Shown piece after piece: positions 1 to 64,000 of a DNA stretch of 64,000 bases (positions are counted from its first letter, which is position 1; every line of letters begins with the position of its first letter). Under the pieces are notes generated by a model, which was given only the letters and a program-made list of their open reading frames with translations, was not told where the DNA came from and did no database searches. Source of the DNA: Acidimicrobiales bacterium AG-414-N20 (GTDB lineage: Bacteria > Actinomycetota > Acidimicrobiia > Acidimicrobiales > MedAcidi-G1); NCBI GenBank assembly GCA_003214465.1, contig QCLO01000008.1, positions 1 through 64,000 of the forward strand, given 5' to 3'. The position numbers were made by a program, and so were the translations under genes.

Positions 1-1
1 T

Positions 2-94
2 TCTGTATACGCACATCTACTGGATCTTGCTCGGATTGGTGTTGTCTCAGCGGAGCCTGATTTAGGAATGAAAGCTGAGTGGAGAGTTAAGTAA
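2..94 (+). CDS. C-terminal end of a truncated gene, possibly a metallo-beta-lactamase-fold hydrolase
   Basis: The window opens inside a reading frame that runs from base 2 to a TAA at 92-94, giving a 30-residue tail that contains YAHLLDLARIGVVSAEPD and ends WRVK. The H-L-L-x-L-x-x-x-G-V-V pattern resembles the small winged-helix tail found after the metallo-hydrolase domain of LACTB2-like proteins. That match is my reading from memory, not a search. The frame stops 5 bp before the convergent SDR gene ends, which fits the tight packing of the region. The rest of the gene lies outside the window, so the function is tentative. Confidence 0.45.
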   Translation, partial: SVYAHLLDLARIGVVSAEPDLGMKAEWRVK

Positions 95-99
95 AAAAT

Positions 100-885
100 C
101 TAAGGATGCTGGCTTGAAACTGAAATTACTTCGCCTGTCATATAGGAAGAGTAATCACTAGCTAAGAAAACCATTACATTTGCTACTTCCCAGGGCTCAG
201 CGGCACGTCCTAAGGCTTCTTGCTCTATCAAAGAATCTATTAACTCTTGGTTACTAGACTTTGAAAGATTTGGATGCAGAGCCAAACTCGGTGCTACACA
301 ATTAACTCGTATGTCATATTCCGCTGCTTCGATAGCTACGCATCGTGTAAGTGCCATGACACCTGCTTTTGCTGCCGCGTAATGAGACTGGCCCGTTTGT
401 GCACGCCATCCTAAAACTGAAGCGTTATTTACTATCACTCCTGTGTTTCTCTCCTGCATTTTTTTCAATGCTGCTCTTGTGCAACGCATTGTTCCATTTA
501 GTGTCACATCGACAACTCGTAACCATTCTTCATCATCCATTTCAACTAACAAGCTTTGAGCTCCTAGACCTGCATTGTTGATTAAGACATCGAGTTTTCC
601 ATATTCTTCTATCGTTTTGTCAAACAAATTCTGGACTTGTTGTTCTTTCGTTACGTCACACAACACTGAAAGAGGTCTCTCTCCATTGATCTCGCTTAAT
701 GCATCACAGGTGGCCTCAAGTCTTTCTTCATGAACGTCAGAAATAATTACACTGGCTCCTTCTTCAATGCAACGTCTTGCAACTGCGGAACCGATTCCGG
801 TTCCCGCAGCAGCGGTTACAACCACTACTTTCTCTCCTAAGAGATTGTGACTTTCAACATAATTTGGAGGAGTTTTAGTTGCCAT
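100..885 (-). CDS. SDR-family oxidoreductase (IpdF-like)
   Basis: A 261-residue classical short-chain dehydrogenase/reductase, expected to be a cytosolic NAD(P)(H)-dependent alcohol or ketone oxidoreductase. The Rossmann glycine motif is TAAAGTGIG at about residues 24-32, NNAG is at 103-106, and the catalytic set is S156, Y169 and K173. The unusual TAAAGTGIG variant is what I recall from the mycobacterial steroid-ring enzyme IpdF (Rv3559c). A role in CoA-linked ring or acyl degradation is therefore an inference. The gene lies 18 bp downstream of a second SDR on the same strand, so the two are probably cotranscribed. An AGGA element sits about 7 nt before the ATG. Confidence 0.85.
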   Translation of the reverse strand: MATKTPPNYVESHNLLGEKVVVVTAAAGTGIGSAVARRCIEEGASVIISDVHEERLEATCDALSEINGERPLSVLCDVTKEQQVQNLFDKTIEEYGKLDVLINNAGLGAQSLLVEMDDEEWLRVVDVTLNGTMRCTRAALKKMQERNTGVIVNNASVLGWRAQTGQSHYAAAKAGVMALTRCVAIEAAEYDIRVNCVAPSLALHPNLSKSSNQELIDSLIEQEALGRAAEPWEVANVMVFLASDYSSYMTGEVISVSSQHP

Positions 886-903
886 AATCAGATCCTAGAT
901 CAA

Positions 904-1818
904 CTAAGCATTGTCCTGTTCTGTCTTTTCAGCCATTTCTTTCATCCGTCTCTCCAAATCTGCGAACAATGGAAGTTCCTCGACGCCTATATCTCTATCT
1001 AATCGTTCAACTATTTCCTCGAATGTAAAAGCTTCTCCATCGTTAGCAGTCATTTCCCTCACTTCAGCAGGTTGATTCCATACAGCTATTCGCTTTCCTG
1101 TGCACGTATATATCTGTGCTGTTATATCTTTAGCCGCGTCTGAAAGTAAAAATGCTGCTAATGGTGCAATATCTTCTGGTGCTCCTGCTTCTATTTCAAA
1201 AGGAACGTTTTCTGACATTCGGGTCATTGCAGCAGGGGCTATACAATTTGCATTCACCCCATATCTCTTTAGAGCGAAAGCCGCACTTTTTGTAAGAGAT
1301 ATGATTCCACCTTTTGCAGCTGAATAGTTTGGTTGGGCTGTTGAAGCAACAAAAGCTCCTGAGGTAAAACCAAGGATGCTTCCACCTCCTTCTTGTTTAC
1401 GCATTACAGCAGAGGCTGCTCTGTAAACGTTGAAATGACCTCTGAGATGAACTCTTACGACATCATCGAATTCTTCATCTGTCATATTAAATAGCATTCT
1501 TTCGCGCAGAATTCCTGCAGCGCATGCAACTCCATCAATTCGGCCCCAGGCTTCAATGGCAGTTTCCACTATTCGTTGGCCTACTTCTGATTCTGAAACA
1601 TCACCAGCTACAGCAATTGCATTTCCACCTAATTCCTTAATTTGATTTACAACTTCATCAGCCACGGCGCTTGAAGGAGCAGAACCGTCTAGTTCTACGC
1701 CATAGTCAGCAACAACTACGTTCGCTCCTTCTTTTGCGCAAAGAATGGCGACAGAACGTCCGATCCCGTTTCCAGCTCCTGTTACTGCAATGTTTTTACC
1801 TGAAAGATGACCAGCCAC
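904..1818 (-). CDS. SDR-family oxidoreductase, 304 residues with C-terminal extension
   Basis: A second short-chain dehydrogenase. TGAGNGIG is at residues 13-20, and the active-site set is S153, Y165 and K169 (YSAAK). The protein is longer than a plain SDR (about 250 residues): a tail of roughly 55 residues follows the fold and ends in an acidic, Met-rich helix. A 304-residue SDR with this tail also occurs in the KstR2 cholesterol regulon of mycobacteria (Rv3548c), from memory. Together with the IpdF-like neighbour it hints at steroid or terpenoid acyl-CoA degradation. The start is GTG, with a strong GGGAGG element 5 nt upstream. Confidence 0.85.
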   Translation of the reverse strand: MAGHLSGKNIAVTGAGNGIGRSVAILCAKEGANVVVADYGVELDGSAPSSAVADEVVNQIKELGGNAIAVAGDVSESEVGQRIVETAIEAWGRIDGVACAAGILRERMLFNMTDEEFDDVVRVHLRGHFNVYRAASAVMRKQEGGGSILGFTSGAFVASTAQPNYSAAKGGIISLTKSAAFALKRYGVNANCIAPAAMTRMSENVPFEIEAGAPEDIAPLAAFLLSDAAKDITAQIYTCTGKRIAVWNQPAEVREMTANDGEAFTFEEIVERLDRDIGVEELPLFADLERRMKEMAEKTEQDNA

Positions 1819-1898
1819 TTTTCCTCCCTACTGTATTTTTTACTAAAAGTTATGCGGCGACACTATCGGAGGTGACCCAATCGGCCTATCGTCGGAGA

Positions 1899-2807
1899 AT
1901 GCTATCAGATAAAAAAATCCTCGTTACAGGTGTAACAGGCCAAATTGGCTTTCCGTTAGCTCGTTTCTTAGCAGAAAAAAATGAAGTTTGGGGGGTTGCC
2001 CGGTTTACTAATGAACAGAACAGAGAACGTGTAGAAGAATTAGGCGTTCGCACTTTTACTCTCGATTTAAATTCGAAAGACTACGGGACTCTCCCAACAG
2101 ATTTCGATCATGTAATACATTTTGCAGTTTTTCAAGGCCCAGTAGCTGATTATGATTTGGCAATTTCGAATAATGCTGAAGCGACGGGAATCTTGATGCA
2201 ACATTGTCGCAGCGCTAAATCTGTATTAATAGCTTCAACAAACTCTGTTTACAAACCAAATGAAAATTCTTGGCACCTATACCAAGAAAGTGACCCACTG
2301 GGTGATTCAACTGTTACCCATTCTCCTACTTATGGAATCTCTAAAATAAGCCAAGAAGCAGTTGCTAGGACCATGTCTAGAGTTCTTGACCTTCCTACTA
2401 CTATCGCTCGAATTAATGCGAGCTATGGCGAGAATGGGGGCCTGCCAAAATATCACTGTGCAGCAATAGCAGCTGATAAACCGATAATACTCAGAGACTC
2501 CGCCCCTTCTCCTTATAGCCCCATCCATGAGACCGATCTCGCTCATCAGGTCTCAAATCTCCTTGAAGCTGCTTCAACTCCCTCTACCATCGTGAACTGG
2601 TGCGGAGATGAAGTTGTGACCGCTGAAGACTGGTGTGCTTTTTTCGGTTCTCTCTTGAATAAAACTCCACAACTCCTATACGAAAATGTCCCTGGTAGTC
2701 AATCAGGAGGTGCAGCGGATCCAAGTTTCAGAAAATCTATCACTGGGCCATGCAAAATTTCTTGGATGGATGGAATGGCAGGCCTGGCAGAACATCATGT
2801 CAAATAA
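1899..2807 (+). CDS. NAD-dependent epimerase/dehydratase (extended SDR)
   Basis: An extended-SDR nucleotide-sugar-type epimerase/dehydratase of 302 residues from the chosen start. TGVTGQIG near the N-terminus binds NAD(P), and a YGISK motif supplies the catalytic Tyr and Lys. The substrate cannot be told from the sequence. The frame is open further upstream, but that part overlaps the divergent SDR and is not SDR-like. The ATG at 1899 follows a -10-like TATCGT (1887-1892) by exactly 6 nt, which points to a leaderless transcript starting at this codon. Confidence 0.8.
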   Translation: MLSDKKILVTGVTGQIGFPLARFLAEKNEVWGVARFTNEQNRERVEELGVRTFTLDLNSKDYGTLPTDFDHVIHFAVFQGPVADYDLAISNNAEATGILMQHCRSAKSVLIASTNSVYKPNENSWHLYQESDPLGDSTVTHSPTYGISKISQEAVARTMSRVLDLPTTIARINASYGENGGLPKYHCAAIAADKPIILRDSAPSPYSPIHETDLAHQVSNLLEAASTPSTIVNWCGDEVVTAEDWCAFFGSLLNKTPQLLYENVPGSQSGGAADPSFRKSITGPCKISWMDGMAGLAEHHVK

Positions 2808-2877
2808 GTTTTACTGCTATAACAGGTAAAGGTTTTAAGTTTCAAGGGTTTTAATTCCTGTAACTAGAAAGCGTCTT

Positions 2878-3333
2878 ATGGACATTGAACATGTTGTTGA
2901 CAAAATTGAGATAACAGATTTTTTCTCGCGCTATGCGCGTGCTGTGGATACTCGAGATTGGGATCTTTATAGAACCTTGTTCACAGCAGATGCACACATC
3001 GATTACTCATCGTCGGGTGGATCAGTTGGCAATTTGGAGGAAACCGTTTCTTTTTTATCAAAGGCTTTGGATATGTTTGAAATGTCTCAACATCTCGTCA
3101 CCAACATCGAAGTGTTAGAGAAAAAAGAAGACGAAGCTGATGTTGTTGCACTTTTCAATAATCCAATGCGTCTAAAAGAAGGAGAAATCTGGTTTGTAGG
3201 TGGAAAATATCGTCATGAACTAATCCGATCAGACTCAGGTTGGAAAAGTAAGAAACTTGTCGAAGAAACTCTATGGTTCGACAGATCTCCTTTCGGCGAT
3301 CTCGCTAGAGGCAACTCAGAAGAACAGGAATAA
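2878..3333 (+). CDS. SnoaL-like / NTF2-fold protein
   Basis: A 151-residue protein of the SnoaL-like (NTF2 cone-fold) group. The N-terminus shows the usual helix with FFSRYARAVDTRDWDLYRTLF and an ADAHIDYSS strand, typical of small polyketide-cyclase or dehydratase-like proteins. Family members range from cyclases to proteins with no known activity, so no substrate can be assigned. It lies between the epimerase and a Nudix hydrolase in the same direction and is followed by only 6 bp, suggesting cotranscription with the Nudix gene. Confidence 0.75.
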   Translation: MDIEHVVDKIEITDFFSRYARAVDTRDWDLYRTLFTADAHIDYSSSGGSVGNLEETVSFLSKALDMFEMSQHLVTNIEVLEKKEDEADVVALFNNPMRLKEGEIWFVGGKYRHELIRSDSGWKSKKLVEETLWFDRSPFGDLARGNSEEQE

Positions 3334-3339
3334 CTTTTT

Positions 3340-4080
3340 TTGGCAAATAATCGTGATGAAAGTCGTTACAAAAAATGGGAAACAGATCATGAGAAGCGAG
3401 GAACGAGTGATCTAATACCTGCTGCAACTGTTGTAATAATGAGAGACTCAGAATCCGGTATTGAACTTTTGATGCTTCGAAAAAATTCCAAAGTTGCTTT
3501 TGGGGGTATGTGGGTTTTTCCTGGTGGCAAAATTGATGAAACTGACAAGGTTATTAATTCCGATGGGTCTCTTGATGAATTAGCAACGGCAACGAATGCT
3601 GCTACGCGAGAGACTCTCGAAGAAGCAGCAATTTCTGTTTCCCAAGAAAACTTGTTTTGGTTTTCGCATTGGGTTCCACCAGCTATAACTCCTAAAAGAT
3701 TTTCTACGTACTTTTTCGCAACGAAGCTACTGGATGGTGATGAAGTCACCATTGATGATTCTGAAATCATTGAACATAATTGGTTTCGTCCTCATGAGGC
3801 CATCAATTTGCGTGATGCCGGTGAGATAGAACTAGCACCACCCACTTGGGTGACCTTGAATCGTCTTATTTCTTTTGCAAATGTTGAAGATGCTTTAAAT
3901 GACCTTGACGCCAATGACCCGATATTCTATGAAACGCATATAGCGCAATCAGAGAAAGGGCCAGTAGCAATGTGGTTTGGAGACGCAGGTTATGAAAAAA
4001 CCGATCCCGATACGCCCGGAGAACGTCACAGGCTGACAATGACTACAGATGGTTACCACTTTGAACAATCAAATAGCTAG
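3340..4080 (+). CDS. Nudix hydrolase (NUDT19-like)
   Basis: A 246-residue Nudix hydrolase, expected to cleave a nucleoside-diphosphate-linked substrate, possibly CoA-type. The core strand VVIMRDSESGIELLML is followed by FPGGKIDETD and the Nudix helix RETLEEAAI, with an insertion between the Gly-rich part and the REXXEE part, as in NUDT19/RP2p-type proteins. The start used is TTG at 3340, 6 bp after the preceding stop. No better ATG precedes the fold. Metal-binding glutamates of the REXXEE motif are intact. Confidence 0.8.
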   Translation: MANNRDESRYKKWETDHEKRGTSDLIPAATVVIMRDSESGIELLMLRKNSKVAFGGMWVFPGGKIDETDKVINSDGSLDELATATNAATRETLEEAAISVSQENLFWFSHWVPPAITPKRFSTYFFATKLLDGDEVTIDDSEIIEHNWFRPHEAINLRDAGEIELAPPTWVTLNRLISFANVEDALNDLDANDPIFYETHIAQSEKGPVAMWFGDAGYEKTDPDTPGERHRLTMTTDGYHFEQSNS

Positions 4081-4102
4081 TTCTCTCACCTAATATTTAT
4101 AT

Positions 4103-6421
4103 ATGAGTGCTGATTACTCTTTAGACTCTCCAAAAGGCCTGACGGAGACCGAAGTTGCTGAACGGATAGAGAAAGGTCAAGTAAACAACGTTCCTGATGC
4201 TCCTGTTCGTACCACTAAACAAATTTTGAGAGCAAATGTTTTAACTCCTGTCAATGGAATTATGGGGACCCTGCTAATTCTCATATTGGTAGCAGGTTTC
4301 CCAGGAGATGCTTTATTTGCAGGAGTTATTTTTTCTAACAGTTTCATCGGAATTTTTCAGGAATTAAAAGCCCGAAAAACTTTGACGGAGTTAGCTGTTC
4401 TATCAGCTCCTAAAGCACGCGTGATTCGTGAAGGGACTACCAAAGAAATTAATGTTTCTGAAGTTGTACTTGATGATCTGATTGAAATTCAACCAGGTGA
4501 CCAAATAGTTGTAGATGGCGAATTAACACATTCTGCTGGTTTAGAGGTCGATGAGTCTCTACTAACTGGTGAATCTGAACCCATCGAGAAAAATATCTCA
4601 AACGAGGTTTTATCCGGGAGTTTTGTATCAGCTGGGTTTGGTCATTACAGGGCTACACGTATAGGTGTTGACTCATATGCGGTTGCTTTGGCTGAAGAAG
4701 CTCGACGTTTCAGACTTGTCGATAGTGACTTGCGCTCCGGGGTAGACACAATACTGCGTTGGTTGATTATAATCATTCCGCCTTCTGTAGGTCTTTTACT
4801 TCTCAGACTTTTAGCTACTGAAGATCTATGGGAGGAAGCTTTACGCGGGACCGTAGCTTCAGCAGTTGCGATGGTTCCCGACGGACTTGTTCTACTTACA
4901 AGTCTTTCCTTCATCACTGGTGTGGTCACTTTGGCTAGACACCGAGCTTTATGCAAAGAACTAGCATCAGTTGAAATGTTGGCTCGTGTCGATGTCTTGT
5001 GTCTGGACAAAACTGGGACTATCACAACCGGAGAAATTTCTTATACGGGATTTGAGGCTCTCGATGGGACTAATCCTTCTGATGCGCTAGGGGCGATGGT
5101 AGCTGCTGACCCTTCACCAAACGCGACACTCGCTGCCGTGGGTGAACAATTTCCGGACCCTGGCTGGCACCTAATTGACTCAATAGCTTTTTCTTCAATG
5201 CGTAAATGGGCTATGTGTAACTTCGGTGAGAATGGAATATTTCATTTAGGTGCTCCTGAAATTCTCCTTCAAAAAGACGATCAAAAAAATCGTAATCGTG
5301 TGGAAATTTTAGCAAATGAGGGGAAACGTATTTTAGTTCTTACTAGGTCAAATGATCCTGCTGACAAAACAGATGACTTACCTACAAATCGAAGTCCCGT
5401 TTGTCTGATCTTTCTGGAAGACACTTTGCGAGAAGATGCACAAAAGATCCTTAGCTACCTTCAAGGTCAAGGTATTCAGTTAAAAGTTATTTCGGGTGAT
5501 CATCCCGCGACTGTTGCTGCTGTAGCTAAAAAAGCTGGTGTCTCATCTAATGCCCAGGTATTAGATGCCCGAGAATTATCAGAAGATCAAAATATGGATG
5601 AAATCATTGAAAATACCTCTATTTTTGGGCGTGTTACACCTCACCAGAAAAGGGCAATGGTTTCATCTCTTCAAAACAAGGGTCATACCGTTGCCATGAC
5701 AGGTGATGGGGTGAACGATGTTCTCGCTTTAAAAGATTCTGATATGGGGATCGCTATGGGGTCAGGAAGTTCAGCTAGTAGAGCTGTAGCTCAGTTGGTG
5801 TTGCTTGATAATCAATTCAAAATATTGCCACGCGTTCTTAAAGAAGGACGCAGAGTTATTAATAATATAGAAAGGGTTTCTAATCTTTTTATAACAAAAG
5901 CTACTTACGCTGTTCTATTGACTGCGCTCGTAGGAATACTCGGTGTTCCTTTTCCTTTTCGACCTAAACAATTAACGCTTATAGGAACTTTTTCTATAGG
6001 GCTTCCTGGTTTTTTCTTAGCTTTAGCTCCTGATAGTTCACTGGTTAAGCCAGGTTTTCTAAAAAGGGTTCTTCGTTATTCGATCCCTGCTGGCATCTCT
6101 GCTGCAATAGCAACTTTTGTCTGTTATGAAATTGTTAGGCGTTCGGATGTTTTATTGATTGAAGCTAGAACTGCTGCAACAGCTACCCTTTTATGCCTTG
6201 GTCTTGGAATTCTTGTCGTTGTGAGTAGGCCTATAAAACCTTGGAAATTATTGTTAGCAGTATTTATGGGCTTGTCTTATGTTTCTGTTCTTTTGAGCGA
6301 GTTTGGCCGTGACTACTTTGAGATAGTTCATATGTCCGGTGGCTCATGGTTAACTACAGGAATTTGTGTTGCTGTTGGAATCTTTCCGATAGTTCTTTCA
6401 GCTCGATTTAATAGAAACTAA
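4103..6421 (+). CDS. CtpE-like cation-transporting P-type ATPase
   Basis: A 772-residue P-type ATPase in the inner membrane. The actuator-domain LLTGESEP, the phosphorylation site CLDKTGTI and the hinge TGDGVNDVLALKDSDMG are all intact. The intramembrane motif is VPDGLVLLTSLSF, which matches the VPEGL region of mycobacterial CtpE, shown elsewhere to be a Ca2+ transporter. Calcium specificity here is inference. Six C-terminal membrane segments follow the P-domain. The ATG lies exactly 6 nt after TAATAT (4091-4096), consistent with leaderless transcription. It converges on whiB with 14 bp between stops. Confidence 0.88.
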   Translation: MSADYSLDSPKGLTETEVAERIEKGQVNNVPDAPVRTTKQILRANVLTPVNGIMGTLLILILVAGFPGDALFAGVIFSNSFIGIFQELKARKTLTELAVLSAPKARVIREGTTKEINVSEVVLDDLIEIQPGDQIVVDGELTHSAGLEVDESLLTGESEPIEKNISNEVLSGSFVSAGFGHYRATRIGVDSYAVALAEEARRFRLVDSDLRSGVDTILRWLIIIIPPSVGLLLLRLLATEDLWEEALRGTVASAVAMVPDGLVLLTSLSFITGVVTLARHRALCKELASVEMLARVDVLCLDKTGTITTGEISYTGFEALDGTNPSDALGAMVAADPSPNATLAAVGEQFPDPGWHLIDSIAFSSMRKWAMCNFGENGIFHLGAPEILLQKDDQKNRNRVEILANEGKRILVLTRSNDPADKTDDLPTNRSPVCLIFLEDTLREDAQKILSYLQGQGIQLKVISGDHPATVAAVAKKAGVSSNAQVLDARELSEDQNMDEIIENTSIFGRVTPHQKRAMVSSLQNKGHTVAMTGDGVNDVLALKDSDMGIAMGSGSSASRAVAQLVLLDNQFKILPRVLKEGRRVINNIERVSNLFITKATYAVLLTALVGILGVPFPFRPKQLTLIGTFSIGLPGFFLALAPDSSLVKPGFLKRVLRYSIPAGISAAIATFVCYEIVRRSDVLLIEARTAATATLLCLGLGILVVVSRPIKPWKLLLAVFMGLSYVSVLLSEFGRDYFEIVHMSGGSWLTTGICVAVGIFPIVLSARFNRN

Positions 6422-6435
6422 TTTATTCTATTTAT

Positions 6436-6786
6436 TTAACGTCCTGCTGCTGCGGCGGCGGCTAGGGCAGCAGCAGCTCTATCCGCAGCTACCTGTCTTC
6501 GTCCTATTATCGGTGTGGTCGGTGCGAATCCTGCAGTAGCTCTCTCTGCTTCTGATTCTCCGCCCCAAAAACCCAACTCTCTATTGTCACGAGCATATTG
6601 TTTGCAATCAACTTGCACTTCACAATCTGCACAAATCTCTTTAGCTTTTGCTTCACGCCTAACTCTTGCTTCAGGTCTTTCGGCAAATGGTGCAAAGAAC
6701 AAACTGCTCTCCCCTTGACACAAGGCATCTTTCATCCAGATTAGAACTCTTGAATCAATAAAAAAGTTCGTAGCTATATCAGTCAT
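6436..6786 (-). CDS. WhiB-family iron-sulfur transcription regulator
   Basis: A 116-residue Wbl protein, a family restricted to Actinobacteria and their phages. The four [4Fe-4S] ligands are C23, C52, C55 and C61. The signature turn GFWGG is at 72-76, followed by a basic stretch and an alanine-rich tail (AAALAAAAAAGR) encoded by a GC-rich low-complexity run. Wbl proteins bind the primary sigma factor and act as redox- or NO-sensitive regulators; the target here is unknown. No clear ribosome site sits close to the ATG. A GGAGGAGG lies about 10 nt further upstream than usual, so the start is moderately certain. Confidence 0.88.
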   Translation of the reverse strand: MTDIATNFFIDSRVLIWMKDALCQGESSLFFAPFAERPEARVRREAKAKEICADCEVQVDCKQYARDNRELGFWGGESEAERATAGFAPTTPIIGRRQVAADRAAAALAAAAAAGR

Positions 6787-6997
6787 GCAGACCGGCCCTC
6801 CTCCGTTCTACTTTTCGGAGTTTTACCCCGAGCGCGCGACTTTAGGTAATCCAAACTGTTTTGAACAGAGGTTTGCAATAATAATTACAGAATTACCTAT
6901 CTGTAAAACAGATAGTGTTTCTATTTTTACATGAACTTTTTTAATATCCAGCTGTTATCGAGATGACATCAAGTGAAACGCGTGCCATAGTCATTAG
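6787..6997. promoter_or_regulatory. Divergent control region between whiB and the MaoC-like gene
   Basis: This 211-bp interval is the longest gene-free stretch I see. It contains a perfect 8-bp inverted repeat CTATCTGT / ACAGATAG with a 3-nt spacer (6897-6915) and a smaller repeat CTGTT / AACAG near 6856-6868. For the plus-strand gene, CATAGT at 6986-6991 is exactly 6 nt before the ATG, matching the leaderless geometry seen elsewhere in the window. The repeats could be an operator or RNA hairpins; I cannot tell which. Confidence 0.45.
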
Positions 6998-8008
6998 ATG
7001 AAGAGTGAAACATCCAACAGTGAAAAGCTTCCAGCGACGTATTTTGATGATTTGATACCGGGTCAAATTCTTCCTCCTTCTCCTGATCTAACTATCACAT
7101 CGGGTGAAATAGCGATTTACCAGTCAATTTGTGGGGATCCTTTGCCAACTTCTCTCAGTCTTCCATTAGCCAAGAAAATAACTGGGGTGTCAAAACGTAT
7201 TGTGAATCCCGGATTATTAATGCATTTTTCAATCGGACAAAGCACTGTTGCTACAAAACAGGTAATAGCAAATCTTTTCTACCGCGGAGTTTCTTTCAAA
7301 CGACCTGTTTTCGAAGGGGAGACTCTTCACACCGAAGTAGTAATTAAAGGTTTAAAAGATTTAACTCTCAGAAAAGACAGATCTCCTAGAGGACTTGCGC
7401 TGCTTGGCATAACGACCACTTGTGTAGATGATGATTCAACTGTGGTTGATTATGAAAGGTGTGCGATGATCAAAGCGCGCAATCCTGAAAATCTTCCAGG
7501 GCACTGCGACAACCTTGGAGCGGTAGAAACAGAAATAGTTTTAGACAACTGGAAGTCTTTAGTTCCCGAGTCTTGGGATCTATCATCCTTAGGCTTAAAA
7601 AATCAAGAGGATTGGGCTATTGGTGAGAAGAAAATTGATGACCTGTGCGACACAGTGAGCAATGCAATGGAATTGGTTCGTCTAACACAGAACCAAGCTC
7701 CTGTTCATCGCGATGCAGGTACTTCACCAACCGGCGAAAGACTCGTTTATGGTGGCCATACTATAGGCCTCGCTCAAGCGTCCTTGAACCGGCTTCTGCC
7801 AAGAAACGCTACTGTTTTAGGTTGGCAGTCTTGCGACCACTTAGGACCTGTACATGAAGGGGATGTTCTGTCTTTTCAGCACACTCTCTTAGATCAAAAA
7901 ACTTTAACTAATGGCAAAATTAGTGCAATAAAAACTGAGGTTTCTTGCATCAAAGGTACTAAAACATCGAATGTTCTCGATTGGAGACTCGTGACTTTTG
8001 GAGCTTAG
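6998..8008 (+). CDS. MaoC-like double hot-dog acyl-CoA dehydratase/hydratase
   Basis: A 336-residue protein with two hot-dog-like halves. The N-terminal half carries FYRGVSFKRPVFEGETL. The C-terminal half carries APVHRDAGTSPTGERLVYGGHT, in which the H-x-D-x(n)-GGHT arrangement resembles the hydratase motif of MaoC proteins. Two-hot-dog MaoC proteins hydrate enoyl-CoA or mesaconyl-CoA-type substrates; the exact substrate is not visible. It faces a convergent CaiB-type CoA-transferase 7 bp away, which fits acyl-CoA chemistry. Confidence 0.72.
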   Translation: MKSETSNSEKLPATYFDDLIPGQILPPSPDLTITSGEIAIYQSICGDPLPTSLSLPLAKKITGVSKRIVNPGLLMHFSIGQSTVATKQVIANLFYRGVSFKRPVFEGETLHTEVVIKGLKDLTLRKDRSPRGLALLGITTTCVDDDSTVVDYERCAMIKARNPENLPGHCDNLGAVETEIVLDNWKSLVPESWDLSSLGLKNQEDWAIGEKKIDDLCDTVSNAMELVRLTQNQAPVHRDAGTSPTGERLVYGGHTIGLAQASLNRLLPRNATVLGWQSCDHLGPVHEGDVLSFQHTLLDQKTLTNGKISAIKTEVSCIKGTKTSNVLDWRLVTFGA

Positions 8009-8015
8009 AAATCAC

Positions 8016-9227
8016 TCACGAAACAGTGAAAATAAGACCGTGATCGGCTAAATTTCCTATTTCAACTGAACTCAGCTTCAAATCGTCAGCTAAAACTTGT
8101 TCGGTATGTTCTCCTAAGAGCGGCGCTTTGAGAGCATTTCGATCATCTGCTAATGGACCCCCGAAGGATAAAGGCGACCCAGGAACTAAGTGTCTTCCTA
8201 CTCCAGGTTGATCAATTTTGGAGAACATTGGGTTCTCCGTTGAACACCTAGGGTCTTCTTCGAGCATTTGCCTGAAGGTCCTGTAAGGACCCCAGCACAC
8301 TCCACATCTATCAAGCCGTTCAGAAATTTCTTTTAAGGTTAAGTTTTTGAACCATGGATTAAACAAATCTGCAAGCTCTTCTCTCGCCTCAAAACGTGCA
8401 CCTTCATCCGTAAAATCAAGAGCGAGTCTTTGAGATAGTAGAGAAACCTCTTGTTGGGTCTGAGTTGCTTCTAAGAGCCCATCCCACTGTTTTTGCGTAA
8501 TAGCCACAACCATCACGTGTCTGCCATCACGACTCAGAAAATCTCTTCCAAATGCTCCATAAAGATCATTACCGAGTTTTTCCCTTTCCATTCCACCTAA
8601 CTCAACTTCAGTAAGGTCTCCTCGCCATGCAACCGCAGCTAACGCAACGTCTGACAAAGCAAGGCTTACCAACTGTCCCTTCCCAGTTTGTGTTCTATAT
8701 CGATCAGCCGCAACCAAACCTAATGCTGCAGTTTGGCCACAGATAAGGTCCCAAGCAGGCAAAGTATGATTGACAGGACGAGGATCGTCCGCATGGCCCG
8801 TTATTGACGGAATCCCAACTGCACAATTGATTGTGTAATCTACAGCTGTTGTACCGTCATGACTTCCCGTGATCGACACCATCACTAGGTCAGACCTTTT
8901 TTCAGAAAGTTTTTCATAGCTGAGCCAGCCTTTTGAAGGGAAATTGGTTAAAAAATTTCCTGAAGTAGCTATGAGTTCGGATAGCAAATTTTGTATTTCA
9001 GGAGCTCGCAAATCTGCTACTACTGATTTCTTTCCGCGGTTTAAACCATTCCAATAAAGACTTATCCCATCTTCCGTAAGAGGCCAGCGTTTGTAATCGA
9101 TCCCACCGCCGAGTTGATCGAATCTGATTACCTCAGCGCCCATCTGGGCTAATGTCATTCCTCCCGAAGGGGCGGCAACAAAAGCTGAGCCTTCGACCAC
9201 AGAAAGTCCTTCTAGTGGAAGAATCAA
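8016..9227 (-). CDS. Family III CoA-transferase (CaiB/BaiF)
   Basis: A 403-residue type III CoA-transferase, which moves CoA between carboxylic acids through an aspartyl-CoA intermediate. The N-terminus LPLEGLSVVEGSAFVAAP and the MGAEVIRFDQLGG segment are typical, and the likely catalytic Asp is D160 in LPAWDLICGQTAALGL. The start is TTG, with AGGAG 5 nt upstream. It begins 14 bp after the stop of the selenoprotein peroxiredoxin and is probably cotranscribed with it. The donor and acceptor acids are unknown. Confidence 0.85.
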   Translation of the reverse strand: MILPLEGLSVVEGSAFVAAPSGGMTLAQMGAEVIRFDQLGGGIDYKRWPLTEDGISLYWNGLNRGKKSVVADLRAPEIQNLLSELIATSGNFLTNFPSKGWLSYEKLSEKRSDLVMVSITGSHDGTTAVDYTINCAVGIPSITGHADDPRPVNHTLPAWDLICGQTAALGLVAADRYRTQTGKGQLVSLALSDVALAAVAWRGDLTEVELGGMEREKLGNDLYGAFGRDFLSRDGRHVMVVAITQKQWDGLLEATQTQQEVSLLSQRLALDFTDEGARFEAREELADLFNPWFKNLTLKEISERLDRCGVCWGPYRTFRQMLEEDPRCSTENPMFSKIDQPGVGRHLVPGSPLSFGGPLADDRNALKAPLLGEHTEQVLADDLKLSSVEIGNLADHGLIFTVS

Positions 9228-9241
9228 ATCAGCTCCTGTTC

Positions 9242-9709
9242 TCAGCTTTGTGAACGGATTACCGACAAAACTTCGTCACCATGTGTCTGGAAATCTGTAA
9301 TTGAGTCTTGATCCCAAATAGCTGCAATTAACCCTTCAGGGGAAATTAAGAAACTAGTTCTCAAGGGAAAAGCTACAGCTGGGTCGTCCGCAGGCCGAGC
9401 TGCTCCATAAAGCTCCCCTATTTTTCTCTCAGGATCAGCTATTAATGGAAAAGAAAATTCTTGTTCCTCAGAAAATTTCTTTTGTTCGTCTACTGTGTCG
9501 AAACTGGCACCAACTATTACGGCTCCTAGATCTGAAAATTCTGAGACTCTATCACGGAGCCCCTGACCCTGGATCGTTCAACCCGGTGTGGATGCTTTTG
9601 TATACCACCAAAACAAAACCCAGCTTCCTGAAAAATCAGCCAAAGATAGTGTGTTGCCATCTTGATCAAGTGCTGAAAATTTCGGCGCTTCGTTTCCTAC
9701 TTCAAGCAT
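9242..9709 (-). CDS. prxU: Selenocysteine-containing peroxiredoxin (in-frame UGA at the peroxidatic position)
   Basis: Read through one UGA, this frame gives a complete 155-residue thioredoxin-fold peroxiredoxin of the BCP/AhpC-TSA class. It starts MLEVGNEAPKFSALDQDG and contains FWWYTKASTPG-U-TIQGQGLRDR, GASFDTVDEQKKF and SFPLIADPERKIGELYGAA. The UGA codon (9578-9580) falls at residue 44, exactly where the family has the peroxidatic Cys of TPGCT. The resolving Cys found five residues later in BCP is Gln here, so it looks like a one-Sec enzyme that reduces hydroperoxides. The ATG follows AAGAGGAGCA, a strong ribosome site. A SECIS-like hairpin lies at 9540-9566. A standard gene caller would lose the gene. 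Sec machinery is not in this window. Confidence 0.85.
9540..9566 (-). promoter_or_regulatory. Bacterial SECIS-like hairpin for UGA recoding in prxU
   Basis: On the transcript, GGGGCUC pairs with GAGUCUC in a 7-bp stem (with two G-U pairs), closed by the 7-nt apical loop CGUGAUA. Below an A/A mismatch two further pairs (C-G, U-A) extend the stem. The loop begins 22 nt after the UGA and its second base is G. The known bacterial SECIS pattern asks for a hairpin whose apical loop lies about 16-37 nt after UGA with a G in the first two loop positions. Base pairing was worked out by hand. Confidence 0.72.
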
Positions 9710-9778
9710 TGCTCCTCTTTTCTGTATTGGCCACAATAGTGACCATAGCTTCCCAAGTCTCCGAACGGGCTTTATAAA

Positions 9779-11242
9779 TTAAGCCAGCCAAGAAATCGCC
9801 TGAATTTCGCTGTAAGCCTTTAAACCCCATGTGCCACGATCTCGACCTATTCCAGACATCTTGAATCCCCCAAAAGGTGCTTCCATGTGGGGCTGGATAC
9901 TGTTAAGAGCGACGTTTCCGCTTTCCAAACTTTTAGCTATCTGATGAGCCCTAGCAGTGTCCCCCGCGTACACGTAACTAAATAGGCCGTAGTCAGAGTC
10001 ATTGGCCATTGCAATCGCTTCTTCATCATCTTCATGTGGCATCACCACAACAACTGGCCCAAAGGCCTCTTCGCGAACAACGTGCATGTCAGTTGTGCAA
10101 TCAGCCAAAAGTGTTGGTGCTACAAAATAACCTTGTTCATCAGGTCTTTCTCCTCCGCAAACCAATTTGGCTCCAGACTCGACGCCAGAAGAAATGAATT
10201 TTTCAACATTGTCTCTCTGCTGTTCCGAAATCAAAGGGCCCACTAGAGTATCACGCTCCAAGGGGTCTCCTATCTTTAGCATTCCCGCTACAGCCTCGAG
10301 AGTCTCTACTGTTTGATCGTAAATATTTCGATGACAAATGACTCGTGTGGGTGCAGTGCAAATCTGGCCACTATGAAAACCCCAAACACTTGCTATGGCT
10401 CCCATCGCTCCATCTATACTGGCGTCTTCGGTCATAATGAGAGCACCTTTACCGCCTAGCTCCATGAGAACGCGTGTCATAGTTGACGCGCCACTTTCGT
10501 AGATTGACTTACCGACAGAGGTCGATCCAGTGAAACTGATCATGTTCACATCTTTTGATGCAACCATCGCCGCTGGAACTTCAGGGCCGGAAGAAGTAAC
10601 AATATTTATGACTCCTGGAGGAAAACCGGCTTCATTTATGGCTTCACCCAGTCTCAAAATTCCCAAAGGGTCTTGTGGCGCGGGTTTTATGATGCAGGTA
10701 TTACCCATTGCTAGGGCTGGTGCTATTTTGCCTGCCACGTTAGTAAGAGGGAAATTGTAGGGCGTGATGCATAAAACTACTCCAACTGGTTGGTGGTACA
10801 CAGATGCAGCCAAAAGACCTGCAGGCCCAAGTGCAGTTGCACCTTGTTTAACGGGAAGTTCAGATAAATCTATTCGTTGTGGTTTCGAGTAATAACGGAA
10901 ACGGTCTATAAACCCTCCCGCTACTTGCAAAGTTTCTGTAATGTTTATAGTTGATCCAGTCTCCGCCTGAACCAAATCAACCCACTCTGGGGCTTTCTGT
11001 TCAAGCACATCTGCAAGTTTCCCGAGTAGATAACATCTCTGATCTATCGATGTATTTTTCCAGTCGCCTAATGCATCTCTTGCGGCTGCCATTGCATCAG
11101 TTGCCTCACTCAGGGATGCTTCCGGTGCATGACCTACTATCTCCATGGTGTAAGGATTCTGCACTGGATATGTTCCTGCAGTTTCTACCCACTCGCCTCC
11201 TATAAGCAATTTCCATTGCTCTTCCGGGTCTATTTTCGTCAT
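9779..11242 (-). CDS. Aldehyde dehydrogenase family protein
   Basis: A 487-residue NAD(P)-dependent aldehyde dehydrogenase that oxidises an aldehyde to the acid. The nucleotide-binding region has ITPYNFPL and SFTGSTSVGK, the general-base motif is ELGGKGALI, and the catalytic Cys lies in GQICTAPTR. The FRYYSKPQRIDLSE stretch resembles benzaldehyde/aryl-aldehyde dehydrogenases, but the substrate is not certain. I chose the ATG at 11242 over the one 18 bp upstream because AGGGAGAG lies just ahead of it. The peroxiredoxin prxU follows 69 bp downstream on the same strand. Confidence 0.88.
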   Translation of the reverse strand: MTKIDPEEQWKLLIGGEWVETAGTYPVQNPYTMEIVGHAPEASLSEATDAMAAARDALGDWKNTSIDQRCYLLGKLADVLEQKAPEWVDLVQAETGSTINITETLQVAGGFIDRFRYYSKPQRIDLSELPVKQGATALGPAGLLAASVYHQPVGVVLCITPYNFPLTNVAGKIAPALAMGNTCIIKPAPQDPLGILRLGEAINEAGFPPGVINIVTSSGPEVPAAMVASKDVNMISFTGSTSVGKSIYESGASTMTRVLMELGGKGALIMTEDASIDGAMGAIASVWGFHSGQICTAPTRVICHRNIYDQTVETLEAVAGMLKIGDPLERDTLVGPLISEQQRDNVEKFISSGVESGAKLVCGGERPDEQGYFVAPTLLADCTTDMHVVREEAFGPVVVVMPHEDDEEAIAMANDSDYGLFSYVYAGDTARAHQIAKSLESGNVALNSIQPHMEAPFGGFKMSGIGRDRGTWGLKAYSEIQAISWLA

Positions 11243-11347
11243 CACTCTCCCTAAGCCCATTTGAGTATGCTTAAAAGTTCTTTACTAACCTCTGCATTTA
11301 CTACTTTAGTAATCCATTATCAGTAAATATCAAGGATAGAAAACTAT

Positions 11348-12040
11348 ATGCAGAATAATTCGAACATTTCGGACGGGAATACATACCACCGCTCTTTTTT
11401 TCTTGATGAAAAACTTTTTGAATACATCCTGGATCACACTTCTCAACCTGATGAGATACAAAAATCTCTTATCGAAACTACATCTAGATTAGGGCGAGTT
11501 TCTGCCATGCAGGTCGCTCAGGATCAAGGCGTTTTTCTTTCCATGTTAGTTGCTGCGATCAGACCCAAATTTGCCGTTGAAATAGGAACTTTCACTGGTT
11601 ATTCATCTTTGGCTATTGCTAACGCCCTACCGGAGAATGGAAAACTATTATGTTGCGACGTTTCTGAAGAATGGACTTCTGTAGCTAGTGAGTACTGGGA
11701 AAAGGCAGGTGTAGATGAAAAAATCGAGCTTGTCATTGCACCTGCGAAACAAACTCTGGCTAATTTGCCTGATGACATGGAAATAGATTTTGCTTTCATT
11801 GATGCAGATAAGGGTGGTTATCTAGAATATTACGAACAGATTGTGCCTAGATTGTCAGAAAATGGACTAATAGCAATCGACAACGTTTTATGGTCAGGCA
11901 GAGTAGTTAATCCAGAGGTATCTGACGACGACACTATCTCGATTCGAAACTTCAATGATCACGTCTATCAAGATGACAGAGTTTCTTCCGTGATGCTTTC
12001 GGTCGGTGACGGACTGACTTTGGTAAGGCGCACTAATTAA
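11348..12040 (+). CDS. SAM-dependent O-methyltransferase (CCoAOMT/COMT-like)
   Basis: A 230-residue class I methyltransferase of the caffeoyl-CoA/catechol O-methyltransferase type. The SAM site is VEIGTFTGYSSLAIANALP, the acidic loop is CCDVSEEW, and the metal/catalytic region is DFAFIDADKGGYLEYYE followed by IDNVLWSGRV. Family members methylate catechol-like hydroxyls in a Mg2+-dependent way; the substrate is unknown. AAGGA lies about 11 nt before the ATG. Confidence 0.85.
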   Translation: MQNNSNISDGNTYHRSFFLDEKLFEYILDHTSQPDEIQKSLIETTSRLGRVSAMQVAQDQGVFLSMLVAAIRPKFAVEIGTFTGYSSLAIANALPENGKLLCCDVSEEWTSVASEYWEKAGVDEKIELVIAPAKQTLANLPDDMEIDFAFIDADKGGYLEYYEQIVPRLSENGLIAIDNVLWSGRVVNPEVSDDDTISIRNFNDHVYQDDRVSSVMLSVGDGLTLVRRTN

Positions 12041-12071
12041 AGTTTTTATGCAAAAATAAACAAGGTCTGTT

Positions 12072-12095
12072 TCTGCCGGTTAGGATCTCGGCAGA
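12072..12095 (+). terminator. Hairpin between the O-methyltransferase and thiolase genes
   Basis: TCTGCCG and CGGCAGA form a 7-bp stem around a 10-nt loop, followed by a short ATTTAA. The U-tract is poor, so it is at best a weak terminator or an RNA-processing hairpin. The thiolase ribosome site GAGAGG follows at once. Confidence 0.35.
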
Positions 12096-12121
12096 TTTAA
12101 TAACAAATTGAGAGGTTAATA

Positions 12122-13324
12122 ATGCCAGACGCTGTAATAGTTGCAACTTCAAGAACTCCTATAGGTAGAGCAAATAAAGGCAGTCTGGCAGAAGCTAGAC
12201 CTGATGATATGTCAGCTTTTATAATTAAAGATGTCCTCTCCAAAGTTCCACAACTTCAAAATGATTTGGTTGAAGATGTCCTGTGGGGAACTGGTCAACC
12301 TGGTGGAGAACAAGGTTATAACATTGCGCGCATATCAAGTCTCTTGGCTGGTATAGATGCTCCCGGAGTGACAGTAAACCGGTACTGTTCATCTTCTTTG
12401 CAAACAATCCGTATGGCCTTTCACGCAATTAAGGCTGGGGAGGGAGACGTGTTTGTTGCCGGAGGTGTCGAGTGTGTCAGTCGTTACCAGTTTGGCGCTT
12501 CTGATACCGGGCCGCATAACGACTCTTTTAAAGACGCCGAGACTCGAACCGCTGAAAGAACCGGAGAAGGAGTAGATACTTGGACTCCACCCCAAGGTTT
12601 GCCAGATGTGTATATAGCAATGGGACAAACTGCCGAAAACGTGGCTCAAAGTAAGGGAGTTTCGCGTAAAGATCAGGACGAATGGGGAGTACGTTCGCAA
12701 AATCGCGCAGAAGCCGCTGCGGCTCGAGGATTTTTTGAACGTGAGATCACCCCTTACACAGTTCCGAATGGGGCTGTCGTGACAGCTGACGATGGAATAA
12801 GAGCTGGAACAACATATGAAAATGTTTCACAGTTAAACCCTGTTTTCCGCCCTGATGGCACTGTTACTGCTGGTAATGCTTGTCCTTTGAATGACGGTGC
12901 TGCTGCCGTAGTTGTAATGAGTGAAGAAAAAGCTTCAGAATTAGGAGTAACGCCGTTAGCGAAAATTGTAGCTTCTGGAGTTTCGTCCCTAAATCCAGAG
13001 GTGATGGGGTTAGGTCCAATTGATGCAATTAACCAGACGCTACAAAGAGCCGGTATGGCAATTAGTGACATAGACCTCGTCGAAATAAATGAAGCTTTCG
13101 CAGCGCAAGTTATTCCTTCAGCGGAAGAAACTGGAATAGACCATGACAAATTGAATGTAAATGGCGGAGCTATAGCTTTGGGTCATCCATTTGGAATGAC
13201 AGGTGCTCGAATAATGACAACGCTTATAAATGGACTGGAAGACGCAGATAAAGAATTCGGACTTGAAACCATGTGTGTTGGGGGCGGACAAGGAATGGCG
13301 ATGATAGTTCAGCGGATGAGCTGA
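12122..13324 (+). CDS. Thiolase (acetyl-CoA C-acyltransferase)
   Basis: A 400-residue thiolase. The nucleophile is C89 in VNRYCSSSLQT. The second active-site block is NEAFAAQ, followed by GGAIALGHPFGMTGAR with the catalytic His, and the C-terminal Cys lies in CVGGGQGMAM. All catalytic residues are present, so it should be active in beta-oxidation or acetoacetyl-CoA formation. The VNRYCSSSLQT form is close to the mycobacterial FadA/FadA2 type. GAGAGG precedes the ATG. It converges with the next gene, 9 bp between stops. Confidence 0.9.
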   Translation: MPDAVIVATSRTPIGRANKGSLAEARPDDMSAFIIKDVLSKVPQLQNDLVEDVLWGTGQPGGEQGYNIARISSLLAGIDAPGVTVNRYCSSSLQTIRMAFHAIKAGEGDVFVAGGVECVSRYQFGASDTGPHNDSFKDAETRTAERTGEGVDTWTPPQGLPDVYIAMGQTAENVAQSKGVSRKDQDEWGVRSQNRAEAAAARGFFEREITPYTVPNGAVVTADDGIRAGTTYENVSQLNPVFRPDGTVTAGNACPLNDGAAAVVVMSEEKASELGVTPLAKIVASGVSSLNPEVMGLGPIDAINQTLQRAGMAISDIDLVEINEAFAAQVIPSAEETGIDHDKLNVNGGAIALGHPFGMTGARIMTTLINGLEDADKEFGLETMCVGGGQGMAMIVQRMS

Positions 13325-13333
13325 AGATCAGAA

Positions 13334-14215
13334 CTACTTGCTCTTAGCTTCTCGTCCAGCTGGCATCCATTTTGACCCAGCTGTTTTATCTATATGATCC
13401 ATGTAGCGTGATCCTACTGGTTCTATCAACTCGAGAAACTGAGTGGTTTGATCAATCCCAAGATTACGCCAAGCAGCACTTGCTATGTTGTTAAGTTTTC
13501 TTTCTAGCCCTTCCCTGTATTCCAAACCTTTAGTCGTAACTTTTTCTCCATCCGCTAAACCACGCTCTGTCAACTTTTTGAATGCGAGACTAATTGCTGC
13601 ATCATCTGCACCTCTGCTTCGTGGAAGCCATTGGTCGTCATAATCATGCTTGGCATTATCCAGAATTCCCGCCATAGTGCCGTCAATATTTTCGCTTGTC
13701 ATGATTGCCCAATGGGTATCACCCCTCCACTCACGAATGGCGTTAACAGCAAGCCAAGCTGATGTGAGTGGATCTTCATGGCGTGGCCAATCCAATAACG
13801 ACGCAAATAAAGCGCGGCCCGAAACAGGAAGCTCTTCTGCCGCTTTCCAAAGAGTTGGGGACATTGTTGCTAAAGGTTCACATATTTCTGGTGTTAGCTC
13901 CTTTAAACCAGGAGCTACCGCAGCATCTCGAGCTGCTGCCGCTTTTTCGAAAGTTGTATATTCACGACAGTTATCAAGGCTTACTTTAATAAAATCCGGG
14001 TGTATAGAGTAAAAACATGCAGATACTGCTTTATTTCCAGCTTCTCCTAAAGTAGCCGCACGAGTAGAAACGTAATAACCAAATCCATTGGGAACTCCAA
14101 GTGCTTCATAATTTGCAATAGCCCTCGGATCCCAATAAATCCAACCGATCAACCTATGAGAAACAAAAGCTGCACGACGACTAAGTTCTTCCCAGTCATT
14201 TTCATCTCTGTTCAA
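13334..14215 (-). CDS. SCO6745-family protein (SalK-like helical protein)
   Basis: A 293-residue protein with RRAAFVSHRLIGWIYWDPRAI near the start, a run of helices, and a winged-helix-like middle containing LAFKKLTERGLADGEKVTTKG. This pattern recalls the actinobacterial SCO6745/SalK family, whose biochemical role is not established. No catalytic motif is visible. The start is TTG with only a weak purine stretch upstream, so it may be slightly off. It lies 24 bp upstream of... and ends away from ilvC on the same strand: ilvC is transcribed first, so read-through from the ilv operon is possible. Confidence 0.65.
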   Translation of the reverse strand: MNRDENDWEELSRRAAFVSHRLIGWIYWDPRAIANYEALGVPNGFGYYVSTRAATLGEAGNKAVSACFYSIHPDFIKVSLDNCREYTTFEKAAAARDAAVAPGLKELTPEICEPLATMSPTLWKAAEELPVSGRALFASLLDWPRHEDPLTSAWLAVNAIREWRGDTHWAIMTSENIDGTMAGILDNAKHDYDDQWLPRSRGADDAAISLAFKKLTERGLADGEKVTTKGLEYREGLERKLNNIASAAWRNLGIDQTTQFLELIEPVGSRYMDHIDKTAGSKWMPAGREAKSK

Positions 14216-14239
14216 TTTTTCACACTTTAAGCAACTTCG

Positions 14240-15271
14240 TTAACCTTGACCACCTGATGCATCTTGCACAGATACTTTGCCAGCACTAATCCATGGCATC
14301 ATGTCACGAAGTTTAGAACCAACTTGCTCAATACGATGTTGACGTCCTTTTTCTTCCAAAGCGTAAAAGTTTTCCCTACCAGAATGTGCTTCTGCTACCC
14401 ATTCTTCTGCGAAAGCTCCAGATTGGATTTCATCTAACACCTGTTTCATTGTTTCTCTGACATGGTCATCAACCACTCGAGGGCCACGAGTCAAATCGCC
14501 GTATTCGGCAGTATCAGAAACTGAATAACGCATACCTCCTATACCTTGTTCATACATGAGGTCTACGATCAACTTCAATTCATGAAGACATTCGAAATAA
14601 CAAATCTCAGGCTGATACCCCGCGTCAACCAATGTGTCAAAAGCACTTCTAACTAGCTCAGTAACTCCGCCACAAAGAACTACCTGTTCTCCAAAAAGAT
14701 CCGTCTCGCACTCTTCTGTGAAAGTCGTTTCAATAACTCCTGCTCTGGCTCCTCCCAGTCCATCTGCATAAGCTATGGCTAGATCTTTTGCTCCACCCGT
14801 CGGGTCTTGCTCTACAGCAATTAGACAAGGCACTCCTCCACCTTCAACATATGTTCTGCGAACTAAGTGGCCTGGCCCTTTGGGGGCAATCATGATGACA
14901 TCTACGTCATCAGGCGGTGTTATCAGATCAAATCGGATATTAAAGCCATGGGCAAAAGCAATGGCGTCTCCAGCTTTCAAATTTGGAGCAATGTGTTCTT
15001 CGTATATTGCCGCTTGGTCTGTATCAGGCAGCAAAAGCATTATTACATCAGCCCAGTCTGATGCTTCAGAAAGTGAACGAACTGTAAGTCCAGCTTCTTC
15101 AGCTTTTGCGATAGAACCAGAGCCCTCGCGTAACCCCACGCATACATCAATCCCGGATTCTTTTAGGTTCAAAGCGTGAGCATGGCCTTGTGATCCATAG
15201 CCCAAAATTGCTACTTTCCGATCTGATATCGCCGAACGATTCACATCGTTTTCATAATAAATATTTACCAC
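14240..15271 (-). CDS. ilvC: Ketol-acid reductoisomerase
   Basis: A 343-residue class I ketol-acid reductoisomerase, the second common step of Val/Leu/Ile synthesis, converting acetolactate or acetohydroxybutyrate to the dihydroxy acid with NADPH and Mg2+. The nucleotide-binding motif is [13 protein letters not shown]. The catalytic region includes [29 protein letters not shown] and the downstream [20 protein letters not shown]. Start GTG with AGGAG 6 nt upstream. It is the last gene of ilvBNC, 46 bp after ilvN, and is presumably under the attenuator at 17595-17687. Confidence 0.97.
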
Positions 15272-15317
15272 GAATTTCTCCTAATTGTTTTTCTTCTAAT
15301 ATTTAAGATTTATGCAT

Positions 15318-15815
15318 TTACAACGAATCTAGAGCAACGCGACCTGTTCGTTGTAATTCAACTATGCCAAAATTGCTTAAAAAAGATTCAAAATCGTCAA
15401 TCACGGATGAGGTTTCCACCAAAGAGAGCATCATGCTTTCGGTTCCGATATTTAGCACCTTTCCTCCGACTTTGTCTAAATGATCAACCAACTCATCTCT
15501 TTGGCTAGCTTCAGCTTTGACTGTAACGATCATCAATTCTCTTTCGACTGATTTATCAGGATCTAAAGCCCGTATTTCAACAACATTTATGAGTTTGTCC
15601 AGCTGTTTTATTATTTGATCCAAGGAAACGGATTCAAGCTCTATGTCAAGATCAACGGTTATACGACTAAATTCTGCTTTATCGGTAGGCGCAACAGCCA
15701 AAGACTTGATATTTACACCTCGACGGGCAAAAAGGCCGCTAACTCGTGCCAAAACGCCAAACTTGTTATCGACGGTTACAACTAAAGTTCTGTAATTTGG
15801 TTGACTCTTTTTCAC
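15318..15815 (-). CDS. ilvN: Acetolactate synthase small (regulatory) subunit
   Basis: A 165-residue regulatory subunit with an N-terminal ACT domain (VVTVDNKFGVLARVSGLFARR), which binds valine for feedback control in this family, and the C-terminal ALS_ss domain containing ELMIVTVKA and TGRVALDSL. Its start codon overlaps the stop of ilvB by 4 bp, so translation of the two subunits is coupled. Confidence 0.95.
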   Translation of the reverse strand: MKKSQPNYRTLVVTVDNKFGVLARVSGLFARRGVNIKSLAVAPTDKAEFSRITVDLDIELESVSLDQIIKQLDKLINVVEIRALDPDKSVERELMIVTVKAEASQRDELVDHLDKVGGKVLNIGTESMMLSLVETSSVIDDFESFLSNFGIVELQRTGRVALDSL

Positions 15816-17554
15816 CGTTCTTGGCTTTCTTGAGATGGAGGAACAACAATTGAAGAGTTGTCTTGACCTGAAGGGACCATAGGGTAAACATGCTCTTCAG
15901 CTGCGGTTCGAAAGTCTATTACAACTGATCTATCTTCAATCTCATTAGCCTTAGCTATAGCTTCTGGGACTTCTTCGGGACTGTCAACTCGAATACCGAC
16001 ACAACCCATTGACTCTGCCCATGCCTTATAATTTGGTACATCCTCTGAGAGGAATACTTCTGAATATCTTTCTTGGTAAAACATATCCTGCCACTGGCGG
16101 ACCATGCCTAAGTACGAATTATTGAGTAGCGCGACTTTTATTGGAATATTTTCAACTGTTGCAGTTACAAGTTCTTGAGCTGTCATCTGGAAACACCCAT
16201 CTCCGTCAACTGCCCAAACCATCCGGTCAGGGTTTCCTACTTTTGCTCCAATCGCGGCAGGTATCGAGAACCCCATTGTCCCCAATCCCCCAGAATTTAT
16301 CCATGTATATGGACTATCAAAATTCCAATATTGACTGGTCCACATTTGGTGCTGACCAACTCCTGAAGCAACGATTGCGTCATCAGGGGCCAAATCTCTA
16401 AGTTGCTCAATAACATATTGAGGTTTCAATTTGCTTCCAGGTTCAGAGTTTTCATATGTAAGAGGAAAACGTTCTTGCCAACCACTAATACTCGATTTCC
16501 ATTCTGAACGATCTGTTGAAGCAACTCCCTGTTTTTTAAGCAGGTCAACCATTGTCTCGATCACTAAACGGCAATCACCAGTAATAGCTACATCTGGTTT
16601 TCTAACCTTTCCAATTTCTGCAGGGTCAATGTCTACATGAATTATTTTTGCATCTGGTGCAAAGCCATCGACCTTGCCAGTAACACGATCGTCGAAACGA
16701 GCACCCAAAGCTACTAACAAATCGGCTTTTTGCATGGAAGTAACAGCCGTATAATTTCCGTGCATTCCAGGCATTCCTAAACAAAGCTCATGACTATCGG
16801 GGAAGGCTCCTCTAGCCATAAGAGTTGTTACCACATGGATCCCTGTAATCTCTACTAGTTCTCTTAGGGCTTCGGCTGCTCTTGCTTTAAGGATCCCACC
16901 TCCAACATAGAAAATTGGCCTCTCGGAATTCTGTATTAGTTCTAAAGCTTTCTCTATTCCAGACAGGTCAAAGTTTTTTTCCGGTTCATAGCCCGGCAAA
17001 TCCATTTCAGGGTCATCAACCCAATTAAGTTGCGACCTAGAATTTTTAGGGTCAACAATATCCTTGGGTACATCAATCAGCACAGGACCAGGCCGACCTG
17101 TAGTCGCTATGTGAAATGCCTCTTTTACTATCCTTGGAATATCTTGTGCATCTTTGACGAGAAAATTATGTTTTGTAACTCCCATAGTGATCCCAGTGGT
17201 GTCACATTCCTGAAAAGCATCAGTACCAATCGCAGCTAAAGGTACTTGTCCTGTAATTACCACCAATGGTATTGAGTCCAAATACGCGTCGCATAAAGGT
17301 GTGACAATATTCGTAGCTGCCGGGCCGCTAGTCACCATCGCTACACCAGGCTTGCCGGTTGCTTGGGCGTAACCTTCAGCCATGTGTCCAGCACCTTGTT
17401 CATGACGGACAAGTATGTGTCTGATGTTTGAATCAATAATCGGGTCATACACGGGCAGTATCGCTCCGCCAGGAAGCCCAAACATAACTTCCACACCCTC
17501 TTTTTCAAGAGCTCTAATTAGAGCCTTGCCGCCATCTATATTTTCACTGGTCAT
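15812..17554 (-). CDS. ilvB: Acetolactate synthase large (catalytic) subunit
   Basis: A 580-residue thiamine-diphosphate enzyme that condenses pyruvate with pyruvate or 2-oxobutyrate. The conserved Glu is in VRHEQGAGHMAEGYA, the FAD/middle domain has GIPGMHG-type sequence (LGMPGMHGNYTAV), and the ThDP motif runs GDGCFQMTAQEL to NNSYLGMVRQWQ. It is the first structural gene after the attenuator. Only a weak GAGAAAAAA precedes the ATG. The 4-bp overlap with ilvN indicates coupled translation. Confidence 0.97.
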   Translation of the reverse strand: MTSENIDGGKALIRALEKEGVEVMFGLPGGAILPVYDPIIDSNIRHILVRHEQGAGHMAEGYAQATGKPGVAMVTSGPAATNIVTPLCDAYLDSIPLVVITGQVPLAAIGTDAFQECDTTGITMGVTKHNFLVKDAQDIPRIVKEAFHIATTGRPGPVLIDVPKDIVDPKNSRSQLNWVDDPEMDLPGYEPEKNFDLSGIEKALELIQNSERPIFYVGGGILKARAAEALRELVEITGIHVVTTLMARGAFPDSHELCLGMPGMHGNYTAVTSMQKADLLVALGARFDDRVTGKVDGFAPDAKIIHVDIDPAEIGKVRKPDVAITGDCRLVIETMVDLLKKQGVASTDRSEWKSSISGWQERFPLTYENSEPGSKLKPQYVIEQLRDLAPDDAIVASGVGQHQMWTSQYWNFDSPYTWINSGGLGTMGFSIPAAIGAKVGNPDRMVWAVDGDGCFQMTAQELVTATVENIPIKVALLNNSYLGMVRQWQDMFYQERYSEVFLSEDVPNYKAWAESMGCVGIRVDSPEEVPEAIAKANEIEDRSVVIDFRTAAEEHVYPMVPSGQDNSSIVVPPSQESQER

Positions 17555-17594
17555 TTTTTTCTCAGATTAAATCTTTTTTATATAAAAACTTGAT

Positions 17595-17626
17595 TAAAAA
17601 CAATTGACCTCCCTTAGGGAGGTCAA
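17595..17626 (-). terminator. Intrinsic terminator of the ilvBNC attenuator
   Basis: On the minus-strand transcript UUGACCUCCC and GGGAGGUCAA form a perfect 10-bp stem with a UAA loop, followed at once by UUGUUUUUAA. Stem coordinates are 17604-17626. It lies between the leader peptide and ilvB, about 50 nt before the ilvB ATG, so in this position it would terminate transcription before the operon. It may also end read-through from ilvD. Confidence 0.8.
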
Positions 17627-17653
17627 AACGTGCACCCTCAGCGGGTACACGTT
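17627..17653 (-). promoter_or_regulatory. Pause/1:2 hairpin of the ilv attenuator
   Basis: AACGUGUACCC pairs with GGGUGCACGUU (11 bp including one U-G pair) around a GCUGA loop. The stem begins inside the leader-peptide stop codon. Its 3' arm also contains GAGGGU, which can pair with ACCUC in the 5' arm of the terminator hairpin (about 5 bp with a bulge). A ribosome stalled on the Val/Ile codons would cover the 5' arm and allow that alternative pairing, the classical attenuation logic. Confidence 0.65.
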
Positions 17654-17687
17654 AAATAACTACTACACCTACGAAAAATTCTCGCAC
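17652..17687 (-). CDS. ilv leader peptide MREFFVGVVVI
   Basis: A 12-codon open frame (GTG ... ATT TAA) encodes MREFFVGVVVI. Five of its last six residues are branched-chain amino acids (V6, V8, V9, V10, I11), the end products of the downstream operon. Its stop codon enters the first attenuator hairpin. The GTG is exactly 6 nt after a -10-like GATACT, so the transcript probably begins at the start codon and the peptide is made without a ribosome site. Short leaderless leader peptides of this kind are known for amino-acid operons of other Actinobacteria. Confidence 0.8.
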   Translation of the reverse strand: MREFFVGVVVI

Positions 17688-17693
17688 CTATCT

Positions 17694-17722
17694 AGTATCG
17701 CTGGGAAGCTAATAGCAAACAA
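17694..17722 (-). promoter_or_regulatory. Promoter of the ilv attenuator transcript
   Basis: TTGTTT (17717-17722) and GATACT (17694-17699) are separated by 17 bp, and the leader-peptide GTG starts 6 nt after the -10. It lies in the 40 bp between the ilvD stop and the leader peptide. Each hexamer matches sigma-70 consensus in four or more positions. Confidence 0.55.
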
Positions 17723-17728
17723 CCCTTT

Positions 17729-19420
17729 TTATGCCTTAGTGACAGCTCCTTGGTCCGCTCCTGCCGCTAATCGCGCATATTTAGCCAAGAAACCCGACTC
17801 ATAACGCGGTTTAAAGGGTTTTAACTCATTTCGACGTTTTTCTAATTCATTTTCGTCAACTAGAAGTTCAATTGAATGTTCACGAACATCTATAACAATT
17901 CGGTCACCTTCTTCCACAAGAGCTATCGGGCCTCCGTCAACTGCTTCCGGAGCAACATGCCCCACACAAAAACCGTGCGTCCCACCAGAAAATCGGCCAT
18001 CAGTGATTAGAGCTGCATCATTCCCTCTGCCGGCACCTTTCATAGCACCTGTAATAGCAAGCATCTCGCGCATACCTGGACCACCTTTAGGACCTTCATA
18101 ACGGATCACTACTATGTCACCAGCCTCTATCTTCCCGCCCAAAACCGCTTCCATAGCCATATCTTCACCATCAAACACTCTGGCTCGACCATCAAACCTG
18201 TCAACATCTATTCCCGCAACTTTCACAACGGCTCCGGCAGGCGCTAAGGAACCTCTAAGTATTGCTATTCCTCCTATGTCGTGTATTGGATTATCAAAAG
18301 AATGAATTACATCATCGTCAGGCTTTGGCGGGTCAAGAAGTTCTAAATTTTCTTTAACAGTCAGACCTGTAACGGTTATTTCATCTCCATGGATCAAACC
18401 CTCCTCCAAAAGCATCTGCATAACCACAGGGACACCGCCCACTCTGTCTATATCAACCATGTGATAAAGGCCATGTGGTTTCGTATCTGCAAGGTGTGGA
18501 ACTTTTTCGGCAATACGGTTGAATTCTTCTAATTGAAGATCTACGCCTGCTTCAAAAGCTATTGCCAAAAGATGCAAGACAGCGTTAGTTGACCCACCTA
18601 GAGCCATCACTACCGCGATGGCATTTTCAAATGCTGCTTGAGTCATTATGTCGCGGGGGTAGATGCCGGCTTCTAACAACTTCATCACAGCAGTCCCACT
18701 TGCATATGCCACATCTGAACGTCTGCTATCAACTGCTGCTGCAGATGCCGATCCTGGTAATGACATACCCAGTGCCTCCCCTACAGCAGCCATCGTGTTA
18801 GCAGTAAACATTCCTGCACAGCTCCCCATGGTGGGACAAGCGGCTCGCTCGATGGAAAGCAGCTCTTCATCGTCAATATCACCTACCGCATGGGCTCCCA
18901 CCGCTTCAAAAACATTCACAATGTCAAGAGATTTCCCATTATGCTCCCCCGGCATTATTGAACCTCCGTATACGAAAACTGATGGAAGGTTTATGCGTGC
19001 TGACGCCATAAGCATCCCGGGTAATGACTTATCGCAACCTGCAAAACTAACAAATGCATCAAGTCTTTCGGCATGCATGACGGCTTCAACAGAGTCAGCA
19101 ATAATCTCTCTGCTCACTAAGCTCGCCCTCATTCCTTCATGACCCATGGAGATAGCGTCACTTACTGCAATAGTTGTAAATTCCATAGGAAATCCACCAG
19201 CGTCAGATACACCCTCTTTACACCTTTTTGCAAGTGCATCCAACGGCAAATTACACGGTGTAACTTCATTCCACGATGAAGCTACTCCAATCTGCGCTTT
19301 TGAAAAATCCTCTTCCCCCATACCTACAGCACGCAACATCGCACGAGCTGGTGCCCTGCTAGCGCCATCTGTAACTTCTCGTGACCTTGGTTTTATATCA
19401 ATTTCTTTATTTTCACTCAT
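17729..19420 (-). CDS. ilvD: Dihydroxy-acid dehydratase
   Basis: A 563-residue Fe-S dehydratase that converts dihydroxy acids to 2-oxo acids in Val/Ile synthesis. The cluster cysteines are in [12 protein letters not shown] and [11 protein letters not shown], and another family signature is [15 protein letters not shown]. The frame is open 87 bp further upstream, but the family N-terminus begins near residues [14 protein letters not shown]. The ATG at 19420 lies exactly 6 nt after TACCCT (plus-strand 19427-19432), supporting it as a leaderless start. It has its own promoter and is separated from ilvBNC by the attenuator. Confidence 0.95.
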
Positions 19421-19480
19421 ACATGAAGGGTAGGGCTCAAATCGATGGTTTGGCGACTTGAATAGGTTTAGACTTTCATC

Positions 19481-20785
19481 ATCAACATCCCAGATCGCGA
19501 TAAACAACTTTTAGCACTGGCAATCCCAGCTTTGGGTGCTCTTGTAGCCGAACCATTGTATTTATTAGCCGACACCGCTGTTGTAGGCCACTTAGGAACC
19601 CTGCCTCTCGGGGGATTAGCTGTTGCGTCGGCTGCCCTGCTATTGATTTATGGACTTTGTTTCTTTTTGGCTTATGGCACCACTGCAACAGTCGCCAGGC
19701 TTACTGGAGCTGGTGAACCATTAAAAGCTTCAAATCAAGCAATACAAAGCCTATGGTTAGCTTTTTTTCTTGGAATTGCAATTGCGTTCTTTGGATATTT
19801 TACTGCCGATCCTCTACTAAAACTTTTAGGGGCTAATGGGGAACTGCTGAATCAAGCTCGTATTTATCTACGTGTCAGCATGTTCGGGGCTCCGGCAATG
19901 TTGATAATGCTTGCGGGAGTAGGTTACTTACGCGGAGTTAAAGACACAATTAGACCCCTATGGGTTGCAATAGGAACTGCTCTTTTAAATCTTGGTCTAG
20001 AACTAATCCTCATCTATGGCTTTGACAAAAAAATAGGAGCTTCTGCAGCATCTACTGTTATTTCTCAATGGGTCGGTGCTTTGATTTACTTGGGATGGAT
20101 TTGGCAAGCCGTGGGCATATACAAAATTTCCCTTAAACCAAAATTTATAATTTTAATAAAACTTTTAAAAAGTTCAAGTGAGCTCTTGATCAGAAATCTC
20201 TCACTAACTACTTCATTTATTGTCGCTACAGCCATGGCAGCTCGTATAGGAAATGTTGATGTTGCGGCACATGAAGTGGGGTTCCAAGCATGGTTTTTTC
20301 TTGCCATGTCAATGGATGCTATTGCGATTGCAGCACAAGCACTGATAGGAAATCTTCTAGGATCGGGCAATGCCGATGAAGCTCGCAAAATGGGCAGAAG
20401 GGCTATTCTCTGGTCAGCTGGAATAGGTGTGTTGACAGGTTCACTTCTTGCAATATTTCATACCCCCTTTGCAGAAATTTTTTCTGAAGATACTGCAGTA
20501 ATTGAACTTACAAGTTTTCTTCTTCTACATGTTGCGGCTATGGCCCCATTATCAGGAGTGGCATTTGCTCTGGACGGCATACTGATAGGTGCCGGTGATC
20601 AACGATTCCTTGCAAAAGCAATGAGCCTTTCGGCAGTTATTTCAATCCCTTTGATGCTTTTAGCAGTCAAATTAGATCTCGGAATTGGTTGGATTTGGGG
20701 ATCCATTTGGATTCTGATGTTGCTTCGTTCTTGTACTTTATATATTCGTTTTCGAAGTAATAGTTGGCAGAAATTAGGAAGCTAG
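19481..20785 (+). CDS. MATE-family multidrug/toxin efflux transporter with a non-canonical start
   Basis: A MATE antiporter of the DinF-like group with about 12 membrane helices. The first helix reads [33 protein letters not shown], and the symmetry-related second half has [20 protein letters not shown]. The first ordinary start codon in frame is TTG at 19532, but that would cut off the conserved beginning of helix 1. An in-frame stop lies at 19469-19471, leaving only ATC or ATT codons. ATC at 19481 is 6 nt after TAGACT, the leaderless geometry seen at neighbouring genes, so I give it as the start, with low certainty. The stop overlaps convergent gatB by 4 bp. Confidence 0.8.
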
Positions 20786-22200
20786 TTTTTAGATTTGGTA
20801 TTTAAAATTTGATTAACTATTTTGCCGTCAGCCTGACCATTGGTCTCTTTCATTATTAACCCAACGAAAAAACCTGATTTTTTCTTTCTTTCAGTCTCAT
20901 CTCCATTGATAAAAGCAAGCCAGTCATCAGAATTTTCTGAAATAATTCGGTCAACTATTTCTTCTAATTCAGAATTGTCCATGGATTCAAAACCGTGACT
21001 CTTAGCAACCTCTTGGGGATCTCCACCGGCTTCAACTAATTCCGCTAGAACTGTTTTAGTCTGTGTTGAGGTTAACTCGCCGTTTGTTTCCATAACTGTG
21101 AGAGATGCAAACGCTTCCGGTGTCAGCTCACCAACTCCATCAGCAAGATTGTTCTCTAAATGCACTAGAACACGATTTTTATTAGCGTTGGAGGAAATCG
21201 CTTCCAGAGCGAAAGTATCCAAATCTCGCTGCACTATCAAAGATGTTTCTGTTGGTTCAACTCCAATTGCCTCTGCCAGTAAGTGTCTTCGCTCTCTAGG
21301 TAGTGGAGGTAAAGATCCAGAAATCTCTCTTATCCATTCTTCAGATGGTTCAACTGATACTAAATCAGGTTCTGGAAAATAACGATAATCAAAAGCTTCT
21401 TCCTTAGATCGCAGTTTGTGTGTCCGGCCTTCAGCTTCATCCCAATGACGTGTTTGTTGTTCAATTTTTTGACCTGACTCAATTATTTCGATCTGTCTTT
21501 TAGCTTCATACTCGATAGCCCTTCCGAGGGATCTTAAAGAGTTGATATTTTTGATTTCACAGCGCGTCCCAAACTCTTCTGTCCCCTTTTTACGGACTGA
21601 GACATTACAGTCAACGCGGAGAGAACCTTCTTCCATCTTCCCATCAGAAGCACCAATTGTTACCAATATTGAACGCAATTCAGAAACATAGTCTCTTGCA
21701 TCATCAGGGCTTCGAAGATCTGGTGCTCCAACTATTTCGATAAGAGGAACCCCTGACCTGTTGTAGTCGATTAAAGAATAAGAAGCTTCGTGTATTCTCC
21801 CCCCACCCCCTACATGAGTTATTTTTCCGGTGTCTTCCTCAAGATGGGCTCTCTCAATTCCTATTCGACGTCCGTCAGGAAGTTCCAACCAACCTTCCTT
21901 ATTTATAGGCAAATCAAACTGAGAAATTTGATAGGCCTTAGGCATATCTGGGTAGAAATAATTCTTACGTGCAAACACTGACTTTTGTACTTCGCAATTT
22001 AAAGCTAAACCCACTCTTATTGCTAGCTCCACTGCTTTTTCATTCAATACCGGTAAAGATCCGGGCAATCCAAGAGAAACAGGATCAGTGTTGCTGTTAG
22101 GTTTTCCACCAAAAGAATTAAGCGCTGATGAAAACATCTTAGTTTTAGTGGCTAATTCTGCATGAACCTCTAACCCAATTACTGTTTCCCAGTCATTCAT
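20782..22200 (-). CDS. gatB: Asp-tRNA(Asn)/Glu-tRNA(Gln) amidotransferase subunit B
   Basis: A 472-residue GatB, which phosphorylates the mischarged aminoacyl-tRNA so that ammonia from GatA can amidate it. The N-terminus ETVIGLEVHAELATKTKMF and the catalytic-domain RSGVPLIEIV are present, and the C-terminal YqeY-like tail ends the protein. The frame is open far into gatA, but the family begins at MNDWETVIG, so ATG 22200 is chosen, 7 bp after the gatA stop. Order gatC-gatA-gatB on one transcript. Confidence 0.95.
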   Translation of the reverse strand: MNDWETVIGLEVHAELATKTKMFSSALNSFGGKPNSNTDPVSLGLPGSLPVLNEKAVELAIRVGLALNCEVQKSVFARKNYFYPDMPKAYQISQFDLPINKEGWLELPDGRRIGIERAHLEEDTGKITHVGGGGRIHEASYSLIDYNRSGVPLIEIVGAPDLRSPDDARDYVSELRSILVTIGASDGKMEEGSLRVDCNVSVRKKGTEEFGTRCEIKNINSLRSLGRAIEYEAKRQIEIIESGQKIEQQTRHWDEAEGRTHKLRSKEEAFDYRYFPEPDLVSVEPSEEWIREISGSLPPLPRERRHLLAEAIGVEPTETSLIVQRDLDTFALEAISSNANKNRVLVHLENNLADGVGELTPEAFASLTVMETNGELTSTQTKTVLAELVEAGGDPQEVAKSHGFESMDNSELEEIVDRIISENSDDWLAFINGDETERKKKSGFFVGLIMKETNGQADGKIVNQILNTKSKN

Positions 22201-22207
22201 ATCAGGA

Positions 22208-23647
22208 CTATTCAATTCCATTACCACTTTCAGACTCAAGAATTTTTGCAGCTTGGAACATTTCTCGCTCGGCCATAGCTGGAGCAAGAATTTGTATCCC
22301 CACAGGCATTCCATCCGCTCCGAAACCGAAAGGAACTGACATGGCTGGATGCCCTGCAAGATTCGAAGGAATTGTGCATACATCCTGCAAATACATCTGC
22401 ATAGGATCCGCAGTCTTATCCCCTAAAGGGAAAGCCGTAGTCGGTGCGGTGGGACTTATAAGAAGGTCAAATTTCTCATAAGCTTTTGCGAAATCATTCA
22501 TTATTAGTGTTCTTACTCTCTGAGACTTGCCATAATAGGCGTCGTAGTATCCAGCTGACAGTGCATAAGTTCCAAGCATGATGCGGCGTTTAACTTCATC
22601 ACCGAAACCTTTTGTACGGGTAGCTGTCATCGTCTCTGCAGTGGTTGCTGCTTCTGTTCTGGGACCGAAACGTATCCCATCGTACCGTGCAAGATTAGAA
22701 GACGCTTCCGCAGGTGCTATCACATAATAAGCGGACAGGCCATAAATAGAAGCTGGAACCGAGGCTGGTTCAACATCTGCTCCTGCATTAGAAAGAACTT
22801 TTATGGCATCTTCAACTCGCGAAATCACGTCCTGCGAAATCCCTCCTAAACCTTTCCCAGAGAGTTCTTCAATCACTCCTATTCTCATACCCTCGACTCC
22901 TTGGTCTAAAAATCCTGAAATATCAAGTGGTTTTTCTGGAATTGAAGTTGAGTCTCTTGGGTCATGACCGCTAATAACTTCAAGAGTTAAAGCAGCATCT
23001 GAAACTGTATTGGCAAAAGGACCGACCTGGTCGAGACTTGAAGCGAATGCTACGAGACCATACCGGGAAACTCTTCCATATGTCGGCTTTACTCCCACAA
23101 CCCCGCAAAGAGCAGCTGGTTGTCTTATAGACCCCCCTGTATCGCTTCCCAGAGCAAGAGGAGAAAATCCTGCTGCTACAGCTGCTGCGGAACCTCCTGA
23201 TGAACCTCCTGGGACACACTCCAAATTATGCGGATTTCTAGTTGGTCCAAAAGCAGAATTCTCAGTTGAAGAACCCATAGCGAATTCATCTAAATTGGTT
23301 TTACCTATGATGACTGCTCCTGCTTCTTTAAGTTTTTCAATCACTGTGGCGTCATAAGGTGGTTTCCAGCCCTCTAAAATTTTCGAACTACATGTCGTCT
23401 CAATTCCACGTGTACAAAGATTGTCTTTAATCGAAATTGGAACTCCTGCTAAAGGTCCCAAAGTTTCTCCTGAAGCAATTTTTGAGTCTATTTCATCCGC
23501 ATCGATCAAAGCTTTCTCAGCGGTTACAAGATTGAAGGCATTAACATCAGATTCAATTTCGTTAATAATTTCAATATGTTGCTCGACGACTGTTCGAGCA
23601 CTAATTTCACCGGACGAAACTTTTTCTGCTATTTCTGTTGCTTCCAC
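22208..23647 (-). CDS. gatA: Asp-tRNA(Asn)/Glu-tRNA(Gln) amidotransferase subunit A
   Basis: A 479-residue amidase-signature protein, the glutaminase of GatCAB. The catalytic Lys is in VPISIKDNLC, and the Ser pair is in GGSSGGSAAAVAAG with the nucleophile in GSDTGGSIRQPAA. The start is GTG and shares its first G with the TAG stop of gatC, a 1-bp overlap that implies coupled translation. Confidence 0.96.
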   Translation of the reverse strand: MEATEIAEKVSSGEISARTVVEQHIEIINEIESDVNAFNLVTAEKALIDADEIDSKIASGETLGPLAGVPISIKDNLCTRGIETTCSSKILEGWKPPYDATVIEKLKEAGAVIIGKTNLDEFAMGSSTENSAFGPTRNPHNLECVPGGSSGGSAAAVAAGFSPLALGSDTGGSIRQPAALCGVVGVKPTYGRVSRYGLVAFASSLDQVGPFANTVSDAALTLEVISGHDPRDSTSIPEKPLDISGFLDQGVEGMRIGVIEELSGKGLGGISQDVISRVEDAIKVLSNAGADVEPASVPASIYGLSAYYVIAPAEASSNLARYDGIRFGPRTEAATTAETMTATRTKGFGDEVKRRIMLGTYALSAGYYDAYYGKSQRVRTLIMNDFAKAYEKFDLLISPTAPTTAFPLGDKTADPMQMYLQDVCTIPSNLAGHPAMSVPFGFGADGMPVGIQILAPAMAEREMFQAAKILESESGNGIE

Positions 23648-23946
23648 TATGAGTCTCCAAGAATCGGAGGGACTCGGAATTGGTGTTCTTCTACCTCTGG
23701 TGCCCCTTCAAGGACTTCTTCGATTTCAAAACCTTCACCGGGCTCATCAACACGTAGAACATTCTTAAGGGGGAATGGGTGTGTGCTCGGTTCGATATCA
23801 TCTACGTTCAAAGCTTCTAAGTCAGCTGCATGATCTAAAACAGCAGCTAACTGAGAAGTAAAAGCATCCAACTCATCTTCACTCAACGCAAGCTGAGCTA
23901 AACGTGCCACATGGGCAACCTCTTCACGAGAAATTCTTTCAACCAC
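23647..23946 (-). CDS. gatC: Asp-tRNA(Asn)/Glu-tRNA(Gln) amidotransferase subunit C
   Basis: A 99-residue GatC, the small subunit that clamps GatA to GatB. The N-terminal helix ISREEVAHVARLAQLALSEDE and the C-terminal DEPGEGF region are characteristic. It opens the gatCAB operon, 38 bp downstream of the PASTA kinase gene on the same strand. Confidence 0.93.
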   Translation of the reverse strand: MVERISREEVAHVARLAQLALSEDELDAFTSQLAAVLDHAADLEALNVDDIEPSTHPFPLKNVLRVDEPGEGFEIEEVLEGAPEVEEHQFRVPPILGDS

Positions 23947-23984
23947 AGTTCAGAGGGTAGAGGACATATCGTCAAACAAGACTT

Positions 23985-25943
23985 TTATCCACTGATTAAT
24001 TCGATGGGAGTTTCTGGAAGCCCTAAAGCAGTACCGGGGGGTTCTTGTCTGGTTACTAAACCATCGGCTGGTCCATCAATTGAAACAGAACGAAATCCAG
24101 CTGCAGCTAATCTGGATTCTGCTGCCTCAACTGAAAGTCCGATCACATTGGGGATGGAACGCGGTTCGGGGCCAGTCGAGATCAATATTTCGACTTCCGA
24201 ACCACCTCTAACAGAACTTTGAGAAGGAGGTTCAAAAGCCACTACGTAACCTTTGGGAACAAATTCGTCCCTTACGCCTATACGTCGTGTCATCAATCCT
24301 AAAGTTTCCAATGCCGCTTCAACTTCGGACACCTCGCGACCTTCCAAACCAATTGGTATAACCACTGGGACTCTTCCATCAGAGACAAGCAAATCGACAC
24401 TTCCCCCGAGTGGCAATTCAGTCATAGGGGAAAGAACATTTACGATCATTCCGGCATCGATGGTTTCACTGAAAGAATATGAAATCTCACCTACTTTCAA
24501 GCCAGCCGACTGTATCAGTCTTTCTGCACCTGGGAGACTCTTACCTACTAAGTCAGTAGGTATCTGAACACGTTCCGCACCAAGAGAAATAACTAAAACT
24601 ACGGTCTCATTTTCTTCTAAAGCAGTTCCTCCAATGGGCTCAGTCGCTAGTACTTCTCCTTCAACTGTGCTGTCAAGGCGATCGAAGCGTTCTTCCACAT
24701 TCCATCCCAAAGCAACAATTAATTCCCGTGCGCTGTCTCCTGAAGAACCTACTAATTGAGGCAAAGTTCTTGATTCTGTTTTAGTTGCTTCCCATATAAA
24801 AGCCCCAATGACTGTCACACCGACTACTAACAAACTTGCTAATGCCGCATTAATTAAACGCCGTCTTGGCGGCTTTGTTGATTCAACCCGTTCCGGCTCT
24901 GATCCAGCTGGGATCCTTTGCATTCGTTCTGTAGGAGGGTCTGGTGGAGAAGAAACACTTGAAGGCACTATAGGTTCTTCACCTGACAAAGGAGCTGCTC
25001 CTATCTCTCCTGGGCCAACAAAAGGTAAAGGTTCGGGACGGGACATGTTACTTGCAACATCAATCAACATTCTTCCCAGTTCCCCAGCATTCGGTCGTTC
25101 TTCTGCATTAGCCGAACCTGCTCTTTGAACTATCGGTGATAGAGAACCCAAACTTTCAGGGATTGGCACATCTTGACCTTCTCTCGCTCTTAAAGTTCCA
25201 ATAACTGTATTCTCGACAAATGGAAGATGCCCCGTGCATGCTTCGACTATGCATAAGGCCAAAGAATAGATATCAGATTTCACTCCCAAGGTAAGTCCGC
25301 TGGCCTGTTCAGGTGATGCATATCGAGCAGTACCTACATATCCGCGCAAACCACCTAATTCATCCAGTTGAGGTCCAGAATTGGAAATTTCTGCTTGAGT
25401 TGCATCTGCCAATGCAGCTGCTAGTCCAAAATCGGCAATTCGTAAATGACCGTCTTGTCCAAATAGAAGATTTGCAGGTTTGAGGTCTCGATGTATTATG
25501 CCCTGAGCGTGAGCATGATCAAGAGCTCTGCATGCTTCAAGGGTTATCTGCAGTATTTGTGAAGGGCTGAGAGTTCTTCCACTATCTAAAATACTTCTAA
25601 GGCTCCCACCTCCTAGATATTCGGTCACGAGATAGGCCTGTTCGTCAACTCCCCAGTCGAAAACTCGCACTGTGTGGGAGCTTGTAAGAGAAGCGGCGAT
25701 CTTGGCTTCTGATTTAAATCGCTCTACGAATCCTGGATATTGTGCAAGTTTGGTGTGTAGAACTTTTACTGCTACTTGACGATTGAGGCTCAGATCAATT
25801 GCGAGGTACACAGAACCAGATCCGCCGGTTCCCACAATATTTTGCAGTCTGTATCGTCCGCCAAATGTCTGTCCAGACATATTTTGAGGACTCCAAGAAC
25901 TTCCTCTTCCAAAAGATCCTGAATCTCTTCGTTTTTCTACCAC
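23985..25943 (-). CDS. PknB-type Ser/Thr kinase with four PASTA repeats
   Basis: A 652-residue transmembrane kinase. The cytoplasmic kinase domain (about residues 28-290) has the Gly-rich loop GTGGSGSVY, VAVKVL with the ATP-anchoring Lys, HRDLKPANL and DFG. A proline-rich linker leads to one membrane helix (LINAALASLLVVGVTVIGAF), followed by four extracellular PASTA repeats beginning near TLPQLVG, VQIPTDLVG, PVVIPIGLEG and RSIPNVIGL. PASTA kinases sense muropeptides or lipid II and control wall growth and division in Gram-positives. The start is GTG inside a palindrome shared with the divergent gene, 6 nt after TAACCT. Confidence 0.94.
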   Translation of the reverse strand: MVEKRRDSGSFGRGSSWSPQNMSGQTFGGRYRLQNIVGTGGSGSVYLAIDLSLNRQVAVKVLHTKLAQYPGFVERFKSEAKIAASLTSSHTVRVFDWGVDEQAYLVTEYLGGGSLRSILDSGRTLSPSQILQITLEACRALDHAHAQGIIHRDLKPANLLFGQDGHLRIADFGLAAALADATQAEISNSGPQLDELGGLRGYVGTARYASPEQASGLTLGVKSDIYSLALCIVEACTGHLPFVENTVIGTLRAREGQDVPIPESLGSLSPIVQRAGSANAEERPNAGELGRMLIDVASNMSRPEPLPFVGPGEIGAAPLSGEEPIVPSSVSSPPDPPTERMQRIPAGSEPERVESTKPPRRRLINAALASLLVVGVTVIGAFIWEATKTESRTLPQLVGSSGDSARELIVALGWNVEERFDRLDSTVEGEVLATEPIGGTALEENETVVLVISLGAERVQIPTDLVGKSLPGAERLIQSAGLKVGEISYSFSETIDAGMIVNVLSPMTELPLGGSVDLLVSDGRVPVVIPIGLEGREVSEVEAALETLGLMTRRIGVRDEFVPKGYVVAFEPPSQSSVRGGSEVEILISTGPEPRSIPNVIGLSVEAAESRLAAAGFRSVSIDGPADGLVTRQEPPGTALGLPETPIELISG

Positions 25944-25978
25944 ATAGAAAGGTTACCTCTAGGTAGCCTTTCTATGTG
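25941..25978. promoter_or_regulatory. 38-bp palindrome with back-to-back leaderless promoters
   Basis: CACATAGAAAGG and CCTTTCTATGTG form 12-bp outer arms. Inside them, TACC and GGTA pair across a TCTA centre, with one T/G mismatch between the arm segments. Each arm holds, read outward, a -10-like hexamer (TAACCT on minus, TAGCCT on plus), the spacer ttctat, and a GTG start codon. The minus GTG is the pknB start (25943) and the plus GTG is that of the anchored protein (25976). The -10 boxes lie so close that the two promoters should exclude each other, and the symmetry could also be an operator. Confidence 0.7.
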
Positions 25979-26389
25979 ACGCGTCGCAACTCAATTATTA
26001 TCTGTTCTCTTCTTGCCATTGGAATAGCGGTACTTGTATTAGCCGGACTAGTTGCTGATGGAGATAATAACGACATCGTATTGAACTCAAATCCCGGAGT
26101 CTTAGAGCTAATACCGAATCGCGGCGACGAAGTGATAGCTCAAACAAATATAGGGGTTGTTTTTTCACCCACTTGGACGGGTGAGATTATCAGCATTGGG
26201 GATACCCAGATTCCCCTTGACCAGCAAAGAGTTGAACGTGGTTTAAATTCGGTCGTTTTTAGACCTGAAACTGGAAAAATAATTGATCGGTTACCTGCTG
26301 GAGATATTTGTGCTTCAATTGCCTATTGGGAAGTTCAAACACCAGATAGACGATCGAACTTAAATTGGTGTTTTCGAGTTATTGGGTAA
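25976..26389 (+). CDS. Membrane-anchored extracytoplasmic protein, unknown function
   Basis: A 137-residue protein with a basic start (MTRRN), one hydrophobic segment (SIIICSLLAIGIAVLVLAGLVA) and an outside domain rich in beta-strand-like sequence (LIPNRGDEVIAQTNIGVVFSP, FRPETGKIIDRLPAGDICASI). Two Cys near the end could form a disulfide. I do not recognise an assigned family; the outer part looks Ig-like. Divergent from pknB with a shared palindromic promoter, so a link to envelope sensing is conceivable but unproven. Confidence 0.7.
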   Translation: MTRRNSIIICSLLAIGIAVLVLAGLVADGDNNDIVLNSNPGVLELIPNRGDEVIAQTNIGVVFSPTWTGEIISIGDTQIPLDQQRVERGLNSVVFRPETGKIIDRLPAGDICASIAYWEVQTPDRRSNLNWCFRVIG

Positions 26390-26393
26390 AAAT

Positions 26394-29417
<3,024 letters not shown>

Positions 29418-29423
29418 GTTCAA

Positions 29424-30452
29424 TTAGATGGCAATTGCTCCACCTATGACTTGATCTTTTTCATAAAAAACAAGACTCTGGCCTGAAGCTACTCTCGAGT
29501 GAGCTTCTTTCCAAACAAGTAAACCGTCTTCTAAATTCGCTAATTTTGGCTTCCCGTGTGCACTCGTTTGAACGAGTAATTCACCTTCTACCTTTTTTGA
29601 AGACCAGAAAGGGTCACGAAATTCTGTTTGATTAACTAAAAGTTGATCGGTGTTTCCTACAGTCACTGTTGCCGACTCGATATCAATGTTGTTCGCGTAC
29701 CTTGGTTCTTTACCACCTGCTAGAAGCATGCCCCGTCTCTGTCCGATAGTAACTAACTCTATTGCTTCGACTTGGCCCACTTCGGACCCATTTTCATCTA
29801 CTACTTTTCCTGGGGTCAAAGAGATTCTCTGTCTCAGAAAGTCTGCTCTACCCTTTTCACGTGTAATAAAACAGACATCCTGACTGTCAGGTTTCGTTGC
29901 AACCCTAAGTCCTAAACTGTTTGCTTTCTCCCTGACTTGATCTTTAGTCATCTCGCCGATTGGTAGGTGGAGTGAAGAAATCTGCTCTTGATTTAACATG
30001 TAAAGGACATAAGACTGATCTTTTCCTTCATCTGCCGCTCTTGCAATCCGGAAAGTTTTATCTTTCTGTTTTACTATCCGAGCATGGTGACCTGTAACTA
30101 TTTTTTCAAAACCAAGTGCTTTTGCCCTGTTTAACAGACGATCAAACTTGATGTGCCTGTTGCACTCAATACATGGGTTTGGAGTTAAACCTACTGAGTG
30201 AGCTTTAACATAAGGGGCAACTACATATTCATCAAAGTCTTCTCCCAAGTTAAAAACATGATGTTCTATACCTAGCGCATCTGCAGCTCTTCTTGCATCA
30301 TCTACATCTGAGACGGAACAACATCCTGAATCGGATTCTCCTCCCCAAAGTTTAAGCGTCACACCAACTACTTCATCCCCGTTCTCACAGGCAAGAGCGG
30401 CTGCTACTGATGAATCAACTCCTCCTGACATGGCAACCATTACCTTTGTCAT
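29424..30452 (-). CDS. mnmA: tRNA-specific 2-thiouridylase
   Basis: A 342-residue MnmA that puts the 2-thio group on U34 of Glu, Gln and Lys tRNAs. The PP-loop is AMSGGVDSSVAAAL. The catalytic Cys pair is in TPNPCIECNRH and SQDVCFI, and the adenylation and tRNA-binding regions follow (IGQRRGM, GGAIAI at the end). Its start overlaps the stop of the cysteine desulfurase by 4 bp, a logical pairing because the desulfurase supplies the sulfur. Confidence 0.95.
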   Translation of the reverse strand: MTKVMVAMSGGVDSSVAAALACENGDEVVGVTLKLWGGESDSGCCSVSDVDDARRAADALGIEHHVFNLGEDFDEYVVAPYVKAHSVGLTPNPCIECNRHIKFDRLLNRAKALGFEKIVTGHHARIVKQKDKTFRIARAADEGKDQSYVLYMLNQEQISSLHLPIGEMTKDQVREKANSLGLRVATKPDSQDVCFITREKGRADFLRQRISLTPGKVVDENGSEVGQVEAIELVTIGQRRGMLLAGGKEPRYANNIDIESATVTVGNTDQLLVNQTEFRDPFWSSKKVEGELLVQTSAHGKPKLANLEDGLLVWKEAHSRVASGQSLVFYEKDQVIGGAIAI

Positions 30453-31585
30453 TTTTCAAACTCCCTTAATTGTTCAACCGCACTAGGAACGGCTATTAAC
30501 GCGTTATCTATCTCTTCTTCAGTTGTAGTTTGGCCTAGTGAAAATCTAATCGAACCTCCGGCTGTTTTTAGATCTACCCCCATTGCTTGTAAGACATGTG
30601 ATGCTTCTTGTGCCCCACTAGCGCATGATGAAGCTGCACTAGCGTAAATACCTTTGTCTTCTAGAAGAAAAAGTAGAGCTTCGTTTTCTATCTTTTTGAA
30701 ACACAGATGCGCTATTCCAGGTGTTCTAGGGGTTCCTTTTGGCAACGTTCGGCTTACCCCACTAATTTTATCGATAAGTCCATTTTCTAATTTGTCTCTA
30801 AGTCTGGTAACTCTTTCATTTATCTTTAATCGTTCAACTTGCATTAAGCGTGCTGCTTCTCCAAGTCCCACAATTGCAGGAACATTTTGAGTTCCACTGC
30901 GTCTTTCTCTCTCCTGTCCTCCCCCACGAATTACAGGCGCTAAATTAACACCGTTTCTTAGGATTAAAGCTCCTGCACCTTTAGGACCACCAAATTTATG
31001 TCCAGTAAGACTGATTAAATGTGCTTTTTTTGCGGTTTCCGCGATATCTAACCATGAAGTAGCTTGAACCGCGTCTGTGTGAATCATAGTTTCTGGTGTT
31101 TTCTCTGATATCAAATCAGCAATTGTGTTGATGTCATTGATTACTCCAGTCTCATTATTCGCCATCATTACAGAGACTATGGAAATGTCTGCGAATGAGT
31201 CTAGAAGATTGGCCAAACTTTCAAGGTTAACTCTTCCAGTGTCATCTGTGGGTGCCACGATCCCGCCAGACTCTCTAACAGGTTCTAACACTGCAGGATG
31301 TTCAGTTGCGGAACAAAGTGCTTGACCACCCTTGGCACCGAGTATGCCGTCTATCGCCAAATTATCTGATTCAGTCCCTCCACTTGTAAAAATTACATTC
31401 CCGGGTTCTGCTCCAACTAGCAAGGCTAGATGGTCTCGCGCATCATCAATAGCTCTACGTGCTTCTCGCGCTAATCGATGAGATCCAGATGGATTGCCCG
31501 GATGCTCCGTAAGCCATGGCATCATTGCCTGGATAACTTCTTCTCGCACAGGTGTGCTAGCGGCATGATCGAGATATATATCCAT
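30449..31585 (-). CDS. Cysteine desulfurase (IscS/NifS family)
   Basis: A 378-residue PLP enzyme that takes sulfur from cysteine. YLDHAASTPVR opens the protein, the PLP Lys is in SLTGHKFGGPKGAGAL, and the persulfide Cys is in ASAASSCASGAQEASHV. In an operon with mnmA through a 4-bp overlap, so it most likely feeds tRNA thiolation and Fe-S assembly; a NifU-like scaffold gene lies 1.5 kb away. Because a selenoprotein gene is nearby, selenocysteine lyase activity is also possible, but nothing in the sequence shows it. Confidence 0.93.
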   Translation of the reverse strand: MDIYLDHAASTPVREEVIQAMMPWLTEHPGNPSGSHRLAREARRAIDDARDHLALLVGAEPGNVIFTSGGTESDNLAIDGILGAKGGQALCSATEHPAVLEPVRESGGIVAPTDDTGRVNLESLANLLDSFADISIVSVMMANNETGVINDINTIADLISEKTPETMIHTDAVQATSWLDIAETAKKAHLISLTGHKFGGPKGAGALILRNGVNLAPVIRGGGQERERRSGTQNVPAIVGLGEAARLMQVERLKINERVTRLRDKLENGLIDKISGVSRTLPKGTPRTPGIAHLCFKKIENEALLFLLEDKGIYASAASSCASGAQEASHVLQAMGVDLKTAGGSIRFSLGQTTTEEEIDNALIAVPSAVEQLREFEK

Positions 31586-31641
31586 TCTTTCAGGTTAAAG
31601 GCAACTGTTTTGCAAGCAAAAAATTGGCATAATTAAGATCT

Positions 31642-32088
31642 ATGTTTATAAGAATTACTGAAAAGATAGAAGCTTCACCAGAAGTGGTTTGGAACGCTAT
31701 TTCAGATATTCAGACGCATGTTGAGTGGATGGCGGATGCTTCTGACATAAGAATTACCTCAGAGCAAACTGAAGGTATCGGTGTTACTTTCGATTGTGAC
31801 ACAAAGGTAGGTCCACTTAAAACAACTGACAAGATGCAAATTACCGAATGGACCCCAAATCAGACATTGACAATTAGACACAAAGGTCTTGTAGAGGGAA
31901 CAGGTAGTTTCATTCTTGAAAAAAACTCGGATGGGAAAACACTTTTTATTTGGGAAGAGAAACTGGATTTCCCTCTTCTTTTTGGCGGAAGAGTTACTGA
32001 GTTTTTTGCAAAACCTGTACTAATAAAAATTTGGAAGAAAAATCTTTTCAGACTAAAACATCTCGTCGAAACTTCTGAAAGGTCTTAG
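31642..32088 (+). CDS. SRPBCC-family (START-like) protein
   Basis: A 148-residue START-fold protein with the usual beginning (ITEKIEASPEVVWNAISDIQTHVEWMADASDI), the central ITEWTPNQTLTIRHKG strand and a C-terminal helix (ITKIWKK-type, LIKIWKKNLFRLKHLVE). Members bind hydrophobic ligands or act as cyclases; the ligand is unknown. Divergent from the desulfurase, convergent with the rhomboid gene. Confidence 0.8.
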   Translation: MFIRITEKIEASPEVVWNAISDIQTHVEWMADASDIRITSEQTEGIGVTFDCDTKVGPLKTTDKMQITEWTPNQTLTIRHKGLVEGTGSFILEKNSDGKTLFIWEEKLDFPLLFGGRVTEFFAKPVLIKIWKKNLFRLKHLVETSERS

Positions 32089-32093
32089 ATGCA

Positions 32094-32993
32094 TCAACCC
32101 AATATTGGGTCATACCAATATTTCGATGCCCAGAGACATGAAAACCCTAAAGCAACTGTGATTATTAATGGGAGAAGAAAACTTAGATAACCCGCTATGC
32201 GTTTTTTGTTCATCTCGTCAATTAACCACCCAATAAGCAACCCACCTAGGAGCCCTCCCAAATGGCCTCCAACTGAAATATTGGGTCGAGCGAAAGTAAA
32301 GATCAGATTTATAATTAATAGAGTTCCAATTCCATTTGACCAAGGACTTACCCCTCGTCGGAGTTGATAGACAACTGTTGCTCCCATTAGTCCAAACACA
32401 GCTCCTGAGGCTCCAACAGTTAAAGCGAGAGGGTCGAGCAACATAACCCCTAAAGCTCCTGACAATAGGGAACCAAAATAGAGTATTAAATAACTTGTTG
32501 GCCCTAATAGTCTTTCTAGTTGACTACCTAACATCCACAATAGGAACATGTTGAATGCCAGATGTATGAATCCTGCATGCAGAAAACCCCCTGTAAACAT
32601 TCTCCACCATTCGCCTTCTGCGATACCTACGTAATCAATTGAGAATGCGGAAAGAACTCGACCGTATCCAACTAAACCGAAGTCGATGGTCACATCTCCC
32701 CCCCCTGAAGATAGTGACCCTCCCCTAAAAAGAGTGACTAAAAAAGCAAACAAGTTAACTGCTATAAGTGTTCTCGTAGTTAATGACTGTTCGGAAGCGT
32801 TCGCACCTCGAGCGAAAGATCTCGCTGATATACGTTTCCTTCCATGATTAATGCTCTGAGGCGCTATGCACGCCGGACAATGGAAACCGACGGAAGCGGT
32901 ATGCATACATTCGGCACAAACTCGACGCTCACACCGTTGACAAGTGACTCCGGCATATCGATCAGGATGCCAATAACAATTTTTGTTGGTCAT
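32094..32993 (-). CDS. Rhomboid-family intramembrane serine protease with N-terminal zinc finger
   Basis: A 299-residue protein. Residues 5-43 form a cytosolic B-box-like zinc-binding module (CYWHPDRYAGVTCQRCERRVC ... HCPAC). About six or seven membrane helices follow. The catalytic Ser is in TVGASGAVFGLMGA, the catalytic His is in GGHLGGLLGG, and the oxyanion helix has HLAFNMFLLW. It cleaves membrane-anchored substrates inside the bilayer; substrates are unknown. The zinc finger-rhomboid fusion is common in Actinobacteria. It lies 6 bp downstream of the NifU-like gene. Confidence 0.9.
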   Translation of the reverse strand: MTNKNCYWHPDRYAGVTCQRCERRVCAECMHTASVGFHCPACIAPQSINHGRKRISARSFARGANASEQSLTTRTLIAVNLFAFLVTLFRGGSLSSGGGDVTIDFGLVGYGRVLSAFSIDYVGIAEGEWWRMFTGGFLHAGFIHLAFNMFLLWMLGSQLERLLGPTSYLILYFGSLLSGALGVMLLDPLALTVGASGAVFGLMGATVVYQLRRGVSPWSNGIGTLLIINLIFTFARPNISVGGHLGGLLGGLLIGWLIDEMNKKRIAGYLSFLLPLIITVALGFSCLWASKYWYDPILG

Positions 32994-32999
32994 TTTTCC

Positions 33000-33299
33000 T
33001 TAAAGAGTTACTGCTGTTCCTTCATCTGCAATAGCTTCTCCTAGATTGTGCACTGAGGTTATTTCTGGAACTCTTTCTTTTAAAACTCTCTCTATCCCAG
33101 CTTTCATTGTTTGATCTGACGCATCACAACTTACGCATGCACCAATTAGTTCAACAGTAACTTCCCCAGTATTTTCGTTCACCTCATGCAATACGACATC
33201 ACCTTCGTCCGCTTGAAGCGCCGGTCTAATGAGTTCTATTACCTCTTTGACGAGGGTCTCTAGGTCTCTATCGGATTCTTCTAATGAAACATTTGTCAT
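33000..33299 (-). CDS. NifU-like Fe-S cluster scaffold domain protein
   Basis: About 99 residues from the chosen start, essentially a single C-terminal NifU domain: VIELIRPALQADEGDVVLHEV followed by the cluster-binding CxxC in IGACVSCDASDQTM. It carries Fe-S clusters to apo-proteins. The frame is open to a GTG 39 bp upstream. I prefer the ATG at 33299, where domain-like sequence begins shortly after, but the evidence is modest. Part of a short operon with the rhomboid gene. Confidence 0.85.
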   Translation of the reverse strand: MTNVSLEESDRDLETLVKEVIELIRPALQADEGDVVLHEVNENTGEVTVELIGACVSCDASDQTMKAGIERVLKERVPEITSVHNLGEAIADEGTAVTL

Positions 33300-33367
33300 A
33301 TCTATAGTTTCGCATGAGTATTGGCTGACTACACCCACTTCTGCAAGATTGACAATATTCTTAAATG

Positions 33368-33550
33368 GTGAAATTCATACATTTTATGTTCGGTCATCAA
33401 GGCGGGTGGGATGAAATTCTTCTTGTTGTAGCACCGTTGGGCTTGATGGCATGGCTTCTAAGGGCCGCTAACCGTAGGGCTGAGAAAATGAGTCAAGATG
33501 AAAAATCAGATTTTGATGCAGAAAATAATTCTATGGATTCTGACGATTGA
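33368..33550 (+). CDS. Small single-span membrane protein
   Basis: A 60-residue protein starting [16 protein letters not shown], with one membrane segment ([19 protein letters not shown]), a basic stop-transfer RRAEK and an acidic Asp/Ser-rich tail. No family recognised. The GTG at 33368 lies exactly 6 nt after TATTCT (33356-33361), which favours it over the overlapping ATG at 33365. Its 3' end overlaps the convergent murA by 20 bp. Confidence 0.6.
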
Positions 33551-34850
33551 CTAACTCTATTTTTGCTCCTAAAGAATTCAAATTACCTACCAAATTCTGA
33601 TAACCACGTTCGATATGATTAGCAGTTCCGACGAAAGTCTCACCTTCTGCTGCTAACCCTGCAAGAACTAGCGCTGCTCCTGCTCTTATATCGGGGGCTC
33701 TAACAGGTGCCCCTGAAAGCCTTTCAACTCCTCGAACAACGGCATGGTGTCCCTCTGCTCTTATGTCTGCACCCATCCTGATTAATTCGTCGACATAACG
33801 GAACCTTCCGGCAAAAATGTTTTCTGTAACGATTCCTACTCCATCTGAAATCGATAAGAGAGCAACCATAAAAGGCTTATAGTCAGTGGCGACACCGGGA
33901 TATGGCAATGTAGCGAGATCCACCGATCTCAACCTTTTGGAAACGCATACACTGACTCCTCCATCAACTTGATCGATTTCCATACCCATCTCATTCAATT
34001 TTTCAACAAGCATCTCCATATGATCCAGTCGCGCCTCTTCTATAACTATTTGACCTCCTGTCATCCCTAAGGCGGCCATATAGGTTGCGGCTTCAATCCG
34101 GTCTGGTATGACGGTATGTTCGATAGGTGACAAATTATCCACTCCCTCAATTTGAATAGTTGAAGTCCCTTCTCCAATTATTTGAGCTCCCATAGAATTA
34201 AGAAAATTTACTAGGTCTGCTATTTCGGGTTCACGTGCGGCATTTTCTATAACTGTTCTGCCTTCGGCTAAAACTGCTGCCATCAGTAGGTTTTCTGTAG
34301 CGCCAACGCTTGGAAAGTTAAGTAATACTTTGCCTCCTACTAGTTTTTTTACCTCACCTTCTATATACCCATGGCTGCTAGTAAACGAGGCTCCCATCTC
34401 TTCTAAACCTTTTAAATGCATATCTATAGGTCTATGTCCAAAATCATCACCGCCTGGCACAGATACTTTTGCTTTACCAAATCTTGCTAATAACGGCCCT
34501 AAAACGACGATGGAAGCTCTCATTCTCTCGACTAATTCATATGGTGCTATTGGGATCATTTCTTGAGGGATTTCTATTCGCATTACATCTTTTTGGTGCG
34601 AAATTGAAGCGCCCATTGTTTCCAACAAGTTAGCCATCCATCGAACATCTGATATGTGTGGAACGTTGTTAAGTACATATTGACCAGGTGCTAATAATGA
34701 CGCTGCCATTATTTTTAGTACTGAATTTTTTGCTCCAGAAACCCTAACTGTTCCAGATAAGTCTGTTGACTGCTGAACGCGAATAGCTGAACCTTCTTCG
34801 TAATGTGAAGAAGTTGTTCCAAATTCAGAGGAAGAATAGTTACTTGTCAC
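33531..34850 (-). CDS. murA: UDP-GlcNAc 1-carboxyvinyltransferase
   Basis: A 439-residue EPSP-synthase-fold enzyme, first committed step of peptidoglycan synthesis (enolpyruvyl transfer to UDP-GlcNAc). Substrate motif [10 protein letters not shown] is intact. The loop that normally holds the catalytic Cys (GGCAIGxRP) reads GGDDFGHRP, so Asp replaces Cys, as in mycobacterial and chlamydial MurA. This substitution confers fosfomycin insensitivity in those enzymes. Start GTG, 6 nt after CATACT (plus 34857-34862). Confidence 0.93.
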
Positions 34851-34944
34851 GATTTAAGTATGCTTCGCTGTCGACGCAGTTTGCGTTCACATGCAATTAT
34901 TCAAGCAAAAACATTTAATTTGATACAAGGAAACTAGAGAAATC

Positions 34945-36492
34945 TTGTTTAAGCGAGACAAATACCTAAAAATAACTAAAACGGTTGATGATGAAGGTTT
35001 AGCTGCTTTACGTGAGCCGCGCGATGACTTAATGGCCGAAAAATTTGTTGGTGACGACAAATACGAATTGCTCCATGGTCCTTTTTCTAGCTATGAAAGG
35101 CGTCTAAGTGTTAGAACTGAAGCCAAAGGTGTTAATAAAGTTGTAGAAAGCTTTTCTTGGCGACTTTCGATTCCATTTTGGGGAATATTTTTCTCATTTT
35201 TAATTGGTAAAGCCTTACCTAAAAGATCAAAACCTTGGTGGGCGCCCCCCGATCGTTTAGATGAACGTTCCGCAAGGATCCTGGGAATACTCGCCTGCAT
35301 TCAAGTAATCGACGGATATCTGGGTTCAGTAATAACTCAAACAATCACTTTTGCAGCTGATGAATTTAACCACAGCTCATCGGCACAAGGAATTACGCTT
35401 GCGGTTATTCGTGTCGGAGTTTTAATCTCCCTTGGAGTTCTTGTAATTGCCGACAAAAAGGGACGCAGGAATATTCTTTTACTCACGCTGATACTCGCTG
35501 TATTGAGTACAGCTTTAGGCTCTTTATCGCCTAACTTCTGGTTCCTTGGAAGCACTCAGTTAATTGCGCGTGGCTTAACTACAGGAATGGGAATTTTGAT
35601 AGGAGTAATTGCAGCTGAGGAACTGCCAAAAGGTTCCCGAGCCTATGGGGTGAGTATGTTGTCGTTATCTGCTGCTTTAGGGGCAGGGATTTCTGTTTGG
35701 GTATTGCCAATTGCTGATTTAAATCAAAGAGGGTGGAGAATCGTGTACTTGGTGCCTCTCCTGTTTTTACCAGCTTTAATGCGAATCAGTAAAAATTTGC
35801 CAGAGTCACTGCGTTATGAAGCAAATTCAAAAATTGTTGTGTCTGAAGCTCTCAAAGTCGAAAACAAAGGTGGGAAAGAGCGGTTTATAAACAAGCGACT
35901 TGCATTGTTGGCTGGTGTTGGTTTTTTGCTTTTAATCTTTGCTGCTCCCGCTTCGCAGTTTCAAAATGATTTTCTCAGGGAACACAGGGGGTACTCTGCT
36001 TCTGGAATAACCGCTTACTGGCTTCTAACTTCGACTCCAGCTGGGATAGCGATATTTCTAGCTGGGCGTTTCGCTGATACTCATGGCAGAAAAAAAATTG
36101 CTACATCAGGGCTTTTAGGTGGAACAGTATTTATTGTTCTTAGTTATTACTCTTCGGGATTTTTGATGTGGGCTAGTCATTTATTCGGAGCTGTACTTGG
36201 ATCACTTACAGTTGCATTAGGCGTGTATGGCCCCGAGCTGTTTTCAACAAAACAGAGAGCCAAATCAAATGGGGTCATTGTCGCATTTGGTGTATTGGGA
36301 AGCGCTTCAGGACTTTTGTTAGTGGGGTATATGACTGATTTATTTGACAACTATGGCCACGCTTTCGCGCTTGTTGCTGCTGGTCCCCTTTTAGCGGCAT
36401 TACTAGTAATAAGTAAATTTCCTGAAACTGCGAGAGTTGAACTTGAAGATCTAAATCCTGGGGATATCAGTCCGAAAATTTCTGAGAGTTAA
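34945..36492 (+). CDS. MFS transporter with soluble N-terminal extension
   Basis: A 515-residue major-facilitator protein. About 90 residues come before the first full transporter helix, containing charged sequence (LREPRDDLMAEKFVGDD) and one possible extra segment (LSIPFWGIFFSFLIGKALP). The MFS A-motif-like DKKGRRNILL follows helix 2, and a second copy, GRFADTHGRKK, follows helix 8. Substrate unknown; the layout recalls sugar/metabolite:H+ symporters. Start is TTG at 34945; no better codon nearby. Confidence 0.82.
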   Translation: MFKRDKYLKITKTVDDEGLAALREPRDDLMAEKFVGDDKYELLHGPFSSYERRLSVRTEAKGVNKVVESFSWRLSIPFWGIFFSFLIGKALPKRSKPWWAPPDRLDERSARILGILACIQVIDGYLGSVITQTITFAADEFNHSSSAQGITLAVIRVGVLISLGVLVIADKKGRRNILLLTLILAVLSTALGSLSPNFWFLGSTQLIARGLTTGMGILIGVIAAEELPKGSRAYGVSMLSLSAALGAGISVWVLPIADLNQRGWRIVYLVPLLFLPALMRISKNLPESLRYEANSKIVVSEALKVENKGGKERFINKRLALLAGVGFLLLIFAAPASQFQNDFLREHRGYSASGITAYWLLTSTPAGIAIFLAGRFADTHGRKKIATSGLLGGTVFIVLSYYSSGFLMWASHLFGAVLGSLTVALGVYGPELFSTKQRAKSNGVIVAFGVLGSASGLLLVGYMTDLFDNYGHAFALVAAGPLLAALLVISKFPETARVELEDLNPGDISPKISES

Positions 36493-36498
36493 TAACAC

Positions 36499-37062
36499 CT
36501 ATAAAGAAGCTGACCACGCTTTTATTTCTTCACTAACAGCTTCATCTAAATTCGCTAAATCGTGACGAGCTCCTTCGAACCATTTAATTGTTACGGGGCC
36601 TCTGATCTTTTTCAAATGTTTTTTAAACTCTGTTTTTGATCCGAAAGGGTCCTTATCACCGGAGATAAATAAACATGGAATGTCTAGTTGGTCGAAGTGT
36701 TCTGTTCTGAGATTCTCCGGCTTTTTTGGAGGATGCAACGGATAGCTGATCAGAATCAATCCGATAGCCGGAAGACCTTCGGCAACAGCCATTGAGCACA
36801 TGCGACCACCCATGCTTCTTCCTCCTAGTAGAAGTTTAGATGCTTCCAAGTCGTATTTTTTACTCATTGATTCAGATGCCTTGACGATTGAATTAATTAG
36901 CTTGGGGGCTCGATCAGGAAAGGGACGGCCTGCTTTTCTATATGGGAAGTTGATTCTCTTGACGGGCAATGGCGTCATCTTTTTTTCAATGCTTACCAAA
37001 ATCGAATGATTTCGATCACTTCCTGCGCCATGGGTCAACAAAAGTCCTGATGGAGAAGCCAT
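36499..37062 (-). CDS. Alpha/beta hydrolase, dienelactone/Tex30-like
   Basis: A 187-residue small alpha/beta hydrolase. Oxyanion strand LLTHGAGSDRNHS, nucleophile elbow GGRSMGGRMC (Ser in G-x-S-x-G), acid in SGDKDPFG and the His in GARHDLANLD. All three triad residues are visible. KANL3/Tex30-like proteins are similar; the substrate is unknown. It converges with the MFS gene. Confidence 0.8.
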   Translation of the reverse strand: MASPSGLLLTHGAGSDRNHSILVSIEKKMTPLPVKRINFPYRKAGRPFPDRAPKLINSIVKASESMSKKYDLEASKLLLGGRSMGGRMCSMAVAEGLPAIGLILISYPLHPPKKPENLRTEHFDQLDIPCLFISGDKDPFGSKTEFKKHLKKIRGPVTIKWFEGARHDLANLDEAVSEEIKAWSASL

Positions 37063-37132
37063 TTGTTGATCATACGTTGATGTTTCAACTAGCTAGTGGA
37101 ATCTACTCACCATTAATAGATAGCATTTTCTT

Positions 37133-38110
37133 ATGAAAGAAAATCTGTCACATGCTGAAATGATCGAGTCTATGACAGGTGGAATGGTCATACCTTCTAG
37201 AGAATTTGCTGGCAGTAACCGCCTGCATCCGGATGGAAGACCAAAAAAGGCTTTTCGAGATCAACTAAGAAAAATTTCAAACTTTAAAAACTCTTTCTCG
37301 GTAATACTGTCTTTGTTATTACCTCCTTTAATTGTTTGGGTATCGATGATCTACAGCCATCCCTTGATTTGGATTTTTTTAATTTTATGTATGGGCATAG
37401 CGCAAAATAGACTTTTCATAATTCATCATGAAGCAGCTCACCGTTTACTTTTTTCTAATCAGAAAATTAATGATTTGATAGGCATACGTCTTATCGGTTG
37501 GTTAGCTTTTGGTTCTGGAAGTCATGGCTATCGAATAGGTCATATCAGGCATCATCGAGATGAATTCGGCCCACAGGAACCAGACTTTGTCCTTTATAGC
37601 TTCTATCCGATTTCCAAAAGTTCCATGAGTAGGAAATTGTTAAGGGATTTGAGTGGAATCTCAGCTTTTAGGATTTTACGACCTAGATTCCAAAGGCTAA
37701 ATGATCTAAGACATTTGCGTTTAACTGTTTCTTTTCTTTCCGGTCAGTTAATGATCGTCGCTTTGTTCTGGATTTTTAGCAATTTAGCTATGTACTTTTT
37801 ACTTTGGATTCTTCCTTGGGTATGTGTGTATCAATTTCTAAATAGAATTCGGGCAATCACTGAACACGGTGGAATGACTCAATCTTCAGACAGGCGAAGA
37901 ACCACCCATTACATCAGACAAAATCGTCTGGCTAATTTTTTCTTTGTTCCTTTAAACGTTGGCTACCATTTAGCCCATCATGTTGACATGTTGGTTCCCT
38001 ACAGAAATCTTCCCCTGCTAGATCAAGCACTTATGGAAGACGGGTACATTTCATCTGACCTTATTTGGCCCAACTATCGTTCCCTCTGGAAAGCCTTAAT
38101 TCTGAAATAG
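37133..38110 (+). CDS. Membrane fatty-acid desaturase
   Basis: A 325-residue integral-membrane di-iron desaturase/hydroxylase. Three His boxes are present: HHEAAH (after LFII), HIRHH and HLAHH near the C-terminus. Four hydrophobic segments surround them. It should insert a double bond into an acyl chain, or hydroxylate a lipid or carotenoid-like substrate. The ATG is exactly 6 nt after TAGCAT (37121-37126), indicating a leaderless transcript. Confidence 0.85.
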   Translation: MKENLSHAEMIESMTGGMVIPSREFAGSNRLHPDGRPKKAFRDQLRKISNFKNSFSVILSLLLPPLIVWVSMIYSHPLIWIFLILCMGIAQNRLFIIHHEAAHRLLFSNQKINDLIGIRLIGWLAFGSGSHGYRIGHIRHHRDEFGPQEPDFVLYSFYPISKSSMSRKLLRDLSGISAFRILRPRFQRLNDLRHLRLTVSFLSGQLMIVALFWIFSNLAMYFLLWILPWVCVYQFLNRIRAITEHGGMTQSSDRRRTTHYIRQNRLANFFFVPLNVGYHLAHHVDMLVPYRNLPLLDQALMEDGYISSDLIWPNYRSLWKALILK

Positions 38111-38149
38111 TCTATTTTTTGAAAAAGTCGACTTTAATGACTTTGCCTT

Positions 38150-38905
38150 TTAAGTCATAGACCTCAAGATTTCAGCAAGTCCATTAGCTTGAGATTTTAT
38201 TTCCTCTTCATCCCCTGACCCCTCCGACAATAACTCGACTAAATCAATCGCTCTTTTACCGATTTCATCCCACTGATTGGCTTCAATTCCAAAAGGGGGT
38301 CGATGCTCCACAAGAATGGGAGTCAAACGCAATATTTCGCCTACTCCTGAATCATCTCGATGATCACGTCTAAGACGATCGCATGAAACAAAAACTTCTG
38401 TCAAAAGCGAATTAGCATCCAAACCATCAAGTTCAGGACGCTCATCATTAACTACCTGAAACGCGTCAAGAGCGGTTTCAATGGCCTCTTCATCAGAAGC
38501 CTGTACTACAAGACCTCCCTCATCATTAAATTCATAAGGAATACCTAAACGAACTAACAAAGAACTAAACGAAGTTTGCTCTGAATCTGACCATCCTGCT
38601 GTTTCGTACTCGATTGTTTCGGCGTCAGTATCAAGCGTTGGTAAGGAAGTTGACTCTGCTTCTTCAATCAACTGGTCCGCTGCTTCCTCATCTTCTTCTC
38701 GAACTACCAAAGTAGCTCCCTGCCAAACATGAGGAACTTCATTCAGTATTAGAAGTTGATCCAACACCAAACGAGTTTCACCTGCCCATTCATGTAGTTC
38801 ATATTCAATTTCAGCATCTGAATCTGACCTGATCTTTTCTCCTTCTTTAACCACTTCAGGGTGCACGTTTGGTTCGTTTTCAGTTTGCCTTTTTCCCCAC
38901 TTCAT
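38150..38905 (-). CDS. Acidic protein with an internal domain duplication, unknown function
   Basis: A 251-residue, very acidic soluble protein. Two segments of about 55-60 residues align by eye: IEYELHEWAGETRLVL ... GATLVVREEDEEAADQLI, and IEYETAGWSDSEQTSF ... GGLVVQASDEEAIETAL. Each reads as strand-W-helix-strand-VV-helix, similar to DUF2007-like modules. The last 100 residues are helical (SCDRLRRDHRDDSG). No assigned function. AGGA lies about 8 nt ahead of the ATG. Confidence 0.7.
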   Translation of the reverse strand: MKWGKRQTENEPNVHPEVVKEGEKIRSDSDAEIEYELHEWAGETRLVLDQLLILNEVPHVWQGATLVVREEDEEAADQLIEEAESTSLPTLDTDAETIEYETAGWSDSEQTSFSSLLVRLGIPYEFNDEGGLVVQASDEEAIETALDAFQVVNDERPELDGLDANSLLTEVFVSCDRLRRDHRDDSGVGEILRLTPILVEHRPPFGIEANQWDEIGKRAIDLVELLSEGSGDEEEIKSQANGLAEILRSMT

Positions 38906-39005
38906 TCTCTTATCCTGACACCTTTCTCCGTTAGAACGCTAAACCGCCGATAATCCTTTGAGCTAAATGCACAAGAACTTCCCCAAGGCGCTAACGTCGA
39001 ATTTA

Positions 39006-39983
39006 ATGAGTAAAAAAGTTAAAACCACAGACAAACACCTCGCATTAGAGCTTGTAAGAGTAACTGAGGCTGCAGCAATGGCAGCAGCTAGATGGATGGG
39101 CAGAGGAGACAAAGAAGGCGCTGATGGTGGGGCTGTAAACGCCATGCGTCGTGTGCTGGACACCGTAAACATGGATGGAATAGTTGTTATTGGCGAAGGC
39201 GAAAAAGACGAAGCACCAATGCTTTTTAATGGCGAACGCTGCGGGAACGGTAATGACCCTGCAACAGATATTGCAGTTGACCCGATAGATGGAACAACAC
39301 TCACGGCGCTTGGAAGAGCAAATGCAATATCAGTCATTGCTGTCAGCGATAAAGGAACAATGTTTGATCCTGGACCTTGTGTATATATGGAGAAAATTGC
39401 TGTAGGGCCTGGATGTTGCGATGCAATTGATTTAGCAAAATCTCCTACTGAAAATCTTCAAAAAATTGCAGAGGCCAAAAATAAAACTGTCAGAGATCTA
39501 ACCGCCGTAATTTTAGACCGCGATAGGCATTCAGAGCTAATTTCTGAAGTACGTGAAGCTGGTGCAAGAATACGCCTAATTTCGGATGGTGATGTGGCCG
39601 GTGCAATTTCTACCGCATGGCCTGAGTCGGGGGCAGACGTTCTTTTTGGCATCGGGGGTACACCTGAAGGAGTTATCTCGGCCGCAGCGTTGAAATGCAT
39701 GGGAGGGTCTCTCCAGGGACGCTTATGGCCACGTAATGAAAAAGAGAGAAAAGCTGCCGAAGAACAAGGGTACGATTTGGAAAGAATTTTAGATCTTGAC
39801 GATCTAGTGTCAGGTAATAACTGTTTTTTTGCAGCTACTGGCATTACAGATGGTGACCTTCTTGAAGGCGTTAGATATTCGACTGAAATGGCTCATACTG
39901 AATCTCTTGTTATGCGATCTAAATCTGGGACTGTGAGGCTTATTAAAGCACACCACAGGTTGGATGATATTGAGGATATTTAG
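39006..39983 (+). CDS. glpX: Class II fructose-1,6-bisphosphatase
   Basis: A 325-residue GlpX-type phosphatase of gluconeogenesis. Metal-binding motifs [10 protein letters not shown] and [10 protein letters not shown] are intact, and [18 protein letters not shown] follows. The open frame begins 39 bp upstream, but the family starts near [19 protein letters not shown], so I use the ATG at 39006, 8 nt after TAACGT. GlpX is the usual FBPase of Actinobacteria. Convergent with the atp operon. Confidence 0.93.
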
Positions 39984-40009
39984 AGACAATAAAATCTAGT
40001 AAGGGTTTT

Positions 40010-40408
40010 TTATACTTCAGATCCAGCCACGCGAAGTCTAACTTCAGACCTTTCCAACGACGCGAGAACTTCTTCGTTATCTTTATCTGACGAAATTAGA
40101 TCCTGTGCAGATAAACGAGCTTCACGCGCCCTTTCAATATCAATTTCATCGGCTGCCTCAGAAACATCAGACAAAATGCTTACTTTTGTTCCCGCTACTT
40201 GCACAAAACCTCTGTGAACAGCGAAGACATCCCTTTCGCCGTCTGGTCGTATAACTTCAACTGACCATACTGAAAGAACGCCAATAAATGGAACGTGTCC
40301 TGGTTGAAAAGCTATGTCCCCACCTTCAACAGTTCGAGCAATTATCATTTCTGCTTCACCACTGTATGAAATCGACTCTGGGGATACCAGTTCTACCTGA
40401 AAAGTCAT
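40010..40408 (-). CDS. atpC: ATP synthase epsilon subunit
   Basis: A 132-residue epsilon subunit. N-terminal beta-barrel (VELVSPESISYSGEAEMII, GDIAFQPGHVPFIG) and a C-terminal helical hairpin (IDIERAREARLSAQDLI). It couples the gamma stalk to the c-ring and can restrain ATP hydrolysis. Last gene of the atp operon, 4 bp after atpD. Confidence 0.95.
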   Translation of the reverse strand: MTFQVELVSPESISYSGEAEMIIARTVEGGDIAFQPGHVPFIGVLSVWSVEVIRPDGERDVFAVHRGFVQVAGTKVSILSDVSEAADEIDIERAREARLSAQDLISSDKDNEEVLASLERSEVRLRVAGSEV

Positions 40409-40412
40409 GTTC

Positions 40413-42811
<2,399 letters not shown>

Positions 42812-42872
42812 TAGTAATCCTTTACCACGTCGGAAATTCCAACGACTTGTCGACTTAGTAAAATAGTTTTCA

Positions 42873-44486
42873 CTAGGCCTCCGAAATATCTTCCTCAGGC
42901 AAAGTTGTATCTGCATCAACTATGTTCGAATCCGTATCAGCAAACTCTGCATCTGGCGTATCTTGAGTAGGATTTGTACCTTCAAACTGCTCTGAAAAAG
43001 CTGCAATTGCTGATTCGAAAGCATCCTCATCGCCTATATTTCCTGATTCACGTATTTCGCTCAAAATCGCTCCATGACGTGTCCTAAACCAGTCAAGTAA
43101 TTCTGATTCAAACCTACTTACATCAGCGATTTCGACATTATCTAAATGACCCCTGGTACCAGCCCAGATAGAAACTACTTGCTCTTCAACTAACAAGGGT
43201 GAGTTCAATCCTTGCTTCAGCAGCTCTGTTAATCGGTATCCTCGATCGAGTTGAGCCTGAGAAACTGCATCTAAATCAGATCCGAACGCTGCGAAAGACT
43301 CAAGTTCACGGAACTGCTGCAAATCCGACTTTAGAGTTCCTACTGCATTTTTCATTGCCTTTACTTGAGCTGCAGAACCAACTCTAGAAACGGAAATACC
43401 TACATCAATTGCTGGTCTTATACCTGATTTGAAGAGGTCGTCTTGTAGGAATATCTGACCGTCTGTAATAGAAATCACATTAGTAGGAATGAAAGCGGAA
43501 ACATCTCCAGCTTTAGTCTCGATAACCGGCAAGGCTGTTAAGGAACCTGCGCCCTTATCATCGCTTAGCTTAGCTGCGCGCTCCAAAAGTCTGCTGTGTA
43601 AGTAGAAAACGTCTCCTGGGTATGCCTCTCTACCAGGGGGACGCCTGAGTAATAGAGACATCTGTCTATAAGCTTCAGCCTGTTTTGACAAATCGTCATA
43701 AACAGCTAGAGCGTGTTCGCCATTATCCATCCAGTGCTGACCGATCGCGCAACCCGCGTACGGTGCAAGATACTTAAAAGGAGCAGGGTCTGACGCGGGT
43801 GCAACAACCACTACTGTGTAGTCCATAGCCCCGTAAGATTCCAAAACTGCAACGTTTTGTGCGACAGTAGAGGCTTTCTGACCAATGGCCACGTAGACAC
43901 ATTTCATTCCTTGACCTGCCTGATTGATAATTGTGTCAATAGCGATGGTTGTTTTTCCTGTTTTTCGGTCACCGATTATGAGTTCTCGTTGACCGCGCCC
44001 AATAGGCACCAATGAATCAATTGCCTTAATTCCTGTCTGCATTGGTTCATGCACAGGTTTACGCCCCATGATTCCTGGAGCTTGAATCTCCATGCGCCTT
44101 GGCTCTGTATTAGTGAGCGGACCTTTGCCATCAATTGGTTCTCCAAGAGCATTAACTACACGTCCCAACAAGCCATCACCAACTGGTAAGGAAAGAATGT
44201 CACCGGTGGCACGAACCGTCTGACCTTCTTCGATGTCATCAACTTCACCAAGGACTACTGCACCAATTGAATCCTCGTCTAGATTGAGAGCCAGACCAAA
44301 GGTTCCGCTCTCAAACTGTAGTAACTCATTTACTGCCGCATCGGGCAAACCTGAGACTCTGGCAATGCCATCTCCTACTTCAAGCACCCGTCCCACTTGG
44401 CTTTGTTCTAAACCAGGTTCAAAACCCTCAAGGTTTTTCTGGATTGATGCAGCTATGTCAGCGGTGCTGATTGTCAATTCAGTCAT
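42873..44486 (-). CDS. atpA: ATP synthase alpha subunit with acidic C-terminal extension
   Basis: A 537-residue non-catalytic F1 subunit with P-loop [14 protein letters not shown]. After the family core (ends near FEGTNP), there is an acidic tail of about 30 residues ([16 protein letters not shown] ... EEDISEA). Mycobacterial alpha subunits also carry a C-terminal extension, and that one suppresses ATP hydrolysis. Whether this tail does the same is inference. Same operon as the other atp genes. Confidence 0.97.
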
Positions 44487-44515
44487 ATTTTTCTCTCGTC
44501 TCGATTACTTTCTTC

Positions 44516-45046
44516 CTACCGGAAATTCTCTCGAAGTTGGTTCAAACGGCGACGGACGCTGCCATCTATAATGTCATCACCAATCTCTGTAACTAACCCG
44601 CCTATTACAGACGGGTCAATCACTACTTTTACTTCTACGTCTTTGTTGGTAGCTCCACTCAAAGCCGTAACCAATTTGTCTTTTTGGTTGTCATCTAGTT
44701 CAACTGCGGAACGAACTGTAGCGACCGTTTTATTTCTAGAAGCCGCGCTGCGTTCGATAAATGCATCAACAATGTTAGAAAAACGTGCAGACCGTCCTGA
44801 AGCGACGATCATCGACACCAATGCCTTAGTGGTTGAGCTAGCCGAGCCTCCTAAAAGGTCTTCGACAATCTGTTGTCTGCGATCAACTGGCAGAGACGAA
44901 TCATTCAAAGTTGCTTGAAGATTCTCGTCTGAGCTTAACGCTTGTGAGAATCTAAACAATTCGTCTTCAACGGTGGCTAAAACATCGTTGGCTGCCGCAA
45001 CGGCGAACAAAGCATCAGCGTAACCAGTAATTGCATTATCAGCCAT
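44516..45046 (-). CDS. atpH: ATP synthase delta subunit
   Basis: A 176-residue OSCP/delta subunit linking F1 to the peripheral stalk. The N-terminal helical bundle starts ITGYADALFAVAAANDVL and the C-terminal part has VVIDPSVIGGLVTEIGDDIIDGSVRRRL, the family signature. It lies 2 bp after the atpF stop. Confidence 0.94.
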   Translation of the reverse strand: MADNAITGYADALFAVAAANDVLATVEDELFRFSQALSSDENLQATLNDSSLPVDRRQQIVEDLLGGSASSTTKALVSMIVASGRSARFSNIVDAFIERSAASRNKTVATVRSAVELDDNQKDKLVTALSGATNKDVEVKVVIDPSVIGGLVTEIGDDIIDGSVRRRLNQLRENFR

Positions 45047-45048
45047 TA

Positions 45049-45813
45049 TTAGCTACCAGCCACTTCATCAATATATTGATCTACAAGTCTTCGTTGAGCG
45101 TCTTCATCCAAACTGCTTTGAACTACTTTTTCAGCAGCCCCAAGAGCTATTCCTGCCACTTCTGCCCTTAGATCTGCAATTGCTTGCTGTCTTGATGCTT
45201 CGATTTCGCTAGCGGCTCTCGATTTCATCTCAGAAATGTCAGCTTCTGCTTTTGCTACTAGATCTGAACGCACCTGATCAGCTGCTCCTCTAGCTTCGTC
45301 GATTAGGCGTGATGCTTCATTTTTCGCATCAGCTAAACGTGCCTCATAATCGGCGTGAACACTCTGTGCATCCGTTTTGGCTTTTTCTGCCGCATCCAGA
45401 TCTTCTCGGATCTTGTCTGCTCTGGCATCCATCGCTGCTTTCACTGCTGGGAAACCTTTCTTGACCATCACCACAAATAAAATTAAGAAAGCTCCACCTC
45501 CCCAAATAACCTCACTTAATTCCGGGATTATCGGGCTGGGGGCCTCAAGACAACTCTCGAGTTTGTCTTCATTCTTTTTGACCGCTTTCTTTTCTTCTTC
45601 TGTTGCACCTTCTTCAGCGTGAAGAGAATGGAAAAGATGTTCAGCATCATGATGTCCATCATCATGATGCCCTTCTTCCATTATGTGTTCAAGTTTCTCT
45701 ACAACACAGCTTCCAATACTCTCACCTGATGCTGAGGCTGGGCCTGCGAAAAAAAGCAGTCCCGCCATTGCAAAAAGCAACGAAAAGCTAAGTCTGATTC
45801 CTTTTCGTCTCAT
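45049..45813 (-). CDS. atpF: ATP synthase b subunit with signal peptide and His-rich extracytoplasmic domain
   Basis: A 254-residue b subunit, about 80 residues longer than usual. Residues 1-28 look like a cleavable signal peptide (basic start, long hydrophobic core, ASA end). Residues 29-97 form an acidic, His-rich segment (HHDDGHHDAEH and nearby) with Cys at 36 and 88. The normal membrane helix follows at about 102-118 (WGGGAFLILFVVMVKKG), then the long stator helix ending at EVAGS. The stator part is ordinary. The extra outside domain is unusual and might bind metal or be disulfide-linked. Confidence 0.93.
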   Translation of the reverse strand: MRRKGIRLSFSLLFAMAGLLFFAGPASASGESIGSCVVEKLEHIMEEGHHDDGHHDAEHLFHSLHAEEGATEEEKKAVKKNEDKLESCLEAPSPIIPELSEVIWGGGAFLILFVVMVKKGFPAVKAAMDARADKIREDLDAAEKAKTDAQSVHADYEARLADAKNEASRLIDEARGAADQVRSDLVAKAEADISEMKSRAASEIEASRQQAIADLRAEVAGIALGAAEKVVQSSLDEDAQRRLVDQYIDEVAGS

Positions 45814-45845
45814 AAATTTAGACTTCCTTTCGATACCTAAGTTTT

Positions 45846-46196
<351 letters not shown>

Positions 46197-46964
46197 CTAG
46201 TGTTCTGCGTGCATCGAACCACCGATATAAACGGCAGTCAGAATAGTAAAGATAAAGGCTTGCAAAACAGAAACCAAAATCTCAAAACCTGTCATTAATA
46301 TGAGCATTGAAAAAGGCGCAACAGCACCTATATAACCGTTATCCCATAAGGTCTGGGTAAGTATTGCGAATGTTACTAATAGAAGGTGACCTGCGACCAT
46401 GTTGGCCCACAATCGAATGGCTAATGAAAATGGCCTAACTACAAAAGTGGAGACTAATTCGATCGGAGTAACAATTAGGTACAAAGCTTTAGGTACTCCA
46501 GGAGGGAATAAAGAATTCTTCAAATAGCCGCCAAAACCTTGAGCCCTTACGCCCACAAAGTTATAAATCACCCAAACGACCAAAGCTAAAGTAATTGGAA
46601 CAGCCATCCTGCTGTTTGCGGGGAATTGTATTCCTGGAACTACCTCAAAAATGTTTGAAAAAAGTATGAAAAAGAACATTGTGGTCAAAAAAGGTAAATA
46701 CTTTTTACCCTCTGGCCCGATCGTCTCCATTACTACTGACTCTTCTACAAAATTGACTCCTGATTCTGCCACATGTTGCACCCCAACTGGTACTAGCGAA
46801 CCTCGTTGCCGACCTGCAGTAAGAAAAATCGCAGAAGTTATTAAGACAGCAGCGAGATATATAAGAGCTGTCTTATTTACAGCAAACAAAGAATCAGAGA
46901 AAATTATGTCGGGCCATTCAAAAAGATGGCTGACAGGCGGGAATTCCAAAGCAAAAACATTCAC
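46197..46964 (-). CDS. atpB: ATP synthase a subunit
   Basis: A 255-residue membrane subunit of F0 with about six helices. The essential Arg is in FSLAIRLWANMVAGHLLL, and the last helix has LVSVLQAFIFTILTAVYIGGS. It forms the half-channels for ions next to the c-ring. Confidence 0.96.
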   Translation of the reverse strand: MNVFALEFPPVSHLFEWPDIIFSDSLFAVNKTALIYLAAVLITSAIFLTAGRQRGSLVPVGVQHVAESGVNFVEESVVMETIGPEGKKYLPFLTTMFFFILFSNIFEVVPGIQFPANSRMAVPITLALVVWVIYNFVGVRAQGFGGYLKNSLFPPGVPKALYLIVTPIELVSTFVVRPFSLAIRLWANMVAGHLLLVTFAILTQTLWDNGYIGAVAPFSMLILMTGFEILVSVLQAFIFTILTAVYIGGSMHAEH

Positions 46965-46966
46965 GA

Positions 46967-47428
46967 TTAGCGAATCTCCTTTGAACTAGTTGGCTTTAAA
47001 TCAGGATAAGCCAAAGAAGCTGATATGTAACGTGTCTCTGTAGCGAGTAAACCTAAGTGTGTCACTAGAAGAGTCATAGCAAAAGGAACCGTTTTAAACC
47101 AATCAAAGGACCGGACTGACATAACTACTCCTGTCAATATTGCCAATCGGACGACATAACCGCCTAGAACTGATCCATAAAGCATATTAAGAGAAATTTT
47201 TACAGTTCTCGTAATGATTGCAGCACCGGCCAAAAAATTGAAAGCTACAAGAACTAGAGCCAGGAGAGCAGAAACGATTCCACCCAGACCCCAACCAATC
47301 GCAGAAAGAATTAGAAACAAAGGAGAGACCCATAAGGCTCTTAAAGCTAAGTGATTAGCTATGCGCTTCTCTGGAGTCTCTGAGACACTTTCCACTATTT
47401 CTTCTTTCGCTTTCTGTTTAATCGACAT
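46967..47428 (-). CDS. AtpI-like membrane protein of the atp operon
   Basis: About 153 residues from ATG 47428, with four hydrophobic segments (ALWVSPLFLILSAIGWGLGG, ALLALVLVAFNFLAGAAI, LNMLYGSVLGGYVVRLAILTGVV, TVPFAMTLLVTHLGLLA). The position just before atpB and the four-helix layout match the AtpI/ATP-synthase subunit I family, which helps assemble the c-ring or carry Mg2+. The frame is open 90 bp upstream inside atpZ; I use the ATG that overlaps atpZ by 11 bp. Confidence 0.75.
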   Translation of the reverse strand: MSIKQKAKEEIVESVSETPEKRIANHLALRALWVSPLFLILSAIGWGLGGIVSALLALVLVAFNFLAGAAIITRTVKISLNMLYGSVLGGYVVRLAILTGVVMSVRSFDWFKTVPFAMTLLVTHLGLLATETRYISASLAYPDLKPTSSKEIR

Positions 47429-47708
47429 TTTCACTTCCCAGCAACCAAGTTTCTCGTCGCTGTTCCGCCTCTTGGGTGAGTCTAAGGGTGAATTGCTTAT
47501 AAAGACGCCACGAAGCATAAGTGATAGTTACAGCTACAAATGCCAAAGTGCATATTGGAAAGATTTCAAGTTTTCTATCTAGAAGCCATCCTAGAAATCC
47601 GAAGATCGCAGGAGTTGCAACAAGTTCAAATGCTGCTGCCATAGCATCACCCGAACCTTGTTTTATCTCACGTTTTTCAGATTTAATCATCCAAGTTACC
47701 TCGGTCAT
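47418..47708 (-). CDS. AtpZ/AtpI-family small membrane protein
   Basis: A 96-residue protein with two membrane segments (FELVATPAIFGFLGWLLDRKL and FPICTLAFVAVTITYASWRLY), the Gly-rich pattern GFLGWLLDR being typical of AtpZ. It opens the atp part of the operon. An internal ATG 18 bp in is an alternative start. Confidence 0.8.
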   Translation of the reverse strand: MTEVTWMIKSEKREIKQGSGDAMAAAFELVATPAIFGFLGWLLDRKLEIFPICTLAFVAVTITYASWRLYKQFTLRLTQEAEQRRETWLLGSENVD

Positions 47709-47785
47709 AATTTGTTATTTAGATTAGAAAGCCGAGAAAATTTGAATATCCGACCGCATGTGAATCTAGATTCTTTCTCGCATGC

Positions 47786-48934
47786 TCACAACTCGGGGGA
47801 GCGGTCTTCTGCCACAATTTCATTTTTTTTTGGTTTATTTATCTGTAAACGAGGATGAAGCAACGTGAACAAAATTAAACACACTCCTGCTATGCCCATT
47901 GGAACTATCCCATCACCACGTCCGCTGTAAGTTGGCCACAATACGAATCCTGACAATAAAGCAGTCCAGGTCCATAAGATAAAAACAACTCTTCGGTGTC
48001 CATGACCGAGTCTCAAAAGTCTGTGATGTAGGTGATCTTTATCAGCAGCAGTTATAGACAGGCCTGGCGTGGCAATCCTTCTGATAATTGCAAACAGGAC
48101 ATCAATTATCGGCACACCCAAGATCACTAAAGGAATTAGCAACGGGGCAAAGAAGAAAAATGATTGTCCGCTGTAAGCAGCATCTGTTCTGCCACCTACA
48201 GAAACGGTAGATGCCGCTAAAAGCACACCTAACATGAGAGCACCACCATCTCCCATAAAAATTTTTGCTGGATGTGCGTTATGCGGCAGAAAGCCAATAC
48301 AAACACCCGCAATAAGAACTGCAATTAGCGCACCAGGATTTTCTTCGAATAAAACACCCTCATCAGCTAAGCGAATTGCGTAAATTACAAAAGTTGTCGA
48401 TGCTATAGCGACAATTCCAGTTGCCAAACCATCTAAACCATCAATCAAATTAATAGCATTAGCCAAAAGTACAACCCATAAGACTGTGGCTAATGCGGCC
48501 AAATCAGGGGACAGCAACACAACATCAACAAAAGGAATCCGCAGAACAACTAGGGACACACCAACCAAAGACAGGATGCTTCCTACTATTACCATCCCGG
48601 CAATTTTTGCTGGAGCTGATATCGGCTTCACATCATCGATAACACCAACTCCACACATGAGAATGGCCGCTAATAGAACTCCTAGTATCTCAGATTGAGC
48701 GGAAAACACTTCAGAAAAATCACCTATTAACCAAGCGAAGAGCGAACCTACGAGTAAACCAAACAACATTGCGGGTCCACCTAAATGAGGTGTAGGCAAT
48801 TCATGGACATCTCTATCGTCTGGAGCAGAAATAACGCCGAAACGTTCGGCTGTTTTACGTGCCAAAGGAGTTGAGACGAAAGTTGCAATAGCAGCAACTC
48901 CCCCAACCATCAGGTAAGCAATAGCTCCAGGCAT
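47786..48934 (-). CDS. WecA/TagO-type undecaprenyl-phosphate sugar-1-phosphate transferase
   Basis: A 382-residue polytopic membrane enzyme of the MraY/WecA family that moves a sugar-1-phosphate (usually GlcNAc-1-P) onto undecaprenyl phosphate, starting wall-linked glycan synthesis. Metal-binding GVIDDVKP, the DGLDGLATG motif, KIFMGDGGALMLG and the WecA-type HLHHRLLRLGHGHRR are all present. It lies 6 bp after glyA and 77 bp before atpZ, all on the minus strand. Confidence 0.9.
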   Translation of the reverse strand: MPGAIAYLMVGGVAAIATFVSTPLARKTAERFGVISAPDDRDVHELPTPHLGGPAMLFGLLVGSLFAWLIGDFSEVFSAQSEILGVLLAAILMCGVGVIDDVKPISAPAKIAGMVIVGSILSLVGVSLVVLRIPFVDVVLLSPDLAALATVLWVVLLANAINLIDGLDGLATGIVAIASTTFVIYAIRLADEGVLFEENPGALIAVLIAGVCIGFLPHNAHPAKIFMGDGGALMLGVLLAASTVSVGGRTDAAYSGQSFFFFAPLLIPLVILGVPIIDVLFAIIRRIATPGLSITAADKDHLHHRLLRLGHGHRRVVFILWTWTALLSGFVLWPTYSGRGDGIVPMGIAGVCLILFTLLHPRLQINKPKKNEIVAEDRSPEL

Positions 48935-48940
48935 TCGTCT

Positions 48941-50182
48941 CTAATCACCATAAGGTATGAAAGAACTACAAAGTTCTGCAACCTCTTTCCTTACCTCAGA
49001 AAGTGAATTTGGATCTCTCCTATCACGTAACGCGCGAGCCATTAAGTGTGCGATGATTGCCATCTCTTTTTCAGTCATTCCTTGAGTGGTGGTCGATGGT
49101 GTTCCAAGCCGGACTCCACTTGTAACAAAAGGAGAACGTGGATCGTCCGGAACTGTATTTTTGTTCAGCGTTATACCCGCTTCATCGAGAATAACTTGAG
49201 CTTCAGCTCCAGTTATTTCTTCATCGAACGTTCGTAAGTCAACTATGAGTAGATGGTTATCGGTACCTCCTGCTACAAGCCTGAACCCTTCATTGCCTAG
49301 GGCTTCTGCAAGAGCTTGAGCGTTGCTTACGATCTGACGTGAATAGATTTCAAAAGAAGGATCCAAAGCTTCTGCAAAAGCTACAGCTTTTGCAGCTATA
49401 TGATGCTCCAAAGGACCACCTTGCAAACCTGGAAAAATCGCTTTGTCCATTGCAGAAGAAAGTTCTTCCTTGCTAAGAATGCAACCTCCCCTTGGACCTC
49501 TGAGAGTCTTATGAGTTGTAAACGTAACAACATCACAATATGGAACTGGATTGGGATGCGCTTTACCCGCTATAAGCCCAGCTATATGAGCAGCGTCAAA
49601 CATCAAATAAGCACCCACAGAATCTGCTATTTCTCTTATTGGGGCAGCTTCTATTACACGCGGATATGCGGTAGCTCCTAAAACTATGAGTTTTGGTTTT
49701 ACCTCTTCGGCTTTTCTATGCAAGTCTTCTACATCAATCAGTTCTTCTTCAGTTAGACCGTAGGAAACAAAGTTGTAAAGTTTGCCACTGAAGTTCACTG
49801 GTGAACCATGCGTTAGATGACCACCATGATCAAGCCTCAAACCAAGAACTGTGTCGCCGGGTTCTAATAAGGCTTGGTATACAGCCATATTCGCACTTGC
49901 CCCTGAATGAGGCTGAACGTTCGCGTGTTCAGCTCCAAACAAGGCTTTTATACGTTCACAAGCGAGAATTTCAGCTTCATCTACATGAACATTTCCGCCG
50001 TAATATCTTTTTCCCGGATAACCCTCTGAGTACTTGTTGGTAAAAACGGAACCAGTTGCTGCTAAAACCGCAGGTGATGCGAAATTTTCAGATGCGATTA
50101 ATTGCAGTGTGGTATTCTGACGATGAATTTCTCTCTTAATGATTTCAAATAATTCTTCGTCTTTTAGGCTAGGCCATGGCAT
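48941..50182 (-). CDS. glyA: Serine hydroxymethyltransferase
   Basis: A 413-residue PLP enzyme interconverting serine and glycine with tetrahydrofolate. [27 protein letters not shown], the PLP Lys in [13 protein letters not shown] and [14 protein letters not shown] are all present. AAGGGA precedes the ATG. It is the first gene of a glyA-wecA-atp run; such an order is common in Actinobacteria. Confidence 0.97.
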
Positions 50183-50271
50183 GATTTATTTTCCCTTAAT
50201 TTAAGTCTTTTATCAATTGAAACGATGATTCTGAGGTTACAGGCCCTAAGCATACGTATCCTTATTGTTAT

Positions 50272-51576
50272 ATGACTGAAAAATTATCTATCACACCTGC
50301 TTCCGGCCGCCTGGGAGTTCTGACTCCTGGACTGGGGGCCGTAGCAACAACTTTTATCGCTGGAGTTATTGCAGCTCGACAGGGACTTGCAGCTCCAATC
50401 GGGTCGGTAAGTCAAATGGCTCATATCCGACTCGGTAAACGTGGGGAGGGACGCAATCCGTTGATACGCGATTTCGTTCCTTTAGCCGGTCTTGATGATT
50501 TGGTATTCGGCGGATGGGATCCGATTTCTTCAAATGTTCTAGAAGCCGCTCGGACATGTGGAGTTCTAGATGAAAAAGATATTGCACCAGTTTCATCAGA
50601 ACTCGAGGGGATAGTTGCCATGGATGCGGTCTTCGATAACCGTTGGGTTAAAAAGTTGGATGGCAAGCGCGTTAAGAACTTAGATTCGAAATGGGATCAA
50701 GCTCAAGCTCTAATGGCAGACATCGAAAAATTTCGCGTTGATAACGAATGTGACAGATTAGTAATGGTGTGGTGTGGCTCTACCGAAGCTTTTCAAGAAG
50801 CAAGTTCAGTACATGAAAGTGTTGATTCGTTTGAAGCAGGACTCAAGTCAAATGACGAAAATATAGCACCAAGCCAAATTTACGCCTACGCGTCAATTAT
50901 GAGCGGAGTGCCTTTTGCTAATGGCGCGCCAAATCTTGCTTTAGATATCCCATGTATGGTCGAACTGGCAAAAAGCAGAGGCGTTCCTGTTGCCGGAAAA
51001 GATTTCAAAACAGGCCAAACTCTGATGAAAACACTTCTTGCACCAGGTCTTAAAGCAAGAATGTTAGGTCTAAGAGGCTGGTTCTCAACAAATATTCTTG
51101 GAAATAGGGATGGAGAGGTTTTAGATGATCCAGACAACTTCAAGACTAAAGAAGTTTCAAAACTGGGTGTCCTTGACACAATTCTCCAACCCGATTCATA
51201 TCCAGAACTATACGGCGATATAGATCACGTAGTTCGGATCAACTATTACCCTCCACGAGGTGACAACAAAGAAGGTTGGGACAATATTGATATCTTCGGA
51301 TGGCTCGGCTACCCGATGCAAATCAAAGTTGACTTCCTTTGCCGTGACTCTATTTTAGCTGCTCCAATTGTTCTTGATTTAGCTCTTTTTCTGGATTTGG
51401 CATCACGGGCTGACCAGTCCGGCGTTCAAGAATGGTTGTCTTTCTACCTCAAAGCCCCTCAAGCCTCTTCTGATGCAGGACCCGAGCACGACATTTTTAT
51501 TCAACAAACAAAATTAAAAAACACTTTAAGAGAGTGGATGGGTGAAGAACCTGTAACTCACTCGGAAGCTGGCTGA
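50272..51576 (+). CDS. Inositol-3-phosphate synthase
   Basis: A 434-residue myo-inositol-phosphate synthase that turns glucose-6-phosphate into inositol-3-phosphate with NAD. The NAD motif is LTPGLGAVATTFIAGV. The family core GNRDGEVLDDPDNFKTKEVSK and YYPPRGDNKEGWDNIDIFGWLG are intact. In Actinobacteria inositol feeds mycothiol and phosphatidylinositol. Length and sequence resemble the bacterial 430-residue branch. It is divergent from glyA across 89 bp. Confidence 0.93.
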   Translation: MTEKLSITPASGRLGVLTPGLGAVATTFIAGVIAARQGLAAPIGSVSQMAHIRLGKRGEGRNPLIRDFVPLAGLDDLVFGGWDPISSNVLEAARTCGVLDEKDIAPVSSELEGIVAMDAVFDNRWVKKLDGKRVKNLDSKWDQAQALMADIEKFRVDNECDRLVMVWCGSTEAFQEASSVHESVDSFEAGLKSNDENIAPSQIYAYASIMSGVPFANGAPNLALDIPCMVELAKSRGVPVAGKDFKTGQTLMKTLLAPGLKARMLGLRGWFSTNILGNRDGEVLDDPDNFKTKEVSKLGVLDTILQPDSYPELYGDIDHVVRINYYPPRGDNKEGWDNIDIFGWLGYPMQIKVDFLCRDSILAAPIVLDLALFLDLASRADQSGVQEWLSFYLKAPQASSDAGPEHDIFIQQTKLKNTLREWMGEEPVTHSEAG

Positions 51577-51577
51577 A

Positions 51578-53143
51578 TCAGATACGGGTTTCTTTATCTG
51601 ACCAGTACTGATCTCGAAGAAGACGCTTATACAACTTCCCAGTTGGATGTCTTGGTAATTCTTCTTTGAAATCGATACTTCTTGGACATTTCAGGTCAGC
51701 CAAATGAGAACGACAGTAAGCAATTAACTCTCTTTCCAAATCAGAGTCTGCTTTGTTTGGGTCAACCAATTGAACTACCGCTTTTACTTCTTCGCCGAAT
51801 TCATCGTTCGGGACGCCAATTACAGCAACATCGTAAATGGCAGGATGCATTGTCAAAATATTTTCTGCTTCTTGCGGATATATATTGACACCTCCGGAAA
51901 TGATCATGTGAGCTTTGCGGTCAGTCAAATAAAGAAAACCTTCTTCATCGACGCGTCCTATATCGCCTAGGGTGCTTAAGTCTTCTCCCATTCGGGATGC
52001 TGCTGTTTTTTCGGGATCATTGTGATACTCAAATCTTGAATCGCTCCGAAAATAAATATTTCCTTCTTCTCCATATGGAAGTTCATTACCTTCATCGTCA
52101 ACTATTACCAGTTCGCCTAGTAGAGATTTACCTACTGACCCGGGATGATTAATCCAATCTTCTGAATTGATGTAAGTGAAACCATTACCTTCAGTACCCG
52201 CGTAGTACTCGTGTAAAATTGGCCCCCACCAATCGATCATTTGTTTCTTTACCTCGATGGGGCAAGGAGCAGCAGCATGTATAACTGTCTTTAAAGAGGT
52301 CGTGTCATACTTTTCACGAACTTCTTCCGGAAGTTTCAACATCCTGACAAACATCGTGGGTACCCATTGGCTTGCTGTCACAGCATTAGATTCGATCGCA
52401 GCCAATGCTAATTCAGGGTCAAATTTTTCCATGACGACAACTGTTGCACCTATACGGTGCGCCGCCATGCAAAATCTAAGAGGCGCGGCATGGTATAAAG
52501 GTGCGGGAGAAAGATAAACAGCATCACTTTCAATTCCAAACACTGCTCTGAACAACATTGCTTGAGCCGATGGACTCCCCAATGGGACATTTGGAGCCTG
52601 AACTTTCACGCCTTTAGGAAGACCTGTTGTGCCGGATGAATAAAGCATGTCTTGACCTTCAACTCTGTCAAGTTGCGGTTCCTTCGATGAGCTTTTTATG
52701 GCATCTTCAAAAGATCCGTATCCTTCCATCTCGCCACCAATAACGAACTTCTCTTTGACACTTGTGTCCATAAAATCTATTCGTTCGGTTGTATCCCTAT
52801 TCCCCATTGACGTTACAAAAACTCTTGCCCCACAATCTTTAATTATGTAACCCATTTCTTCTTCGGTAAGACGCGAACTTATTGCCGTGTAATACAAACC
52901 CGCATAATGGGCTCCCCATGCCAGAGGCAAAAATTCAATTGTGTTCTCTAAGCAAAAAGCAATGTGGTCTCCGGGTTGCAGACCTAAATCGACAAAAAGA
53001 TTAGATATACGATTAGATTTTTCATCGAGTTCTAAATATGTCATCTTTTCACCTGACCCGGCCATCAGAACTGCTACTCGGTTAGGTTCATTAATTGCCC
53101 ATATGCCAGGGAACTCAAGTTGTTGTTCGTCATTATTTCCCAT
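51578..53143 (-). CDS. Acyl-CoA synthetase (AMP-forming)
   Basis: A 521-residue ANL-superfamily ligase that activates a carboxylic acid to its CoA thioester. Motifs: YSSGTTGLPKGV (P-loop), YYAGTEGNGF, and the hinge/C-terminal DRKAHMIISGGVNIYPQE, ending HPTGKLYKRLLRD with the catalytic Lys. The frame opens 54 bp upstream, but ATG 53143 follows TACCTT (plus 53150-53155) by exactly 6 nt, so it is preferred. The acid substrate is unknown. Confidence 0.9.
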   Translation of the reverse strand: MGNNDEQQLEFPGIWAINEPNRVAVLMAGSGEKMTYLELDEKSNRISNLFVDLGLQPGDHIAFCLENTIEFLPLAWGAHYAGLYYTAISSRLTEEEMGYIIKDCGARVFVTSMGNRDTTERIDFMDTSVKEKFVIGGEMEGYGSFEDAIKSSSKEPQLDRVEGQDMLYSSGTTGLPKGVKVQAPNVPLGSPSAQAMLFRAVFGIESDAVYLSPAPLYHAAPLRFCMAAHRIGATVVVMEKFDPELALAAIESNAVTASQWVPTMFVRMLKLPEEVREKYDTTSLKTVIHAAAPCPIEVKKQMIDWWGPILHEYYAGTEGNGFTYINSEDWINHPGSVGKSLLGELVIVDDEGNELPYGEEGNIYFRSDSRFEYHNDPEKTAASRMGEDLSTLGDIGRVDEEGFLYLTDRKAHMIISGGVNIYPQEAENILTMHPAIYDVAVIGVPNDEFGEEVKAVVQLVDPNKADSDLERELIAYCRSHLADLKCPRSIDFKEELPRHPTGKLYKRLLRDQYWSDKETRI

Positions 53144-53225
53144 AACTACAAGGTAATAGAAGATAATCTGCTTAATAAAGTCGAAGTTCTTAAGCAAGAT
53201 GGACTTTTTAACGTCAAACTGTGTT

Positions 53226-54092
53226 ATGGAGAATTTGTCTTTTCCGGATCAAGCATTCAAAAGTCTTTTGTTCGCGCCTGGAAACAAGGGAGAAATTTTA
53301 TCTAAATTACCACGAAGTTCTCCAGATGCTTCAATAATCGATCTTGAAGACTCCGTTCCAACAGATGAAAAAACGAACGCACGCGAAACCGCTAGAGCAA
53401 CAATCCCTGAGTTAAATGAAAAAACCAAAAAAATGGGTTTATTCGTAAGAGTGAATGCTTTTGAAACAAAACATTTCGCCGAAGATTTATCGATTGCAAT
53501 ATCAGATGAACTAACGGGGATTACAGTTCCAAAAATATCTTCGAAAGAAGAAGCTGATCAAATCTCTAAATCTCTTTCTGACTTTGGATTCGGAAACCTT
53601 CCGATTATGGCTGGTTTAGAAACTGTTTCTGGCTTGGTTAATGCGTTGGAAATTGCAAAACATCCACGTGTAAAGTGGTGCTATTTTGGAGCCGAAGATT
53701 ACGTGGCAGATCTGGGCGGAGTAAGAAGAGTCGACAATCGTGAAGTGCTTTTAGCTCGCTCACAGATTTCTCAAGCGGCGCGAATAGGAGGAATTCATGC
53801 AATTGACATGGTTGTATCGGATTTCAAAGATGAAAAAAGGTTTCTAGAAGAGGCAGGTGAGGCCAGATCGTTAGGTTTTACAGGCAAATTGTGCATACAT
53901 CCGGATCAAGTAAGTCTTGCGAATAAAGCTTTCCAACCTTCAGAAAAAGAAATTGAATGGGCTACAGAAGTGATGGAAGAATTTGAAAAAGCTATTGAAA
54001 GAGGTGAAGCCTCGGTAGCAATAGGAAGCGAAATGATCGATGAGCCTATTTACAAAAGAGCTCAAACAATTAAAAGAATGTCTCAAGGATAG
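53226..54092 (+). CDS. HpcH/HpaI aldolase / CitE-like lyase
   Basis: A 289-residue CitE-family protein, a TIM-barrel lyase acting on malyl-CoA- or citramalyl-CoA-type substrates. SLLFAPGNKGEILSKLPRS, IIDLEDSVPTDEK (metal-binding Glu/Asp), ITVPKISSKEEAD and FGAEDYVADLGG are the family blocks. The open frame begins 27 bp earlier; the ATG at 53226 fits the family start. Divergent from the acyl-CoA synthetase and followed by an LLM oxidoreductase. Confidence 0.85.
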   Translation: MENLSFPDQAFKSLLFAPGNKGEILSKLPRSSPDASIIDLEDSVPTDEKTNARETARATIPELNEKTKKMGLFVRVNAFETKHFAEDLSIAISDELTGITVPKISSKEEADQISKSLSDFGFGNLPIMAGLETVSGLVNALEIAKHPRVKWCYFGAEDYVADLGGVRRVDNREVLLARSQISQAARIGGIHAIDMVVSDFKDEKRFLEEAGEARSLGFTGKLCIHPDQVSLANKAFQPSEKEIEWATEVMEEFEKAIERGEASVAIGSEMIDEPIYKRAQTIKRMSQG

Positions 54093-54107
54093 TGCTTAGG
54101 AGATGAT

Positions 54108-55052
54108 GTGCCGAACTTAGTTCCTGAAGGTAAAGCTTTCTACGGAATACAACTACCAATTCAAACTTTGACTCAAACTTTGGTTGATCCTTGGGAAAAA
54201 GAAGCGGGACCTGATGAGCTAGTCATGATCGCACAAATAGCTGAATCATCTGGTCTCGACTTTGTAGGCGTATGCGATCACGTGGCTATTCCGAATGACG
54301 ACTATTCAGCTCATATGACAACAACTTGGTACGACCCTATTGCAACTCTTTCTTGGATAGGAGCGAACACGGAAAAAATTAATCTTCTTTCTGTTGTTTG
54401 GATTGCTGCCTACCGTCATCCTCTTTTGTCAGCGAGTTCCTTCGGAACTTTGGCGCACCTTTCTAATGGGCGCGTTATTTTAGGTTTAGGAGCTGGACAT
54501 GTTAAAGGGGAATTCGAAGCTCTTAACATCGATTTTTCGAAACGTGGATCAATATTAGATGAAAGTATTGACGCGATAAAAGCTACTTTCATGAATGAGT
54601 ATGCGACGCATAAAGGAACCCATTTCAGTTTTCAATCTGTTGGAGTTGGACCTAAGCCTCCGACAAATGAACTACCAATATGGATTGGTGGTTCAGGCCC
54701 TGCTGCATGGCGTCGTGTCGGGAAACGAGGTGACGGCTATATACCCATGGGTAATAGTAGAGACCAGTATAAAGAAATAATTGAAACGATCCATCAAGCA
54801 GCAAATGAATCAGGGCGAGAGAACGCGAGTTTTGATATCGGAATAATGCCTCCATGGTCCTACATAGGTGACCCACCTGATGGTCTTCCTCCAGCAGGAT
54901 TAACAGGGCCACCTGAAAAAATTGCTGAACATCTTAGAGCTGACCATGATGCGGGAGCGAATGTTTTCCACCTTAAATTTCGCAGTCGCACTCTTGAAGA
55001 ATATATTGAACAGTTAAGAATTTTCGGTGAAGAAGTGAGACCTTTGCTTTAG
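54108..55052 (+). CDS. LLM-class flavin/F420-dependent oxidoreductase
   Basis: A 314-residue luciferase-like TIM-barrel oxidoreductase. GLDFVGVCDHVAIP, VVWIAAYRHPLLSASSFGTLAHLSNGRVILGLGAG and PIWIGGSGPAAWRRVGKRGDGYIP are the family blocks. Actinobacterial members usually use F420, but FMN cannot be excluded. Start GTG, preceded by AGGAGA at 4-5 nt. Cotranscribed with the CitE-like gene (15 bp gap). Confidence 0.88.
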   Translation: MPNLVPEGKAFYGIQLPIQTLTQTLVDPWEKEAGPDELVMIAQIAESSGLDFVGVCDHVAIPNDDYSAHMTTTWYDPIATLSWIGANTEKINLLSVVWIAAYRHPLLSASSFGTLAHLSNGRVILGLGAGHVKGEFEALNIDFSKRGSILDESIDAIKATFMNEYATHKGTHFSFQSVGVGPKPPTNELPIWIGGSGPAAWRRVGKRGDGYIPMGNSRDQYKEIIETIHQAANESGRENASFDIGIMPPWSYIGDPPDGLPPAGLTGPPEKIAEHLRADHDAGANVFHLKFRSRTLEEYIEQLRIFGEEVRPLL

Positions 55053-55088
55053 AGTCAACTAGAAGATAAAAGATTTGGGCCTATCAAA

Positions 55089-55400
55089 ATGAAAGAAATC
55101 GACGAAAAAACTCAACAAGCTTTATTGCTTTTCAATAGGAGAGCAGAAGCAGCTGAAAAAGAAATAGAAGCTGCCAACAAAATCAAAAAAGCTGAAAAAA
55201 TAAAAGACGAAGCTGTAGTCGCACTTCAAAAAGCTAAAGACAGTGGATCTGACCCCGAAATAATAGCTGAGGCTGAATCTTCATGGAGAAATGCTTTAGA
55301 TACTTGGCAACGACTAAGAGATGGTGAAACACCAGAAGAAACACCAGAAGAAACACCAGAAGAAACACCAGAAGAAACACCAGAAGAAACAAAAGATTAA
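55089..55400 (+). CDS. Small coiled-coil protein with a C-terminal ETPE repeat tail
   Basis: A 103-residue charged protein. Residues 1-80 are helical and coiled-coil-like (FNRRAEAAEKEIEAANKIKK ... ALQKAKDSGSD). The C-terminus is five exact copies of the tetrapeptide unit ETPE followed by ETKD. No family is recognised and no signal or membrane segment is present. Same strand as the LLM gene, 36 bp after it, and 14 bp before the acyl-CoA ligase. Confidence 0.6.
   Translation: MKEIDEKTQQALLLFNRRAEAAEKEIEAANKIKKAEKIKDEAVVALQKAKDSGSDPEIIAEAESSWRNALDTWQRLRDGETPEETPEETPEETPEETPEETKD
55326..55385 (+). repeat. Five tandem 12-bp repeats (GAAACACCAGAA)
   Basis: Five identical 12-bp units, then a 6-bp partial copy, all in frame inside the small coiled-coil gene. 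Perfect identity suggests recent expansion, so copy number may differ among strains while keeping the frame. Confidence 0.95.
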
Positions 55401-55414
55401 ACGAAATCTGAATC

Positions 55415-56989
55415 TTGGCTACCATCCCACATCTCATCGAAAACGCTGTAAAAAAATTTCAAAATCATGAAGCCGTCGTAGATGGAAATTTAAGGTGGAC
55501 CTTTAAGGAATACGAGCAACAGATACATTCCGCTACCAAAGCTTTTATGAGCAAGGGAATTGAACACGGGGACCGTATAGCTATTTGGGCTCCAAATGCC
55601 GCAGAGTGGCCAGTGGCCGCCCTAGGAGCCCATTGTGCCGGTGCAGTGTTGGTTCCCATCAACACACGCTTCAAAGGTGAAGAAGCAAATTACATATTGA
55701 GTCGCACGTCGGCCAAAATTCTTTTCACCGTTACTGATTTCCTTGATACCAACTACGTAGATTTACTTAAGGGTGCAAGTGACCAACTAAACCTTGAAGA
55801 AATTGTTGTCTTAAGAGGATCCACTCCCAGCAACTGCACAACATGGGAAGAATTCATTAGTAGCGGCACTTCTGTAGATGAGACCGATCGCAAAACTCGT
55901 TCTAGTGAAGTCGCCGAAAATGACCTCTGCCATATTCTTTTTACTTCGGGTACAACAGGAAAACCCAAGGGTGCGATGCTTGAACATGCGGCAGTATGTC
56001 GTTCATATAAAACATGGTGTGAAGTGATAGGCCTCACTTCAACCGATCGATATTTGGTAATAAATCCTTTTTTTCATACCTTCGGACTCAACGCTGGAAT
56101 TTTGGCTTGTCTTATGACAGGAGCCACCCTAATTCCACATCCTGTTTTCGACGTCCCATCAGTTATGAAACGAATTCCTGAAGAAAAAATCACTATGTTG
56201 CCTGGAGCTCCAACTATCTATCAAACCATTCTTAATCATCCGGAATTAGAAAATTTTGATATGTCAAGTCTCCGGCTAGCCGTAACTGGGGCTGCTGCAA
56301 TTCCAGTCGAAATGATCTATGGAATGAGAGAGAGGCTTGGTTTTGAAACTGTTGTAACTGGATATGGCCTAACTGAAGCCTCAGGAATAGCGACCATGTG
56401 TCGACATGACGACGATCCAGAGATAATTGCCAAAACCTCTGGAAGAGCAATAGATGGGGTCGAAGTACTAGTAGTCGACGAAAATGGCTCAGAAGTGCAA
56501 GCTGGTGAACCAGGTGAAATAGTTATCCGTGGCTACAACGTTATGCGAGGTTATTTAGATGATCCAGAACAAACCGCAGAAACCATCGACAAAGACGGGT
56601 GGCTCCATACAGGAGATATAGGTGTCATGGATCGAAATGGGTACTTAGATATCACGGACCGCAAAAAAGACATGATAATTACTGGTGGTTTCAATGTTTA
56701 TCCCGCTGAAGTAGAAAACTCTCTAATGAGCCATCCTGAAATAGGTCAGATAGCCATTGTGGGAGCACCTGATGAACGACTGGGTGAGATAGCAGTTGCT
56801 TTCGTTGTCCCCGCAAAACAAACCGCTCCTACAGAGGCTGATCTAATCATCTGGGCTCGAGAGCGCATCGCTAATTTTAAAGTCCCCAGACAAGTAATCT
56901 TTGTAGACCATTTACCAACTAATGCAAGTGGAAAAGTTCTTAAATTTGAGCTACGCGAAAGTATTAACAGCTCGAAACAAGTCGACTAG
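55415..56989 (+). CDS. Acyl-CoA synthetase (AMP-forming), FadD3-like
   Basis: A 524-residue ANL ligase. P-loop FTSGTTGKPKGAMLEH, GYGLTEASGIATMC, hinge DRKKDMIITGGFNVYPAEVE and catalytic Lys in NASGKVLKFELRE. The overall pattern resembles mycobacterial FadD3, which activates the HIP steroid-ring acid, but many FadD proteins look alike. Start TTG at 55415. Part of a plus-strand run with the CitE and LLM genes, suggesting one catabolic pathway. Confidence 0.88.
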   Translation: MATIPHLIENAVKKFQNHEAVVDGNLRWTFKEYEQQIHSATKAFMSKGIEHGDRIAIWAPNAAEWPVAALGAHCAGAVLVPINTRFKGEEANYILSRTSAKILFTVTDFLDTNYVDLLKGASDQLNLEEIVVLRGSTPSNCTTWEEFISSGTSVDETDRKTRSSEVAENDLCHILFTSGTTGKPKGAMLEHAAVCRSYKTWCEVIGLTSTDRYLVINPFFHTFGLNAGILACLMTGATLIPHPVFDVPSVMKRIPEEKITMLPGAPTIYQTILNHPELENFDMSSLRLAVTGAAAIPVEMIYGMRERLGFETVVTGYGLTEASGIATMCRHDDDPEIIAKTSGRAIDGVEVLVVDENGSEVQAGEPGEIVIRGYNVMRGYLDDPEQTAETIDKDGWLHTGDIGVMDRNGYLDITDRKKDMIITGGFNVYPAEVENSLMSHPEIGQIAIVGAPDERLGEIAVAFVVPAKQTAPTEADLIIWARERIANFKVPRQVIFVDHLPTNASGKVLKFELRESINSSKQVD

Positions 56990-57040
56990 ACATACTGCAG
57001 ATCCACTATCCTTAAACAGATAATCTCTTAAAGAACAACT

Positions 57041-60000
57041 ATGACCAAAGAACGACCGTATCCCCATGTTGGGAAAGCTGATTTTCCAAATCTCGAAGAA
57101 AAAGTTCTAGATAGATGGGAAAAAGATAATACGTTTCAAGTTTCTGTCGATAGTAAACCTGAAGAGTCAGAATACGTATTCTACGATGGTCCACCCTTTG
57201 CTAATGGCCTTCCACACCATGGTCACCTGTTAACTGGCTACGTTAAAGACGTAGTTCCTAGATTCCAAACAATGAAAGGTAAAAAAGTAGAAAGACGATT
57301 CGGATGGGATTGTCATGGCTTACCCGCAGAAATGGAAGTCGAAAAAGAACTACAGGTTTCCGGACGAAGTGAAATTACCGAATATGGCATAGATAAATTC
57401 AATGAGCGGTGTGAAGAATCAGTTCTTCGTTTCACAGAAGAATGGGAAAAAACTGTAACCAGACAAGCCAGATGGGTCGATTTTGAAAATGACTATAAAA
57501 CTATGGACCCCTCTTACATGGAATCAGTCATGTGGGCCTTTAAACAACTATGGGAAAAAGATTTAATCTACGAAGCATTTCGTGTCATGCCATATTCGTG
57601 GGGAGCGGAAACACCACTTTCGAATTTCGAAATCAGACTGGATGATGCCACAAGGCCAAGACAGGACCCTGCTGTAACTGTGGCTTTTGACTTGGATACT
57701 AAAGAAAACGAATCCGAAAAAGTTCGCTTACTGGCTTGGACAACGACTCCTTGGACACTCCCTTCAAATCTTGCCTTAGCCGTTGGAGCAGAAATTGAAT
57801 ACTCAAAACTAAAAGATTCTGATGGAACAATCTGGATTATCTCTAGCAATGCTCTAAGCCGTTACGAAGAACAACTTGAAGATATGGAAGACCTTGGAAC
57901 CATTAGAGGTTCTGAACTTATAGGAAAAAAATACAAACCCTTATTCGATTTCTTCGACTATCGGACCGATGCATTCAAAGTTCTAGAAGCTGATTGGATA
58001 GACGACCAAGAAGGTACAGGAATAGTCCATATGGCACCTGGATTTGGTGAAGATGACCAAACAGTATGTGAAGCTAACGATATCTCTATAGGTGATGTGG
58101 TCCCCGTTGACGATAAAGGCTGCTACACGAAAGAAGTAAAAACCTGGAAGGGAATGAACGTTTTTGATGCCAATCCAGAAATTATTTCTACTTTAAAAAG
58201 CAATGGGCAGTTGCTTCGTCATGACAGCTATGAACATAACTATCCGCACTGTTGGAGAACAGATACACCAATAATTTATAAAGCAATTTCCTCTTGGTAT
58301 GTAAAAGTAACCGACCTAACCGAACAACTTCTTGCTAACAATCAGGCAATCAATTGGATACCTGGACATGTCCAAAATGGAAGATTTGGAATGTGGTTGG
58401 AAGGAGCACGCGACTGGTCCATTAGTAGAAATAGATTTTGGGGTTCTCCTATACCTGTATGGAAAAGTGACAATTCTGACTATCCCAGAGTTGATGTTTA
58501 CGGAAGCATCGAAGAAATAGAAAAAGATTTTGGCGTCAAACCAGACAACCTTCACAGGCCTTTCATCGATGAACTCACGAGACCTAATCCTGATGACCCA
58601 ACGGGCAAGTCTTTTATGCATCGTGTGCCAGAAGTTTTGGATTGCTGGTTTGAATCCGGATCAATGCCTTTTGCTCAGGTTCATTATCCCTTTGAGAACA
58701 AGGAATGGTTCGATGACCATTTTCCTGCTGATTTCATTGTTGAATACATAAATCAAACAAGAGGCTGGTTTTACACTCTTCATGTTCTAGCAACAGCTTT
58801 GTTTGATCGACCTGCTTTCCAAAATGTAATCTGCCATGGGATTCTCTTAGCAGAAGACGGAGCAAAGCTCTCTAAAAAACTGAGAAATTACACAGAGCCA
58901 AATGAGATTTTTGTCAAACAAGGATCAGATGCTCTGCGCTGGTACTTAATGTCCGCAAATATTGTAAGAGGTGGAGACTCACGCATAAGCGATAACGGAA
59001 TAGATGACGTAGTGCGTCATGTTTTATTACCGATATGGAATGCTTACAGTTTTTTCACCCTCTACGCGAATGTTGATGGATACGAAGCGAAATTTAGAAC
59101 AGAGTCTGAACACTTATTAGACCGCTATCTTTTAGCTAAAACACGACAACTAGTTGAATCTGTCGATAGCAAAATGGAAGATTACGACCTACCAGGAGCA
59201 ACTGAATCGATACAAGCATTTATTGATGCACTTAACAATTGGTATATAAGACGTAGTCGAGACAGATTTTGGGAAAAAAGAACGAAAGAAAATGAAAATG
59301 AAAAAAAGGATGCCTACGACACTCTTTATACAGTTTTAAAAATTTTCTCTCAAGTGTCAGCGCCATTCTTACCAATGATCATGGAAGAGATTCACACCGG
59401 ATTGACTGGAGAGCAAAGTGTTCATCTAACCGATTGGCCAGACTCTGAAATTCTTCCTGAAGACAAACCATTGGTAGAAAACATGGATCGTATTCGTGAC
59501 GCAGCGTCAACAGCTCTGAGACTTAGAGAAGATGAAGGTATTCGCGTGCGGTTGCCTTTGTCATCAATGGTCATAGCAGGTCCTGGAAGTAGCTCATTAA
59601 GTAATTTTCTTGAACTGCTTACAGACGAAGTAAATGTAAAAGAAATCAAGCTAATCGAAGATTTAGATAAGTACGCGACATACAGTTTGCAACCAAACGG
59701 TTCTTTACTGGGACCCAGATTAGGCAAAGAGGTTCAGTCAGTTTTTGCCGCGGCAAAGAGTGGCGACTGGGAACTAAATGAAGATGGGACCGCTAAAGTC
59801 GCAGATGTTCTACTAAATGCAGAAGAATTCGAGTTGGGACTGCAACCACATGAAGGTGTCACTGCAGCAACTTTAAATTCTGGCGATGCGATAATAATTT
59901 TAGACACTGAAATAACTGAAGATCTTGCTAAAGAGGGAATCGCTAGAGATGTGATAAGACAAGTTCAACAAGCTAGACGAGATGCTGAATTGGTTGTCAC

Positions 60001-60193
60001 TGACAGAATCCAAATCTGGCTTGACGGTGGAGAAACTATTCTCGAAGGTGTTAAGACTTTCGAGGAATACGTTGCTAGCCAAATTCTGGCAACAGAAATT
60101 ATCTATGGCAGAGCTGAAAATCCAGATGTCTCAACTACCCAAGTTGAAATTGAAAATAGTGATCTAACTTTTTCGATAGTCGTATCTCAATAA
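57041..60193 (+). CDS. ileS: Isoleucyl-tRNA synthetase, type 2 (eukaryote-like)
   Basis: A 1050-residue class I synthetase. HIGH motif as PHHGHLL, KMSKS loop as AKLSKKLRNY, and the editing (CP1) domain with WTTTPWTLPSNLALAVG. The GWDCHGLPAEMEVEKEL and DATRPRQDPAVT sequences are those of type-2 IleS. This type is found in many Actinobacteria and is typically insensitive to mupirocin. No T-box fits in the 51 bp upstream. Confidence 0.96.
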   Translation: MTKERPYPHVGKADFPNLEEKVLDRWEKDNTFQVSVDSKPEESEYVFYDGPPFANGLPHHGHLLTGYVKDVVPRFQTMKGKKVERRFGWDCHGLPAEMEVEKELQVSGRSEITEYGIDKFNERCEESVLRFTEEWEKTVTRQARWVDFENDYKTMDPSYMESVMWAFKQLWEKDLIYEAFRVMPYSWGAETPLSNFEIRLDDATRPRQDPAVTVAFDLDTKENESEKVRLLAWTTTPWTLPSNLALAVGAEIEYSKLKDSDGTIWIISSNALSRYEEQLEDMEDLGTIRGSELIGKKYKPLFDFFDYRTDAFKVLEADWIDDQEGTGIVHMAPGFGEDDQTVCEANDISIGDVVPVDDKGCYTKEVKTWKGMNVFDANPEIISTLKSNGQLLRHDSYEHNYPHCWRTDTPIIYKAISSWYVKVTDLTEQLLANNQAINWIPGHVQNGRFGMWLEGARDWSISRNRFWGSPIPVWKSDNSDYPRVDVYGSIEEIEKDFGVKPDNLHRPFIDELTRPNPDDPTGKSFMHRVPEVLDCWFESGSMPFAQVHYPFENKEWFDDHFPADFIVEYINQTRGWFYTLHVLATALFDRPAFQNVICHGILLAEDGAKLSKKLRNYTEPNEIFVKQGSDALRWYLMSANIVRGGDSRISDNGIDDVVRHVLLPIWNAYSFFTLYANVDGYEAKFRTESEHLLDRYLLAKTRQLVESVDSKMEDYDLPGATESIQAFIDALNNWYIRRSRDRFWEKRTKENENEKKDAYDTLYTVLKIFSQVSAPFLPMIMEEIHTGLTGEQSVHLTDWPDSEILPEDKPLVENMDRIRDAASTALRLREDEGIRVRLPLSSMVIAGPGSSSLSNFLELLTDEVNVKEIKLIEDLDKYATYSLQPNGSLLGPRLGKEVQSVFAAAKSGDWELNEDGTAKVADVLLNAEEFELGLQPHEGVTAATLNSGDAIIILDTEITEDLAKEGIARDVIRQVQQARRDAELVVTDRIQIWLDGGETILEGVKTFEEYVASQILATEIIYGRAENPDVSTTQVEIENSDLTFSIVVSQ

Positions 60194-60239
60194 GCGTTAC
60201 AAAAACACTTTCCTTCTTAAAAAAAATATTTGTAATCTC

Positions 60240-60274
60240 TTGACAAACGTGTAATTACATGTGTGAAATATAAA
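60240..60274 (+). promoter_or_regulatory. Candidate promoter/operator for nrdAB
   Basis: TTGACA at 60240-60245 is a perfect -35 match; TGAAAT at 60264-60269 (18-bp spacer) or TATAAA at 60269-60274 could be the -10. Between them lies TGTAATTACA (60250-60259), a perfect 10-bp palindrome within a 16-bp near-palindrome. The repeat does not match the NrdR-box consensus as I know it, so its protein, if any, is unknown. Confidence 0.4.
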
Positions 60275-60366
60275 CCTTAGCGAAATCGCGGATCCCACCA
60301 CTCATAATGAGCCACGGTTGGGCGAACGAGATCTCTAAGAAGGGGAAACGGAAGGGAATTATAAAT

Positions 60367-62775
60367 ATGGCGCTCGCAGAGGACCGCCTAGATCTAGAGG
60401 ACACAGAACAGATACACGAACCGGAATTCGGTTCAGCTATGAAAGTCAAAAAGAGAAACGGGGACTTTGAACCGGTCGACGTTAACAAAATTGTTCGTGC
60501 GGTGGAGCGTTGCAGTGCTGGTCTAAATGGAGTTGATCCAATGAGAGTGGCGACACGAACCATTTCTGGTTTGCGAGATGGAGCTACCACGGAAGAACTA
60601 GATGAGCTTTCAATTCGAACTGCTGCGGGTTTTATCGTTGAGGAACCTAACTATTCAAAGTTGGCTGGCAGGCTCCTTTCAACTGTTATTGATAAAGAAG
60701 TAAGAAACCAATCAATACATTCTTTTTCTCAATCAATAAATACTGGTTTCGAATTAGGACTGATACACGAATCAGTATCTGACTTTGTTTCTGCTAACGC
60801 CCGAAAATTTGATGACACGATTGAACACGATCGTGACCATCTATTTGAGTTCTTTGGATTAAGAACTGTCTACGATCGTTACCTTTTGAGACACCCAGAC
60901 AACCGATTTGTAATTGAAACACCACAGTATTTCTTTCTACGTGTTGCTTGTGGACTGTCGAACAATTCAGAAGAAGCAATCCGTTTCTACAAATTAATCT
61001 CTTCTTTGGAGTACCTCCCCTCCAGCCCTACCCTTTTCAACTCTGCTACTACACACCCTCAAATGTCGAGTTGTTATCTTCTCGACTCACCAGAAGACAG
61101 CCTCGAAGGTATATATAAGCGATACACAGATATAGCTCAACTTTCTAAGTTCGCTGGCGGAATAGGTGTAGCTTGGCACAGAATCAGGTCACAGGGTTCC
61201 TTAATTAAAGGTACGAACGGTCTTTCAAACGGAATAATACCTTGGCTTAAAACTCTAGACAGCTCTGTTTCAGCTGTTAATCAAGGTGGCAGAAGAAAAG
61301 GAGCTGCATGTGTTTACCTGGAAACTTGGCACGCAGACATAGAGGAATTCCTTGAACTCCGTGACAACACAGGAGACCATCTTAGACGGACACATCATTT
61401 AAATTTAGCCAATTGGGTACCTGATCTCTTTATGGAAAGAGTAGAGAAGGACTGGCAATGGTCTCTTTTTGATCCTAAAGAAGTACCTCACTTGACAGAT
61501 TTGTACGGATCGGAATTTGCTACCGCTTACACCAAAGCTGAGGAAGAGGGTCTCTACGTTAAACAGATACCTGCTAGAGAGCTCTACAGCAAAATGATGC
61601 GCACTCTTGCACAAACCGGAAATGGCTGGATGACATTCAAAGATGCTTCAAACACTAAATGCAACCAGACCGGCGAAGGCAACCAAGTTGTGCACCTATC
61701 AAATCTTTGTACAGAGATTTTAGAAGTAACGAATCAAGATGAAACCGCTGTATGTAACTTAGGTTCGGTCAATCTCGGTGCTTTAGTAAAAAATGAGTCC
61801 TTCGACTTTGAACATCTTGGAGAAATAATCCGGACAGCTGTTCCATTCTTAGATCGAGTAATAGACATAAACTTCTACCCGACACAAGAAGCAGACAACT
61901 CAAACAACGCCTGGAGACCAGTAGGTCTTGGACTAATGGGACTTCAAGACGCTTTCTTCAAAATGGGCTTGCCTTTCGACGACCCTAAAGCACGTGAACT
62001 ATCAAAAAAAATCTCAGAAGAAATCTATTTCAATGCTCTTTGGGCATCAACTGAACTGGCCGAAGCATCAGGACCTCACCCTAATTTTGACAAAACACGT
62101 GCAGCGGCAGGTGACCTTCAGTTCGATCTATGGAATGTGGAACCAAGTAACCCTGAAAGATGGGAGAGCCTCAGAAAGAGAATCTCTAAACACGGACTTC
62201 GCAACTCTTTAATGATTGCTATTGCTCCAACTGCGACAATTGGCTCAATCGCAGGATGCTACGAATGTATAGAACCACAAGTATCAAACCTATTTAAGAG
62301 AGAAACACTTTCTGGTGAATTTCTTCAAATTAATCGATATCTGGTTTCCGAACTGCAAAAAAGATCCCTTTGGACTGAAAGTATGATTAATGCCCTGAAA
62401 CAATCAGAAGGTTCTATTCAAGAAATTGAAGGAATGCCAGATGATCTAAAAGAAATTTATAGAACTGCTTGGGAAATACCTATGAGATCTTTGATTGATA
62501 TGGGAGCTGAAAGAGGTGCCTTCATTGACCAAAGCCAGTCGCTCAATCTATTTATGGAGTCCCCGACTATAGGAAAACTTAGTTCCATGTACATGCACGC
62601 CTGGAAATCTGGTCTGAAAACAACCTATTACTTGAGGTCAAGACCAGCTACCAAGATTAATAAAACGACTGTAAACAACGACGATGATACAGAATCCTCA
62701 GTAACAACTTTTACTGATGCTGAAGCGATCGCTTGTTCTCTCGAAAACCCCGAGACTTGTGAGGCATGCGAATAA
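60367..62775 (+). CDS. nrdA: Class Ia ribonucleotide reductase, alpha subunit
   Basis: An 802-residue catalytic subunit making deoxyribonucleotides. An N-terminal ATP-cone (KKRNGDFEPVDVNKIVRAVER) gives overall allosteric control. Redox and radical cysteines are in MSSCYLLDS, NLCTEILEV and CNLGSVNLG, and the C-terminal shuttle pair is in TCEACE. The frame opens at 60307, but AAGGGA ahead of ATG 60367 and the family N-terminus favour the shorter form. The stop overlaps nrdB by 1 bp. Confidence 0.95.
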   Translation: MALAEDRLDLEDTEQIHEPEFGSAMKVKKRNGDFEPVDVNKIVRAVERCSAGLNGVDPMRVATRTISGLRDGATTEELDELSIRTAAGFIVEEPNYSKLAGRLLSTVIDKEVRNQSIHSFSQSINTGFELGLIHESVSDFVSANARKFDDTIEHDRDHLFEFFGLRTVYDRYLLRHPDNRFVIETPQYFFLRVACGLSNNSEEAIRFYKLISSLEYLPSSPTLFNSATTHPQMSSCYLLDSPEDSLEGIYKRYTDIAQLSKFAGGIGVAWHRIRSQGSLIKGTNGLSNGIIPWLKTLDSSVSAVNQGGRRKGAACVYLETWHADIEEFLELRDNTGDHLRRTHHLNLANWVPDLFMERVEKDWQWSLFDPKEVPHLTDLYGSEFATAYTKAEEEGLYVKQIPARELYSKMMRTLAQTGNGWMTFKDASNTKCNQTGEGNQVVHLSNLCTEILEVTNQDETAVCNLGSVNLGALVKNESFDFEHLGEIIRTAVPFLDRVIDINFYPTQEADNSNNAWRPVGLGLMGLQDAFFKMGLPFDDPKARELSKKISEEIYFNALWASTELAEASGPHPNFDKTRAAAGDLQFDLWNVEPSNPERWESLRKRISKHGLRNSLMIAIAPTATIGSIAGCYECIEPQVSNLFKRETLSGEFLQINRYLVSELQKRSLWTESMINALKQSEGSIQEIEGMPDDLKEIYRTAWEIPMRSLIDMGAERGAFIDQSQSLNLFMESPTIGKLSSMYMHAWKSGLKTTYYLRSRPATKINKTTVNNDDDTESSVTTFTDAEAIACSLENPETCEACE

Positions 62776-63860
62776 TGGCACTTTCTGAAGTTTTTCCTGA
62801 ACCTTCTACTGATCTAGCAGAGCAACCAGCTCCCACCTCAATAACAAGACCCAGCAATATTTTGGATCCAGGCTTTGATTTAACACTTAGGCCTATGCGT
62901 TACCCGTATTTTTACGAGATGTACCAAGACGCCATAAAAAATACATGGACAGTGGATGAAATTGATTTTTCTACTGACCTTACAGATCTACGTAGTGGGA
63001 AAATGGATTCAGCGCACATACACCTTGTCAAAAGACTCGTAGCGTTTTTCGCCACTGGTGATTCCATAGTTGCTAACAATTTGGTTCTTAACCTTTATAA
63101 GCACATAAATGCGCCAGAAGCACGAATGTATCTTTCTCGTCAACTTTATGAAGAGGCACTGCATGTCCAGTTCTATCTAACACTTTTGGATAATTACATA
63201 CCAGATCAAGACGAGAGAGAAGAAGCTTTTGCGGCAATCCACAATATTCCTTCGATCCGCAAAAAAGCTGATTTCTGTTTCAAATGGATGGGCTCAGTTG
63301 ATGACCTAGACGAACTCGACACAGATGAAAAACGTAAAGCATTTCTGATGAACTTGATTTGTTTTGCTTCTTGTATAGAGGGCTTATTCTTCTTTGGGGC
63401 TTTTGCTTACGTTTACTTTTTGCGTGATCAAGGACTTCTTGATGGATTAGCTGCCGGTACGAATTGGGTTTTCAGAGATGAAAGTTGTCATATGAACTTT
63501 GCTCTTGCAGTTGTCGACACAGTCAGAGAAGAGCAACCAGAGCTCTTTGATGAAAGCTTTACAAGTCAGATAACTACGATGATAGAAGAGGCCGTCGACT
63601 GTGAATATCAATTTGCAGAAGATCTCTTAGGAGGTCAAGGAGTTAACGGCATGTCACCTGCTGACACTCTTGAGTACCTGAGATATGTAGCAGACCAACG
63701 CCTGGCAAGGCTCGGGATAGAACCGATATACGGTTCAAAAAATCCTTTTGGGTTTATGGAACTTCAAGATGTCGCTGAGCTAACAAACTTTTTTGAGAAA
63801 ACAGTAACCGCTTACCAAACTGGTGTTGAAGGTGAATTCTCTATGAGCGAAGACTTTTAG
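62775..63860 (+). CDS. nrdB: Class Ia ribonucleotide reductase, beta subunit
   Basis: A 361-residue ferritin-like radical subunit. Metal ligands are visible in VAFFATGDSIV (Asp), EEALHVQFY (Glu, His and four residues later the radical Tyr), CIEGLFFFG (Glu) and FRDESCHMNF (Glu, His). The Tyr radical site is present, so it needs oxygen for activation, like class Ia/Ib. The start ATG shares its A with the nrdA TAA (TAATG), so translation is coupled. Confidence 0.95.
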   Translation: MALSEVFPEPSTDLAEQPAPTSITRPSNILDPGFDLTLRPMRYPYFYEMYQDAIKNTWTVDEIDFSTDLTDLRSGKMDSAHIHLVKRLVAFFATGDSIVANNLVLNLYKHINAPEARMYLSRQLYEEALHVQFYLTLLDNYIPDQDEREEAFAAIHNIPSIRKKADFCFKWMGSVDDLDELDTDEKRKAFLMNLICFASCIEGLFFFGAFAYVYFLRDQGLLDGLAAGTNWVFRDESCHMNFALAVVDTVREEQPELFDESFTSQITTMIEEAVDCEYQFAEDLLGGQGVNGMSPADTLEYLRYVADQRLARLGIEPIYGSKNPFGFMELQDVAELTNFFEKTVTAYQTGVEGEFSMSEDF

Positions 63861-63876
63861 CAGTACCCCTCCCCCT

Positions 63877-63892
63877 CCGATTCCCCAATCGG
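63877..63892 (+). other. Small hairpin after nrdB
   Basis: CCGATT and AATCGG form a 6-bp stem around a CCCC loop, 17 nt after the nrdB stop and just ahead of the terminator. It may stabilise the 3' end of the nrdAB message. Confidence 0.4.
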
Positions 63893-63896
63893 ACGT

Positions 63897-63932
63897 AGAT
63901 AGGACCCCCGCAAGGGGGTCTTATCTGATTTT
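63897..63932 (+). terminator. Strong intrinsic terminator of nrdAB
   Basis: AGATAGGACCCCC pairs with GGGGGTCTTATCT over 13 bp (one G-U pair) around a GCAA tetraloop, followed by GATTTT. The stable stem, GNRA-type loop and trailing Ts make this the clearest simple terminator in the window. Confidence 0.9.
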
Positions 63933-63940
63933 AAGAGGAT

Positions 63941-64000
63941 TTGAAGATTCAAATTTCAACTATTCAGTGGAGTCTTCTTTTGTTACTCTTCTTCGTACTG
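63941..64000 (+). CDS. Start of a membrane or exported protein (partial)
   Basis: From a TTG at 63941 the frame reads MKIQISTIQWSLLLLLFFVL and stays open to the window edge. A basic residue followed by a leucine-rich hydrophobic run looks like a signal peptide or first membrane helix. AAGAGGA lies immediately before, although the spacing to TTG is very short. The remainder is outside the window, so function is unknown. Confidence 0.4.
   Translation, partial: MKIQISTIQWSLLLLLFFVL

Follow-up and report, generated by a model that had tools for sequence, protein, structure and literature searches.

Peroxiredoxins of COG1225 (Bcp) that carry selenocysteine (Sec) in a TxxU motif are an established selenoprotein family (PMC9312934, PMC13188914). 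They are common in marine metagenomes, with 253 sequences in GOS (PMC2398784), and have been recorded in 78 organisms (PMC5029168). The phylum Actinobacteria is already known to use Sec, with 12 selenoprotein families; in the same survey of sequenced genomes, Sec forms correlate with anaerobic life, and Sec-to-Cys conversions of the peroxiredoxin are not listed (PMC1794560). A comparative study of the lineage considered here describes aerobic heterotrophs and does not mention selenium (PMC10205998). Our search, which covered the open literature, found no selenoprotein report for Acidimicrobiia or MedAcidi.

We analyzed a window of 64,000 nucleotides from Acidimicrobiales bacterium AG-414-N20, a member of an uncultured marine lineage (contig QCLO01000008.1, positions 1 to 64,000). 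The genome is available as 59 contigs and is 85% complete. With a probability of about 0.96, we conclude that this window contains a genuine selenoprotein gene, encoding a PrxQ/Bcp-family peroxiredoxin in which the peroxidatic Cys is replaced by Sec. The support is computational, and both Sec incorporation and activity are predicted.

Results

A peroxiredoxin reading frame with one internal UGA

An initial annotation of the locus had claimed a complete peroxiredoxin with a single in-frame UGA at codon 44 (TPG-U-T), a ribosome-binding site and a resolving Cys replaced by Gln, and had given no strand. We recovered each of these features on the minus strand (9709→9242; Table 1). Reading TGA as Sec yields the translation MLEVGNEAPKFSALDQDGNTLSLADFSGSWVLFWWYTKASTPG-U-TIQGQGLRDRV...IRSQS-stop (window:9242-9709:-), in which the residues around Sec are Y-T-K-A-S-T-P-G-U-T, the Pfam AhpC-TSA match runs across the UGA (residues 4-130, 9.6e-33) and position +5 is Gln49. 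The AGGAG ahead of the ATG has purine-rich counterparts before the start codon in most relatives. The description of the host as AT-rich applies only mildly, with a window GC content of 43%. No minus-strand ORF of at least 80 aa is listed at the locus, and an antisense ORF at 9445–9777 (+) overlaps it. A gene caller might report this antisense ORF; ordinary annotation would miss the peroxiredoxin gene because a stop codon interrupts it midway. When the entire window was scanned for frames interrupted by TGA, no further convincing case emerged, and the other frames found were rejected as selenoproteins, since each resembles either an ordinary gene extended upstream or an antisense frame.

Table 1. 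Features at the peroxiredoxin locus, in window coordinates.
Feature	Position	Strand	Remarks
CaiB/BaiF-type CoA-transferase-like gene	8016..9227	-	14 nt after peroxiredoxin stop; ORF, named by inspection
Predicted Sec-containing PrxQ/Bcp peroxiredoxin gene	9242..9709	-	155 aa; begins with ATG, ends at a terminal TGA
Putative SECIS hairpin	9543..9563	-	GGGGCUC / loop CGUGAUA / GAGUCUC; 7-bp stem; comparative support
Predicted Sec codon UGA	9578..9580	-	codon/residue 44, peroxidatic position, motif TPGU; sole internal UGA
Shine-Dalgarno AGGAG	9712..9716	-	upstream of peroxiredoxin ATG; read from sequence
Aldehyde-dehydrogenase-like gene	9779..11260	-	69 nt before peroxiredoxin start; ORF, named by inspection

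The protein had also been compared with the PrxU class, an assignment that did not hold: it scores 44 bits against the PrxU model NF040737, which has a 270-bit cut-off, and is of the PrxQ/Bcp type instead. The best of all models was NCBIfam NF006960 (Bcp), at 100.9 bits and below its curated 140-bit cut-off; judged by sequence, the protein is a Bcp-like subfamily member rather than an E. coli-type equivalog. It has the traits of PrxQ/Bcp proteins, namely the AhpC/TSA domain, the TxxU motif, the conserved Arg, and a Bcp-type length and fold. In an AlphaFold2 model (pLDDT 96.3, pTM 0.91), residue 44 lies close to the N-terminal end of a helix, and the best PDB fold matches of the model are Bcp/PrxQ entries (TM 0.84–0.91). 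The catalytic residues Thr41 and Arg117 do not vary across a diverse alignment (n=33).

Many PrxQ proteins, though not all, have a resolving Cys at +5; the window copy lacks it. Among 57 Sec-containing copies, this position is occupied by Q in 30, G in 19, R in 4, C in 2, and V and K in one each, and 47 of the 57 proteins have no Cys anywhere. We also observed that the window copy has Thr in place of the PxxxTxxC/U Pro (residue 37, window 9599-9601) and that 7/57 Sec copies overall lack this Pro; its loss is unusual for peroxiredoxins.

The UGA is conserved and is followed by constrained coding sequence

We compared 60 relatives. Each of the 37 family genomes examined had TGA at codon 44, and the orthologue contained exactly one TGA in all 36 other family members and in three further genomes of the order; among the closest relatives in this comparison, 40/40 keep the UGA. 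In an even set of 397 genomes of the order, with copies counted at E ≤ 1e-30, we detected 84 copies of the peroxiredoxin in 82 genomes. TGA occupied the Sec codon in 81 of these copies, and the remaining three had TGC (Cys). The occurrence of TGA at the same codon in 37/37 family genomes and 81/84 copies across the order excludes chance or sequencing error.

Differences within the genus fell on third codon positions in 72% of cases downstream of the UGA, counted past the hairpin described below (989/1376), as compared with 65% upstream (338/523). This third-position bias beyond the UGA indicates that the downstream part is translated and under coding constraint. A UGA also serves as the terminal stop in 32 of 40 peroxiredoxin genes examined.

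A conserved hairpin lies downstream of the UGA

The bSECIS model calls for a stem of 4-16 bp, a loop of 3-9 nt with a G within its first two positions, a distance of 16-37 nt from the UGA, and a minimum free energy of at most -7.5 kcal/mol (PMC13188914). The hairpin at this locus starts 14 nt past the UGA, and its geometry agrees with the model: 7 bp, loop CGUGAUA, G at loop position 2 and a spacing of 21 nt from the UGA to the loop. The energy of the window copy is borderline: -7.1 kcal/mol for the bare hairpin, slightly weaker than the limit of the model, and -10.2 in 41 nt. In most relatives the energy reaches -7.5 or lower. The single-sequence fold energy of the window copy was not unusual relative to shuffles (z -0.76 and -0.38), so support for the hairpin is comparative.

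Among 57 genes, compensatory changes generate the stems GGGGCUC/GAGCCUC, GGGGUUC/GAACCUC and GGGAUUC/GAAUCUC, and a distant group has GGGCCUG/CAGGCCC with a shorter loop. The loop sequence CGUGA is invariant in all 57 genes. We generated a null for the pairing from 300 synonymous-codon resamplings of these genes. Stem cells were paired in 93% of cases, as compared with 60.4% (maximum 64.9%) in the null; full 7-bp stems numbered 46, as compared with at most 5; and CGUGA loops numbered 57, as compared with at most 18. Pairing and loop conservation so far above this null mean that protein constraint does not explain the hairpin. The Arg codon at +8 is CGT in 40/40 genes, whereas CGT makes up only 27 of the 221 other Arg codons of those genes. 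Cys homologues showed 44% pairing in the same geometry.

Sec machinery is present in the genome and co-occurs with the UGA

A full Sec system elsewhere in the genome had been predicted. A search of the genome located all of its parts: a tRNA-Sec with anticodon UCA (64.1 bits, 47-bit cut-off), selA (331 bits, 4.5e-99), selB, which immediately follows selA in the same orientation (5.2e-85), and selD (375 bits, 2.0e-112). SelA was detected in 90 of 99 tested genomes with a UGA-containing peroxiredoxin, and tRNA-Sec in 6 of the remaining 9; the three genomes with neither hit are 69–85% complete. In a 61-genome set, the UGA-containing gene was associated with SelA (Fisher p = 4e-5, with kinship ignored). 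Two genomes of genus g155 (G271, locus L145, and G289) have the UGA-containing gene and tRNA-Sec but gave no SelA match at 94-96% completeness, for which a missing contig, a divergent SelA and another route are alternative explanations.

Two of the genomes with a Cys orthologue, G173 and G408, have neither SelA nor tRNA-Sec at 95–97% completeness; the third, G160, retains both. The G160 copy (L130) differs from L131 and L132 (in G087 and G128) by a Sec-to-Cys swap within one family, and the G160 Cys gene has lost both the stem and the CGUGA loop.

We probed the selenoproteome of the window's genome by family searches, and the resulting tally is a lower bound. The selD gene (L080, G000:C13:31458-32492) is itself a selenoprotein gene, with a UGA in the active site GAG-U-GCK. 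Within this genus its hairpin region has the GUGAY motif of the peroxiredoxin SECIS loop; this motif is absent in other genera. A GUGAU loop common to both genes was considered as a general signal and rejected: it is real here, but selD has different hairpins in other genera. A third selenoprotein is ResA-like (SSW-U-GCAFDLPGW; G000:C19:8394-8726, locus L153), and close relatives with the same UGA occur in other family genomes (L071-L073). UGA-containing thioredoxin-fold frames were also seen in other genomes of the family or order (L070, L074-L079), with the motifs FWAPW-U-PTC or STC (TlpA-like) and SAVW-U-PPC or FLRGFF-U-PNC (AhpC-like). The order thus seems rich in selenoproteins.

Gene neighborhood and other peroxidases

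In 29 of 30 family loci, the peroxiredoxin gene is followed in the same orientation by a CaiB/BaiF-like homologue, and the 30th locus is cut by a contig end; the CaiB/BaiF-like gene is probably an operon partner of the peroxiredoxin gene. The upstream aldehyde-dehydrogenase-like gene is conserved in synteny within the genus. In the 85% complete genome, we found no other AhpC/TSA-family peroxiredoxin; the remaining PF00578 hits, three in number, comprise two TlpA-like Cys proteins and a third selenoprotein. An MshC-like ligase, a mark of mycothiol, scores 430 bits against a 485-bit cut-off, and use of mycothiol by the host is plausible.

Evolutionary history

In a maximum-likelihood tree rooted at its midpoint, a single clade (100/98) unites 57 Sec copies with 3 Cys copies and excludes 19 ordinary Cys-PrxQ proteins from the order, and the window copy clusters with those of its own genus. 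The three Cys copies, two of which have long branches, are nested inside the Sec clade, an arrangement that requires several changes. The simplest reading of these sequences is that Sec was present at the base of the clade and that later returns to Cys occurred. Viral contigs yielded only one weak relative (39% over 99 aa), and there is thus no sign of a phage gene.

Discussion

A gene that is intact apart from one in-frame stop typically points to a young pseudogene, or to an assembly or sequencing error that converts TGC or TGT to TGA. Such an origin is refuted by the presence of TGA at the same codon in nearly all copies from many families, and is further opposed by the coding constraint that persists downstream and by the Sec machinery in the genome; we consider its probability negligible. 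Continuity of the frame alone would fit equally well with UGA being read as another residue, such as Trp or Cys, through a reassigned code or leaky readthrough. However, UGA serves as the terminal stop in most of these genes, tRNA-Sec, selA and selB are present, UGA gives way to a Cys codon (TGC) where the Sec machinery is missing, and the hairpin linked to the UGA is conserved. A residue other than Sec is therefore very improbable.

A further possibility accepts Sec insertion and concerns function: the main role of the protein might be that of a redox sensor or relay, or of a reductase linked to the CoA-transferase/aldehyde-dehydrogenase operon, rather than bulk peroxide removal. One-Cys peroxiredoxins are able to act as relays, a CaiB/BaiF-like gene follows in all testable family loci, and the motif Pro is Thr in the window copy. 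Against these points, the catalytic Thr and Arg are invariant, the fold is that of Bcp/PrxQ, and the protein is the sole AhpC/TSA-family peroxiredoxin found in the genome. We consider such a role rather unlikely and favor a Sec-containing peroxidase.

For this peroxidase, we propose that SelB, with GTP and Sec-tRNA-Sec, would bind the downstream hairpin through its CGUGA loop when the ribosome reaches the UGA, such that Sec is inserted and termination avoided. Translation would end at the terminal UGA, presumably because this codon lacks a downstream SECIS. The selenolate would reduce H2O2 or organic peroxides and be converted to a selenenic acid. With the +5 Cys gone and 47/57 proteins free of Cys, an intramolecular selenenylsulfide is impossible in most members, so an external thiol would be needed to resolve the selenenic acid; our guess at the reductant is a mycoredoxin, a thioredoxin or a low-molecular-weight thiol such as mycothiol. 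The enzyme would thus act as a one-Sec peroxiredoxin.

We also raise, tentatively, a wider scenario that we regard as possible if doubtful. A one-Sec PrxQ may be ancestral in marine Acidimicrobiales and may be the only cytosolic AhpC/TSA peroxidase of streamlined members; a tiny selenoproteome (the peroxiredoxin, SelD and the ResA-like protein) may maintain selection for the complete Sec apparatus in aerobic bacteria of the surface ocean; and the peroxiredoxin may be functionally coupled to the CoA-transferase operon.

According to the initial annotation, such a protein is not known to have been described in this kind of AT-rich actinobacterium. This stands for Acidimicrobiia in the open literature, but the Sec-containing Bcp family and actinobacterial use of Sec are both known, and the genes described here may already be present among anonymous GOS reads. 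To judge from the open literature, what is new is an order-wide, apparently ancestral Sec-peroxiredoxin in aerobic marine Acidimicrobiales, with Sec-to-Cys reversions. A core peroxidase of widespread aerobic marine actinobacteria would be absent from annotation because of the UGA at codon 44, and its predicted Sec would tie these bacteria to the selenium supply. The clade would also show Sec maintained over a long time at a peroxidatic site in the presence of oxygen, as opposed to the anaerobic correlation reported previously (PMC1794560). The nested Cys copies, of which two come from genomes that lack Sec machinery, would provide natural pairs for testing the benefit of Sec.

Among the closest known systems is the Sec-containing peroxiredoxin family of COG1225 (Bcp), which shares with the protein described here the Bcp subfamily of PF00578, the TxxU motif, Sec at the peroxidatic position and a bSECIS directly downstream. 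Here, by contrast, Sec predominates in a clade that spans the order, nearly all members lack the resolving Cys, and the host belongs to Acidimicrobiia, which the literature searched for that family does not name. PrxU of Eubacterium acidaminophilum (NF040737) likewise has Sec in place of the peroxidatic Cys but belongs to another subfamily, whereas length and fold here are those of PrxQ/Bcp. Sulfolobus Bcp1 (3drn), M. tuberculosis BcpB (5epf) and Xanthomonas PrxQ (5iiz) have in common with our protein the fold (TM 0.86-0.91), TPG(C/U)T and the catalytic Thr and Arg; they differ in that Sec here replaces Cys and that most members of the clade have Gln or Gly instead of the +5 resolving Cys. The one-Cys peroxiredoxin AhpE of M. 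tuberculosis (1xxu/4x0x), which is reduced by mycothiol/mycoredoxin, is also actinobacterial and likewise has just one reactive chalcogen and lacks a resolving Cys, although it is only a distant sequence match (29 bits) and uses Cys where the protein described here is predicted to use Sec.
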